From Dillenia suffruticosa (lineage: Eukaryota; Streptophyta; Magnoliopsida; Dilleniales; Dilleniaceae), in the NCBI GenBank assembly GCA_033439265.1, contig JAVTVX010000010.1, forward strand, positions 4,650,001-4,714,000: a stretch of DNA of 64,000 nucleotides, read 5' to 3'. Positions 1 to 64,000 of this stretch are shown here, piece after piece. Under the pieces are notes generated by a model, which did not search any database, had not been told where the DNA came from, and saw nothing but the letters and a program-made list of their open reading frames with translations. Within the stretch, counting starts at the first letter, position 1; every line of letters starts with the position of its first letter. The translations under genes and the position numbers were made by a program.

Positions 1-647
1 AATGAAAATAATAATTTTCAAAAACTAACTCTATGGTTTTTCAATAGATTATTTTCAATATAACTAAATTATTTTTCAATAGTTGTTTTTGACTAAAGTG
101 GCCCTGTTAGGCAGTTTTGAATTAATGGAAAATAACAATATTCCATAATTCACCAAATAAAAAATCAAGGAAAAAGTCCAATATACCATTTTTTTTTTTG
201 GAAAATATTTTCCTAGCAGTATGGTTTCCTATTTTTTTTTTTTTAAAAAAAAAAAGAAATTGAAGTTTGTATTATTGATTATGCTACCAAAAGTTGGGGT
301 CCGGCCTTATATTATCCTGAAAATCTGTGGCCTTAGAATAACATCCAAACAATTTTTCATTATTTTTATATATATTTTATTTTAAAATAGATTTGAAAGT
401 TTAAAACCATATGCCAGTAAGCAATCGTGCAGCTTATGAAAGAAATTCACATAACATTTTTATTATACATTATTATATTATACAGAATATAACCAAAATT
501 GTTAAGATATATGTTACCTTTGATATATTAACATATATAACTAAAGTATTTTAGGAGAACATGCAAGATATCACATGGCGCTATTATGTTTACTAGTATC
601 CGTATCCTTATATATATATTTACTCCAAATAATATAATATGTTAACA
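1..647. other. AT-rich flank without gene
   Basis: AT-rich sequence with homopolymer runs and short TA tracts. No reading frame, RNA gene or recognisable repeat end was seen. It is the pre-insertion flank of the Ty3 element that starts at 653. Confidence 0.6.
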
Positions 648-652
648 TTATC
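648..652. repeat. Target-site duplication TTATC (left)
   Basis: TTATC directly precedes the 5' LTR and recurs at 12122-12126 directly after the 3' LTR. A 5-bp duplication is usual for Ty3 integrase and fixes both ends of the element. Confidence 0.85.
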
Positions 653-3600
653 GGTAACACCGACATTCGGTATATTATGTACTCTCCTCATGTTCATATA
701 TATAATATTGCACCCATTTGAAACACATGATTTGAAATTTCTAAAACTTTGCCCTTAAAATCATTTAAATCAAAAATTTTATCGGTAAGTCGAAAATTTT
801 TCCAAAAAGTGCCGGCAAGCCCTAAAATCATTGAAAATGGCTAACAAAAGCCAAAACACTTAATTATAAGCATAAGAAGTGAATTTAAAAATTAAAAAAA
901 AATCACATAGGGTTAAATTTATAATTATGAAAAGTTTAGGAACTAAAGTGCAAATATGAGAACTTAAGGGACTAAGTTACAAAACCAACCATTGAATGAT
1001 AATTATGACAATTGGAGATCAACCATTGGCCAAAAGCACACAAAGTGGCCACCTAAGTTCATTCCACCAAAGAGAAATCTCATTGGTTGAAAAATCCCTC
1101 CATGAATTCTCATTGGTTGGTCAAAAACTCCTCTTTTTATGCTTAAATTTATCATGAACGAAATTGACATGAAATGGATGCATGAAGGTACCTTGTAAGC
1201 AATCTTGCATGAGAGAAAGGCTTAGAACAAGTGTAGAGTAAAGATCTTGCTTGCAAAATAAATCAAGGGTCAAGATAATTTGATTAGGTTTATAAAAAAC
1301 CAAAACTAACCATTTTCTCTTCTACTCACCTCACTTGGACGAAAATTAGAGTAAGGAAAGAGGAATTTGCTGAATGTTCAAGTGGAATTTTTGGAACATT
1401 GGAGAAGGAAAACAAGTAAAAGAGGTAAAAATATCATTTATTCTATATCTTTAGTTGATTGAGATAGTATAAGAATTGTGTAGAGATTGATTTTTGCTAA
1501 ATTATATTACTATGGTGCTAAGGTGATTAAGGTTTCAAGAAAATCAAGATCAAGATGATGGGTATTAGTTAGCGAAGGATCATACAAAGGAAGCCAAAAT
1601 ACTCAAAATTGAAGTCTTTACAAGTGGTGAAATTAAATACATATACTAGTATGCTAAATATGATTATTTTAGATTTGAGCTATGTGTAGTCTTGTCATGA
1701 TATCTTATTGTATAAAACTCGAAATTTTAAAATGTTTGTTTCTCAATAAACTAGACTCCCTAAACTTTAAAATAAAGTATGACACGAAAATTTTCATTAA
1801 AAATTTGATGTATAGTGATTTTGGAAATGATAGCAAAATGACATATTTTATTTTTCATCCTCTATGCACGGCCAGTATATTGTATAAATTTTAAAATATT
1901 TTCTGTACAAAATTTAGAGAAACTTAAATATCAATGTTTTAACTCTTGGTCTTATCTTTAAAATGACCTAAAATTCACTTGAATCGGAGTAATATGCTAG
2001 AAGTTATTATATTTTTACTGAAACTGTATAGAGCAAAATTTAGAACTGGAACTGAGACCGAAATGAAATTTTATAAAATTCTACACTTAGAATTAAAGGA
2101 AATACTAAATATAAAAGTTGTAGGACTGTCTTATATAGTTCAGTAGAACTTGGAATCATGTAAATCAAGATGTATGTTCTAAAATATGAATTTTCTAACA
2201 AAACTGTACAAATTTAGTTATATAAGTACGAACTGTATTGAAAATAGATTTTTATAAATTCGTGTAGCAGGAATTTGGAGATGAGTTGAACAAGAAAATG
2301 TAGTATATGTCTTAGCTTTAATTTTCAATTTGAATCATTCGAATCTGATTTATATAGAGAAAGTTATGATATTTTGTCTAAGATTGTGCAGAATGGGAAC
2401 TTGAAAATCCAAAATTTTATTAAAAAAATAGGAAGATTGACATATATATATGTTGTTGTCTTAGGAATAGACGACTATACTACAGTCGAGGGGTGACTGA
2501 ATTGAGGATCAAGGTTTTAGGGGAGTGGTGTACCATTCCCTTACAAGTGAATGGTTTTTTACTGTTATCATGTAGTTAATGAGTAAAACCATATTCTATT
2601 ACTTTCAAAATATAATTTTATGAAATAGTTGTGAAATGGTTTGTTAAATGATTTAGTAACAATTTTGTGATAAATGGAGTATTGCAAATTTCTTTAATAT
2701 GCATCCATGAATTTTGATAAAAAATATATAAGTGTGATGTTTTAAATCATGAAATATAATTTGATATTATATGTTATAATATATTATATTGGATTTTCAT
2801 GATTTTTCTCGACATGTATGGCACGGTTGATTTATTAATGATTTTGATACGAGACTAGGTACTCGAACATTAGTACCTGAATCCCCTTGATCGTATATCG
2901 GAGATAGTACTTATAGTCATGACACTATGATATGATAGACGTCGTTTCGCGCATACTCGCCTTGTATGCTATAACAAACCCGTTTTGTTATATAGATTGT
3001 CGCACGTTTGTGATGTCTCGAGACGCAAATACTCCACATGGTTAGGTGGCGTGTATATGATACTATGTTTTGGATTATCCAAGTTGAACCGAAAGGAGAG
3101 AACTGAATGACGTTTCAGTCTACAACTTGGGTAGGCCCGATGCCAACGCCAAGGTTAGGGTCGTTTATTCGTTTAAATGAAAAACCCTTTGTGGCTCGTC
3201 ATTGATCAAGGTAGACCTTTGACAAGAGTTTGTTTTGGCATGACTCTACGATTTATAACATGAGTTTGGAGGCATATGTTTTATGGACGATGATATTAGA
3301 GAAATGTGTTTGAAATTGTCATTTATACTTGAAATATGATATAAAGTATATATATATATATATATATGATTTTAATACTCCATTTTCACATCACTTATTA
3401 ACTACATGTTATTATTATTCACTGACTGAGTAAATAATTTTACTCACCCCTCACTCCCTTTAATTTTACAGAGATAATATTTAAAAGGACACGTTGATAG
3501 ACATCGACATACGCAAATTCCAGAGACTATTGTTAGAGACGTATCAAGGTATGGAACTTCCGCTATATATTTGAGGACATTAATTAGTCATGTTAGAATG

Positions 3601-3810
3601 GCTGTATGAAACAAAGAAACTTTCATTTGTAGTGTATATATATATATATATATGTTTGAGAACTCTTGTATTTTAAATACTAATAAAATATTTATAACTG
3701 AAATTATGATTAGCCTTGCGTTACCTTGAGGATACTTGGCGGGGTTGGGCCGATGTCTGAGGTAATGAGCGACTGTTCACGGTCTCTGGATCACGGATCG
3801 GGGCATTATA
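653..3810 (+). repeat. 5' LTR of chromovirus 1
   Basis: Direct repeat of 9017-12121. The first bases read GGTAACACCG, apparently a mutated TGTAACACCG, and the end GGGGCATTATA aligns base for base with GGAGCGTGACA of the other LTR. It is AT-rich with short TA runs (3342-3367 and 3632-3652). Short open frames inside it, at 1121-1303 on - and 1682-1894 on +, have shifted partners in the second LTR and are not genes. Confidence 0.9.
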
Positions 3811-3817
3811 GTTTTCT

Positions 3818-3831
3818 TGATATCAGAGCCC
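3818..3831 (+). other. Primer binding site, tRNA-iMet type
   Basis: TGATATCAGAGCC lies 7 bases after the 5' LTR. It matches the plant initiator-Met tRNA 3' end complement (TGGTATCAGAGC) with one substitution. This is the usual minus-strand primer of Ty3 and Ty1 elements. Confidence 0.85.
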
Positions 3832-4054
3832 AGATTGGTTGAGCGCTGAGTTTTATGAAAGATTTCAAAATTTTCCAAGTAATACTTCCAAAGTCCTCAA
3901 TATTTTGAAAAAAAATTTGAAAGTTTTCTTATAGTCGTAGAATCCCTAAAGATGATCTTAGGCACATGAGCTCATTCCATTTAAGGGGTTAGATAATCCA
4001 TATCTAGCCTAAATATTTTATCTATATCTGATAGAGGTTATCTCATTCAGAATA

Positions 4055-5395
4055 ATGCCTCCTAGACGCAGCACAAGGCGGACTCGCAAAGTTACGCCTA
4101 CTGCTCCAGAGTTCGCGTTGTCTTCGCACGCACCCCCTTCAGTACCACCTCGGCCGGCACCGTCAGCTGGGATTTCGACGCAACCACCAGATGCCTTGAG
4201 ATAGTGGCACGACTGGTGGAACACTTATGGGGCACAGATGCTGCCCCCACCACCACCTTTGGCAGTTCTTACTCCTGCGGCACTGACTTTCCCTACGACT
4301 TCAGTTTCTACCCCGAGCGATAGCACTATTCCAACACTCTGCCGCATCCACGAGCTAACCCAGTTGGTTAAGGAGGTTTGACAACTGGGTTGCACCGATT
4401 TTGATAGATCCGGCGATGCTACTGCAGCAAAGCGCTAGGTCAACCAGACCCGCTGGGTGTTGACATACTTTGGCTTATAGGATGAGTAGAAGTTGAGCAT
4501 TATAGTATGGTTGCTAGATGGTGATGCTCTCACCTGGTGGGAAACCGTGATAGATGACTCCACAGAGCCCTTAGGATGAGAGGATTTCTTGGGAGAGTTT
4601 GATGGTAGGTACTTTCGGAGTACCAACAAGACTAGAAGAGGGTGGAATTACTTCATCTCCGCCGGGGGACCAGATCTGTTGTAGAGTACGAGGCAAAGTT
4701 GAGGAGACTATCTGCCTTCGTCCCCGATTTGGCCACACAGAAGCAACTTCGGTTCAAGTTTGAGGATGGACTCAACTTGAACATTCAGAAATACATGACA
4801 GTGACGAAAAAACACTTATTCACGGAGGTCTTGGAGTTAGCCTACCGCACTGAGGATATCGTACGGGCTGAGACTAAGCAAAGAGAGAGCCAAGACCAGA
4901 AGAAGAAAAGGCATGGATTTCAAACCGATTAGAGTTCGAAGAAAGGCTGAAGTCAGGGCCCTCAGAGAGACCCCACAGCTATAGGGTCAGCTGGCTTTCC
5001 CCAGGGGCCACGCCCTCAGAGTTATAGAACCCCCGCCCCTAGTGCCGGATCAGTGAGTCAATTCTTTGGGCCAAGGAAGCCTCTATGCCGCAATTGTGGC
5101 AAGACTTATTCAGGATTCTGTATAGAACTTGCGATATGCTACCAGTGTGGAAAGCGAGGACATACTCGTAGCACTTGCCCAGATTTGGGATTCGGGAGGT
5201 AGCCAAGTCAGAGCCACCAGAGTGGACCACGCGCGAGTCATCCGAGAGCACCTGCCCCATCAGTTCCTACTGCTTCACAGACTGTAGCCAGAAGCAACAC
5301 CGTACCCATTTCTCAGCAACAGCAACAAATGACTCAGGCTCGTGTCTTTGCAATAATGCATGAGGAAGTCCAAGCCAATCCCGAAGTGATTACCG
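4055..5395 (+). pseudogene. Decayed gag of chromovirus 1
   Basis: The capsid/nucleocapsid gene begins at the ATG at 4055 (MPPRRSTRR), the same style of start as gag of the second element. The frame is broken by stops near 4202 and 4380 and by later shifts. The central retrotransposon-gag domain is readable at 4642-4932 (SVVEYEAKLRRLSAFVPDLA). A cysteine-rich zinc-knuckle region follows at about 5085-5200. The reading frame runs to about 5395, where a roughly 200-bp non-coding spacer separates it from the protease. Gag would form the virus-like particle in the cytoplasm; this copy cannot. Confidence 0.85.
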
Positions 5396-5598
5396 ATAAC
5401 GCTCCGATAGATTCTCCCGTATAAGTTCAATCTCCTAATAGTTATTTTGAGGCATGACATGTTATGATGAGTCATGTAATTCTCGACAGTTAAGACGCTA
5501 GAAATATTAATCCTTTTGATATATATATATATGATCCCATGTTGATTTCCCAAGTAAATAAAGGTTGATGATTCTCTTTTATTTAATTTCACCATTAA
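5396..5598 (+). other. Spacer between gag and protease, decayed intron candidate
   Basis: A 203-bp AT-rich non-coding stretch with stops, lying between the end of the gag homology (phase 1) and the first residues homologous to the protease of the second element. The matching spacer in that element is 202 bp with GT-AG ends. Here the ends read AT and AA, as if each had lost its G by a G-to-A change. Intron status is inference. Confidence 0.5.
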
Positions 5599-5921
5599 AT
5601 ACCATGAATATCTCCAGAGTTGACACCCGAGTTTTGATAGACACCGGATCAAATTATTCATATGTAAGTACCCAGTTTGCTCAGCACCTTGATAAACAAC
5701 TCTCTCCATTGATCAATGAGATAATGGTTATCACACCATTGGGCGAGCAGTTGGTCCGAAATTCTGTTTACCGGGGCTGTGAGATATGGATTTGGGAGGA
5801 GATGTTAAAGGCAGATCTTATACCTCTTGACATATTTGATTTTGATGCCATCTTAGGAATGGACTTACTGAGTTTTCATCGAGCCGCTGTTGACTATTTC
5901 ACTAAGGAAGTAGAGTTTTGA
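5565..5921 (+). pseudogene. Retroviral-type aspartic protease of chromovirus 1
   Basis: The catalytic motif VLIDTGSNYSYVS is present, followed by the usual beta-strand segments and a second conserved patch ILGMDLLSFHRA. The frame closes at a stop at 5919-5921 instead of continuing into RT, so the polyprotein is broken. It would cleave the Gag-Pol polyprotein inside the particle. The first codons up to about 5598 are probably spacer sequence and not protein. Confidence 0.85.
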
Positions 5922-6089
5922 AGGTCGAGACAGCCATTACTGATATTTGTGGGAGAGAAATGGATACTACCTTGATGTGTTATTTCAGCACTAGAGGCTA
6001 GGCGATTGGTACGCTGAGAATGTACAGCCTACCTTGCCCATGTAATAGACACCACGGTAGAAGACCCAAGGTTTGATCAAGTCCTAGTA

Positions 6090-7099
6090 GTGCCGGAGTT
6101 TACTAATGTGTTCCTTGAAGAGTTACCGGGACTATCTCCGGTTCGGGAGTTTGATTTTGAGATAGATATAGCTCCCGAGACAGCAGTGATTTCTATTTCG
6201 TTATACAGAATGGCACCAGCTGAGTTGAGGGAGCTAAAGGTCCAACTACAAGAATTATTGGACAAGGGGTTTATTCGACCAAACACTTCATCTTGGGGTG
6301 ATCCAGTACTATTTGTAAAGAAGAAAGACGCCTCTTTTAGACTCTGTATAGATTACAGTCAATTGAACAAAGTGACCGTCAAGAATCGGTACCGCTATCA
6401 CGTATCGATGATCTATTTGATCAACTTCAGGGTGCCTGAGTTTTCTCAAAGATTGATCTTAGATCTAGGTATCATCAGTTACAGATCACGGATGAGTACG
6501 TGTCCAAAACTGCTTTCCGTACTAGATATGGCCACTTTGAATTCCTGGTCATGTCGTTTGGGTTGACAAATGCTCTAGCCGCGTTCATGGACTTGATGAA
6601 TCGGGTATTTCATGATTTTCTTGACCAATTTGTCATAGCATATATAGACGACATACTTATCTACTCACGAAGTGATGAGGAGTTCTCCCAATACCTGCGT
6701 GTTGTAATGCAGACATTCCGCGAGAAGGGGTTATACGCCAAGTACTTTAAGTATGAGTTTTGGCTCAGACAAATCGGGTTCTTAGGGTATGTTGTTTCTA
6801 TGCAAGGTATTTTCATTGATCTACAGAAGGTTGAAGCCATCATGAGATGGGAGCAACCGCAGACAATTACTGAGGACAGGAGTTTCCTTGGACTGATAGG
6901 ATACTATCAGAGATTTATAGAGAAATTCTCCAGTATTGCATCTCCATTGACTAACTTGACTCATGAGGATGTCAAATTTGCATGGGATGACCGTTATGAG
7001 GCGAGTTTTTGGGAACTCAAACAACGATTGATATCGGCACCAATTCTAGCACTTCCCACCAGTGGCCGAGAGTATGTAGTGTTCAGTGATGCCAGCTGA
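6090..7099 (+). pseudogene. Reverse transcriptase of chromovirus 1
   Basis: Two overlapping frames, 6090-6566 and 6500-7099, together cover an RT domain, so there is a frameshift near 6410-6500. Visible landmarks are the fingers motif [13 protein letters not shown], the FGLTNA segment and the catalytic YIDDILIYS box with its two aspartates near 6645. The connection region [12 protein letters not shown] follows. The stop after FSDAS at 7099 interrupts the join to RNase H. It would copy the genomic RNA into cDNA; the frameshift and stop make it inactive. Confidence 0.9.
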
Positions 7100-7440
7100 C
7101 AGGATTTGGGCTGTGTACTGATGCAGAACAATCGGGTCATTGTATACGCCTCCAGACAGTTGAAGAAGTATGAGCTAAACTATTCGACTCATGATCTCAA
7201 GTTGGCAGCCATAGTCTTTACATTGAAGATATGACGACATTATATCTATGGGGTGACGTGCCGAGTGTACACGGATTATAAGAGCCTGAAGTACTTATTC
7301 ACGCAAAAGGAGCTCAATCTGAGACAAATGAGATGGTTGGAACTTTTCAAGGATTATGATCTTGTCATAAACTATCATCCTGGCAAGGCCAACGCAGTTG
7401 CGGATGCTCTGAGTCGCAAGTCATTCACTTCCTCATCTTA
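7070..7440 (+). pseudogene. RNase H domain of chromovirus 1
   Basis: Sequence after FSDAS (the first catalytic aspartate) continues in frame past a stop at 7099 with the usual RNase H order: GCVLMQ, then [19 protein letters not shown], then [15 protein letters not shown]. The end is the hallmark [10 protein letters not shown] near 7390-7420. An additional in-frame stop near 7234 breaks it. It would remove the RNA strand after reverse transcription. Confidence 0.85.
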
Positions 7441-7639
7441 TGAGAGTGCCTACCTCTTGTATCTTGTGGGACTCCGCTCGTTGGGAGTTAGTTTGGATAG
7501 TGATGAGTATGGTGCACTTCTAGCCAGGTTTGAGGTAAGGCCGACTCTTTGTGACCGCATTTGAGAACTCTAGGGTTCAGATGAAGAGCTCCAGGGCATT
7601 GTTGAGAGGGTCCGCAAAGGAGACAGTGGGGATTTTAGA

Positions 7640-8400
7640 GTCCAAGAGGATGGACTAGTAGTTTTCAGGGACCAAGTCTGGGTCCCAAATGATAGCTATC
7701 TCAGGAGAACTATACTAGAGGAGGCCCACTCCTCTGCCTTTGCAATACATCCAGTCAGTACTAAGATGTATTGGATTTTCAGATGGAGTTATTGGTGGGT
7801 TAGGATGAAACGAGAGATCGCTGAGTATGTAGCCAAATGTTTGGTCTGTCAGTAGGTGAAGGTCGAGCATCAGCGGCCAATCGAAACACTACAGCCCTTT
7901 CTCATTCCTGAGTGAATGTGGGAACACATCACGATGGATTTTGTAGTAAGACTTCCGCGGACTCCAGCACGACATGATGTTATTTGGGTGATTGTTGATA
8001 GATTCACCAAATCTGCATATTTTCTACCTATTCGTAGTAGCTATCCGCTAGAGGGTTTGGCTCGCCTATATATCAATGAAATAGTTAGACTTCATGGAGT
8101 TTCTGTGTCGATTGTGCCAGACAAAGATCTCCGATTTACTTCGCGATTTTGGCCAAAGTTACAAAAGGTCATGGGTACCAGGCTATACTTTAGCCCTACT
8201 TTCCACCCCTAGATTGATGGTCTGTCAGAGAGGACCATCCATACGTTAGAGGACATGGTGAGGGCATGTGTGATGGATTTCATAGGCAGTTGGGAGCAGC
8301 ACCTCCCGTTGGTGGAGTTCGCATATAACAATAGTTATTATGCTAGTATTCGGATGCCACCATACGAGGCCTTGTACGGGAGAAAGTGTAGGACACCATT
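7640..8400 (+). pseudogene. Integrase core of chromovirus 1
   Basis: The N-terminal zinc-binding (HHCC) region starts near 7700 (EEAHSSAFAIHP) and its second half lies at 7830-7855 (CLVCQ). The catalytic core begins at 7916 with WEHITMDFVVRLP, which contains the first catalytic Asp, followed by VIVDRFTKSAYFLP. The second Asp lies near 8120 (VPDKD). A stop at 8212 and others break the frame. It would insert the cDNA into chromosomes. Confidence 0.85.
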
Positions 8401-8655
8401 ATGCTAGAACGAGATCAGAAAAAGATGACTCAGTAGTATTGAGCTGATTGAGGAGACTCGAAAAAAGGTGAAGGTCATCCGTGCTCGGATAAAGGCTGCC
8501 CAGGATAGACAAAAGAGTTCTGCTGATGGGCGGATGAGACCTCTTGAGTTTGAGGAGGGAGACATAGTCTTTTTACGAGTATCTCCCTGGAGGGGAGTAA
8601 TATGATTCAGACAGTAAGGAAAACTCAACCATCCATATACATTGGACCATTCTAA

Positions 8656-8979
8656 ATGCTGAAAAGAATCGGAAAGGTAGCTTACAGATTAGATCTACCA
8701 ACTGAACTTGCACGTATTCACAACGTATTCCATGTCTCCATGCTAAGGAAATATATACCAGATCCCTCTCATGTGTTAGAAACTCCACCAGTAGAGCTAA
8801 GAGAGGACATAAATTTTACTGTTCAGCCTGTAGCTATACTTGATAGGCAGACTAGGAAGTTGAGACGCAAAGAGGTTCCACTGATCCGAGTTTTGTGGAG
8901 GAGTGACCAAGTCGATGAGCAAATTTGGGAATCGGAGGATATTATAAGGAGACAGTACCCCAAACTTTTCGATATATAG
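8656..8979 (+). pseudogene. Integrase C-terminus with chromodomain, chromovirus 1
   Basis: The frame starts in the C-terminal integrase region (KVAYRLDLP, then IHNVFHVSMLRKY). It ends with a chromodomain-like segment from about 8835: a basic hinge (RQTRKLRRKEVP), a strand (IRVLWRS) and an acidic, tryptophan-containing end (IWESED). A chromodomain at the integrase end defines chromoviruses and is thought to target integration to marked chromatin. This final segment is uninterrupted and ends at its natural stop just before the polypurine tract. Confidence 0.88.
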
Positions 8980-9002
8980 TTTCGAGGATAAAACTTTATT
9001 TT

Positions 9003-9016
9003 AAGGGGTTAGAAAA
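9003..9016 (+). other. Polypurine tract of chromovirus 1
   Basis: AAGGGGTTAGAAAA abuts the 3' LTR. The second element has the same purine core next to its 3' LTR. This is the plus-strand priming site. Confidence 0.75.
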
Positions 9017-11932
9017 TATAATACCGACTCGATATATGATGTACTCTCTTCATATTCATATATATGATACTGCACCCATTTGAGACACATGATTTGAAAT
9101 TTCTAAAACTTTGCCTTTAAAATCATTTAAACCAAAAATTCTATCGTTAAGTCAAAAACTTTTCCGAAAAGTGCCGACAAGCCCTAAAATCACTGACAAT
9201 GGCTAACGAAAGCCAAAACACTTAATTATAAACATAAGAAGTAAATTTGAAAATAAAAAAAAATCACATATGATCGAATTTATAATTATGGAAAGTTTAA
9301 GAATTAAAGTACAAATATGAGAACTTGAGGGACTAAGTTGCAAAACCAACCATTGAATGACAATTATGATAATAGGAGATCAACCATTGACCCAAAACAC
9401 ACAAAGTGGCCGCCTAAGTTCATTCCATCAAAGAGAAATCTCATTGGTTGAAAAATCCTCGCATGAATTCTCATTGGTTGGTCAAAAACTCCTCTTTTTG
9501 TGCTTAAATTCATCATGAAGGAAATTGACATGAATGGGGTGCATGAAGGTAGCTTGTAAGCAATCTTGTATGAGAGAAAGACTTAGGACAAGTGTAGAGT
9601 AAATATCTTGCTTGCAAAATGAATCAAGGGTTAAAATAGCTTGATTAGGTTTATAAAAGACCAAAACCAACCATTTTCTCCTCTACTCACCTCACTTGAA
9701 CGAAAATTAGAGTAAGAAAATAGGGATTTGCTGAATGTTCAAGTGGAATTGTTGGAGCATTGGAGAAGGAACACAAGTAAAAGAGGTAAGAACATCCTTG
9801 ACTCTATATCTCTAGTTGATTGAGATAGTATAAGAATTGTGTAAAGATTGATTTTTGATAAATTATGTTACTACGGTGCTAAGGTGATCAAGGTTTCAAG
9901 AAAATCAAGATCAAGATGATGGATATTAGTTAGCAAAGAATCAGACAAAAGAAGGTAAAATGCTCAAAATTAAAGTCTTAACAAGTAGTGAAATTAAATG
10001 CATGTACTAGTATGCAAGATATGATTGTTTCATATTTGAGATATGTGTAGTCTTGCTATGATATCCTATTGTATAAAACTTGAAATTTTAAACCGTTTGT
10101 TTTTCAATACACTAGACTCCCTAAACTTTAAAATAAGGTATGATTCGAAAATTTCCATTAAAAATGTGATTTATAGTGATTTTGAAAATGACAGCAAAAT
10201 AACATATTCTATTTTTCATCCTCTGTGCACGGTTAGCATATTGTATAAATTTTTAAATATTTTTTGTACAAAATTTAGATAAACTTAAAATACCAAAGTT
10301 TTAGCTCTCAGTTGTATCTTTAAAATGAGCTAAAATGCACTTGTATCGGAGTAGTATACTGGAAGTTATGATATTTTTACTAAAACTGTGCAGAGCAAAA
10401 TTTAAAACTAGAACTAAGGCTGAAATGAAATTTCATAAACTTCTACACTTAGAATTAAAGGAAATACTATACATGAAAGTTGTAGGGCTGTCTATTATCT
10501 TTCACTAGACTTGGAATCATGTAAAGCAGAGATATATATACTAAGATATGAATTTCTATCAAAACTGCGCAAATTTTGTTATATAAGTACGAACTGTATT
10601 GAAAATAGATTTTTATAAATTCGTACAGTGGGAATCTTGAGATGAGTTGAAAATGAAAAATGTAACTATATGTTTTATCTTTAATTAGCAAATTGAAGCA
10701 TTCGAATTCGATTTATATAGAGAAAATTATAATATTTTTTCTAAAACTGCGCAAAAGAGGAACTTAAAAATCTGAAATTTTATTAAAAAAAATATGGAGA
10801 TTGACATATATATATGTTGTTGTCTTAGGAGTAGACGACTATACTACAGTCAAGGGCAACTCGTTAAGAATCAAGATTTTAGGGGAGTGGTTTACCATTT
10901 CCGTACAATTGAGTGGGTTTTTACTGTTACCATGTAGTTAATAAGTAAAATCATATTCTATTGCTTTCAAAACATTATTTTATGAAATAGTTGTGAAATG
11001 GTTTGTTAAATGATTTAGTAACAATTTTGTGATAAATTGAGTATTCCACATTTCTTTAATATGTGTCCATGAATTTTGATAAAAAATATAAGTGTCATGT
11101 TTTAAATCATGAAATATACTTTGATATTATATACTATAATATACTATATTGGATTTTCATGATTTTTCTCGACATGTATAACACGGTTAATTTATTGATG
11201 ATTTTGACGTGAGACTAGGTACTCAGGTATTAGTACCTGAATCCCCTTAATCGTAGATTGAGGATAGTACTTATAGTCATGATACTATGATATGATAGGC
11301 GTCGTTTCGCACAGATTCGCCCCGTATGTTATAACAGACCCGTTTCGTTATATAGATTGTCGCACGTTTACGATATCTCGAAATGCAGATACTTCACATG
11401 GTTAGGTGGCATGTATATGATACTATGTTTTAGACTAACCAAATTGAACCAAAAGGGGAGAACTAAATGATATTTCAGTCTAGCACTTGGGGAGACCTGA
11501 CGCCAACGCTAAGGTTAGGGTCATTTATTCATTTAAATGAAAAACCCTTGGTGAATCATCATTGGTCAAGATAGACCCTTACCGAGAGCTTGTTTTGGCA
11601 TGACTCTACGATTTATGACATGAGATTGGATGCATATGTTTTATGGATGATAATATTAGAGAAATGTGTTTGAAATTGTCATTCATTCACACAACTTATT
11701 AACAACATGTTACTATTATTCACTGACTGAGTAAATAATTTTACTCACCCCTCACTCCCCTAAATTTTACAGAGATAGTATTTAGAGGGACACGTTGATA
11801 GATATAGACATACGCAAATTTCAGAGACTATTGTTAGAAACGTATCAAAGTATAGAACTTCCGCTATATATTTGAGGATATCAGTTGATCATGTTAGAAT
11901 GACTGTATGAAACAAATGAACTTTCATTTGTA

Positions 11933-11978
<46 letters not shown>

Positions 11979-12121
11979 GTTTGAGAACTTTATATTTTAA
12001 ATACTAATAAAATATTTGTAATTGAAATTATGATTAGTTTTGTATTATTTTGAGAATATTTGGTGGGGTTGAGCCGTAGGTGACTGTTCATGGCCTCTGG
12101 ATCACGGATCGGAGCGTGACA
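9017..12121 (+). repeat. 3' LTR of chromovirus 1
   Basis: Direct repeat of 653-3810. It starts TATAATACCG (ancestral TGTAATACCG) and ends GAGCGTGACA, followed at once by the TSD. Differences from the 5' LTR are scattered substitutions, small indels and an enlarged GT/AT microsatellite at 11934-11979. Confidence 0.9.
11934..11979. repeat. (GT)n(AT)n microsatellite
   Basis: A GT run passes directly into an AT run inside the 3' LTR. The 5' LTR has only a short TA run at the same place, so it expanded after insertion. Confidence 0.9.
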
Positions 12122-12126
12122 TTATC
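12122..12126. repeat. Target-site duplication TTATC (right)
   Basis: Partner of 648-652, directly after the 3' LTR. Confidence 0.85.
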
Positions 12127-12466
12127 TCATAATATTATAATATATTATATATTTGAAAAAATATTTAATTAACTTGATTTAGGCCTTATTTTATGTACAT
12201 ACTAAATTATAAATATCTCATTTGTTTAATGTATCATAGACACAATAAAATATAATGAATTTTCTCTTTCACATTATCTATTTTTATCTTCTACAAAAAT
12301 TTTACATAATTTATATAAAAAAATATTTAATATTTGTAATATATTTTTTTATAGAGATTTATGGATTTAAGATTATATAATTAAATGTATCCCTTCATTA
12401 TAGGATCAGCAAATAAATTCTATTTATTTAAATGAATTAGAGTTATTTAACCAAGCAAGTTATGTG
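12127..12466. other. AT-rich intergenic sequence
   Basis: No gene, repeat end or RNA gene seen. It is simply very AT-rich. Confidence 0.5.
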
Positions 12467-12738
12467 GAGTTTTGTTCCGAATTAACCTAAAAAATAAAAA
12501 AAAAAATTAAAACAACACCCTTCAAAAAATATTTCCAAAATTAACACACATATGTCGTGACTTCAAGTCACGATATGATACTATTTATTATGGTCTCAAT
12601 AAATAATATTTTACTATTCAATTAACAGTAATGATATGATTTGAGTCACGATATAAGAGTGTTAGATTTAAAAATATTTTTTGAATTGTGTTATTTTAAA
12701 AAAAAAATTATTTTTGAGATTAATTCAGAATAAAGCTG
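12467..12738. mobile_element. Mutator-like MITE, copy 1
   Basis: Terminal inverted repeats: the left end GAGTTTTGTTCCGAATTAA matches the reverse complement of the right end (GCTTTATTCTGAATTAA), and the similarity runs on for about 75 bp with ATTCAAAAAATATTT shared. The interior carries a palindromic unit TATGTCGTGACTTC at 12551 and a decayed second one near 12640. The same ends and palindrome occur in the copies at 62916 and 63350. The flanking 9-10 bp (left AGTTATGTG, right AGCAACGTG) is only a degenerate TSD. It has no coding capacity. Confidence 0.75.
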
Positions 12739-14100
12739 AGCAACGTGACTCTCTACTTCTGCAGTTATAATGTACTTCTCATAACAGAAGCCTAAGCGTC
12801 GATAAAACCTAAAAAAATGGGGCACAATTTTCGAAGAGATATTGCAATTACTCCTTGTTACAGTGTTGCAGAAGTCACAAACAATCAACTTAACACGTAA
12901 TAGGTAATATGACGTTATTTTTTTAATTTAAAATTTAAAATAAAAAAATTATATTAAGGGAGGTTTTTTTAATTGAATTTGATTAATTTTTTTTTTTTAA
13001 AGAATGAAAAACCAGAAATCAATGCCACCGCCGAGCATGGATATGTACTGATGTTGAAGATGACCATTAAATGGGATTCGTTGTGCTCATGGGCCCTACC
13101 AAGCCCATTTAAAGAGACCATTTTTGTATTTTCACAAACTTGTGCCTGCTTTATGCCAAGGATTTTTTTTTCCGTCCAATATTATGACACAAAGTGTTTG
13201 GATAATTCATCTCGGCTGACCCTCCAATAATTTTACTTGGGTTAAGAGCCCATCATAAGATTTCAAATTGTTTGGGTTATCGCGCCGGTGCATTCAAAAT
13301 TAAAAGCATTTAAAATTAAAAACCAGAGTAAAGCATTAAGAATATGTTTGAGAAACTCAATATTATTTTGTTTTATCTAAGATCATGGCTTGCTTTTATT
13401 AGTTATGGTTGAAAGTGAGTTTTATTTTACAAATAATTATCCATTAATCTAAGTGAGAAACTGGTGTTGACGAGTCTATTAGACCTTATGAGTGATAGGA
13501 TCTGCAAATATCTCGAAAAGTATTTCGACGGAGGAGATTTCAATACTCAAATAAAAAAAAGGTAATAAAAGAATAAAAAACAGACCGAATAGAGCTATAA
13601 GACAGTTTTGTGTATAGAGTGTAAAGTTATTGAACGTACCTAACTGGTTGTTTATATTGAGTATATATAGCATACATGCATAGTAAGTCTATGCATTTAG
13701 GGAGTATGAAAACTCTAGTTTCCTTATAGAGAGATCATTGAGAATCCTCCGATATTACAGAAATTGTAGTAAAAAATCTTTTGAAAATTTAGAATTCTAT
13801 TAAGGAAAATTCAAATTATTACGGAATTTTCTTACATTATCGAGAGTGATTATAGAGATTTACTTTTTTGTTGAGAAAGATTTCCTCGAGACTAAGAGAA
13901 ATTTGTATCATATTAAAGAATATTTTAATTTTTTAAAATTTTCTTTTTTATTAGATTATCACGTGTTAAACTTAGTACCTAATAGGAATTACTTTTATAT
14001 TGATAGAGAGTATCCGATCGAAAGGTTAGAAGACCGAGGGTTAAAATGATTGAGAGGTTCGCTCAATGGACCATAGGCTTTCTAATTATGGCTTAATGGG
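12739..14100. other. AT-rich intergenic sequence, no gene recognised
   Basis: Short open frames (12973-13230, 13846-14049 on +, 13479-13673 on -) have low-complexity composition, no recognisable motif and no splice-linked partners. I do not treat them as genes. Confidence 0.5.
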
Positions 14101-14109
14101 CTTGATAGC

Positions 14110-14340
14110 TTAAAGGTTTTTTTTTTGGTACCATATCTTGGATACCGTCCGATATCCAGGGTTTTACCCCGACTAATCCGAACCAACCGCTGCAATGACT
14201 TCTTTCGAAGGGCGGGTCTCCCAATGGGAAACGGTTCATACACATGAAGGTCCGATACTCCCAATGGGAGTCGAATCTCGATCATTTTTAAGGGTACTCA
14301 ACTCAATATGTAGTTGAGTCAACCCACGTTGGTCTTACAG
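14110..14340. repeat. Degenerate dispersed repeat, possible SINE-like
   Basis: A GC-richer island in AT-rich DNA. It contains CCCAATGGGAGTCGAATCTC and ends near GAGTCAACCCACGTTGG. A related arrangement (CACTGGGAGTCGAATTCTCG, then ACGCCAACATATATTGG) occurs at 42000-42080, so this is a dispersed family. The GTCGAAT core recalls a Pol III B box, but no A box or tail was found. Confidence 0.3.
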
Positions 14341-14450
14341 GCTTTATGATAATAGGCTATTAGAATATGTATCATCATTTGGCCCCCATTCCCAATATCG
14401 TTTCGTAGAATTAGCATTAGGAGTAAAGTTAAAGTGATAGGGACTTAGAA

Positions 14451-16207
14451 ATTTAGAAGGATGTGAAGATTGAGCAGTTGTGGGCAAGTGCAACGAGCGC
14501 GGAATGGAAGTATTAAATGCAAGACATCCTGTCTTGAAGCTCGTGAATCTTTTTCAACATGCTTCTTTTTAAGTGGGCTGGGATTGCTTATAACTATTGT
14601 GGTGGTTGTACTTTCATCAGTTTGCTTTTGTTGAGAGAGAAAAGATTCAGTAAATTAGGGTTTACGAGACTTGTGAGGGAGCTTTGTAAGAAGTTTGATA
14701 TGGTGAAAGGTTATGAATCTTGTGTTTACCGTAGCATTAACGACCTTAAGAGTCCGATATCAAAAAAAAGGATTTGCACGAGGTGGTAAATGATATGGCA
14801 TTAGGGGACGATTATAATTTTTGTCACCAATGGAAGAATATATGGCAAATAAGACGCCAGGGAAAGGTGTGCTAATGTATAAGCAATATGTGAATTATGG
14901 CCTTTGGGTGCTATATACAGATTCTTTAGCTTGGATTTAGAAGTGTTGGAATATCTTTCTGACTATATTGATTCCCGGTGCTTGGCGTCTGGTGGGGGTA
15001 GTAATGAGTTTGTTGAGTTACTGTCATTTGATATTTGATTTTTGAGATATTATTGTCAATCTTTTCTTTGAGAAGGTATTCTAGTGGGGGCTCCACAAAG
15101 AGTTAGTTCTGTCTCCAAATCAGGCTAAAGTCGTGGTGAAAGTTTTTCTACAAGGAGACTATCAACAAAAATTGAATACAAAAGTTCTTTTTCATAGAAT
15201 TTGTGAATGAGGAAAGGATGCCATTGCTACCTAAGACGGGCAGAGAGCTTTTTGTGGGGTTGAACTCCCCAGAACCTTCCCAGCATTCTAGGTTTGTGTG
15301 CATTTGGTTAAAGGTTTTTGTTTAGAGAAGATGAGATCCATTTGCGTGGAAACTTTACTAGACTAGCAAATGCTAACGTTGGCCGGTCTGTTGTTGGGAG
15401 AGAATCGGAAAATTGAGAGGCATCTTTTAGTGGAAAAGAAGGCCATGAAACTTCTAGATGTTGTTCCTACTATAGAGGAGGAGGATCTAATAGAGGTAAC
15501 CACCGATAGATAGATGAGACTGAAGTTTAAGAGAAATGTGGAGGAGGAGGAGAGCATATCAGAACGGGGTGCTCCCTCTAGCAATACGCTTCTTATTTCA
15601 GCATTGGGAATGAAGAAGACGAAAGTGTTGGTGCCGAGCTCTAGCAATAAATATGGAGAGACTAGGGAGCGGGGCTTGTTGAGTGGCCTGAGGTTTCCCT
15701 TTTAGAGGCGGCTGAGCAAGTGGGTGCCAAAGGGTTTTAGCTGGAAATGATATTTCCTCAGTCTCTGGTATTAGCTCTTGTGGAGGGTGGTGAAGGAGAA
15801 ATGTAGAGGGTGGAGATGAGGGATAAGATACCCAAATGGGTGCTTTCGATGTATCCAGGGATATGCCTCCTGAGCGCATGGCTTAGGAGGCTGTTGCTGG
15901 GCCTTCTTTCACTTTTCTTGACGCCTTGTATGTACGGAGGGATAAAAGGAAGATGCGGAAAAGGATTGTTCTTTTCCCTTTTATTTTTGTCAGGTCCTAT
16001 AATGATAGGAAGGATTTTAGGGAAAGGGGTATGGTAGCAATCAGTGTTGATAACCATCACTATAATTACCTAGAAGTCATGGAGGCAAGGAGGGTAGCTG
16101 AGCGGATGGATTATTATCGCTCTGAGCTGGAGTTGAATAGTTTGTCAATGGAGCAAAGCGATGAAACCCTCATGTCCTTTGGATTTGGGGTATGGGTCTT
16201 CCTTTAG
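14451..16207 (+). pseudogene. Coding-like relic, unassigned
   Basis: A GC-richer stretch than its surroundings, with amino-acid-like frames broken by stops. The longest open parts are 14559-14789, about 15370-15705 with one stop at 15511-15513 (GENRKIERHLLVEKKAMKLL upstream, MRLKFKRNVEEEESISE downstream), and 15926-16207 (VAERMDYYRSELELNSL). The last part is helical and charged, like a coiled coil. It could be the decayed gag-like region of another retroelement or a dead gene. I do not recognise the family. Confidence 0.3.
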
Positions 16208-16558
16208 TGTATATTTTATCCAGATTTTTAGCTTTATTTGCTAATGCATTTTGTGCAAACTATTGCCTTACTCGAGTTCCAAAGGTTAAGAGAGAACGAT
16301 TGATCAGGCATCTGGAACATCACGCAAACCAAATAAGTGAATAAATCTCCTTGTTCCACTTAGTATGATTCATAAGTTTAATTACTTTGTAATTAGAATA
16401 ATTTTATATATCTCTTTTATTCTTATATAGTGGTATAAGTATACTTTCTCTCTCTCTCTCCATACATTAAATATTTTTTTGATTTGTCAAATTTTGTTAA
16501 AAATATCTATTAATATTATTATACTAAATTCACCCAAATATTTTCATATCTCAATCAG
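16208..16558. other. Intergenic sequence next to the LINE, no gene
   Basis: AT-rich with a short CT run near 16445-16460. No gene is seen. The LINE reverse-transcriptase homology on the - strand fades out here. Confidence 0.4.
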
Positions 16559-18353
16559 AATGTTATCAGGTTCTATGGTCATATTACTCTTCATTCTCCT
16601 TAGAGCTTCCTTTATTTCATTAGAATGAATCTTATATTTAAAATTTCTATGAATCTTTTTTACAGGTATCGTGATATTTTATATATCTCTTGTATTCACA
16701 GCGTTAAAGAGATTATTAAAATAATCTCTTCAACGGTTTTTTATATCTTCATTCCTTACAAGTATAGTATTTGTTTCACTTTTAATATATTTAATACTAT
16801 TTAGATCTTTTCATTTTCTCTTCCTTAATTTGGCAATTTTAGAAGTCTCTCTTTCTCCCTCTTTAGTTTTCAATCACTTATATAATTCGTCATACTCCTT
16901 ACTTTTGGATTTGTGAATAATCATTTTCACCTCTTATTTTGTACTTTTTATATTTTTCATATGTATTACTATTTTTATTATTATTAAGGTCCCTACAATA
17001 CTTTTGTTTAGTTTGAATAGCAATTTGTATTTTCTTATTCCATCACTACAAGTCTATTGGAGCCCGACCCTTAGATACTCCTAAAACCTCTTTACCAATA
17101 CTCTTAATATTATTAAATATCTCATTCCATATTATTTATGAATCATCTTTAATAGACCAATTTGCTATTTGAATTAATTTTTTCGTAAAAGTTATCGCAT
17201 TTTCTTTTAAATTCTATCACTTAATTCTTAACTCCACAAATGGATAATATTACCTTTGCTTTTTAAGTACATGTATATCTAAAACTAAAATCTTATGTTA
17301 GGTTACTACACTCTCTTCCAGTATAATTTTACAATTCTTACAAGTCATTTTATCTTCTCTTCTGATGAGAAAGAAATCTATTTGAGTGGCATTCGATCCA
17401 CTTCCATACGTGGCTATCTGTAACTTTTTTTTCTTAAAAAGGGTGTTTACAAGCAACAAATCGAATATTGTGACAAATTCTAAAATGGTACCTCCCGCCT
17501 TATTTCTATTATCAAAGCCAAAATTACCTTTGCCTTTTAAGTACATGTATATATAAAACTAAAATCTTTTACTAAGTTATTACACTCTCTCCCGATATAA
17601 TTTTACAATTCTTATAAGTCATTTTATCTTCTCTCCTGATGAGAAAAAAATCTATTTGAGTGACATTCGATCTACTTCTATACATGGCTATCTACGACTC
17701 TTTTTTCTTGAAAAGGATGTTTACGAGTAATAAATCGAATGTTGTAACAAACTCTAAAATGGTATTTCTCTCCTCATTTCTATTACCAAAGCCAAAATTT
17801 CCATATACGATTTCGAATCTCTTATCTTCTCTCTTATATGTCTATTTAAATCTCCTCCAATAAATAATTTCTCTCAACTTGATATGATTTGTATAAATTT
17901 ATCTAAATTCTCTCAAAATTATTTTTCTTAATTGTATTTATAACTATTGGGAATACATACACACTGATTATATTAATTATATTTTCTCCATTAAATAACT
18001 TGACAAATATAATTCTATCATACTTTCTCCTTATCTCTACCATATCCTTTTTTAAATCTTTATGTACAATTATTTGTATTTCATTTTTAGTTCTATTTCT
18101 ACATGTGTATCAAAATTTATGACCATAAGTTCTATTATTTTAACATTGTCTCCCACCCACTTAGTTTTTTAGAGACACATGATATAATTTTTAGTCTACT
18201 CATTATTTTTCCTATCTCTCCTAACTTGTCGGTTAAGAATTCTATGTTCCAAGTGGTTAGGGAAATCCGATTATTTATCTGCACCCTAGGGTCCCTTACT
18301 AATATTACACTTGGGATCTGATATAGCATATTGTTGAGGGGGAAACGTGCCAA
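16559..18353 (-). mobile_element. RTE-type LINE fragment (endonuclease to start of RT)
   Basis: Read on the - strand. The apurinic-type endonuclease begins near 18270 with LTTWNIEFLTDKLGEI, the RTE counterpart of the TWN...LTGK motif. It continues through the conserved end of the nuclease (GSGSNATQIDFFLIRREDKM, 17298-17546). The linker typical of RTE elements follows (YKKYKNEVKMIIHKSKSKEY at about 16900-16970), and the start of RT near 16590 (PDNI). The RT core and 3' end are missing and several frameshifts and stops occur, so it is a dead fragment. The start of the open frame at 18353 need not be the native start. Confidence 0.82.
17251..17800 (-). repeat. Tandem duplication of 274 bp inside the LINE
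   Basis: 17251-17524 and 17525-about 17800 are diverged direct copies: both contain TTAAGTACATGTATAT near their start and the same endonuclease-end coding segment. The period is 274 bp. Both copies encode the GSRSN/TQIDFFLIRRED-type block, so the domain end is present twice. Confidence 0.85.
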
Positions 18354-18846
18354 AAGTTTTCCTATATTTGTTTTCCATTTTGATAGAAAATTTTATGCTA
18401 ACTGTCAACCTACCACAACGCTGCTCTTTTACCCGAATTTGATATAGCATATCGTTGGGAGGCTTCAGCTTTGGAAGCTTCAGAGGCTTCGGGCGAAGGC
18501 ATATGGAGAGGGCTTTGGAGGCTTCGGGTGAAGGCAAATAGAAGTATGGAAGGGAAATGCAGAAGGAGGTAGATCTGGCTGAGAGAGGGAGGTAGAGGGA
18601 TAGGCAGAAGGCTTCGGTTTAAGGTTTCGGCTCCGGTGGATTTCAGGTTTCAAGCATTAGCAGAGGCAGTGTGATGATAGGGTAGAGGGATAGGGAGGTT
18701 ACGTTCGTAGGTAGAGGTTTCGGTTTAGAGAGAGATAAAAGAAGAGAACATAGATCTGGGCTGAGGGGATGTAGAGATTAGATCTAAGGATAAATTTGGA
18801 GCGTTTATGGCCGCAGGGGGTGGGTTTTCTTAAGTGAAGGAGATGG

Positions 18847-18849
<3 letters not shown>

Positions 18850-18893
<44 letters not shown>
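18850..18893. repeat. (GA)n microsatellite
   Basis: About 22 uninterrupted GA units. The open frame reading through it (18830-19078 on -) is an artefact of the repeat. Confidence 0.95.
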
Positions 18894-18899
<6 letters not shown>

Positions 18900-19194
18900 T
18901 ATGAGGATATGCTTACGGATAAAGGAGTGCAGATCTGGGACATCTGAGGCCGTAGGAGGGATGGTTTCCTTAAGTGAAGCAAATGGTGCACGAGAGAGAA
19001 GGTACGAAAGAGCGAGAGAGTGAGAGAAGAGAGAGAGAGAGAGACGAGGGAAGAGAGATTACTTACCTGATTGAGCAACGTAGGAGAGTTGCTCGAGCGA
19101 TTGCAGTGAAATGGAGGTAGTAGCAGCGAGTGAGAGAGTGAGAGAGAAAGGGAGCGAGAGAGCCCATGTGCAAAAATTACTCAAGGTTTTTATT

Positions 19195-19199
19195 ATCTG
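19195..19199. repeat. Target-site duplication ATCTG (left)
   Basis: ATCTG directly precedes the left LTR of the second chromovirus. ATCGG follows the right LTR at 29693-29697, a 4 of 5 match. Confidence 0.6.
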
Positions 19200-22100
19200 T
19201 GTCACACCCTGAACCGGGGTTATGAACAACTGCCCATTGCCCTGGATGTCAGCTATATTTTTATAAAAAATCGGACAGAATCTCCCCATATTTCGAAGGT
19301 CTCCCAAGTATAATTTGATCTATATATCAATATTTATCCTGTAAAATAAATAAATGGTCATTCCGATCTCTCCAAAATCAACCAATACCCAAGCCAACAT
19401 CCAAAACAACGCAAGACTATAAAAATTTCCAGCAGAACTAACCACAAACCCCTACTGTCATGCCCAACTAGAGCATGAGCAGTCACCACACCGAGCCGAC
19501 CTAAAATTTTACATAATATATAATAATTTTCCCAAGTGACATTCAAATACCTACAATCGTCTCAATACAAATAAACTATGAGAGTTTCACAAATAAATAT
19601 ACATAAATTATACAGTCATCCCAAAAATAATTAAATGAGTACATTTATCAAACTAAAATCTCCAATAATCGTAGCGAAAAATATAATAACATCCATATCC
19701 AAATCCGGTATTATCAAGTCCACATCGTAAGAATACAATCACAATAATGCTTCCTCAGTTCACGACAAATCCTATGGGAAAGAAAGTGAGGGGTGAATAT
19801 CTTTGGGAGGATACTTAGCAAGTGAGGGGATTGATATCATACTATCAATATCAAGTGTGAATTTTGAGCGTCAAAACATGTAACAAAATATCGAGTGTGC
19901 AAAAATAACATACTGTTTCAGAGTAAAACATATCTCAAGGCACACATCAGAAAATAAAATATGCATCCATCCATGTATCAAGTCGCAAATATAGAGCCGG
20001 CCGAACAAACAACCCTGACAATAGTCTACCTAGACCAAGGACGGACGCATTTGGGGTTTTCACTATGCAAATATCAAATAATGGCTCTATACCCCAATAT
20101 TAGCTACAGACTACTCCAACTAACCTGTAAATAAAAATAATGATACATACATATAATCGGCCGTGTATGATGTCCCGCCCAGTGCTAGACAGAGGTAAAC
20201 TCACGTCCTCCCCGATGAGGGTCAACCAGGGATACCCATACACATGACGATATGGCGGATACCTCCAGCCGAAACGTATCCGGGCACAAGAGGTACCTCT
20301 ACCAAATGTCTTTCGTAGGTACGGAATGCTATATGAAGCATATCACCATATCACCAAATCGGCCGAGCACGTAGCCCCATGCATCATATCATCATGTCAA
20401 CCGGCCATATAGCCCCATACATCGTAACATAATTTCGACTGGGCGTATAGCCCAAATAGTACTTGTAAATACATTTAAAATTACGTCCCAATACAGTAGA
20501 ATTATTAAAGCATGTCAATATATTAAAAAAGAATTGCACAGTATTCGGTTATCAAATTCATGGATGCAAATCAATAAAATCAACAATTGGGACACTCTAA
20601 TGGTCACAAAAATATGTTTATCAAAATCCAAAAATTTAGTTTTCACATGTATATAAATCATGTCGTTTGAAAATCGGTAAAATATGATTTGTCAATAAAT
20701 AGAAGATATCAAAGTTCTACTCACTGTATGGAAGAGGGTAGCGCACTCTCCAATAATACCACAAAGTGAAGAAAGAATGCTCTCCTCAATCGATCAAGCG
20801 GTACATCACTACAATAAGAGTTTACACATAACACATTAAAGGTGTTATAGCATTTGGGAATTAAACGTCATATTTTAACTATCCCTTTCAACTATCCAAA
20901 TAACAACTCCAACCACACATTATCAGAGGTACCCAACGCAATGAATGCGATGCTAACATCAACTATTTATATCATCATTTACATCTCCAATGTCTTCTCT
21001 AAATCATCAAAATGGCAATATAGGGTACACACCATGAAAACACCCAACTCAAGATAAAACCATAATATTATTAACCATCAAATGCATCATTCATCTATCC
21101 AATACAACACCATAGCATATATCTACCATATATGCATACTCATACATGTTCTTGTAAAATCTTGTCATTTACACATTTTCAAATCACTTAAATACACTAA
21201 TATTGGCAATACATGAACACACAATCATACATCCTTATACCTACATATAAACCTTCATTTTGCTTATTAAACACCATTCCCAATACTCCTAACAACATGC
21301 TATATTTGGGTACCCTCCAATGTACTTGGCCAATGTATTGCACATATATAGGGTCACAACTTTCACCTCAAAAATCAGCATGCATATACCCATAACTTCT
21401 CATGCTCATGCCCTAAATTTTATATGCATATAGTCACCAATGCACCACAAATATCTGTACACATTTGGACTCCCTTAGTGCAGAAAAATCCTATACTCAT
21501 TCTTACTCTCTTTTATGCATTAACACACATATGTAGACACTTTACTTCATGCCAAATTTCTGCACGTGTAATAGCACAAAAATCCTACACTTAACCTAAT
21601 TAACCACATACAACGTCAAAAAATACATTCTATTATAACCTAGTTTACATTCTAGTATATACAAAACTTGTTATCTTAAATTTATCTTAAATTCGATAAC
21701 CAAATTAAATGGATCTGAAATCCCTCACCTAGGGTTTTCTCGTAGTACAGACTTTTATCCGAATGTCTTCTCGATCACTCCAAGATCTGCAAGACTCCCT
21801 ATCAAGACAAGATTTATTAGTTAGATTATAAACACTTAGATCAAAATCAAAACCATAAGTCAGTTACCTACGTGGAGGTTCGCGGGCCATCACAGGCTCA
21901 CAGGCCATCACGGGCCAGCGGGCTCGTGGGTTCCTAGGTCAGCGGGCCAGTAGGCTTCGGCTCGTGGGCTCGCGGGTCTGTGGGCCAGTGGGCTAGCTGG
22001 CTAATGGGCCGACAGGCCTGCGAGCTGATGGGCATGCAGGCTAATGGGCTAACGGGCCGGCAGGCCTACGGGCTGGCGGGCCTGCGGCTGATGGGCCTGT

Positions 22101-22553
22101 AAGCTGGCAGTGGCTTGCGGGTCGTAGTGGCTTGCGGACTGGTGCGCCCTCGTGCGCTGAGGCGTGCTCGTGCGCAGGGCGCGCTCGCTCGCGGACTGAG
22201 GCACGCTGTGTTCACGCAGGGAGGATCGCACAGGGCTACGCTCGTGCTCGTGGAGAGGAGATCGCGAGGTGGCAGAAGGCGCTGCAGTTGCGTGCTGTGG
22301 CGGAAGGCAGTGCTCATAGAAGGAAAGGCACGATCGGTCGCAGCTCGCAGCGGAGGAATGTGAGGCGGCGGATTTGGGCGAAGCCGAAGAGAGAGAGAAC
22401 GAAATAGAGAGAGAAACCGAGAGGGAAAGAAGAAGAAGAAGAAGAAGATGATGATAATGATGATGATGGTGGTGGTGGTGGGCTATTGGAGGCGAAGCTC
22501 GCGGCGAAGGAGGAGCGGCGCCGCGGTAGGGGGGAGAAATGAAGGGTCGGGGG

Positions 22554-22587
<34 letters not shown>

Positions 22588-22889
22588 TTAGGGTTTCCAA
22601 CCCTAATCCTCAAATCAGATTTGGGGACGCAGCGTTTTGCCGCAAAATACTACGTCTCCATTTTTTTAAAATAATTATATATATTTATTTATGCATATAT
22701 ATTTTCACACCCATATTTCGTTAGAAATGCGAATTTCATAAAAATGAGATTTATTTCGATTTGCCAATTTGGCAAATTAAAATATACCAAAAAAGTAAAT
22801 TTAAAAACCCCCAAAATCAACAACCAATTTAAATAAATAAATTTCTCTCTATATAATTAAAATACAGACACCGCAATGTCGGTATTACA
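19200..22889 (-). repeat. 3' LTR of chromovirus 2 (left on +)
   Basis: On + it begins TGTCACACCCTGAACCGGGG and ends GGTATTACA, which on - is TGTAATACC...GTGACA, the same end style as the first element. At 3.69 kb it is very long. It holds an AT-rich half, a GC-rich minisatellite (21870-22200), and GA and GAT/GGT simple repeats (22380-22590). Long open frames on both strands at 22049-22613 (His-, Ser- and Leu-rich) are translations of these simple repeats. Confidence 0.88.
21870..22200. repeat. GC-rich GGGC-type minisatellite in the LTR
   Basis: A degenerate tandem array of about 10-bp units of the form GGGCTNRCGG within otherwise AT-rich LTR. The partner lies in reverse orientation at about 27440-27655 in the other LTR. 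Confidence 0.8.
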
Positions 22890-22903
22890 TTTTCTAACCC
22901 CTA
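22890..22903 (-). other. Polypurine tract of chromovirus 2
   Basis: On - it reads AGGGGTTAGAAAA next to the 3' LTR, the same core as at 9003-9016. Confidence 0.75.
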
Positions 22904-22949
22904 AAAACAAGTTTCGTTCTCAAAACTAAAAGAAAGCAATACACTGAAC

Positions 22950-23125
22950 AAGTGGGGGTACTATCTCCTAATAGTCTTCTCGGGCTCCCAGGTCTCTTTC
23001 TCGACCTGTCACTCCTTCACAAGACTCTGACCAACGAGACTTCCTTGCTCCGTAGCTTCCTGACTTGCTGATCTAAAATAGCCACAGGCTGAAATGAAAA
23101 ACTAAGGTCCTCTCTGACTGGCCGT
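22950..23125 (-). pseudogene. Chromodomain remnant of chromovirus 2
   Basis: On - the segment contains ILDQQVRKLRSKEVSLVRVL, the same hinge and strand as the chromodomain of the first element. It is joined directly to RT sequence near 23125, and its end is frameshifted. Confidence 0.7.
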
Positions 23126-23815
23126 CCGTCATCAGTTGTTTGAACTCCTGAAAACTCGTCTCACAATGATCGTCCAATAAGAACTTGACGCCCTTCACAT
23201 CAGTCTAGAAAGTGGAGCAGTGATATGGGAGAATCTTTTTATGAATCGCCGATAATACCCCATAAGACCAAGGAAACTCCGTACCTCGGTCACTGTCTGT
23301 GGCTGCTGGTGTGTTGGTCAGCCCAAACGGTATCACCACGAACTCATAATGTTCATATCGGGTGCGGAATGCGGTTTTGGGCACATCCTCAGCCCTGATC
23401 CGCAACTAATGATATCCAGATCGAAAATCAATCTTTGAGAAAAACACGCGAACCCTGGAACTGTTCAAATAAATCATCAATACGTGGCAGAGGGTACCGA
23501 TTCTTTATGGAAACCTTGTTTAGCTACCTACAGTTCACACATAATTGTAAAGTCCCACCTTCTTCTTCACGAATAACACCGAAGCACCCCACGGTGAAAT
23601 GCTCGGACAGATAAAACCCTTCTCCAGCAATTCCCGCAACTGGACCTTAAGCTCTCTAAACTCAGCTGGCACCATTCTGTATAGCGGAATAGTTATGGAG
23701 TGGTCCCTGGAGCTAGGTCAATTTCGAAATCAAACTCCTGAATTGGGGGTAGTCCGGGTAGCTCTTCGGGAAATACATCTGGAAACTCCTGCATCACTGG
23801 GACCTCCTCAAGTCT
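23126..23815 (-). pseudogene. Truncated reverse transcriptase of chromovirus 2
   Basis: On - the N-terminal RT part runs from about 23815 (ELPGLPP, then [19 protein letters not shown]) through [20 protein letters not shown] to a TNTPA segment near 23315. There the sequence jumps to the later connection region (the PQTVTEV/GYY block) with a frame change, so the YIDD catalytic box has been deleted. After a further stretch (FLLDDHCETSFQEFKQL) a second deletion leads straight to the chromodomain. RT activity is impossible. Confidence 0.85.
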
Positions 23816-24284
23816 TAGCCCTTCCATTGTGGTATCAATAACATGAGCCAGGTATGCCTACACCCTCGGTGTATCAATCTCCTAGCCTTCATCACCGATA
23901 CAACATAGCGAGGTAATATTCGCCTCTCGCTTGGGAATCTCGACAACGGCCCCTCGGGTCTCCGAAACTCCACTTCTTTGGTAAAGCAATCTACTGAGGC
24001 TCTATGCATGCTTAGCCAATCCATCCCTAGGATGGGATCAAAATCTGTCATCTCAAGTGGAATCAAGTCTGCCTCAGGTACCGTATCTCCGATCATGACC
24101 TTGCTCCCTCTGTAGACGGAATCTCTAAGTATCTACCAACCGAGAGGAGTGATGACCAATATCTCCTCATCAAGTGGTAACAAAGGCTTACTCAACCCGT
24201 GGGCAAAAGACACTCTCACATACGAATAGTTCGACCCGGTGTCAATGAGGACACGAGCGTCGACTTCCCACATGTTTACAACTC
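23816..24284 (-). pseudogene. Aspartic protease of chromovirus 2
   Basis: On - the active-site motif VLIDTGSNYSYVRVSFAH is encoded near 24190-24250, identical in its core to the first element. The later protease patch ILGMDWLSMHRASVD lies in the 23815-24096 frame, so one frameshift separates them near 24110. Coding probably starts at 24284, directly after the candidate splice acceptor. Confidence 0.85.
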
Positions 24285-24336
24285 CTATTGTGAGAAAATA
24301 AAAAAATCTGTTGATAAATATAGAAATATATATGCT

Positions 24337-24371
<35 letters not shown>

Positions 24372-24486
24372 AAATGTATATACATACCAACATAGTTAAG
24401 CCTCTAAGGCTATAATTAGTGATGGTGCTCTAAAGAAGGTACATAAAAAAAATATCTCTAAACATGGGGATCAGTGGGAGGAGCAC
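24285..24486 (-). other. Candidate intron between gag and protease
   Basis: On - this 202-bp stretch begins GTGCTCC and ends TTTTCTCACAATAG. It is AT-rich, contains stops in the gag frame (first at the codon after PTDPHV) and a (TA)n run at 24338-24370. Gag homology leaves it in phase 1 and protease homology resumes in phase 1, so removing it would keep the frame. The first element has a 203-bp spacer at the identical position. Confidence 0.55.
24338..24370. repeat. (TA)n microsatellite
   Basis: Uninterrupted TA run inside the gag-protease spacer. The first element has a short TA run at the matching place (5520-5531). Confidence 0.9.
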
Positions 24487-25910
24487 CAATAATCACGTCA
24501 GGACTCGCCTGAGCGTCCTTCTGCGTCATGGAGTATACACGGGCCTGTGTCCTCTGCTGCTGTCGGAATAGTCCTGGCACCGTGTTGCTCCCGACTGCTG
24601 TCCGTTGAGCGGTGTGACTCGAGTGCGCAGGTACTCCTTGCTGTCCTCCTCGGGGAACACTCGAGTGTCCTGAAGCCATCTGACTTCTAAATCCCAACTC
24701 AAGGTAGGCGCTCTTCATGTGCCCTAGCTTCCCACATCGGAAGCATGTAACAGGCACCCTACACTCTCCAAAAGGGTGGTGTCTACCACATCGGTGGCAA
24801 AAGAGATGCCGCTGATCAGAAGTCTGAGTAGTGGCACTAGGGGCCGGTGCTCTAAACCCCTAAGACCGCGATTCTTGCCCAGTATGTGTCTGTTTCAGCT
24901 GAGAAGAGCCTCTCTGATATCCTGAAATCCTGCCCTTCTTCGAGCCCTGGCTCGAAAAAGCCTCATATCTCTTCTTCCTCTGCTCTCTGTACTCCCGCTG
25001 TCTGTCCTTAGCATGGACGATCTCCTCCGCCCTAAGTGCTGAGTCCAAGATCTCTGTAAAGGAGAGACTAGGAGTCACTGTCATATACTTCCTGATATTT
25101 AAGTTGAGGTCATCCTCAAACTTGAACCGTAGTTGTTTCAGCATCGCCAAGTTTGGAACGAAAGAAGCTAGTCGCCTCATCTCCGTTTCATACTCTGTCA
25201 CTATCCTGATTCCTTGCCGCAAGTATAGAAACTCTGCCCTCTTGCGGTCTTACTGGAACTCAGAGAAGTACCTGCGATCGAACTCCCGCAGGAAGTCCTC
25301 CCATCGCAGCAGCTCGATAGTATCGTCACAAATCCCCTCCCACCAAGTGAGGGCGTCACCATTCAAGAGTCTCTCTACTATCTGAAGCCGGTAGTTCTCA
25401 CAAAACCCCAGATCAGTCAAAATTCTAAGAGTGCGATTGATCCAGTGCTTCGCTGCTGTGGAATTACCCTTTCCTGCGAACTCCGTGCAACCTAACTGCC
25501 TCTCCTCCTTCACCAATTGGGGTGAGCTCGTGAATACACCTCAAAGTGGAGGAGGTAGTGTCACTAGGTCTTGAAAGAGAGGAAGGACCAACAACTCAGG
25601 GCTGATCTGGTACAACTGAAGGTGGCACGGCCATAGGAGTCGGTGCGGCCATCGGTACTGGTGGGGGTGACATCTGAACCCCGTGGGAGGTGTACCACTC
25701 ATACACCTGCCTAAACACCTCAAGGGACGGTGGTGGAACCTCGGCTGGAGCAGCCAGCTGAATAGGCGCTGCAGGGGGCTCCCGTGAAGAGGAAGCAGCC
25801 TCAGGCACTCCAAGGGTCTCAGGTCCCCTCGGAGGGTCAGGCACTTGAGGAGTCTCAGGTAGCGCGAGTCTAGCTCCGCGTCCCGCTGGTCTACCATGTC
25901 TAGGCGGCAT
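24487..25910 (-). pseudogene. gag of chromovirus 2, nearly complete
   Basis: On - it begins at the ATG at 25910 (MPPRHGRPAGRGARLALPE). A proline-rich N-terminus follows, then after a frameshift near 25560 the capsid part at 25516-25250 (GDALTWWEGICDDTIELLRW) and, past one stop, 25222-24860 (RIVTEYETEMRRLASFVPNL). The zinc-knuckle region holds CHRCGRHH and CFRCGKLGHMKSA (24710-24810). It ends with the conserved run near SPDVII just before the candidate intron. Only about one frameshift and two stops interrupt it, fewer than in the first element, so this copy is younger or was under selection longer. Confidence 0.85.
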
Positions 25911-26098
25911 AATTCTGCAAGGAGAGAACTTTCATTAAATATAATTCTAGAGTTTGGCATGATTTAAAAATTAGGGTTAGTTACTACGTAACGACCATAT
26001 AGGAGACTTTAAATGATTGTATGAAACTCTCTAATGTATTAAGGACTTTTAAGCGTACTTGGGAATACTTTCATTACTATCCTTTCTCTAACCTAGAC

Positions 26099-26110
26099 GC
26101 TCTAATACCA
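26099..26110 (-). other. Primer binding site, tRNA-iMet type
   Basis: On - TGGTATTAGAGC lies 7 bases inside the 5' LTR edge and matches the initiator-Met tRNA complement with one substitution. Confidence 0.85.
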
Positions 26111-27117
26111 ACCGAACTGTCACGCCCCGAACCGAGATAATGAACAGCCGCCTGTTACCCTAGATGCCGGCTACATTTTTACAAAAAAATAGGTAGAACC
26201 TCCATATATTTCAAAGGTCTTCCAATTACAATTTGACCTGTATATCAACATTCATCCTTTAAAATAAATAAATGGTCATCCCGACGTCTCCAAAATCAAC
26301 CAATGCCATAGCCAACATCCAGAACAATGCAATACTATAAAAATTTCTAGCAGATCTAGCCACAAATCTCTACTGTCATGTCCAACCAGAGCATGAGCAG
26401 CCGCCACACCGAGTGGACATAAAATTTTATATAATATACAATAATTTTCTCAAATGACATTCAAATACCTACAATCGTCTCAATGGAAATAAACTATGAG
26501 AATTTTACAAATAAATATATATAAATTATACAGTTATCCCAAAAATAATTAAATGATTACATTTATCAAACTAAAATCTCTAATAATCGTAACGGAAGAT
26601 ATGGTAATATCCATACCCAAACCTGATACTATCAAGTCCAAGTCGCAAGAATACAATCACAATAATACTTTCTCAGTCTACGACTAATCCTATGGGAAAG
26701 AAAGTGAGGGGTGAATACCTATGGGAGGATACCCAGCAAGTGAGGGGATACCTCCGGCCGAAACGTATCCGGGCACAAGGGGTGCCTCTACCAAATGTCT
26801 TTCGTAGCTACGGAATGCTATAGGAAACATATCACCATATCACCAAGTTGGCCTGGCACGTAGCCCCATGCATCACATCATCATGTCGGCCGGGCATATA
26901 GCCCCATACATCGTAACATAACTTCGGCCGGGCGTATAGCCCAAATAGTATTTGTAAATACATTTAAAACTACGTGCCAATATAGTAGAAGTATTAAAAT
27001 ATGTCAATATATTAAAAAAGAATTGCACAGTATTCGGTTATCAAACTCATAGATGCAGATCAATAAAATCAACAGTTGAGACACTCTAATAGTCACAAAA
27101 ATATGTTTATCAAAATC

Positions 27118-27395
27118 TACCATCATCATCATCTTCTTCTTCTTCTTCTTTCCCTCTTGGTTTCTCTCTCTATTTCGTTCTCTCTCTCTGCGGCTTCGCC
27201 CAAATCCGTTGCCTCGCATTCCTCCGCCACAAGCCGCGATCGATCGTGCCTTTCCTCCGTGAGCACCGCCTTTCGCCACAACGCACGACTACAGCGCCTT
27301 CTGCCACCTCGCAATCTTCTCTCCACGAGCACGAGCACGGCCCTGCGCGATCCTCCCCGCGCGAACACAGCATACCTCAGTCCGCGAGCGAGCAC
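27118..27395 (-). repeat. Inverted repeat arm 1
   Basis: Reverse complement of 28983-about 29265. The two arms agree with each other better than with the matching part of the left LTR (both read MLARGLRYAVFARGGSRRAV where the left LTR differs). Confidence 0.8.
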
Positions 27396-28785
27396 GCCTC
27401 AGTCCGTGAGCACGAGCCACTCAGCGCATGAGTGCACACCAGCCCGCAAGCCACTACGGCCCGCGAGCCACTACTGGCCCGCAGGCCCGCCAGCCCGCAG
27501 GCCCATCAGCTCGCATACCTGTCGGCCCATTAGTCCGCTAGCCCACTGGCCCATAAACCCGCGAGCTCGCTAGCCGAAGCCCACTAGCTCGTTGACCCGC
27601 GAACCCACGAGCCCGTTGTAGCCCGTGACGGCCCGTAAGCCCGTGACAGCCCGCGAACCTCCATGTAGGTAACTGACTTAGGGTTTTGATTCTGATCTAA
27701 GTGTTTATGACATAACTAATAAATCTTGTCTTGATAGAGCGCTTGCAGATCTTGGAGTGATCGAGGAGACATTCGGACGAAAGTTTACGCTCTGAAAAAA
27801 CCCTAGGTGAGGGATTTTGGACCCATTCGATTTGGTTATCGAATTTAGGGTGAATTTAAGATAAGAAGTCTTGTATATAATAGAATGTAAACTAGATTCT
27901 AATAGAATGTATTTTCCGACATTGTATGTGGTTAATTAGGTTAAGTACAGGATTTTTTGTACTAAAAGAGTCCAAATGTGTACAGATTTTTGTGGTGCAT
28001 TAGTGACCATATGTATATAAAATTTAGGGCATGAGCATGAGAAGTTATGGGTATATGCATGCTGATTTTTGAGGTGAAAGTTGTGACCCTATATATGTGC
28101 AATGCATTGGCCAAGTACATTGGAGAGAACCCAAATATAGCATGTTATTAGGAGTATTGGGAATGGTGTTTAATAAGCAAAATGAAGGTTTATATGTAGG
28201 TATAAGGATGTATGATTGTGTGTTCATATATTGCCAATATTAGTGTATTTAAGTGACTTGAAAATGTGTAAATGATAAGATTTTATAAGAACATGTATGA
28301 GTATGCATATATGGTAGATATATGCTATGGTGTTGTATTGGATAGATGAATGATGCATTTGATAGTTAATAGCATTATGGTTTTATTTTGAGTTGGGTGT
28401 TTTCATGGTGTGTACCTTATGTTACCATTTTGATGATTTAGAGAAGATATTGGAGATGTAAATGATGATGTAAATAGTTGATGTTAGTATCGCATTCATT
28501 GCGTTGGGTACCTCTGATAATGTGTGGTTGGAGTTGTTATTTGGATAGTTGAAAGAGATAGTTAAAATGTGACATTTAATTCCCAAATGCTATAACACCT
28601 TTAATGTATTATGTGTAAACTCTTATTGTAGTGATATACCGCTTGATCGATTGAGGGGAGTACTCTTTCTTCACTTTGTGGTATTATTGGAGAGTGCGCT
28701 ACCTTCTCCCATACAGTGAGTAGGACTTTGATATGTTCTATTTATTTACAAATCATATTTTACCGATTTTTAAACGATATGATTT
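27118..28785 (+). repeat. Inverted segment inside the 5' LTR
   Basis: This part is the reverse complement of about 20650-22470 of the other LTR. An example is the coding-like block MNTQSYILIPTYKPSF, read on + at 21213 but on - at 28227. The left join follows TATCAAAATCTA at 27117 and the right join follows GATTTCTATA near 28787. The sequence after the right join repeats, in normal orientation, part of what was inverted. Confidence 0.85.
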
Positions 28786-28982
28786 CTATACGCTCCTGCG
28801 CTGAGGCACGCTCGTGCACTGAGGCACGCTCATGAGCTGACGCGCGCTCGTGCTCTGACGTGCGCTCGTGCGCTGACGTGCGCTCATGCGCATGTGCGTT
28901 CGTGGCCTGGCTCGCGTTGAGCGCACGTGCGCTCGCGGCCTGGCTCGCGTTCACGGGCTGGCTCGCGCTCACGGACTGAGGC

Positions 28983-29265
28983 ATGCTCGCTCGCGGACTG
29001 AGGTACGCTGTGTTCGCGCGGGGAGGATCGCGCAGGGCCGTGCTCGTGCTCGTGGAGAGAAGATCGCGAGGTGGCAGAAGGCGCTGCAGTCGTGCGTTGT
29101 GGCGAAAGGCGGTGCTCACGGGAGGAAAGGCACGATCGATCGCGGCTCGTGGTGGCGGAATGCGAGGCAACGGATTTGGGCGAAGCCGTAGAGAGAGAGA
29201 ACGAAATAGAGAGAGAAACCAAGAGGGAAAGAAGAAGAAGAAGAAGATGATGATGATGATGGTGG
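28983..29265 (+). repeat. Inverted repeat arm 2
   Basis: Partner of 27118-27395. About 1.6 kb separates the arms. Confidence 0.8.
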
Positions 29266-29340
29266 TGGTGGTGGGCTATTGACGGCGAAGCTCGCGGCGA
29301 AGGAGGAGCAGCGCCGCGGTGGGGGAGAGAAACGAAGAGT

Positions 29341-29389
<49 letters not shown>
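29341..29389. repeat. (GA)n microsatellite
   Basis: GA run near the LTR end. The shorter partner at about 22553-22580 lies in the other LTR. Confidence 0.9.
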
Positions 29390-29392
<3 letters not shown>

Positions 29393-29697
29393 TTAGGGTT
29401 TCCAACCCTAATCCCCAAATCAGATTTGGGGACGCAGCGTTTTGCCCCAAAACGTTACGTCTCTATTTTTTTTAAATAATTTTATATATATTTATGCATA
29501 TATATTTTCACATCCATGTTTTGTTAGAAATGCGAATTTCATAAAAATTGGATTTATTTCGATTTTCCAATTTGGTAAATTAAAATATACCAAAAAAGTT
29601 AATTTAAAAACCCTCAAAATCAAACACTAATTTAAATAAATAAATTTCTCTCTATATAATTAAATTACAGACACTGCATTGTCAGTGTTACAATCGG

Positions 29698-30308
29698 GAC
29701 CGCTAGTTCAAGAGAATTTATTTGATTAAGGAACTTCTTCTTCTTGGATTTATAAGGGCATTTTTGGCAAAATGATCAAATTTATTGAAAATAAAGCATC
29801 CGGAGGTCTTAGTGGTTTATTTTTGTTTCTTGAAATGAAGAAATATGAATCCCCTTGTGCAGAGACCTGGAATTCTTCTTGAAAGGAAAGTGTCTCCTTT
29901 TGTAAGTCTCAAATTTTTTGTGGATCTTATTCTTGGTTGGGCGGGAACAACTCGAAGAATCAATGCACATGGAATTGTACTTTGAGCAAAAAAACTCAAC
30001 AGTGAGAAACTTTTTTATTGAATTTTTTAATATTGCATAACTGTTGAAAATTTTGAAAATAGAGCTAGTACAAATTTTCAAGAGAATAGTCTACAGGTGA
30101 TCTATTGTTGCTTGTCAAGCAATTAGAGCATTTATTACCAAGTGATGAAGCGAGAGAGGTGAGATAAACTTATCCATTCCACCAGTGGTGTAGATCCTTC
30201 GGCTTATCATTTTATAATATTCTTTAAATTATTTTGAATTGAAATAAGTGTACTTCATCATTTGAAGATGTTCGGCCCTCGAAAATTCAACTTTGACATT
30301 CTCCATTG
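29698..30308 (-). pseudogene. Capsid-like retroelement or pararetrovirus relic
   Basis: Read on - from the ATG at 30308, a broken frame with several stops leads through a hydrophobic and aromatic part to a strongly basic Lys/Arg/Phe-rich stretch (29820-29930). One CCHC-like knuckle with a damaged cysteine follows near 29760-29800. A basic tract followed by one zinc knuckle is the end style of gag or coat proteins, including those of plant pararetroviruses. The relic stops at the LTR edge at 29692, so the chromovirus probably inserted into it. The family is uncertain. Confidence 0.4.
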
Positions 30309-30590
30309 GAATTGTTCCTTAAGCCTCCCACACCACAGTATGCACAAACTTACTTCAAAATTTTTACAGAGGAGATTCTCTCCCTACAACAGAAATGGGA
30401 TATGAAGACGAACGAAAACCATGAGAAAAAAGTGATAAAATCGTCAATAAAGTCTTCTCCGACGGATAGAGCTTCAGTTGGGTATATAAGAATCGGGATA
30501 GACCTATGTCGACACTTGTCATGACCGTTAGAACATGTTAAATTTTTGGATGGTTAGAAAAGTGTCAGTAAAAATCGATATTATATCATC
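30309..30590. other. Unassigned sequence beside the relic
   Basis: An open frame on + at 30306-30524 (FLKPPTPQYAQTYFKIFTEE) is coding-like in composition but I do not recognise it. It overlaps the start of the minus-strand relic, so only one of the two can be the coding strand. Confidence 0.3.
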
Positions 30591-30639
30591 AGTCATAAAG
30601 GGTGAACAAAATTACAATTTTTATCGTCACTTAGGGTTA

Positions 30640-31130
30640 GTTAATATTCCTAATTTTATTATCGGTTATTGTGTTAAAAAATATTACTAATTTTATTGTC
30701 ACTTACAGAAGTATTAGGTTAGTAAATATTACTATCTTTATTGTTACTTACAGAATTATTGAGTTAGTAAATATTACTATTTTTATTGTTGTTTACAGAT
30801 TTATTGGTTAATAAATATTACTATATTTACTATTGCTTACAGAATTGTTGGGTTAGTAAATGTTACTATTTTTATTGTCGCTTACATACTTATTGGTTAA
30901 TAAATGTTACCACATTTATTATCGCTTACAAAATTATTGAATTAGTAAATGTTACTACTTTAATTGTATTTACAGACTTATTGATTAATAAATGTTACTA
31001 CTTTTATTGTCGTTTACAGAATTATTTGGTTAGTAAATGTTACTATATTTATTGTCAAAGGGATAGTAAATATTACTAATTTTAGTATCGTTTTTGTTGA
31101 TGAGTAAATTTTACTAATTTTATTGTCGTT
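30640..31130. repeat. Minisatellite, 44-45 bp unit
   Basis: About ten diverged copies of a unit containing TTAGTAAATGTTACTATTTT, followed by TATTGTCGCTTACAGAATTA. The unit length is not a multiple of three, and the open frame at 30786-31079 is a by-product of the array. Confidence 0.88.
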
Positions 31131-32474
31131 TAGGATATGTGGTTAAAGAGTTATTATTTATTTATTACTTATCAGTAACCAAATGTTACTACACTTTTGG
31201 ATCGGTTATCACAAGATTAGTAAATGTTAGGATATGTTAATACAAATATTAATACTCTATCGTTAAAATATTACTATTTTATTCTCAAGAAAATATTACA
31301 ACTGTGGATTAGAAAAGAGTTAGAAAATATTATAAATACCGTATATTAGGAAATGAAGTACCTTTTATATTATCATGAAATATACATGATGATGTTACAG
31401 ACATATTACAAAAGAAAAAAAAAAGATTATAATTTTCGATCAGTATATATTTTCATGTCTTCTGAAATGAAATGTTGATAGCAAAAATGTTGACTTGGAG
31501 CACCCAAAAAATTCCAGCATCCATAGCATCTGCAGCATCCGATTCCAGGATCCACCGTGATGCGTGGTATCATTATATAATAATGAAATTAATATAATTA
31601 TAAGGTATATTATAAAAACTTATACATTTAAATATTATGTTTGGGGATGGACTCCGGAGATGGTGGTGATAATGATGGTTGGTTTCGATGTGCACTCCCA
31701 GCATCTTGTATTGGAAAAAGCTAATAATATGAATACAAATAATGTGAATTATTGTTCAGAAGTAAAAGTAAAATTATGATAAGAAATAAAGAAATGATTC
31801 AAATCGTACATTCGATTCCTATTAGTTGATTCAAATCGTTCATTTCAACCAGCAAACATTTCCATTTTTCTAAATCCCAGACATCTTGATAGCGAGTTGG
31901 GTTTCTATATTTTCTTTTGAGAACTGGTGCAAATTAAAAATAAAAAATAGATAACATAGTAATTACATAAAAATATATTATTAAAAAGAAATGATTTATT
32001 TTTAAATATAAACAAAACCAAATCTGAGATATCATTTTTGAATAATTAGGATTCTTCAGAGTCAATTTGTTCTTCGGATGGTTCTGATTTTTTGTGTTCA
32101 GTTACAATGGTTATTTTTCGTTTATTTCGTCCCATATTTTTCATTGAAATTTTTTTGTTGAAAATATTCGAGAGATGTGAAGGAGAAGAGTTTTTTAAAA
32201 AAATAAGAAATTTCGATATTGTGGAGGGAAAAAAGATTTGTAGTATATATATTTGGTTTAGCGCAAATAGATTTTGGTTTGTAGTATATATAATTTGTTT
32301 AGAGCTAAATAAAATTTTCAAAATCCGTCATTTTACCCCGTTTATCAAATTTTAGTTTTTGAATTTTTTGTTATTTATCTTTCTTTTTATAGTTTGAGTA
32401 ATTAATATAAAATTTTGACTTTGATGTAGTACTATATATCTTCGTGAAATAGTAATAAGTATTACTACTATATT
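31131..32474. other. AT-rich sequence, no recognised gene
   Basis: Decayed copies of the TAGTAAATRTTACTA motif continue to about 31300. A small GC-richer patch lies at 31500-31560. A short - strand frame at 32321-32046 has a charged end (GRNKRKITIVTEHKKSEPSE) but no family resemblance. A 40-bp doublet lies at 32238-32320. Confidence 0.4.
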
Positions 32475-32770
32475 ATTAGATCGGGCACATGCCTGCGCGG
32501 CACAACCACAAGTAGAGTCGCCCAGGTAAGCGCACCCGCAAATGCCTATACGGCACACCACGATGCTTCGACAGCTGAGCCGCCCAAGCAAACACGCTCG
32601 CAAATTCCTGTGCGCAGCACAATCGAGATGTCGTGCCGCTGAGCTGCCCAAGCAAGCGCACCCACAAATGCCTACGCGTGGCACAATTGAGATGTTATGC
32701 CGCTGAGCCGCCCAGGCAAGCGCGCCCGCAAATGCCCTCTCGACACAACCTGTAGCTCAACCGGGTACCG
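32475..32770. repeat. GC-rich minisatellite, 62-64 bp unit
   Basis: About four and a half copies of a unit containing GCCCAAGCAAGCGCACCC, then CAAATGCC, starting near 32519, 32581, 32645 and 32709. Surrounding DNA is extremely AT-rich, so composition changes sharply. The Cys/Arg-rich open frames on - are repeat translations. Confidence 0.88.
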
Positions 32771-33225
32771 TATTTTAAAATAATAATTTTATTATTTTAA
32801 ATAACAAAACATTGATATTATTAATATAATCATAAGGAATTTTTAAATTATATTACTAAATTTGTTATATGAAATTATATTACTAAGTTTGTTATATACA
32901 ATTATTAAATATATTAAATTAATAATTTATATTATACAGTATCATAATGCATTTTATTATATTTCTTTATGAATATATAATTTTAAATAAAATCATATAT
33001 TACAAAAAGTCATATATTTTTTATGTTATTATTACTATATTATTTATATAATTTTATATGATTATATTATTTAAAATAATGATATTTGATACTTAATTTA
33101 TAATTTAAATTTCGTTATAATTAAGGAATGTGAGTTCGGATTATGTGTTTTGATTGCATATGATGAATATAATGAGTATGAGTATAGGTTATTTAAATTA
33201 ATAATATTAATTAGATATGTTAATG
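32771..33225. other. AT-rich sequence, possible inverted partner of 37690-37875
   Basis: The start (TTTTAAAATAATAATTTTATT) resembles the reverse complement of the sequence just before 37875. The similarity fades into low-complexity AT, so support is modest. Confidence 0.3.
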
Positions 33226-35560
33226 TCTAATTTATATTTTAGATTTTATAATTAAAGAATATGATAATTATATTTAATATTATTTATTTAGAAAGATAAG
33301 AAATTGAAATCAAAATGTGATAGTAAACTTTACTTAACATCCATAATATTATCGAAATTATTTAAATTAGCAATAATTTAATTGAAAATAATAATAATAA
33401 AAAACTAAAATAATTAAATGAAATATGATAAAATTAATAATTAAATGAAATATGAAAAAAATTAAGAAAACTATCATAAAAATATTATGAGCATATATAC
33501 CGGTACCATTAAATCTATTATATAAAATGTATCCCTATCATAATAACAATATTTAAATTTAATAATTATTTGATATTAGTAATAGAATATGATTATTGAA
33601 ATTAGTAAATAATATTATTTAGTAATATTAATATTGATAAGTAATTAAATTGTATGAAATAATAATATTAAATTATAGTAATATAATGTTCATCAAATAA
33701 ATTTGATAATCATAATTATAATAAATTTATATTATGAAACAATATAATTTATAGTTATATTATATTGGCAAACAACATATTTATATTTTGGGGTAATAGT
33801 TATATTATACCACTAAACAATGTATTCAAATATTGAGAGTTTATGTTTCAAGCGAAACCAGCGCCAAATATTGAAAATCTATCCGCACGGATTTTTTTTC
33901 CCTCATTTACAAATTTATTGAGAGACTTGAATTTTTAATAAGTTTTTTAAAATTTTTATCGTTTAATATATAGTTATAGTTTGGAATGAAATAGTTATAG
34001 TGAATAGTTTTGGAGTAGTATAATGATTACCCTCTCCGATATTTATATGTTTCATATGTATTATTTTATTGTTAAATCTGCAATTTTTAACATTACATAT
34101 TTTCATTAGCATTATTTTCTGATTTATACAAATTTCATATAATTTTAAAAAATACTTGTTAGCAAAATAAAAATACTTGTTACTATTTGTTAATATTTAT
34201 ACAAGAGGAAGTAGTTGTCCACTTGTTACCAATTGTTATCATTGTTATAATATTATATTATACAAATTTTATATAATTATTTTTTTACCACATGTTATAT
34301 TGGATCAAGATTATTTGTTACCACTTATTATTATTGTTACTACAATAAAAATCATTGTTACCAAAATTAAAGTAATTGTTACCATTTATACAAAGAAAAA
34401 GTAGTAATTCTTACTACTTGTTATCATGCGACCCACTTGTTACCAATTATCACAATTGTTACGATATTATATTATACAAATTTTATATAATTATTATCTT
34501 ACCACTTGTTAGATTGAACCAAAATAATTTATTATCACTTATTATCATTGTTATCATAATAAAAATCATTGTTATCAGAATTAAAATAATTATTACCATT
34601 TGTACGAAAAGGAAATGGTAATTCTTACCACTTATTACTATACGACTCACTTGTTAAATATGTTAATGTATATTTTATATTTTAGAATTTATAATTAAAA
34701 AATGTGATAATTAGATAGTCGTTATTTGATAATTAAAATATAACCATACCTCAATAACATTATTAAATTTAATAATTATTTAATATTAGTAATAGAATAT
34801 GATTATTGAAATTGGGAAATAGTATTATTTAGTAATATTAATATTAATAATTAATTAAGTTGTATAGTAAAATAATATTAAATTATAGTAATATAATGTT
34901 AATCAAATAAATTTGATAATCATAATTATAATAAATTTATAAATTTATATTATGAAATAATATAATTTATAGTTATATTATATTGACCAAACAATATATT
35001 TATGTTTCAACTCAATCGAGCGCTAATAGCTGTATTATATCGCCAAATAACATATTCAAATATTGAAGATTTATGTTTCAAATGAAGACAGCCCCAAATG
35101 TTGAAAATCGATCCACGCATTTTTTCCCTCTTTTACAAATTTATTAGGACACTTTAATTTTTTATAAACCAAGATTACTTCTTACCACTTGTTACCATGC
35201 CATCCATTTGTTACCATGTTAGATTATACAAATTTTATATAATTATTGACTTACCGCTTGTTACGTTGGATCAATGCTTGTTGTCATTTATTCTTTGTTA
35301 GTTACATATGTAGATTAAGAATAAAAGTTACCATATCATTTATTATTAAACTATAATAAAAGTACACGTACAGTTTATATTTGTTATTTGTTATAGATCA
35401 ATTGTTATCATATTTTACTATTATTACCATATTACGATATAGATAGAGAATAAAAGTAATTCTTACCATTTGTTACCATTTGTAGGAAGAGAAAGTAGTT
35501 GTCATTACTAATTCTTACCACTTGTTATCATACCACATCACAATACATGATACAAAGAAT
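33226..35560. repeat. Large direct duplication, 1.2-1.4 kb period
   Basis: About 33226-34655 and 34656-35560 are diverged direct copies. A clear matching segment of about 390 bp is 33540-33930 versus 34755-35165; both contain AATAGAATATGATTATTGAA and later TTATGTTTCAA next to a small GC-richer patch. The second copy is shorter. Confidence 0.75.
34170..34640. repeat. TTGTTACCA-rich duplicated block
   Basis: Two neighbouring copies of about 215-220 bp (starting near 34190 and 34410) made of many TTGTTACCA/TTGTTATCA words. Further words of this type lie at 35170-35520. Open frames here (34177-34404, 34376-34621) are repeat translations. Confidence 0.75.
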
Positions 35561-35862
35561 AAGAATAAAAGTAGAGTGATTAAAAATATAAAAATATATT
35601 CATCTCTTATCCATTGCAAAAATAAAGCGGAGAAATAAATGAAATATGAGAAAAGAGAACTAAATGAAATAAAGAGAGAATAACATAATAGTAGAAAGAT
35701 AAAAATTAATTAATAGAGAATATTTTTTTTATGGTGGCAAAATCTAAATATTCAACAAAACCAATACGTAATAGTATTAGCGTCAAACATTCGACACCTC
35801 TTTATTTGGCACCAAGAAATGGTGCCAAATACAAAAGAGGAGGATGAGAAAGTGGGAGGAAG
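35561..35862. other. AT-rich flank of the CACTA element
   Basis: No gene seen. Purine-rich sequence leads up to the CACTA terminus. Confidence 0.4.
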
Positions 35863-37643
35863 CACTACAAAAAATACGCCATTTACCAGCGGTTGAGACA
35901 ACCGCTCATCTCATACAAATCGACAAAGGACAACTCGTCTCCATACAAATCGACAAAGGTTTTTCTCTCTTCGGCTCATCTCACAGGTTCATCTTCTCTC
36001 CCTCTCTCTTCTCTTCTCCATCTTTCTTTTGATTTTTTCTAACATGCGAAGCATTGATCTGATGGTTTCTTCGTCAACTTAGATCTTACTGTGTTTTCTC
36101 TTTTTCAATCTGTTCTTTGATTATGTTCTGTTGCATCTTTTTTCTCTCTCATGTTTGTGACTGTGATTGATCTCAACGAAACAATTTTTTCTTTGTTTTT
36201 CGATTGTTCGTTCAGTTTTTTTCGTTGGCCTCTCACAGACACACTCTTTCTCCCCGCTTGCGAGTCAACGTTTAGGGCCTTTCAAATGTCAAATCTGTTT
36301 CCTCCTTTTCTTTTTTTTACATTCACATTTGTTATAAATAAAACACAATTTTTGTTTATATTTTAGCTACATCATTCATTTTTTTATGATTAACTAATCA
36401 TTGATCAATTTATTGACTGCCGATCAGATGTTTAATAGTGAATAAGGTAAGAGTATGAATAAACGCATGAAATATGTTTGACAAAACGCCTCTGAAAGCA
36501 GTTTTGGGAGAGTGAATTTTAATAATCAATCATTACAATTATTTGGATTTGTAAATTTTAAAATATGATGTGCAACTTTGTGAAGAATTTGGAGTTGTTT
36601 GCTTGTTGAGAGAGGGCAGTTGAGCTGATTTTGTGGCAGCAGGTGAGTAAATATTGTAGAAAACCCGATGAATTTGAAAATTTCTCCAAATGGCTTTATG
36701 GTTTCACAATGGTTTTATATAGTTGAATTACCCTAATTGAATTATTGTTTCATAGTAACATTTGATATTCTATTGAATTATTTTGTTTATAATTATCGTT
36801 GTTGCATAGAGAACATGTTCCCTAATTTTGTGGGTCTATTACTTTCTACCTAAAAATGGCTAACTACATTTTCTTGGTTTTTGTTTGCGGGGGAGAATTA
36901 AGACGGAAACATGGAATTCTATACGTGGGATTAAGTCTCCAATATTTAAAAAGAAAACATGATTTCTATTTCATTCTCTATACAATGATTGATGCATGAT
37001 TTAAAGTGAAAATTATCATAGTGATGCTCACTGAAAATGTTCTGGGTTGTCCCATTTATGGTTGTTAATCAACAGTACTTCTATCCTATAATGAGCCATC
37101 AGCTGCATTATTGGTTTTCATTTTTCATTATTTTGTTTGATACTATTAATGGAGTAATTACATAACGATGTTTCATTTAACATAAAAAGTATCGCAATAT
37201 AACCGTTTATGCACTCTTTTTTATACAAAATCTTGAGTTAGTTGTCAATTTCAAGTATTATAACAACTTTTGTTGTGCTATAGATTGTTCCAGACATTTA
37301 TGTTACTGGTGTGGTGGTAAAGGTGGGCAGCCAAGTGAAGGAACTGAAGGTTGACAATGAATTCTATACTGATATTAGTGAGAAAGCATTGAAACATCCC
37401 AAGCAATTTGGCTCCTTAGCTGAGTACACTGTCATTGAGGAGAAATTATTGGTACTTAAACCAAAAAACTTGGACTTTGCTAAAGCTGCGAGGCTTCCTC
37501 TAGCCATGTGGCCGTTGGCATAGTACTAGCACAGCCAGCGGAATTTTTGGCTGCTAGACAAAATCTTGGAGTCTTTGCCAATGGATTTTAGAGTTTTTAC
37601 CAACGGTCAAAGATCGCTAGTGAATGTTTCTTTTTTTGTAGTG
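35863..37643. mobile_element. Non-autonomous CACTA (En/Spm) element with captured exon
   Basis: The left end is CACTACAAAAAATACGCC and the right end reads TTTTTTTGTAGTG, its inverted partner over about 12 bp. Subterminal words ACCAGCGGT (left) and ACCAACGGT (right) recur in opposite senses. Flanking triplets are AAG and AAA, a 2 of 3 match to the 3-bp TSD of the superfamily. At 1.78 kb it encodes no transposase but contains an intron-exon piece of a host gene (37284-37523). CT-rich leader-like and intron-like DNA fills 35960-37280. Confidence 0.82.
37284..37523 (+). pseudogene. Captured exon of an alkenal/quinone oxidoreductase (AOR-like)
   Basis: An open segment directly after a splice-acceptor-like TTGTTGTGCTATAG. 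It encodes VVVKVGSQVKELKVDNEF and FGSLAEYTVIEEKLLVLKPK, characteristic of the N-terminal GroES-like domain of medium-chain NADPH-dependent alkenal/one oxidoreductases (chloroplast AOR, quinone-oxidoreductase homologue). The expected glycine and aspartate of the VGDEV turn are changed to DNEF. Homology stops abruptly after the LPLA segment, before the Rossmann domain, and a stop follows at 37521. It is a gene fragment carried by the CACTA element, not a functional enzyme. Confidence 0.82.
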
Positions 37644-37869
37644 AAAACGATTGATATAATATGTATTTGTATTAATTTGATTTGATATAAAATGAATTAC
37701 TCATAATAAAATGGATATAAATGACCAATTAATAATTTAATTTAAATACAAATTATATATAATAAAATTCATAAAATAATTATATAATTTCATATCATTA
37801 TATCATATAATATAATAATAATGAAATTATTATTTTGTTATTTAAATTAATAATGTTATTATTTTAAAT
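37644..37869. other. AT-rich sequence without gene
   Basis: Low-complexity AT DNA between the CACTA element and the next array. Confidence 0.4.
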
Positions 37870-38740
37870 TACGGGCAGGGTAGGGCAGCACGAGGCATGA
37901 ACCCCCAGTTTTTATATAGTACAATAGTAATATAGTAATAATAACTTGTGGTATTTATATATCACAATATAGTAATATTTACTATTACTAAAATAGTACA
38001 ATATAGTAATATTTGTTACTACTAAAATAGTAATATAATAGTAATAAAATATTAATATAGTGGTGCGACATGAAGCATGAGGCATGAACCACCGGTTTTT
38101 ATATATAGTAATATTTACTACTAATAATATAGTAATATAATAGTAATAAGTTATGGTATTTACACATCATAATATAATAAACTACTAATATAGTACAATA
38201 TAGTAATATTTACTGGCAGCGTGATGCGGCATGAGATATGAATCGCCGGTTTTTTTATAGTACAATATAATATAATATAGTAATATAATAATATAGCAGT
38301 ATATAGTATAATGAACTATCGGCATGAGACATAAACCGCCGGTTTTAATATTAATTTATTTTAATTTACATTTAATTTAATAATATACAATTTTAACATT
38401 TCAATTTTAATATTTCAACGAGAACTTTATAATAATATTTACTATTAAACTAATCAAAATATTCATCATAATAAATAATAACATATAGTAACATTTACTA
38501 TATAACCATAATAAAATATAGTAATATTTACTATAAAATAGTAATATTTACTATTATAATAAGTTATGATATTTAATATAGTATAATGTAGTAATATTTA
38601 CTGGCAGTGTGGTGCGGCATGAGATATGAACCGCCGGTTTTTATATAGTATAATATATCATAATGAAGTAATATTTACTATAGTAGTATATGGTACAATA
38701 AATCGCCAGCATGAGACATGAACCACCGGTTTTAACATTA
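37870..38740. repeat. Dispersed array with CATGA...CCGGTTTTT unit
   Basis: Six copies of a small GC-richer unit (for example GCGGCATGAGATATGAATCG followed by CCGGTTTTT) end near 37910, 38100, 38250, 38345, 38640 and 38735. They are embedded in AGTAATATTTACTA repeats. Spacing is irregular, 95-300 bp. Confidence 0.8.
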
Positions 38741-40440
38741 ATTTGTTTTAATTCATATTTAATTTAACAATATAGCATTTTAACATTTTAACGAAAACTC
38801 TATAGTAACATTTACTATTAAATTAACCACAATAGTCAAATTAACAGATAATAACATATAATAGTATTTACTATATAACTAGAATAAAATATCGTAACAT
38901 TTACTATAAAATAATAACATTTACTATCAAACTAATCACAATAGTCGAATTAACAGATAATAAAATATAATAACATTTACTATATAACCACAATAAAATA
39001 TAGTAACATTTGTTATTATAATAATAGATGTGAAAAGTAATAAATTTATTTGTATCTCATGATGAAAGGATAACAACATTTACTATTAAATTAATCACAA
39101 TAATCGAATTAACAGATAATAAGATATAATAATATTTACTATATAATCATAATAAAATAGACTAACATTTATTATAAAATAGTAACATTTATTATTATAA
39201 TAACGGATGTGAAATTTAGTAAATTTAATTGTCTCTCATGATAAAAGAATAATAACATTTACTATTAAACTAAACACAATAATCAAATTAATATATAATA
39301 ATATATAGTAACATTTACTATATAATCACAATAAAATATAATAACATTTACTATTATAATAACGGATGTTAAAAATAATAAATTTATTTGTCTTTTATGA
39401 TAAAAAATAGTAACATTTACTATTAGATTAACCACAATAGTCAAATTGACATATAATAAGATATAATAATATTTACTATATAATCACAATAAAATATAAT
39501 AATATTTATTATAAAATATTAACATTTATTATTATAATAACGGATGTGAAAAATAATAAATTTATTTGTCTCTTAAGATTAAAGGATAATGACATTTATT
39601 ATTAAATTAGCCACAATAGTCGAGTTAAGAGATAATAAAATATAATAACATTTACTATATAAACACTATAAAACATAATTATATTTACTATAAAATAGTA
39701 ACATTTACTATTATAATAACGGATGTAAAATATAGGAAATTTATTTATCTTTCATAATAAAAGAATACTAACATTTACTATTAAATTAACACAATAGTCG
39801 AATTAACAGATAATAAAATATAGTAACATTTACTATGTACATACAATAAAATATAGTAATATTTACTATTGTAATAATAGAGGTGAAAGCTAATAAATTT
39901 ATTTGTCTTTTTTGATGAAAAGATAGTAACATTTACAATTAACTTAACCACAATATTCGAATTAACAAATAATATGATATAGTAACATTTACTATATAAT
40001 CACTATAGAATAGTAACATTTGAAAAAAATAGTAACATTTACTATAAAATAGTAACATTTACTATAAAATAATAACATTTACTATAAAATAGTAATATTT
40101 ACTATTATAATAACGAATGTGAAAAATAGTAAATTTATTTATCTCTCATGATAAAAAGATACTAACATTTACTATTAAGTTAACACAATAGTCGAATTAA
40201 CAGATAATAAAATATAGTAATATTTACTGTATAATCATAATAAAATATAATAACATTTACTATTATAATAACAGATATGAAAGATAGTAAATTTATTTGT
40301 CTCAAATAATAAAAAAATAGTAACATTTATTATTAAGTTAATCACAATAGTCGAATTAACAGATAATAACATATAATAACATTTACTATGTGAACACAAT
40401 AAATTATAATAACATTTACTATAAAATAGTAAAATTCACT
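38740..40440. repeat. AT-rich satellite, 160-180 bp higher-order unit
   Basis: About nine copies of a unit marked by TCGAATTAACAGATAATA (near 38945, 39104, 39283, 39443, 39613, 39797, 39956, 40193 and 40351). Each contains several shorter AGTAACATTTACTAT words and a GGATGTGAAAAATAGTAAAT block. The core word is an imperfect palindrome. Related words in the 30.6-31.3 kb array run in the opposite orientation. Confidence 0.88.
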
Positions 40441-40972
40441 AACATATATACTCGATAAACTGTTTCCAATAATTTTCTAAACGTCAATTTACATATTTTA
40501 CACTTATCATATCTTAAATATCTTATACTTATCATATTTACCGTAACTTACCGTATCCTATATATCCTACAGTTACCGACTTTATATCTCTACATTTTCC
40601 ATACCTTACATTTCCTACACTTATTGCTATTTACTATATCCTTTTATACTTACAATTCTTTACTATATTCACATATTATCACAACTATTGTATAATAGCT
40701 TTGTCTATACAAACACATTTCAAAATTATGACTACAAAACCTATATTTTGCCACCATAACTTATTACCGTAAGAATAGGGGTATTTAAATTCAGACATTT
40801 TTATATCCGTAAATATAGAGTTTTGTTTATACGAATGGTTTGCTATCTTTCCCCACAGTTTAAATTATTTTATCGACGACCATTTTAAAATCGTCAAAAA
40901 ATCATACTATTTTCAACAGTTTCAATCATAACCGTCTGTATAGTTTCAAAAAATCATCACTAATACTCACCT
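40441..40972. other. AT-rich flank of the satellite
   Basis: No gene. It contains GACGACCATTTTAAAATCGTC at 40876-40896 and TAACCGTCTG at about 40930, of the kind seen under transposon ends. Confidence 0.4.
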
Positions 40973-41224
40973 ATGGAAAATATTGCCGTCAGCATAGTGT
41001 TTTTATTTTGCGGTGTTCGTAAAACAAAGAGAATAGAGTGTCACATTACAGAGGATTTTGAAGTTGCACTTGGGAATTTTTCAAAGTTTGCTCAAGAAAG
41101 GAAGAACCCGATTCCTCCTACATTTTTAAGGGGTTTTTGTGTTGCTTTAATCTCTATAATCTATATTAAAGGCAGTTTGGGTTGTTCTGTAGACAAATTA
41201 GAGGTTTCTCACTTGAGGAGTTAG
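40973..41224 (+). CDS. Short open frame, unrecognised
   Basis: 83 codons from ATG to stop. The protein has a hydrophobic start, an acidic middle (ECHITEDFEVALGNFSKF) and a second hydrophobic part. No family resemblance was recognised and no splice-linked exon is evident. Composition is less repetitive than the neighbouring satellite. It could be a small gene fragment or chance. Confidence 0.15.
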   Translation: MENIAVSIVFLFCGVRKTKRIECHITEDFEVALGNFSKFAQERKNPIPPTFLRGFCVALISIIYIKGSLGCSVDKLEVSHLRS

Positions 41225-41544
41225 GATCAAATGGCAAGAACGATCAAATTTTTCTGAAGGTAATTATTGTCGAACCTTTTTAATGTTCTTGATTTTTGTA
41301 TATTGTTTCTCGATTCATTAAATCATGTCATTAACAAAGTTTAGGTTTGACCCAAAATTTTAAGTAGGAAATATTCAAATTGTGTTTAAATTAGAAAAGT
41401 TTTAAAATTCTAATTGTGTTTCCCCTATAAATTCTAGTAAATCAACACTTCTTGATAATCATTATTAGTAATAAAATTTTCAAGTAATCCATTTTGTTTT
41501 TACCTAAGTATAGAAATCCAAAATATACCTGCAAAACTCAAGAA
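41225..41544. other. AT-rich intergenic sequence
   Basis: Nothing recognisable. Confidence 0.4.
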
Positions 41545-41680
41545 AAAAGTTATAATGGTGGATAGTGTAATCCTCTCATGCATAGTTTTATCATAATACA
41601 TCAACTCACGTAAAAAGTTATAATGGTGGATAGTGAAATCTTCTCATGCATGGTTCTATCATAATACATCAATTCATCTC
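41545..41680. repeat. Two-copy tandem repeat, 68 bp
   Basis: Two copies of a unit containing AAAAGTTATAATGGTGGATA, at 41548 and 41616, with a few substitutions. Confidence 0.88.
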
Positions 41681-41856
41681 CTATCACAATCAATTTATTC
41701 ACATATTTCCTCATATCAGTCTCCTCCTCACGTTTAATTCTAGAAAGCCTTTTCCATAAATAACTTAGATGAAATTTATATATTTTCCCAAATTTAGCCT
41801 TTACCTTGCCTAAACATTCCTTTTATCATCTTAATATAGAAATAAGTCATGTGAAA

Positions 41857-41859
<3 letters not shown>

Positions 41860-41901
<42 letters not shown>
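41860..41901. repeat. (TA)n microsatellite
   Basis: About 20 TA units followed by a T run. Confidence 0.95.
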
Positions 41902-41904
<3 letters not shown>

Positions 41905-41909
<5 letters not shown>

Positions 41910-42085
41910 TTTTGTATTTTGACCATCGATTAATTGGATCGAGAAGTCTGTTAGATCTTAGGCCTCAATTGAGGGGGTTCTCTCCTAATAATATTTTTTT
42001 CGTATCCACTGGGAGTCGAATTCTCGATCTGATTAAAAGACGAATGTGATTTTCCCACTTACGCCAACATATATTGGTGAAAAGT
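41905..42085. repeat. Degenerate dispersed repeat related to 14110-14340
   Basis: Contains CACTGGGAGTCGAATTCTCG and ends near ACGCCAACATATATTGG. Shares the GGGAGTCGAAT core and a GCCAAC/TTGG end with the copy at 14.2 kb, in the same order. Confidence 0.35.
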
Positions 42086-43690
42086 TTTTACTTTGACTAC
42101 AATAAATGTGGAACATAGGATTCGAAATCGTTGAACATAAGTTTTTATTTTATTTTTTTACTAGAACTATTCATTTACTTAAACAATCTAAACACAAATA
42201 TACATTTTAGTTTATTTATTATATGAGTCAGTGTTGAACACAGGGTCCAAGATGATTTATATGCGGAAAATTCATTTATAATTCAAATTAGTTTGTGGAA
42301 CTTAAATGAGTCAATTTTTAAGTATAATGTTCAAACTTGTTAATATTGATACTCTTATGCAAAATTCTTGGAGTGTCTAGTTAAATGAACTGAATTTGAA
42401 CTGATAATTCGAGCTTGTTTATGCAGGTGGATTTGTTTAAATTTTGGCTCATTTTATTTTAACTAAATAAGGAGCAAAGATTGAATGAATTTAGCTTATT
42501 TATGAATTGAAAATCAACTTGTTTAAATATGAACTCAACTTGACCACTTTTTGATTTTATTCTGATTAAATATGTTAAAATCAAATATGGTATTCCCTTT
42601 AAAAGTTTTTGGTCCAAATAATTAGTTAAACAAACTAAATTCGAGCTTTATATTGGTATAGTTGTTTAAAATTTGGTTCATTTTATTTAACTAGTTAATA
42701 TATTAAGATTGAATATATTTCTAATTTTGTTTACAATGAACTGAATTTCATTACTTTTCAATTAAATTTAACTCAAATTTTTGTACTTGCCTCTAAATGA
42801 ATTATATATATTTGTTCAATATGAATTAGAATTGATACGTATAAGGTTATTCAGATTTGATTTAGTGCTGAACCTTGGTTTCATTATATCAAATATTACT
42901 TTGTTAACAAACACCAATTGAAGCAATCAATCTCCTTCACAAATATAGAATAGTTTTTAAGAATTTATAAAGAGAAAAGGGTAAGAACAAGAATGGAAAA
43001 GGGGCTGCAGGACTGGACCCGATTTCAAATTGAAAATATTTCCTTTGCTGATGTGTCTTTCTCAAACAAAGGCGAATAATATTAGTAATAATAATAATTA
43101 CCTGTATATCCTATAATATTAATTAATTTAATATATGAAACGATTTAAAAATAAAAAGTATTTTAGAAAAATTTTTGTGCATTAAACATTAAACGTTTCC
43201 CATTCTAATCTTAAATAATCATCTCTAATATAAACAAAATTATAAAATAAAATATATATATATATATATATATAACTTAAGATCACTCAATAGTTTCTCA
43301 AAATTAACTTATTGCAACTCATATTGCTCGTATCATTTCCTTTTTTTTTAATTTTACCTTATGTAATTAAGTTTACAATCATTTATGGTATCATATTTTA
43401 AATAAATAATTTATAATATATATAAAATTATAAATTATATTATTGAACAAAAGAAAACATGTTGGTGTTTGGCCTTTTGTACAGGTGTCATATAATTAGT
43501 GGTCAATAACACGTTGGCACAATGTGGAGTCCCGCAGGGAATTCTACCCTACCTAGACTTTGACCGGGTTTTTACTTATCTTGTTCGAAATTGAATTGAA
43601 TTTGTTATCTGGTTTGGAAATTAAATTGAATTTGAAAAAATGGATTTGATTCCGTTACCAAAAACTGTAGGGGTATGAGCGTAATATCGT
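42086..43690. other. AT-rich intergenic sequence, no gene
   Basis: Two diverged copies of a block containing TTTAAATTTTGGCTCATTTTA lie near 42435 and 42665. There is a (TA)n run at 43253-43273. No coding signal was seen. The last part is probably distal AGO4 promoter. Confidence 0.45.
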
Positions 43691-43829
43691 ATTATGCGAG
43701 GGGACAATACCGGAACCTGAATAAAGAGAGACGCACGAGACAATCGAGGTAGCATGACGTATCGGCCCCATTGCGCGGCACGCAAGCACCGCACGCATTC
43801 TCTCTCCTGCTCGCTCTACGAAGCGCAGG

Positions 43830-43999
43830 AGAAGGGAGAGAGAGAGAGGGAGAGAGAGAGAGAGAGAGAGAGAGTGAGTGAAGATTCATCGCTGTAAACG
43901 CGAGTGTGTGAGAGAGAGAGGGGGTTAGGAAAAAGGGTTTTAAAATGACATGTAACTGGTGCGGTAGTCGAGTAGACGTGGAGAGTTAGAGTCATCGTT

Positions 44000-44039
<40 letters not shown>

Positions 44040-44040
44040 T
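43830..44040 (+). promoter_or_regulatory. AGO4 core promoter region with GA and CT tracts
   Basis: GA-rich tracts (43838-43875 and 43909-43922) and a long CT run (44001-44035) lead directly into CTCTATATTTACC, whose TATATT at 44035-44040 is a plausible TATA element. A transcript starting about 30 bases later would begin in the CT-rich leader. Start-site position is inference. Confidence 0.45.
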
Positions 44041-44135
44041 TACCATTTCTGTTGCGCTTTTATTTCTCTCTCGCATCTTCTTCTAGGGTTTTTTCCTTTC
44101 TTTCTCCCGCTCATTCACTGCTTTGTCAAAACTCG

Positions 44136-44406
44136 GTAAGTTTCGAAACCCTCAATTTCCGCACTAGATTTTTCTCCTCCTCGTCTTCTTTCCTTTTGAT
44201 TTTCTTTCCTTTTTGTTTTCACTTCCTTTAAAAACATTTTTCTGGTTTTTTTTGGGGTGCTGGGGGTGAAGGTTTTTGTGTTCGGCTTTTCTGCAATGTG
44301 GGTTGGTTTTTAGTGTTGATGTTGAACACTTTTGAGTTTTTGAAGGAAAAAAGTGGTAGGGCTGGCCCCCCTCTCTATAGTATTTCTATGTTGTTTTCAT
44401 CTTTCT

Positions 44407-44457
<51 letters not shown>

Positions 44458-45868
44458 CCCCTCTCTTCTTCATCTGGGTTTTCTTTTTTCCCCCCTTCCA
44501 CCCTCACTGCTTTTTCGCTGAATTCCCGCAGTAGATTTTTCTTGTCTTCCTTTTCTTTTTTTTTTTTTTCACTTTCATTTAAAAAAAGTTTCTGGATTTA
44601 TTTGAGGGGTGTTTGTGTTTGGTGCTTTTTATTTTGCAATGTGGTTTGGTTGAGTGTTGTTGTTGCGTTTCTGAGTTGTTGAAGTTGGATCTGTGCAGGA
44701 AGGTATAGGGTTTTGACAATCTGCTGATTTTGATTTCACGCTAGAGGTAGTATATCTTCTCTAATGTCCTTTTTCTGGCTTTGCATGTCTCTCTGCTTAC
44801 ATTTATTTTAATCCTTTTACTTGCTTCTTTGTGTTTTCCTCTTCAGATTCTTTAGGGTAGTCTTCATATGCCTCCTTTGTTTTGTTTAAGCTCTAAAGTA
44901 GCCTATTTTGACTGTTCGTAGTATTATCTGTTAATTTCTTACTTGTTTTTACCATGTTTGTTTGTTCATTTCATGGAATAGGTTCTCCGAGACTTCTTGG
45001 TGTTCTCTTAAGCCAAAAAAGCGTCTTTCGAAGTGTTCTGTAGTGGGTTAGTGTTATTTTGTGGGAATATGAGATTGAATGTAATAGTTTATTCTGGGCT
45101 GCGCTGAATTTTCGTAAGCTAAACTAGTGTTTCTTTTTCAGAGTGTTCCGTGGTGCGTTTGTGTTATAGATGTTAATTTATAAGAGTATTAGGAAATTTT
45201 TGTGATGATAGTTTAAGTTGCTTCATTGGGTGTGATATTTCTGCTTTGACATGATGGTTTCTTATTTAATTTCTTGGAGTGGAGATAACGCATTCTAATG
45301 CATATAGATGTATGGATCATGACATTCACATTGAGTGTTCTGGTATCCACACTTGGTGCACTGAGCCCTAGATAAGTCACTCCCGTAGTACCCTGATGCA
45401 AAGAGCATATAGTTTTGCATTTTTGGCCGCTGTATTAGAAGATTTGATGCTTGAAATTTGTTGGCTATTATATTTTCACTCGTCTTAGATTACCTTTTTT
45501 GATTTAGTGGTTTTCTTACAATGGACGGATGTTTATCTTTCCTTTTAACCAGTAATAAGATGCATTTTTATGCTAAGGTTTCTGTTTTTAGGGTCAATTT
45601 CTTTTCAAGTTGTTTGATATTTCACCATTTTGTTCTGTGAGTCTTTGGTTCTACCCTGTCAACAGCTTTTCCGCTTCTGCCATTGTTCTTTATCATACAT
45701 AGATTGGTATATCTACATACTTCAAAGTGCTTTTTCCTCAACAAGTGTGATGAATGTTGTTTTTTTCCAATTGTATTTAAATTTATTTGAATAAGATGTC
45801 AACACATTCATTTCCTTGAACCCTGTTACTTTTTTAAATATATTTTTGTGTTGCTTGTTTGTGCTTAG
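44136..45868 (+). other. AGO4 5' UTR intron
   Basis: A strong donor (ACTCG then GTAAGTTTCG) at 44136 and an acceptor (TTTGTGCTTAG) ending at 45868, four bases before the start codon. It is CT- and T-rich with a (CT)n run at 44413-44453. Long leader introns are common in plant Argonaute genes and often raise expression. A short extra leader exon inside it is possible, for example near 44690. Confidence 0.6.
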
Positions 45869-45871
45869 GTT

Positions 45872-48800
45872 ATGGATTCATCTGGTATGGATGGAAACGG
45901 AAATGGGAATTTGGCTGAGCGAATTGGGGTTGATGCTAAGGGTAATGGAGCATCTGATTCCTTGCCACCTCCTCCTCCTGTCATTCCCCCAAATGTCCAA
46001 CGTGTTCCAATTGCAAGGCGTGGCCTTGGAACTAGGGGCCAGAAAATACAACTTCTTACAAATCATTTCAAAGTTAATGTGAACAATGTTGATGGCCACT
46101 TCTTCCACTATAGTGTATGTTTCATATATCCTTTCCCTTCCATTCTCTCAGTCTCAGTACAACTGTGTTTTACTTTGTACAGTTTATTTGACACATGCGG
46201 CTAAGTTCTTTGCTTACTGGTTTGGCTAAAAACAGGTTTCCATTTCTTATGAGGATGGTCGTCCAGTTGATGGCAAGGGGGTTGGAAGAAAAGTAATTGA
46301 TAGAGTTCAAGAGACTTATGAATCTGAGCTTGCGGGTAAATATTTTGCTTATGATGGTGAGAAGAGCTTATTTACTGTTGGCCCCCTTCCTCGAAATAAG
46401 CTTGAATTTCCCGTTGTGCTTGAGGATATCTCATCCAATAGGTAATAACATACTATGCTGCTATTTGTAGCTTCCTTACTCTTCTTTTTAATCCCCTCCA
46501 AAATTTTGTGCTATTAACCTTTTTGATCATATCATTGGTTCGTCATACACAGAAATGCTGGGAATGATAGCCCACATGGTGATGGTAGCCCAAATTGGAA
46601 TGATCGAAAGAGAATGCGTCGCCCATATCAGTCCAAAACTTTTAAAGTTGAGATCAGTTTTGCTGCAAAAATACCTGTCCAGGCCATTTCAAATGCACTC
46701 CGTGGCCAGGAATCTGAAAATTCCCAAGAAGCGCTAAGGGTTTTAGATATCATTTTAAGGCAACATGCAGCAAAAAAGTAAGATGAACATCTTTGGTGTA
46801 TTTCAGAAGTTTGCTATATTATATCTAACATCCCAATGCTATGTCTGTTACTCAGGGGCTGCCTACTGGTTCGACAATCATTTTTCCACAATGACCCAAA
46901 GAACTTTGCAGATGTAGGTGGTGGTGTTCTTGGGTGCAGGGGCTTCCATTCGAGTTTTCGTACAACCCAAGGCGGCTTGTCTCTAAATATTGGTATCATT
47001 TTCTACTTTTTGTTGCATTATTTTTCATATATGGTGGCATTGATCTTGCTGCTGACTTTTATGTGCAGATGTGTCCACCACTATGATTATACAACCTGGT
47101 CCGGTGGTGGATTTTTTAATTGCTAACCAGAATGTTAGAGATCCTTATAATCTTGACTGGACAAAGGTGGCAGTGACTACAACTCTGATTTTGTTGTTGC
47201 AATGCTTTCTTAAGTCCTTAGTAACGGATTTCGTTTCTTGTTTTACATGGAAAGGCTAAAAGAACATTGAAGAATTTGAGGATAAGGACTAATCCATCCA
47301 ACCAAGAGTACAAAATAACTGGGTTGAGTGAGAAGATATGCAAAGAGCAGTTGTATGCATTTAATTCTCAACTTCTACTCTAGCATTCCTTTTTGCAGAT
47401 TATGAGCTTTTGGTATTTTGGTTATTGTTACCTGTGACCATTTCTCCTTCCCACTAAACTCTCTTATGGTAGTGATAGTGAAGTCAAGAATATAGCTTTT
47501 TAGAGGGGCAAGTGGTAAACTAGCAATCACATGCAGGTTTTCCTTGAAGCAAAAGGGGAGAGATGGTGATGCTGAAACTGCTGAAGTGACTGTGTATGAT
47601 TACTTTGTCAATCATCGCCAGATAGAGTTGCGCTATTCTGGGGATCTTCCATGCATTAATGTTGGGAAGCCAAAGCGACCTACATATATCCCTCTAGAGG
47701 TGATTAGTGCATCTCCAATGATGGACTTTTTTTATTTTTTTTTATTTTTTAAATCTACCATGTTGATATTTGCTTTGTGTTTGTTTTAGCTTTGTTCACT
47801 TGTATCTTTACAACGCTATACAAAAGCACTGAACACCTTTCAGAGAGCTTCACTAGTAGAAAAGTCGAGACAAAAACCCCAGGAAAGAGTGAAGGTTTTG
47901 GGTGATGTGAGTGTCTTACTAAATCTCTGTGATCTCTCAGAATTTACATGATTTGCCAATTTTTTTAATGTTGCTTTTGCTTTTTGAAGGCCTTGAAAGG
48001 CAACAATTATGATGCGGACCCAATGTTGCATGCTTGTGGTGTTCAAATCAGCACTCAGTTTACTCAAATTGAAGGACGCGTATTACCAGCCCCACGGGTA
48101 ATGTGTCTGAAAGTTGATATTCTATGCCTCTTGTTGACATTATTCTATTTCATATAAATTTGACCTTGCTTCTGCAGGATTAAGTGCATAACGAGCTTGC
48201 TTGCATTTTCTTGCAGTTGAAATTTGGCAACGGGGAAGAGTTCAATCCAAGAAATGGGCGGTGGAACTTAAACAACAAGGTGCCCTTTCTTATGTTTTAC
48301 CTGCACATTACCCTTGATTTTCATAGCCTCTCTCTATATTTTGCAGAAGCTGGTTGAGCCAACAAAAATCGATCGTTGGGCAGTATGCAATTTCTCAGCT
48401 CGTTGTGACATTCGAAGCCTTGTTAGGGATCTGATTAAATGCGCAGAGATGAAAGGCATTGTAAGTCTGTTTGATTTTACTCGGGCAGTGTGAAAATCAA
48501 GTGACTGACAGGAAACCTCTTTTATTTTCAGCACATAAGTTCTCCTTTTGATGTGTTTGAAGAGAGCCCTTCAAACCGGCGTGCACCACCACTTGTTAGG
48601 GTGGAAAAGATGTTTGAGGATGTTCAGTCAAAGCTTCCTGGAGCTCCGCAGTTCCTTCTGTGTCTTCTTCCAGAAAGAAAAAACTGTGATCTATATGGTA
48701 GTTCTGATTTGTAACTAAATGTCTAGATAGACAAACTCTTACAACTTTAGACATCTATTCATTTTACTCGTGTTAAAGGTCCATGGAAAAAGAAGAATCT

Positions 48801-51800
48801 AGCTGACTTTGGAATAGTGACCCAATGCATGGCTCCAACGAGAGTGAATGATCAATATCTCACGAACGTGCTTATGAAAATTAATGCAAAGGTGTGATGT
48901 TGTATCTCAGTGTGATATATCATTGTTTTAGTTTATTTAATGTCCATTTCTTTAATTAAATCAATATATTTTAGACATTTATCTATTGATTTATTTATTT
49001 AATTTTCCTTTTCCTTTTCTTTTCCTTTTTATTTTATTTTTATTATATATATATTTTTATTTATTTCATTTTTTATTTTTCTATCTTTTTCAAATTTATC
49101 TCAAATAGCTGATTCCAAATATTGGGATTAAGGTTAAGGTTGTTGTTGTTGTAATGTCCATTTCTTTAATTACCCTTTTCTTGTAAACTGGACAGATGGG
49201 TGGATTGAATTCAATGTTGACTATTGAGCATTCACCTTCAATTCCTATGGTTTCTAAGGTTCCAACTATTATACTTGGAATGGATGTCTCGCATGGATCT
49301 CCTGGCCAGTCTGACATACCATCTGTTGCTGCGGTATTTTTCCTTTTTGTTTCAGTGGCTGTCTACCTCTTTCTCTACAGGACAAAAATCTTAATTATAA
49401 ATCTTAATTATAAAACATAAAAATACTAAATAAAATAAAAACAATTAATAAATTACTTGATTTCTAATATTTGATATTTAGCCCTTATGCCTGGCTTTGC
49501 ATATGGAAACATTTGAATTTTGAAGACTAAAAAATAAGTGCATGCATGAGTAGTTAAAATTTGTATATGTGTCGTATTGATTGTTAGAAATAGGACATAT
49601 ATCAAATTATATTTCTTCCTTTTTCTAGTCTTCTAAGTTTTTCATACCTCAAAGCTTTATGTATTGTGTCCTTGGAAATGGGTTCAAGTTGTAAGAAACT
49701 GGAAAAAAAAAAATCTAAACTCCACTACTGCCATCTTGTCTGGTTAAGTTGCTTGGTTCTCTTTATTTTTTGAATTGTTAGGTGGTGAGCTCCCGGCAGT
49801 GGCCGTTGATTTCTCGATACAGGGCATCAGTGAGGACTCAATCACCAAAAGTGGAAATGATCGACTCGCTTTTCAAAAAAGTCTCTGATACAGAAGATGA
49901 GGGAATTATGAGGTTTGAGTTCTTTCTGTATAACTATTTGACTCAGAGATTATCATTGTTCTTTATCAAAGTTTATCCTTTGCGTTACAGGGAGCTACTG
50001 CTAGACTTCTATGGAAGTTCAGGAAAGAGAAAGCCTGATCAGATAATAATATTCAGGTGAAATCTTGTTTTATTTTGCTGGTTGCAAATGGGTGTCGTTT
50101 AATATTGTTGTTCCTTTCTAATTTCTCTTGTATGTTTGTGCAATTTTTTGGTTAGTTGAATTTAAGTACTAAGATATTGTAAGGCATAGATTGAAAACTC
50201 TGTGGCATGGATTTGTACAAGGAATGTGTTTCTTAAGAAGGGAAACTGAATAAAAATTTATAAGTTTTAGTATTAGAGTAAATATTGATTAGGTTCTGTG
50301 CTGCCGTCAATCAGATTTATTTTTGTCCCTGCTGCTGTATACAAGTGACCAAAACTGTTGATGTTTGTTGATATTGTCTCAAAGTACCTCAAAATTTCTC
50401 AAGCTTCTAGATTTTATTTTTTTCTGATATATTTTTTGCTTCCAGGGATGGAGTGAGTGAGTCGCAGTTTAACCAAGTATTGAACATTGAACTATGTCAA
50501 ATAATTGAGGTTTCCCCTGTTAACCTGTTGCATATATTTATGGATGTCCAATCCAATGTAGACAATTTGAGATACCTTCCTCTTAAACTTTTGCAGGCAT
50601 GTAAGTTTCTGGATGAGAAGTGGTGTCCCAAGTTTGTTGTAATTGTTGCACAAAAAAACCATCATACAAAATTCTTTCAGTCCGGATCTCCTGATAATGT
50701 TCCACCAGGAACAATTATTGACAACAAAATATGTCACCCGAGGAACAATGACTTCTACCTATGTGCTCATGCTGGAATGATTGTAAGTTATATTCTGCTG
50801 TTGGTTTTCTGTTTTTGATAATACAAACAAGTTAGGCATGCAGTGCATGCATATAACTTCATTATCTCTTGGTATGGCATTGTCTTTCAGAAATTGGGTC
50901 TTATTCTCCACAGCTTACGTCTGTATATACTATTGCATATTTGTGCATTTAGGCCTTTGAACTATGACATTTTTGTTGATAAAGGATTAACATTTTTACA
51001 TGATCTTCTGTCTCAATGGGCAACAGCAGTTAGGTGGTTCTAGAACCAAAATATTGGGATGACTTTCAATCTATAAAATTTTTTGGCAGTTATGATGATA
51101 AATTGATTGTAGGGCTTGTGAAGAATTATATTAGTCCTTTTGATAAACAAAAAGCTTTGCAGCCGAATTCTTGTAACCACTTGGGACCCCTCCCTTGTGC
51201 TGCAATGTCAAGTGTTAGTCAGTTAGCTTTTTGAATGGCACCATTCTGACAAGAACTAATCATATTGTTGCCAATATTGGGTCGGGTTAATTGTGTATCC
51301 TTTTTGCCTGTTTGTTTGTGATGTTGGGTATTACCCTTTTAGCTGCAGCATGTATCATTGCGTACAAGATTAAGGGCATATGATTCTGTGCGATGGATTT
51401 ATTAATATTTGCATTTTGTTTTTTTGGGGGGGTGGACTTGGTTGAAAGTTGTTTTCTGCACATGACTTTGTTCTTATGCATGTGCTGCTATATGGCATTG
51501 ATAAGACTGAAAGGTGGTAACATGCATCATATAATTGTAATTATCGCCCTATTCATTTTTAGATGTTTTTGGACTTGCATTCTTTTTTGTATGGACTTTG
51601 TTTTGGGTCATTTATTTCAATCCTGTGTGAAACTAGGTGGTGATTGTTGTACGAGTTTGATATATGAATCCATATTTTAGTTTCCACTGTTGAAGCTTGC
51701 TTGCAAGTGAAATTTAATTGCCTTATGTTGGTTTCTATTATTAAATAAAGTTGTTTCCTCTATTGACTTCTCAAGTGATGTTTAGGGGTCAACTACCAAT

Positions 51801-52419
51801 ATTTGACAATAATTCCTGTGTCTAATTTTGTTTCCAGGGAACCACGAGGCCAACACATTATCATGTTTTGTTGGATGAAGTTGGCTTCTCGCCTGATGAA
51901 CTCCAGGAACTTGTCCATTCATTGTCTTATGTGTGAGTAGATCTCACCCCCCTCCCCCCCAAAAAAGAGTGCTACTACACTGATGTTCTTAGACATTTTA
52001 TGATTGTGGCATTCAATGAATTTTTGTTCTTATGAATGCAGTTACCAGAGGAGCACAACTGCTATATCTCTAGGTAAGTAATTTGTGTTTTCTGTTGGCT
52101 TACATTTTTATGGATGCAAGCCAAGACATTGGGGATCACAGCATATAGGTTTAATGTGCACCTCTGCCGACCAGTTGATATTCCTACAGTGTGTTTCTTT
52201 AGGTATCTACAGAGAATCTTGACTCATCTTCTTCTCTATGCAGTGGCTCCTGTCGCCTATGCCCACTTGGCAGCAACACAGCTGGGGACATTCATGAAGT
52301 TTGAGGATGCGTCTGAGACATCCTCAAGCCATGGTGGGCTAACATCTGCTGGCCCAATTGCAGTTCCCCAACTCCCGAGGTTGGAGGAGAAAGTATGCAA
52401 TTCCATGTTCTTTTGTTGA
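45872..52419 (+). CDS. AGO4: ARGONAUTE 4-type protein (siRNA-directed DNA methylation)
   Basis: Binds 24-nt siRNAs in the nucleus and recruits DNA methylation to matching transposon loci. 21 coding exons: 45872-46114, 46236-46441, 46553-46777, 46856-46992, 47069-47166, 47255-47352, 47537-47699, 47790-47906, 47990-48097, 48217-48279, 48347-48460, 48532-48697, 48779-48891, 49196-49333, 49782-49912, 49991-50056, 50446-50509, 50597-50782, 51838-51932, 52042-52073, 52244-52419. They total 2739 nt, 912 aa, in phase throughout with GT-AG junctions. A proline run near residues 31-40 precedes the N domain. PAZ lies at about 280-400, MID at 480-600 and PIWI at 600-880. The slicer triad is Asp647 (ILGMDVSHG), Asp730 (RDGVSESQF) and His862 (AYAHLAA), with Glu688 a likely glutamate finger. 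The SSSHGG-containing tail and NSMFFC end are typical of the AGO4 clade rather than AGO6. The start is the first ATG after the leader intron. Confidence 0.95.
48939..49172 (+). mobile_element. SINE- or LINE-derived insertion in AGO4 intron 13
   Basis: Two 20-bp direct repeats AATGTCCATTTCTTTAATTA at 48939-48958 and 49153-49172 flank a 194-bp insert. The insert ends with AAATATTGGGATTAAGGTTA followed by (TTG)n, the 3' end shared by plant RTE LINEs and TS-type SINEs. The head is AT- and CT-rich without tRNA-like boxes, so a 5'-truncated LINE is more likely than a full SINE. Confidence 0.85.
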
Positions 52420-52870
52420 TGCTAGAGGAGGAAGCTGTGATGTATAAAGTATGACATCTTTTTTGTTGCTCGCATTTGGTTAAGTGTCTCTTTCAGAGTA
52501 GGAATAGGGAATGTTTTATCTAACATTGATGGGGAGGGAAAGGAGCTTTGTTTTGTCAGCGCTCCAATGTTTTGGATGTTGCTGGATCCTCCTGGGACTG
52601 TTTTTCCATCCTCGTTTGGTTTGGATTTTTATCAGTCTGCTACCGTGCATATGGGCAGAGGCTATCCCATGTGTTTATAACGCTTTACTTCGCTTACTGT
52701 GGTGTGCACAGGAAGCTAAGTTTGTTAATTTACTTGCATTTTCCTCGGTTTTTTAAAGAGCTTTTATGTGTTGGGCAGTTGAAGGACCTGACCGGATGCT
52801 AAGTATACATTCTTGGTTTGAACTCTGAAAACGACTAGCTGAAAATAAATTTATGCTGGCTAGGTATTTT
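52420..52870 (+). other. AGO4 3' UTR (probable)
   Basis: Non-coding sequence after the stop, with AATAAA at 52844-52849 as the likeliest poly(A) signal. The end is inferred. Confidence 0.5.
52844..52849 (+). terminator. Candidate AGO4 polyadenylation signal
   Basis: AATAAA 425 bases after the stop codon. It is the only perfect hexamer noticed in the plausible 3' UTR range. Confidence 0.4.
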
Positions 52871-53537
52871 TGTAAGGGTTTTGAAATCACCGATTGTCTT
52901 CTAGATGTTTGAGGATTTACCAATTCAATGGGACTTCTTGTTAAAATGCTAATCTTATGTCCAAATGGACAGGGTTCCTTTAAGCTCAAGGTAAGCATTC
53001 TCGTGACTCTAGTTTGTCATTTTAAATGTTGAAGATGATTGTTTGTTTGCCAGGGGGTATGAGCTATTAATTAGATTTAAATCTCATTTAAATTTGGTCA
53101 TTTTATGATTGCAGATTACATTGAACTACTTTTTGTTGCCCTGCTCGATCATCTTTGGTCTTAAAAAAAAAAGTAAGAAAAATAAAAATTTTGATGCCAC
53201 CCATTTCGGGAGATATTAGATCCGCGCTCTAATTTTTTGGTCGGATCCATTGTTGCTAAGGTCAGAAAACTAGCAGTCCAAAAGTAAAACATTGCCTATA
53301 GTGCAATAACTTTATCAACAGCGATCACAAGTCGGTTCAATATTCGGATTCATTAATTCAAGCACAATAAAGATCTTGTTGATCAGCAATAATAAATAAC
53401 ACGAAGCGCACAACTTGCCGGCACCGGGGCGATCTTTTAATGTAAGTGCATAACTTGGTCGCAGTGGAAAGATCTTTTAATAGAAATGGTTCCTTCTCAC
53501 ATTTCAAAGGCATGCACCGTGTACTGTCTTCTTATCA
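52871..53537. other. Gap between convergent genes
   Basis: Holds the downstream end of AGO4 and, on -, the oligoribonuclease 3' UTR. A poly-A-like run lies at 53161-53172. No other gene was seen. Confidence 0.5.
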
Positions 53538-56500
53538 TCACTTCTTCGATTTGGGGGGCTTGAAAATTGCCTCCCTGTAGTATTTTATTTCCGATATGCT
53601 TTCTCTAATATCATCCAGAGCTCTATGCTTCTTTTCCTTCACTGGAGCCTTCTTGTGATCTGCATCAAAAAAAAAAAAAAAAGCATTCTTTCAGGAGCCT
53701 TATTGCAAGTAAAAGTATTCAACCTAATATTCGTGGAATGTTAGGCAGGTAAGGATATGTTCATCTCTTAATCGGCAGGGAATATGGTCAAAATTGTTGT
53801 TGAGGAGAGTCAGAAAGTCTTGATCCATCCTACGTGACTGAAACGACTATTATTTATTTATTTATGCAATTTGAATCAGAATCTCCCAATTTTAGGGCAA
53901 GCCTTTGAGAATAGTTCAACACTGAAATGCTAAATGTTAATTTGTTACTGATTCTCGCCATCTATTATTGCTACAAATTCCCCAATCTACCACAAATGCT
54001 ATTATTGCTACAAATTCTCCAATCTATCACAGATGCTTCGGTCATCATGTATCAAATTTACTCTAAATTTCTCAAACAATTTTCAGAGGAATTTAAAATA
54101 TCTATTGCAATCTAGAGATGCAACTACTCCTGACAAGCAGAGAACTTTTAAACCTGTGCCAGAAAAAAATACATAATAAAAGCAACAACTTAATGCATAT
54201 ATTGGTTTTCTTGTGTTCAGTACCTGTAATTTAACTGACAGTTATCCTATACATGTCATCATTAACCGAAGCTGTTTAATCACTAAAATTTTCATTTCCC
54301 TTTTTTATTTTCCCAGCAATTAAGGCATTACATCGGGTTAGAAAGGAAGTAAATCAGAGCTTAAATAGTTATCACAGGATGCCATATAGCCATATGAAAT
54401 AGAAACACCTGTGTACTTATCAAGAGGTGATGCAGAAAGCTGCCTAAAGAACACAATTTGAAAAGAATCCCCACCAAGTTTACCTCTAGGATACCAGCGG
54501 ATGCACAAAGCCCTAACACTGCTGACATCAACAACAACATGGGAGAACAAACCAGCCAGGTCAGGCATATATTTCTGCAATGGGAAAAGAAAATTAGCTC
54601 TCGCCACTACTCCCACTATGAATAAACAAACAAACAAACAAACAAACAAATAAATAAATAAATAGTTTCACCACAGCATGAGATAGTCAACCAATTCAAA
54701 ATTTTTAATGCACCGACTAAACGTAGAAATGATTTTTCTTTCCTTTGTGCTTGCTATGTAAAATCGAATTAAAGGTGTAACAGAAACCTGAATCCCAAGA
54801 AAATTATTATTGTCTTACAGTCCAACGTGGGAAATTGATAAAAACTACAAGAAGCAGTTAGTAGTAACGAAGGTTATTTTCACCTCTGGTTTGTATACTA
54901 AGTAAACTTGTATTTAATGTTCAGACTTTGGGCCATAACAGTGAATTTATATTCAGGTTCATTGTGTCTGTCACTAAAATTTTTACTTTGTTAATCTAAA
55001 AAATTCACTACTAACCTGCTCCATGAGAAGAAAGAAAAATGGCTACCGATATCTAAAACAACACGATGTCAAATGGACTGAAAATATGGTCCTTTGGCCT
55101 TGGTTTTAATTGGCTCCAGAAAATTAACAAGCAATTTTGCTACCCACCCAGTCACTTGCATCATGACCACATCCATCCACCACAAATTGCGGTTATTGTT
55201 TAAGTCATTGCCAGGAAGTTACTCAGAGAACCTATCACCATAATCCATGCCAGCCCATTTCAGAAACATAACCAACCAAATGGTTTTACACTTGGCAAAA
55301 ATTTAAAGCAAGTATGATGAGGAGAGAGAAAATCAGATACAACAATAGATATGCTCTAATGGAAGCCAGAAACTGAAAGGGTCACAAGAAGAAGCAAATT
55401 CAAGACATGAACCATTGTCATGTAATAGTGAAACCCATAAGCATACTTCAAATGGAGAATTCTAATCTGGAACCATGAACCAACTGAATGGCAGTGAAAT
55501 GAAAACTAGATAACCCCGAACAGACAAGCCGAGGCATTAAAGACCAAGATGCTCAAATAATATGCGACACTGTTATCCTAATGCTTGCAAAGCAGTAACA
55601 TAATTAGTCTTCAAGGGCTAGGGAACACTTAACTACATTTTCCTCAACTGGGCAACATCCTTGAGAATTGTCTAAATCCTCCCATGACAAAATTAACAAC
55701 CAAGGGGCCTTTTGTTAATAATACGAAATTCAAAACTGGTACTTTTGGATAAAATTAAAGAGAATGATTTGCCTCAAACTAAGAAGGATGGATTACCTTT
55801 AGGAATATAAAATCCATATAAACTGAATTTCCAGCTAAAAGAGGTGTGTATGAACCCACATGTCTCTTTACAAATTCTACAACCTGCACAATTAGAAGGA
55901 CTAGTCACATAAACAAATATGAAGGAATGTGCAATGTTAGATATCAGATGACAAAAATTCTAAAAAGATTTACAAAAAAAAAAGGAGTAAGGGACATAAA
56001 TTGGTTAAGGCATTACAACTCCAAAATGACGACTAAGAAACAAATATGCTTAGGCAGGGAAAAAAAATATTTTCAGCTGACTGTTCTAGAACAGACCAAA
56101 TGACTTAGATTTCCTCAACTTCAAGTAAATAGAAAAACCACAAACTACTTAACCTATCGCCAGATTGTTTCGTCTGAGTGTGACAGTAGCAAAATATCTC
56201 TTTTGTACAACATCCATCCAGCAGGAAACTATTTTAAGTGGAGACTAAACTTTCATCACACATGGCATTATAAAAACTATTCTGCACTGCAAACCTCATT
56301 GTAAATGGTCAGAGGTCAGCCTTATATAGATAAACAGAATTTTTTCTTGGGCTGTGAGATGGACTAAAACAGGAGAAGTTGGTACACTAGAGGAACACAA
56401 AATTATAATTTAGAACACGGAATCAAGCAACAAAATTTTGAATTCTGCTCCAAGGTTTGATGTTCATCATACCCGTTACACAAAAGCAGGAGACATCAAT

Positions 56501-59500
56501 TCAAACATAATGTTTTCACACTAACTACAGTTCAGCCAATCCACCAAAAACAAAAGATTAATGTATTTCTTGCACCTGTTTTTCAGCTTCCTGTTCACTA
56601 ATTGTACTTTCAAGCACCTTCTTTGTCAGCCCTAAAGATATTTTGAAATGTTAGTGGCACTTTGTCATAACTAATACAGATTAAACATTGTGGATATAGA
56701 TGCATACAACATGGAAAAGAATGCAATCATCAAGCCACCTACCATTAGCCGAATGATGAGTTTGGCACCACTCTCCCATCCTCTCTAGACACTCACTGCT
56801 TTGATGAATAACTAAATCAGGACCCTACTAAGGAAGAACAAAAAAAAAAACAAAAAGCAATATACTGTTAGCTGGTGCAAAATATGCTCAAGCAATAATT
56901 GAAAAGTTATACAGAAGAACCAAGAGAAAAGGGCAACCATGATAAGATATTCATCATAGGAATTACAAGATCAATCAACAGGAAAAACAGAATCAAATCT
57001 CAACTCCTTGAGGATTTGAATGAAACCACATTGATGAAGAATAGCACCATTACTGTTGAAGATGACGATGACGCATTCCAAGAAGCATGCGAATGGATGC
57101 CAGCCGAATACATAGCCCTAATTCGTCAAAGACTTGAATAACAAAGGTGCATCAAAAGTCCAAGAAAAGAAAAAGAAAAAAGGGGTCAAAATGACCTAAG
57201 AACCAGTCCAAGGAAGCTGGTTCTAAACTGGTCAGAATATTGTCCAGAAAATATTCCAGAAAATAGCCAACTTTGGTGGCCTATTTTATGCAGCAAGAAA
57301 AGCATGAAGAAAGGCACGGTTGGAGGGATGAAAGTCCATTATGAGAGGTCCAAAATGAAATTCCAAAGAAGCCTAGAAAAGCCCAAGAAGACAGCTCAAA
57401 CTCCCAATGGTATTTTGGACAGAATTTATAACGGCTAGTTTTTGGATTTGTGTCTACCAACTAATTTTTGTGTCTACTGGCCAGTTTGTGTGTTTACCGG
57501 CAAGTAGAACCTTTTATGCTATAAATAAGTCTCCTCTCTTCACTTGTAAGACATTGGAGCATAGTCTCTCTCAAAGTGTCTTTATGTATTCTTGAGTATT
57601 GATTCAACAAAAGTGTCGATATTTCATCAAAGCAATACAATTGAATTTATTCTCATAAATTCAAACTTTCATTTTCTTGTTGTTCTTCAACCTTCAAACT
57701 CAAACCACAAAGTCTTCAATCCATTGCTCACCACAAAACCCTAACTCAACCACCAAAGCTTACATACTCCAAATTTCAACATGGTATTATAGCGGGTTAC
57801 ATTTCCTTCCCTCACTTCCAAAAATTACCCTCAATGGGCTGCCATAATCCAAAGGCTCTTAAATATTTCAAATTCTTTGGAGCATATCCAAGAAGAGTCT
57901 CTTGAGATCACACACCCCAAATTTGAGCAATAGAAAAGCAAGATAATGGCATCACTCTCAAGCTCCTCACATCAATGGATGAAACACATCAAAGTATGGT
58001 GAGGGGCTGTCCAAATGCCAAGGCCGTGTGGGATACTTTAGAAGGTCTCTATGGCAACAAACACAACTTGGGGAGAGTCTTTGAACTTCAACAACAAATT
58101 TCCAAACTTCAAAGAAGTGACAAAACTCTACCCTAAGCCTTAGCCGACCTCGAACGGCTATAGACAGAATTGGAGACATCGAGACCACTAACAATGGATC
58201 TCAATATTCTTCAACAAAGAAGAAATGAAGACAAGACATTTGCCTTGCTCATTTCCCTTGGTGAGCCATTCAAAGAGGTGCACCAAGAAATCCTAAGAAA
58301 GAAAGCTCTACCATCTTATGAGGACGTAAGAGAATGATCTAAAGAGCCGAAACCTCTAAGAGGCTTGAGGAAGAAAGTCGACCACAAATGGAGTCCTACG
58401 GTTTCAAGGCAACGGTGGAGGAGCAACATGTTGAGAACGTGTGCACCCATTGTCAAAGACAAGGTCACATCGAAGAAAGATGTTGGGACCTCAAACCAAA
58501 CGGAGAAAGGCCTTATCAAATGAGAAGTGAACTGCCTATTAAAGGTATAAACTCCAATTCAAATTTAAATGCTTTTAAATATGTGCATTGTCATATTAGA
58601 CAAACCCCTTACATGTCTAGAGAAGGATACAAATATATTATATCATTAATTGATCATCACTCTAGATAAAATGGGTATATATGCTTAAGGAAATGACACA
58701 AGCACATAATGCATTTAAAAAACTCTAGTTACTAAAGTGTACAATGCATCAATTCAAACACTTAGAACGAATGATAGAAATAACATATGCCCTAACTTTG
58801 AAATTTTTTTAAAACAAAAGGGCATTGAATTAGAAATCATGAGTCAAGAAAATCTCAAAATAAATGAGGAAGACATAAACGCAATGGCACTATCATTATT
58901 AGAAGATGCACACTTGACTCATGATTATTGGTGTGATGCTATTAGTATCGCTACATACACATACAATCGCATTCCATACTATGAATTTTATGAAAAATCT
59001 CTAATGGAAATCATTAGAAATAGCAAACCAAGCCTTTTGCATCTTAGAAGATTTGAGTGTGTTTGTTACATGAATGGAGTGCGATGTATATTCTTAAGAT
59101 ATGAGTCAAGGAAAAATGGATATATTTGTTATGATTCTAAAACTAATACGGCATACAAATAAGCCACGTCCATGTTGCATGCCAAGACCAAGTCATTGGG
59201 GGGTCCAAAAGCAAAGGCCAAAAAGAAAAAGAACAAGAAAAAGAAGGTAAAGGAAGCTCAACCATCCGACACTACCTTTCCAAGTCACGACTTCATCGGA
59301 CTTGAGGGGGAGTGTTGAAGATGATGATGAAGCATTCCAAGAAGCATATGAATGAATGTCTCCTGAATACATAGCTCTAATTCGTCAAAGACTTGAACAG
59401 CAAAGGTGCATCAAAAGTCCAAGAAAAAAAGAAGAAACAAGGGGTCAAAATGACCTAAGAACCAGTCCAAGGAAGCTGGTTCTAAACTGGACAAAATACT

Positions 59501-61235
59501 ATCCAGAAAATATTCCGGAATATAGCCAACTTTGATGGCCTATTTTATGCAACAAGAAAAGCATGAAGAAAGGTACGGTTGGAGGGATGAAAGTCCATTA
59601 TGAGATGTCCAAAATGAAATTCCAAAGAAGCCTAGAAAAGCCCAAGAAGACAGCCAAAACTACCAAGAGTATTTTGGACAGAATTTATAATGACTAGTTT
59701 TTGGGTTTGTGTCTACCGGCTAGTTTTTGTGTCTACGGGCTAGTTTATGTGTTTATCAACTAGTAGAACTTTGTAGATTATAAATAAGTCTCCTCCCTTC
59801 ACTTATAAGACATTGGAGCATTGTCTCCCATAGCTTAATATAGAGCATAGTCTCTCTCAAAGTGTCTTTATGCATTCTTGAGTATTGTCTCAACAAAAGT
59901 GTCTTGTATTTAATATTTCATCAAAGCAATACAATTGAGTTTATTCTCACAAATTCAAGATTTCATTTTCTTGTTGTTCTTTGACCTTCAAACTCAAACC
60001 ACAAAATCTTCAATCCATTGCTCACCACAAAACTCTAGCTCAACCAACTCCAAATTTCAACAATTACCTGAAAATAACTTCTCTTAGTAATTTATAGGGC
60101 CATGCAAATCCACTTCAACATATTTCTTAGCCAACACAAGTCTCTTGTCAGAACCAGTTTACAATTTTCTAAGGAGCAAGACGGTTAAATTAATGGACCA
60201 CACTCAGAAGGCAAAATAGGATAAAAGAAGCTCTTTGAATGGATCATCATCTGTATAGAAATCTCATGCTTTTGCAAAAAGCCATGTTGAATAATAGTTG
60301 GAAGGTAGAACTTAATTCATTAGATATGAGAAAGTTGAATACTCAATTGATTCAACTTTTACTACGTGAACATTTCAAAATAAAAATGAATAAATTATTT
60401 TTGTTAGCTCTTTATTCTTTTTTAGGAATAATTTTCATTTAAACAATCTCATACTCAATCATGAATATTGTCTTCTGGTCAATCAAATCTGCCATCTGAT
60501 TAAGTGTCAATGCAGCATGTTACCCTGATAATTTAAAATTAATATACAGGCACAGACTACGACTTTTGCAAAGTTTCTGCCACAAAGAGTAAAGTTCAAT
60601 TCCAGTAAACCCTTGGAACAAAAGTCCTAGAACTGAAAAAATTTCCTGGTAGGATGTTTTTTCAGTCCAACATTTAAAGAGAACTTTAGATCAACCCACA
60701 AATAAGTTAAACATGGGGCTGTTGAAGATTAAGATTAATAAAATTGGTGAGATGGTGTTTCATGCTGGGTCAATGAAAAAAATAACATGCATATTATTAT
60801 ATACAAGCTTCTCAAGAATTCCTACTATAGCATAGTAACAACAGACTAACAGTGACAGCCCAAGGCAAACCCAAGCTTTTGTCTCTAAATTCTACAAATC
60901 ACTGATGATTCAAAAGATATCACAAAGCAGAGTAGAGATTGAAAGAATGTGTACCTCTATTGACTTGGTCAAATTTCCATTAGTAATTATACAAGCAATC
61001 TCAAGGATCCTATCAACTTCAACATCTAATCCTGCGCAAAAATAGACCAACTCTAGTCAAAAGATGATATTATTTGCTAAAATACCATTAAAGATGTCCC
61101 CCCAACACTTGAAACAAAAATCAGCTGCGAAAGATAAAAAATTAGACCAAACGCAGAACAATACACCATAGTTCAAGGATTTATACATTTTTTTGGAGGG
61201 ATGCAAAACTCAAAAAATGCAAGTTGCAAAAGTAG

Positions 61236-61308
<73 letters not shown>

Positions 61309-61753
61309 AAAACAATAATTGCAAACATATTGGCAACAATTAGATGGATCAAACCCTTGTAACATGGGATTCCAACATAGAAACCATAGAATAGATCCCA
61401 AACAAATTCATTGGAAGAAATCATGCACCAAGTAAAAGAGTATGAATTACCAGTCATTTCCAAGTCAATCCAGACCAGTGGCAGATTGTACTTTTCAGAA
61501 GGGCTTTCCTGACATTTTTTATTGGTTTTGCCATTGTTAGTGACCTTGGTGGTGCCACTTCCCTTCTTAGTTGCAACTGTAGACCCAACCCTTAGCATTA
61601 GCCCATCAATGTTACTTGCGATTTTAGAGAGAGAGTGAGAGAGGGAAGGAAACCTGTGTGGGCGTTGGATGAAGAGGAAGACGGCGTTGTTTGACGGTCG
61701 TCGTCCCCGGCTTCTAGGTCTAATACAGCAAAGGAGTTTGAGAGTTGATCCAT
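53538..61753 (-). CDS. ORN: Oligoribonuclease (DEDDh 3'-5' exoribonuclease)
   Basis: Degrades very short RNAs to mononucleotides, the last step of RNA decay; plant members are reported in mitochondria. Exons on - (high to low): 61753-61654, 61576-61451, 61031-60955, 56824-56743, 56631-56576, 55883-55797, 54574-54484, 53659-53538. They total 741 nt, 246 aa, all in phase with GT-AG junctions. Catalytic residues are Asp71 and Glu73 (WIDLEMTG), Asp171 (NSVYMDFIF), and His218 and Asp223 (HRALDD, the HxxxxD pair). A low-complexity Ser/Lys-rich N-terminus of about 60 residues precedes the domain. Met at 61753 (MDQLSNSF) is chosen over an in-frame Met at 61795 because the latter lies in the promoter. 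Intron 3 is 4.1 kb because of a copia insertion and intron 2 carries a long TA run. Gene order is tail to tail with AGO4. Confidence 0.93.
57049..57053. repeat. Target-site duplication ATTAC (left)
   Basis: ATTAC before the 5' LTR; the identical ATTAC at 60063-60067 follows the 3' LTR. Confidence 0.9.
57054..57781 (+). repeat. 5' LTR of the copia element
   Basis: Direct repeat of 59313-60062 with scattered differences and a short indel. A promoter-like TATAAATAAG lies at 57520-57529. Confidence 0.9.
57782..57793 (+). other. Primer binding site of the copia element
   Basis: TGGTATTATAGC directly follows the 5' LTR, an initiator-Met tRNA match with two changes. Confidence 0.8.
57830..58540 (+). 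pseudogene. gag fragment of the copia element
   Basis: Broken frames resembling a copia gag (near 57970-58330, with stops). The CCHC zinc knuckle CTHCQRQGHIEERCW is in the open frame starting at 58388. It is not translatable as a whole. Confidence 0.7.
58570..59162 (+). pseudogene. Integrase fragment of the copia element
   Basis: After the gag knuckle the sequence passes directly to copia integrase core, YKYIISLIDHHSR near 58630. The open frame 58737-59162 then continues with degraded core motifs (LEDAHLTHDYWCDAISIATY, then YNRIPY) and the later RKNGYICYDSKTNTAYK block. Catalytic positions are changed or missing. RT and RNase H were deleted. Confidence 0.75.
59301..59312 (+). other. Polypurine tract of the copia element
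   Basis: CTTGAGGGGGAG abuts the 3' LTR, the usual plant copia form. Confidence 0.85.
59313..60062 (+). repeat. 3' LTR of the copia element
   Basis: Partner of 57054-57781. An extra stretch near 59826-59846 accounts for part of its greater length. Confidence 0.9.
61241..61302. repeat. (AT)n microsatellite in ORN intron 2
   Basis: About 31 AT units. Open frames reading YIYIYI across it are artefacts. Confidence 0.95.
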
Positions 61754-61792
61754 TTCTTTATTCCTTTTCTTTCTAATTTTTGATTTGAGATC

Positions 61793-61813
61793 CACGTGAC
61801 CGCAGCTATATAT
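61793..61813 (-). promoter_or_regulatory. ORN promoter elements: G-box and TATA
   Basis: On - a TATA-like ATATATA (61813-61807) lies about 55 bases upstream of the chosen ATG, with a perfect CACGTG G-box (61798-61793) between them. This places the start site near 61775-61785 and excludes translation from the Met at 61795. G-boxes bind bZIP or bHLH factors. Confidence 0.5.
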
Positions 61814-61829
61814 GAAAAATCAACCAAAA

Positions 61830-62915
61830 AAAAAAAAACAAAAAAAGAGAAATAATAATAATTTCGTTTTGAAAGTTTTTATTTTTTTTAAAAAATCACG
61901 TGTAAAAAAAAATTATGACCAATATTTGAAACATTTTGTTTTGAAAAATTTATCAACGGTTGTTTGTTTGTATATGTTACTATAGGAGACAATTAAAAAA
62001 GGTATTTAGAATCTCAATTCCTAAGTAAAATAAATAATTTTATTTATTAAAGTAAAAAAATTATGAAATTTTGTGTGTTGAAATTAAATTTTCTATAAAA
62101 TATAAATTCTTATTATATTTATAATTTTTATTTAATTTTAATTTCAACTTTTGGAATAAAAGTTACGTGACTATTTCTTGTTATTGTGTTAAGACGACAA
62201 TGATTTCTAACAGTTTAGAAAATTACATATATTAGTTAAACAAAAGAAGAAGAAAAAATAATTGTTCATTTTAAGTAAGCTAATTTAATTAATACGATCT
62301 CTTTGGTCGGACAATTACATTTGAAATTCATCGATTTGTAATTATTAAAATACGATAATCACATATTAATATTTGCTTTGTCCCGTAAATAGTTTAAGTA
62401 AAATATAATATATGAAAAAAATTATTTGATTTAAATCAAAAATATATTAAACTATTTAAAATAAGTCAAAACTAAGGTACAACACTTTTTGATTATTAAC
62501 TTATTATTGTAATTATTTTTTCATATTTAAAATTAGGGTTCAGAGTATAATTTATTATCATAAAACAAGTTAAATGGACGACTCCAAAATTTGAGATTAA
62601 TGAATAAGTTGTTGTTATAATTATTCCTTCGGTAAATTAAAAATTGCACTATTTTTGATATTTTTAAAAATATCAAAAATATGTTTGTTCCAATTTAAAT
62701 TAGATAAATCCCAAAATTATCAAAAATACGTTTACTCCGATTTAAATTACATAAACCCCAAATTTATCATTCTTTCTTGTTAGTCTCTCACATTTGCATA
62801 CCAGTGCCACCCCATCACCTACCACCTTTGCATCTAACAACGAAGTGCTGGATGGAATTCAAATAAAAACTCACCTATCTCTTCTTTATAGCTTAGTCAC
62901 TTGTTGATTTTGGCA
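61830..62915. other. AT-rich intergenic sequence
   Basis: Upstream of ORN. Nothing beyond homopolymers and AT-rich words was recognised, apart from a doublet of an ATCAAAAATAYGTTT word at about 62673 and 62718. Confidence 0.45.
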
Positions 62916-63280
62916 GAGCTTTATTCCGAATTAACCTAAAAAACCATAAAAATTTTTAAAACAACACAATTCAAAAAATATTTCCAAATCTAACACACTC
63001 ATGTCGTAATTTCAAGTCACGACATTACTGTTTATTGAACAGTAAATACTATTCATTGAACAGTATGCACTGTTTAATGAACAGTGTCATGTCGTGATTT
63101 CAAGTCACGACATGTATAGTACCATGTCGTGACTTGAAGTCACGACATGAGACCATGATGAATAGTGTTATGTCGTGAGTTCAAGTCACGACATATGTGT
63201 ATTAGTTTTGGAAATATTTTTTGAAAAGTGTTGATTTAAAATTTTTTTAAAAAAAATAAGATTATATCCATACAAAACTC
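62916..63280. mobile_element. Mutator-like MITE, copy 2, with palindrome array
   Basis: The left end GAGCTTTATTCCGAATTAAC and the right end, reverse complement GAGTTTTGTATGG, form the same TIR type as copy 1. Flanks are GATTTTGGCA (62906-62915) and GATTTTTGCA (63281-63290), a 9 of 10 TSD typical in length for Mutator elements. The interior contains four copies of the palindrome ATGTCGTGACTTSAAGTCAC and its mirror (63002, 63089, 63123, 63171), plus GAACAGT words. Confidence 0.82.
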
Positions 63281-63349
63281 GATTTTTGCACATGTATGGG
63301 TATCCAATTACAAAGTTTTACTCTGTAGTACCATGAGCTCATGTTTGCT

Positions 63350-63612
63350 GAGTTTTGTATGGAAATGACACTAATTTTGTTAAAAATTTTTAAAATAATA
63401 CCGTTTAAAAAATATTTACAAAACTAATCCATCTATATCGTGATTTCAAGTCACGACATGCACTGTTTATGCATGTCGTGACTTGAAGTCACGATATATG
63501 TTTAAAACGTGGTATGTCGTGACTTCAAGTCACGACATTCTCTATGTCATGACTTCAAGTCACGACATACTCATTCTAGTGCCATGTCGTGAGTTGAACT
63601 CACAACATGCTC
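63350..63612. mobile_element. Mutator-like MITE, copy 3, right end unclear
   Basis: The left end GAGTTTTGTATGGAAATGAC matches the TIR type. The interior has five palindromes (63438, 63474, 63512, 63544, 63584). No matching right TIR or TSD was found, so it is truncated or fused to the following sequence. Confidence 0.65.
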
Positions 63613-64000
63613 GAACTTAGACCCCCGATCCCTTCTTCTTTTCTTCCTTCTCCTTTTTCTTTCTTTCTTCCCCATTCTGCTTCTCCCTGCTCCGCCGCGG
63701 ACGAAACCTTTCTCCGCCTCTATGCGCACAAACTACAACAGCCAAGGACATCTGCAACCTAGGGGAAATGAATTGACCGCGATCTATTGCTTTTGAAAGT
63801 TCCACATATGAAATTTGACGAAGGTAAATTGTTGTTTGTGCTCCTTGAAATTTAAATTTTTATATGTTTAAATTGATTAAATTTTGATATACATTATTCA
63901 ATTGATATATTATTTGTTGATTTAATTATATTTTAGAAAGATATAATTAGATATTAATGTTTTAGGGTTTAGGTTTTTATTGGAAATGAATGACAAATTA
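63613..64000 (+). other. Pyrimidine-rich stretch, possible start of another gene
   Basis: A CT-rich leader-like block (63625-63700) is followed by GC-richer sequence. An ATG at 63808 is followed within 16 bases by a donor-like GAAG then GTAAATTG. This resembles a plant 5' exon, but the window ends before any recognisable coding sequence. Confidence 0.25.

Follow-up and report, generated by a model that had tools for sequence, protein, structure and literature searches.

Comparative analysis indicates that a 202-bp stretch of a Dillenia suffruticosa retrotransposon from a chromovirus-type family is very probably a spliceosomal intron, placed exactly between gag and protease, and that its retained or spliced state would set whether Gag or Gag-Pol is made. 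The stretch lies on the minus strand of the window, the whole 64,000-nucleotide piece of DNA that we analysed. The original prediction of an intron at this place is well supported at the family level, by GT-AG inserts at the same site and in the same phase in two families, by a spacing of exactly 66 nt where relatives lack the insert and by a copy with a precise loss in the second family; it fares less well on the window copy itself, which has a weak donor, is broken, comes from an internally deleted group and belongs to a family in which no footprint of loss was found.

Our own reading of the minus strand reproduced exactly the coordinates given originally, as well as phase 1 on both sides, the GT-AG ends and the T-rich 3' end. 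The gag frame (...D V I I) continues in phase 1 to position 24487 and is followed by G/GTGCTC at 24486, and the protease frame picks up in phase 1 at 24284, after the insert end ...TTTTCTCACAATAG at 24285. The length of the insert leaves a remainder of one when divided by three, and past the split codon the gag frame reads 8 codons of the insert before it meets a TAG. The insert has a U content of 0.44 and a GC content of 0.26, versus 0.23 and 0.54 in the flanks (100 + 100 bp). Thus GT-AG ends, U-richness and a frame-consistent junction, all features of spliceosomal introns, are present, with a donor that we take to be weak against the plant consensus. The genome-wide alignment that had been proposed as a check on the conservation of GT and AG retained both ends in most copies (Table 1).

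Table 1. Features of the element in the window (a slash marks the splice junction; copy counts refer to the best 40 of 2816 candidates)
Feature	Position	Strand	Remarks
Candidate intron	24285..24486	-	202 bp, GT...AG, phase 1, U-rich, variable (TA)n tract
5' splice site GT	24485..24486	-	context TTG/GTGCTC; GT in 38/40 aligned copies
3' splice site AG	24285..24286	-	context TTTTCTCACAATAG/G; AG in 34/40 aligned copies
gag stop codon TAG within insert	24458..24460	-	+26 nt from donor
gag remains	24487..25910	-	start probably at 25910; zinc knuckle at approximately 24748-24710; frame interrupted, for instance by a stop near 24860
Protease remains	23950..24284	-	two RVP_2 pieces, stop between
Reverse transcriptase remains	23121..23696	-	colinear with residues 192-323 and 413-475 of L059 pol stretch
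Probable chromodomain tail	22964..23079	-	presumed, from recognition by eye
5' LTR, rearranged	26118..29692	-	inverted block 27122-28791
3' LTR	19200..22889	-	remains of the LTR
Primer binding site TGGTATTAGAGC	26099..26110	-	presumably close to initiator-tRNA-Met type

The window copy is not a working element. Its gag pieces gave matches to Retrotrans_gag and zf-CCHC, both below the curated cut-off, while Retrotrans_gag was over the cut-off in the relatives L054 and L059. The downstream RVP_2 piece was matched over the cut-off, with an E value of 4.2e-11, and the upstream piece, at 7.7e-4, fell just under the cut-off. No Pfam match to reverse transcriptase was obtained with the window pieces, and none to Chromo in the window copy. 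Residues 324-412 of the L059 pol stretch are missing from it, and no match extends past residue 475, in the early RNase H (in L059, RVT_1 occupies residues 234-393 and RNase H residues 457-581). To judge from the shortness of the internal region (22889-26118), integrase is probably gone as well. The inverted block of the 5' LTR matches positions 20649-22455 of the 3' LTR in reverse with 82-95% identity; therefore one of the LTRs is rearranged or recombinant. It should be mentioned that the gap in reverse transcriptase (at about window position 23301), which takes in the second half of that domain, is common to the window copy and 12 other rows of the 40 aligned (L002, L003, L007, L008, L023, L024, L031, L032 and L037-L040), which form an internally deleted multi-copy subgroup.

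To follow the family across the host genome (596 Mb, 37 contigs), we searched it with window positions 24000-25000 and aligned the best 40 of 2816 scored candidates, the window included. The insert was present in all 40 rows, with a deletion over its 3' end in L040; it was 180-209 bp long, and 147 bp in L040. A pattern of 29 bases covering the donor junction, allowed up to 3 mismatches, was found at 536 places of the genome and at none in the reversed control. The gag frame ended at a stop after the same short insert peptide in every readable copy (33 of 33, among the 40 copies). The mean pairwise difference was 0.066 in the insert versus 0.107 and 0.104 in the flanks of these copies; low G+C probably accounts for this lower divergence, so that it is no evidence of selection. 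Other stops are not shared by a majority of copies: the commonest pol stop occurs in at most 6 of the 14 copies covered and the commonest gag stop in at most 14 of 40, not counting two query positions that only a single copy covers. Apart from the insert, then, the frames appear to have been open while the family was spreading.

Four relatives without the insert (L041, L042, L045 and L046) are continuous across the insertion point of the window family, so that the boundaries of the insert can be defined without assuming splicing. Compared with insertless relatives, these boundaries can slide over three placements in the window family and six in the second family described below; given this slide, GT...AG ends would be expected by chance in roughly 1% and 2% of cases, respectively, by our own arithmetic. 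It had been proposed originally that relatives with an uninterrupted gag-pol frame and without the segment would refute an intron. Such relatives do exist, but they represent exact empty sites rather than a disproof. Some insertless relatives carry gag and pol in a single frame, e.g., in a 1611-aa open frame around L059. This one-frame structure is the prevailing organisation of the Tekay/Del branch, to which the element was originally assigned and putatively belongs by resemblance; it does not strictly define that branch and is found neither in the window family nor in the second family.

The distance between a gag-tail motif and a protease anchor was then compared among the rows. It was exactly 66 nt in 25 of the 35 rows without a visible insert, which belong to several families, and 48 nt in L080; nine of these rows had no usable motif (L042, L053, L055, L056 with a spurious hit, L062, L063, L064, L066 and L073). 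In the window family, where the motif was located in 31 of 40 rows, the distance was 246-275 nt in 30 rows and 154 nt in L040, and in the second family it was 199 nt in all three rows. Rows bearing an insert thus correspond to 66 nt plus the length of the insert.

The second family was revealed by a protease-profile search of the host genome, in which the best 150 of 5984 candidates were scored. At least 23 protease matches started at profile position 21 and not at positions 3-10, and nine of the 23 lay within a 1135-aa open frame. All 19 copies that were read among these 23 matches contained an insert of 132-133 bp at the same codon and in the same phase as that of the window, typically with the junctions AG/GTAAAT...TTATAG/GT; the donor is mutated in L078. 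The U content of this insert is 0.43 versus 0.26 in its flanks. Its donor junction was found at 96 places of the genome, with an exact match at 49, and nowhere in the reversed control; an internal pattern of the insert was found at 98 places, 96 of which lie 77-80 bp from a donor place. The 1135-aa frames at protease matches of this family hold seven chromodomain matches over the cut-off, and its member L054 gave matches over the cut-off to Retrotrans_gag, RVP_2, RVT_1 and RT_RNaseH, in the order gag-protease-RT-RNase H. The second family is a chromovirus, i.e., a Ty3/gypsy element with a chromodomain. With copies that are nearly identical and frames that are open, it appears to be younger than the window family.

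A pattern of the empty site of the second family was found at 14 places, and the single exact one was L054, which lacks exactly 133 bp compared with the insert-bearing L077-L079. It is 97.1-98.9% identical to them over about 1567 bp before the junction and 97.7-98.3% over 825 bp after it. In a first tree with L068 as the sole outgroup the place of L054 was not fixed; nearer rows fixed it, and L054 became sister to the insert-bearing L079 with support of 99/95 in one tree and 98/97 in another, older insertless copies included. The grouping of L077-L079 without L054 was rejected (AU p 0.005, a value that is somewhat generous because this group was picked after the earlier trees were known; L095 and L096 were left out for too few columns). 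At flank sites that distinguish the insert-bearing copies from the older insertless ones, L054 has the letter of the insert family in 19 cases out of 19, so that the idea that older insertless copies converted L054 is unsupported; the sites nearest the junction lie at -155 and +5, and a short conversion tract between them is possible. Thus, L054 is likely to be a footprint of splicing, for which precise loss through reverse transcription of a spliced RNA would be the simplest account. L097 may be another, weakly supported loss (83/85).

A corresponding footprint was not found inside the window family: its empty-site pattern gave six places, versus two in the reversed control, and these were L041, L042, L045 and L046, all outside the window clade, and two unrelated places. 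The window family is presumed to have been spliced in the way that the second family probably was.

The organisation of both families would provide a means of making two products. If the intron is retained, translation would stop 8 codons into the insert and yield Gag; if it is spliced, gag and pol would be joined in frame and yield Gag-Pol. The genomic RNA would usually have to be unspliced, since new copies nearly always keep the insert. From this arrangement we infer partial splicing that sets the Gag:Gag-Pol ratio. The weak donor of the window copy would fit inefficient splicing, yet it also counts against an intron. How plant gypsy elements with a single frame produce an excess of Gag over Gag-Pol is, to our knowledge, not settled. 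It should be mentioned that the gag stop lies 26 nt into the insert in both families (17 of 19 copies of the second family; in the window family all 12 copies listed, of 29), the inserts being unrelated in sequence. Simple frameshifting could not join gag and pol and was rejected as a mechanism, because the gag and protease frames nowhere overlap (29 of 29 readable among the 40 window-family copies and 19 of 19 second-family copies).

Two alternatives to an intron appear improbable to the same degree. According to the first, the insert is a spacer and pol starts anew, by re-initiation or internal entry, at an ATG on the protease side, with no splicing involved. An ATG does follow the junction directly in several relatives (V-M-N, V-M-K or T-M-K), and a two-frame organisation exists in other plant elements (PMC6317226). 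The window copy has no such junction ATG, and the interval from gag to protease holds several ATGs (6 to 8 from the gag stop to the acceptor in the 19 second-family copies), which makes re-initiation unlikely; moreover, separate translation leaves the GT-AG ends, the exact spacing and the loss of 133 bp in L054 unexplained.

The second alternative, no more probable than the first, is that a chance insertion or the growth of a microsatellite took place in a dead or trans-mobilised family, so that the insert would have no role and its GT-AG ends would be due to luck. The (TA)n tract of variable length in the window-family insert, the internal deletion of the window copy and the decay of its family, with an average of 5.6 pol stops per copy in addition to deletions, are in keeping with such an origin. 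Against it, 14 of the 40 insert-bearing rows retain pol beyond residue 540 (of 604) and come within 186 bases of where the fetched sequence ends, and therefore the insert is not confined to deleted copies; furthermore, the second family, whose pol frames are open, has an unrelated insert at this very nucleotide and in this phase, and GT-AG ends are present in both families.

Least probable of all is an origin of the second-family insert from a DNA transposon that duplicated 5 bp of its target, with L054 as its pre-insertion site or a clean excision: AGGTA does stand on both sides of the insert, but no terminal inverted repeats were seen by eye, 96 of the 98 places of the internal pattern adjoin a gag junction of this family, L054 cannot be a pre-insertion site because it is nested among insert-bearing copies, and the window family, which has no such duplication, would be left without an explanation.

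If the inserts are introns, as we prefer to read them, they could have been gained once or twice. In a pol tree (800 bp, 41 of 78 rows) the window family formed one clade with support of 99/98, with L041, L042, L045 and L046 outside it; L054 fell among the rows with the 133-bp insert, whose branching order was not fixed, and L068 fell outside. Two changes suffice to explain the presence and absence of inserts on this tree. Four changes were required on the tree that joined L054 to L079 with support of 99/95, which is otherwise weakly supported, this branch being the one starred among 19 inner branches. In the second family, the older relatives L097-L100 (about 83-96% identical) are insertless as well. 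A common origin of the two inserts received no support from their sequences, which share only chance words (best E 0.13); since this likeness is no better than chance, homology would have to be argued from position. Counting changes would favour two gains; the identical nucleotide and phase, the shared +26 offset of the stop and the likely loss in L054 would speak for a single ancient intron that was lost repeatedly. Tentatively, unrelated introns could have entered two chromovirus families independently, at one and the same gag/protease nucleotide and phase, each making a one-frame gag-pol dependent on splicing, and a burst of copies could then have followed, with the occasional reverse transcription of spliced RNA restoring the single frame.

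LTR elements of plants are described as generally intronless in a review that names Ogre and EVADE as exceptions (PMC12786077). In Ogre the intron lies between GAG-PROT and RT (PMC6317226). Ogre is a non-chromovirus (Tat) with an intron after protease and a gap averaging 274 bp, whereas the inserts described here precede protease and have lengths of 133 and about 200 bp, the second family being a chromovirus; they are not of the Ogre type, given the position before protease and the chromodomain. A facultative intron of 104 nt at the end of gag, the splicing of which makes Gag, has been described in the Ty1/copia element BARE1 (PMC3735527). Like that of BARE1, our candidate intron is short and U-rich, lies close to the end of gag and would change the amount of Gag relative to Pol; unlike here, where splicing would yield Gag-Pol, splicing in BARE1 yields Gag only. 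CRR is a centromeric chromovirus of rice. Transcripts of this Ty3/gypsy element are spliced with removal of rt (also PMC3735527), so that it offers a gypsy element with spliced transcripts, as proposed here, but without a gag/protease intron in that account. In the Arabidopsis Ty1/copia element EVADE, splicing to shGAG balances Gag and Gag-Pol (PMC12786077); there, in contrast to our families, it removes the protease domain and yields Gag. The Ty1/copia element Bianca has two frames about 172 bp apart on average and is similar to our families in this respect, splicing being not mentioned for it in the passage concerned (PMC6317226). In sunflower, spliced isoforms of two elements were reported, with no Tekay among the expressed elements found (PMC7730604). 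Among the matches listed in our literature search, judged by titles and the beginnings of abstracts and with subscription literature mostly outside its scope, no gag/protease intron was reported in a Tekay/Del element, and the viral contigs searched contained no relative.

A chromovirus intron between gag and protease would add to the few spliced plant elements named in these sources, namely Ogre, BARE1, EVADE and CRR. Related elements that have or lack an intron at one exact position occur in a single genome, among them the close pair L079 (with) and L054 (without), and they therefore allow a direct test of what splicing does. Such a genome also offers a natural archive of the frequency with which spliced RNA returns to it by reverse copying.

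Several repeated arrangements were noticed in the course of the searches. Nine similar, closely spaced protease matches, each with two TGA codons, lie at C24:19.12-19.35 Mb of the host genome (G000), and seven closely spaced chromodomain matches, each in a 367-aa frame, at C4:9.51-10.01 Mb, as if stretches of elements had been multiplied in arrays. In the window, an AT-rich tandem array with a spacing of 44-45 bp occupies positions 30648-31056, and two adjacent 274-bp copies, 87% identical, are located at 17246-17793.
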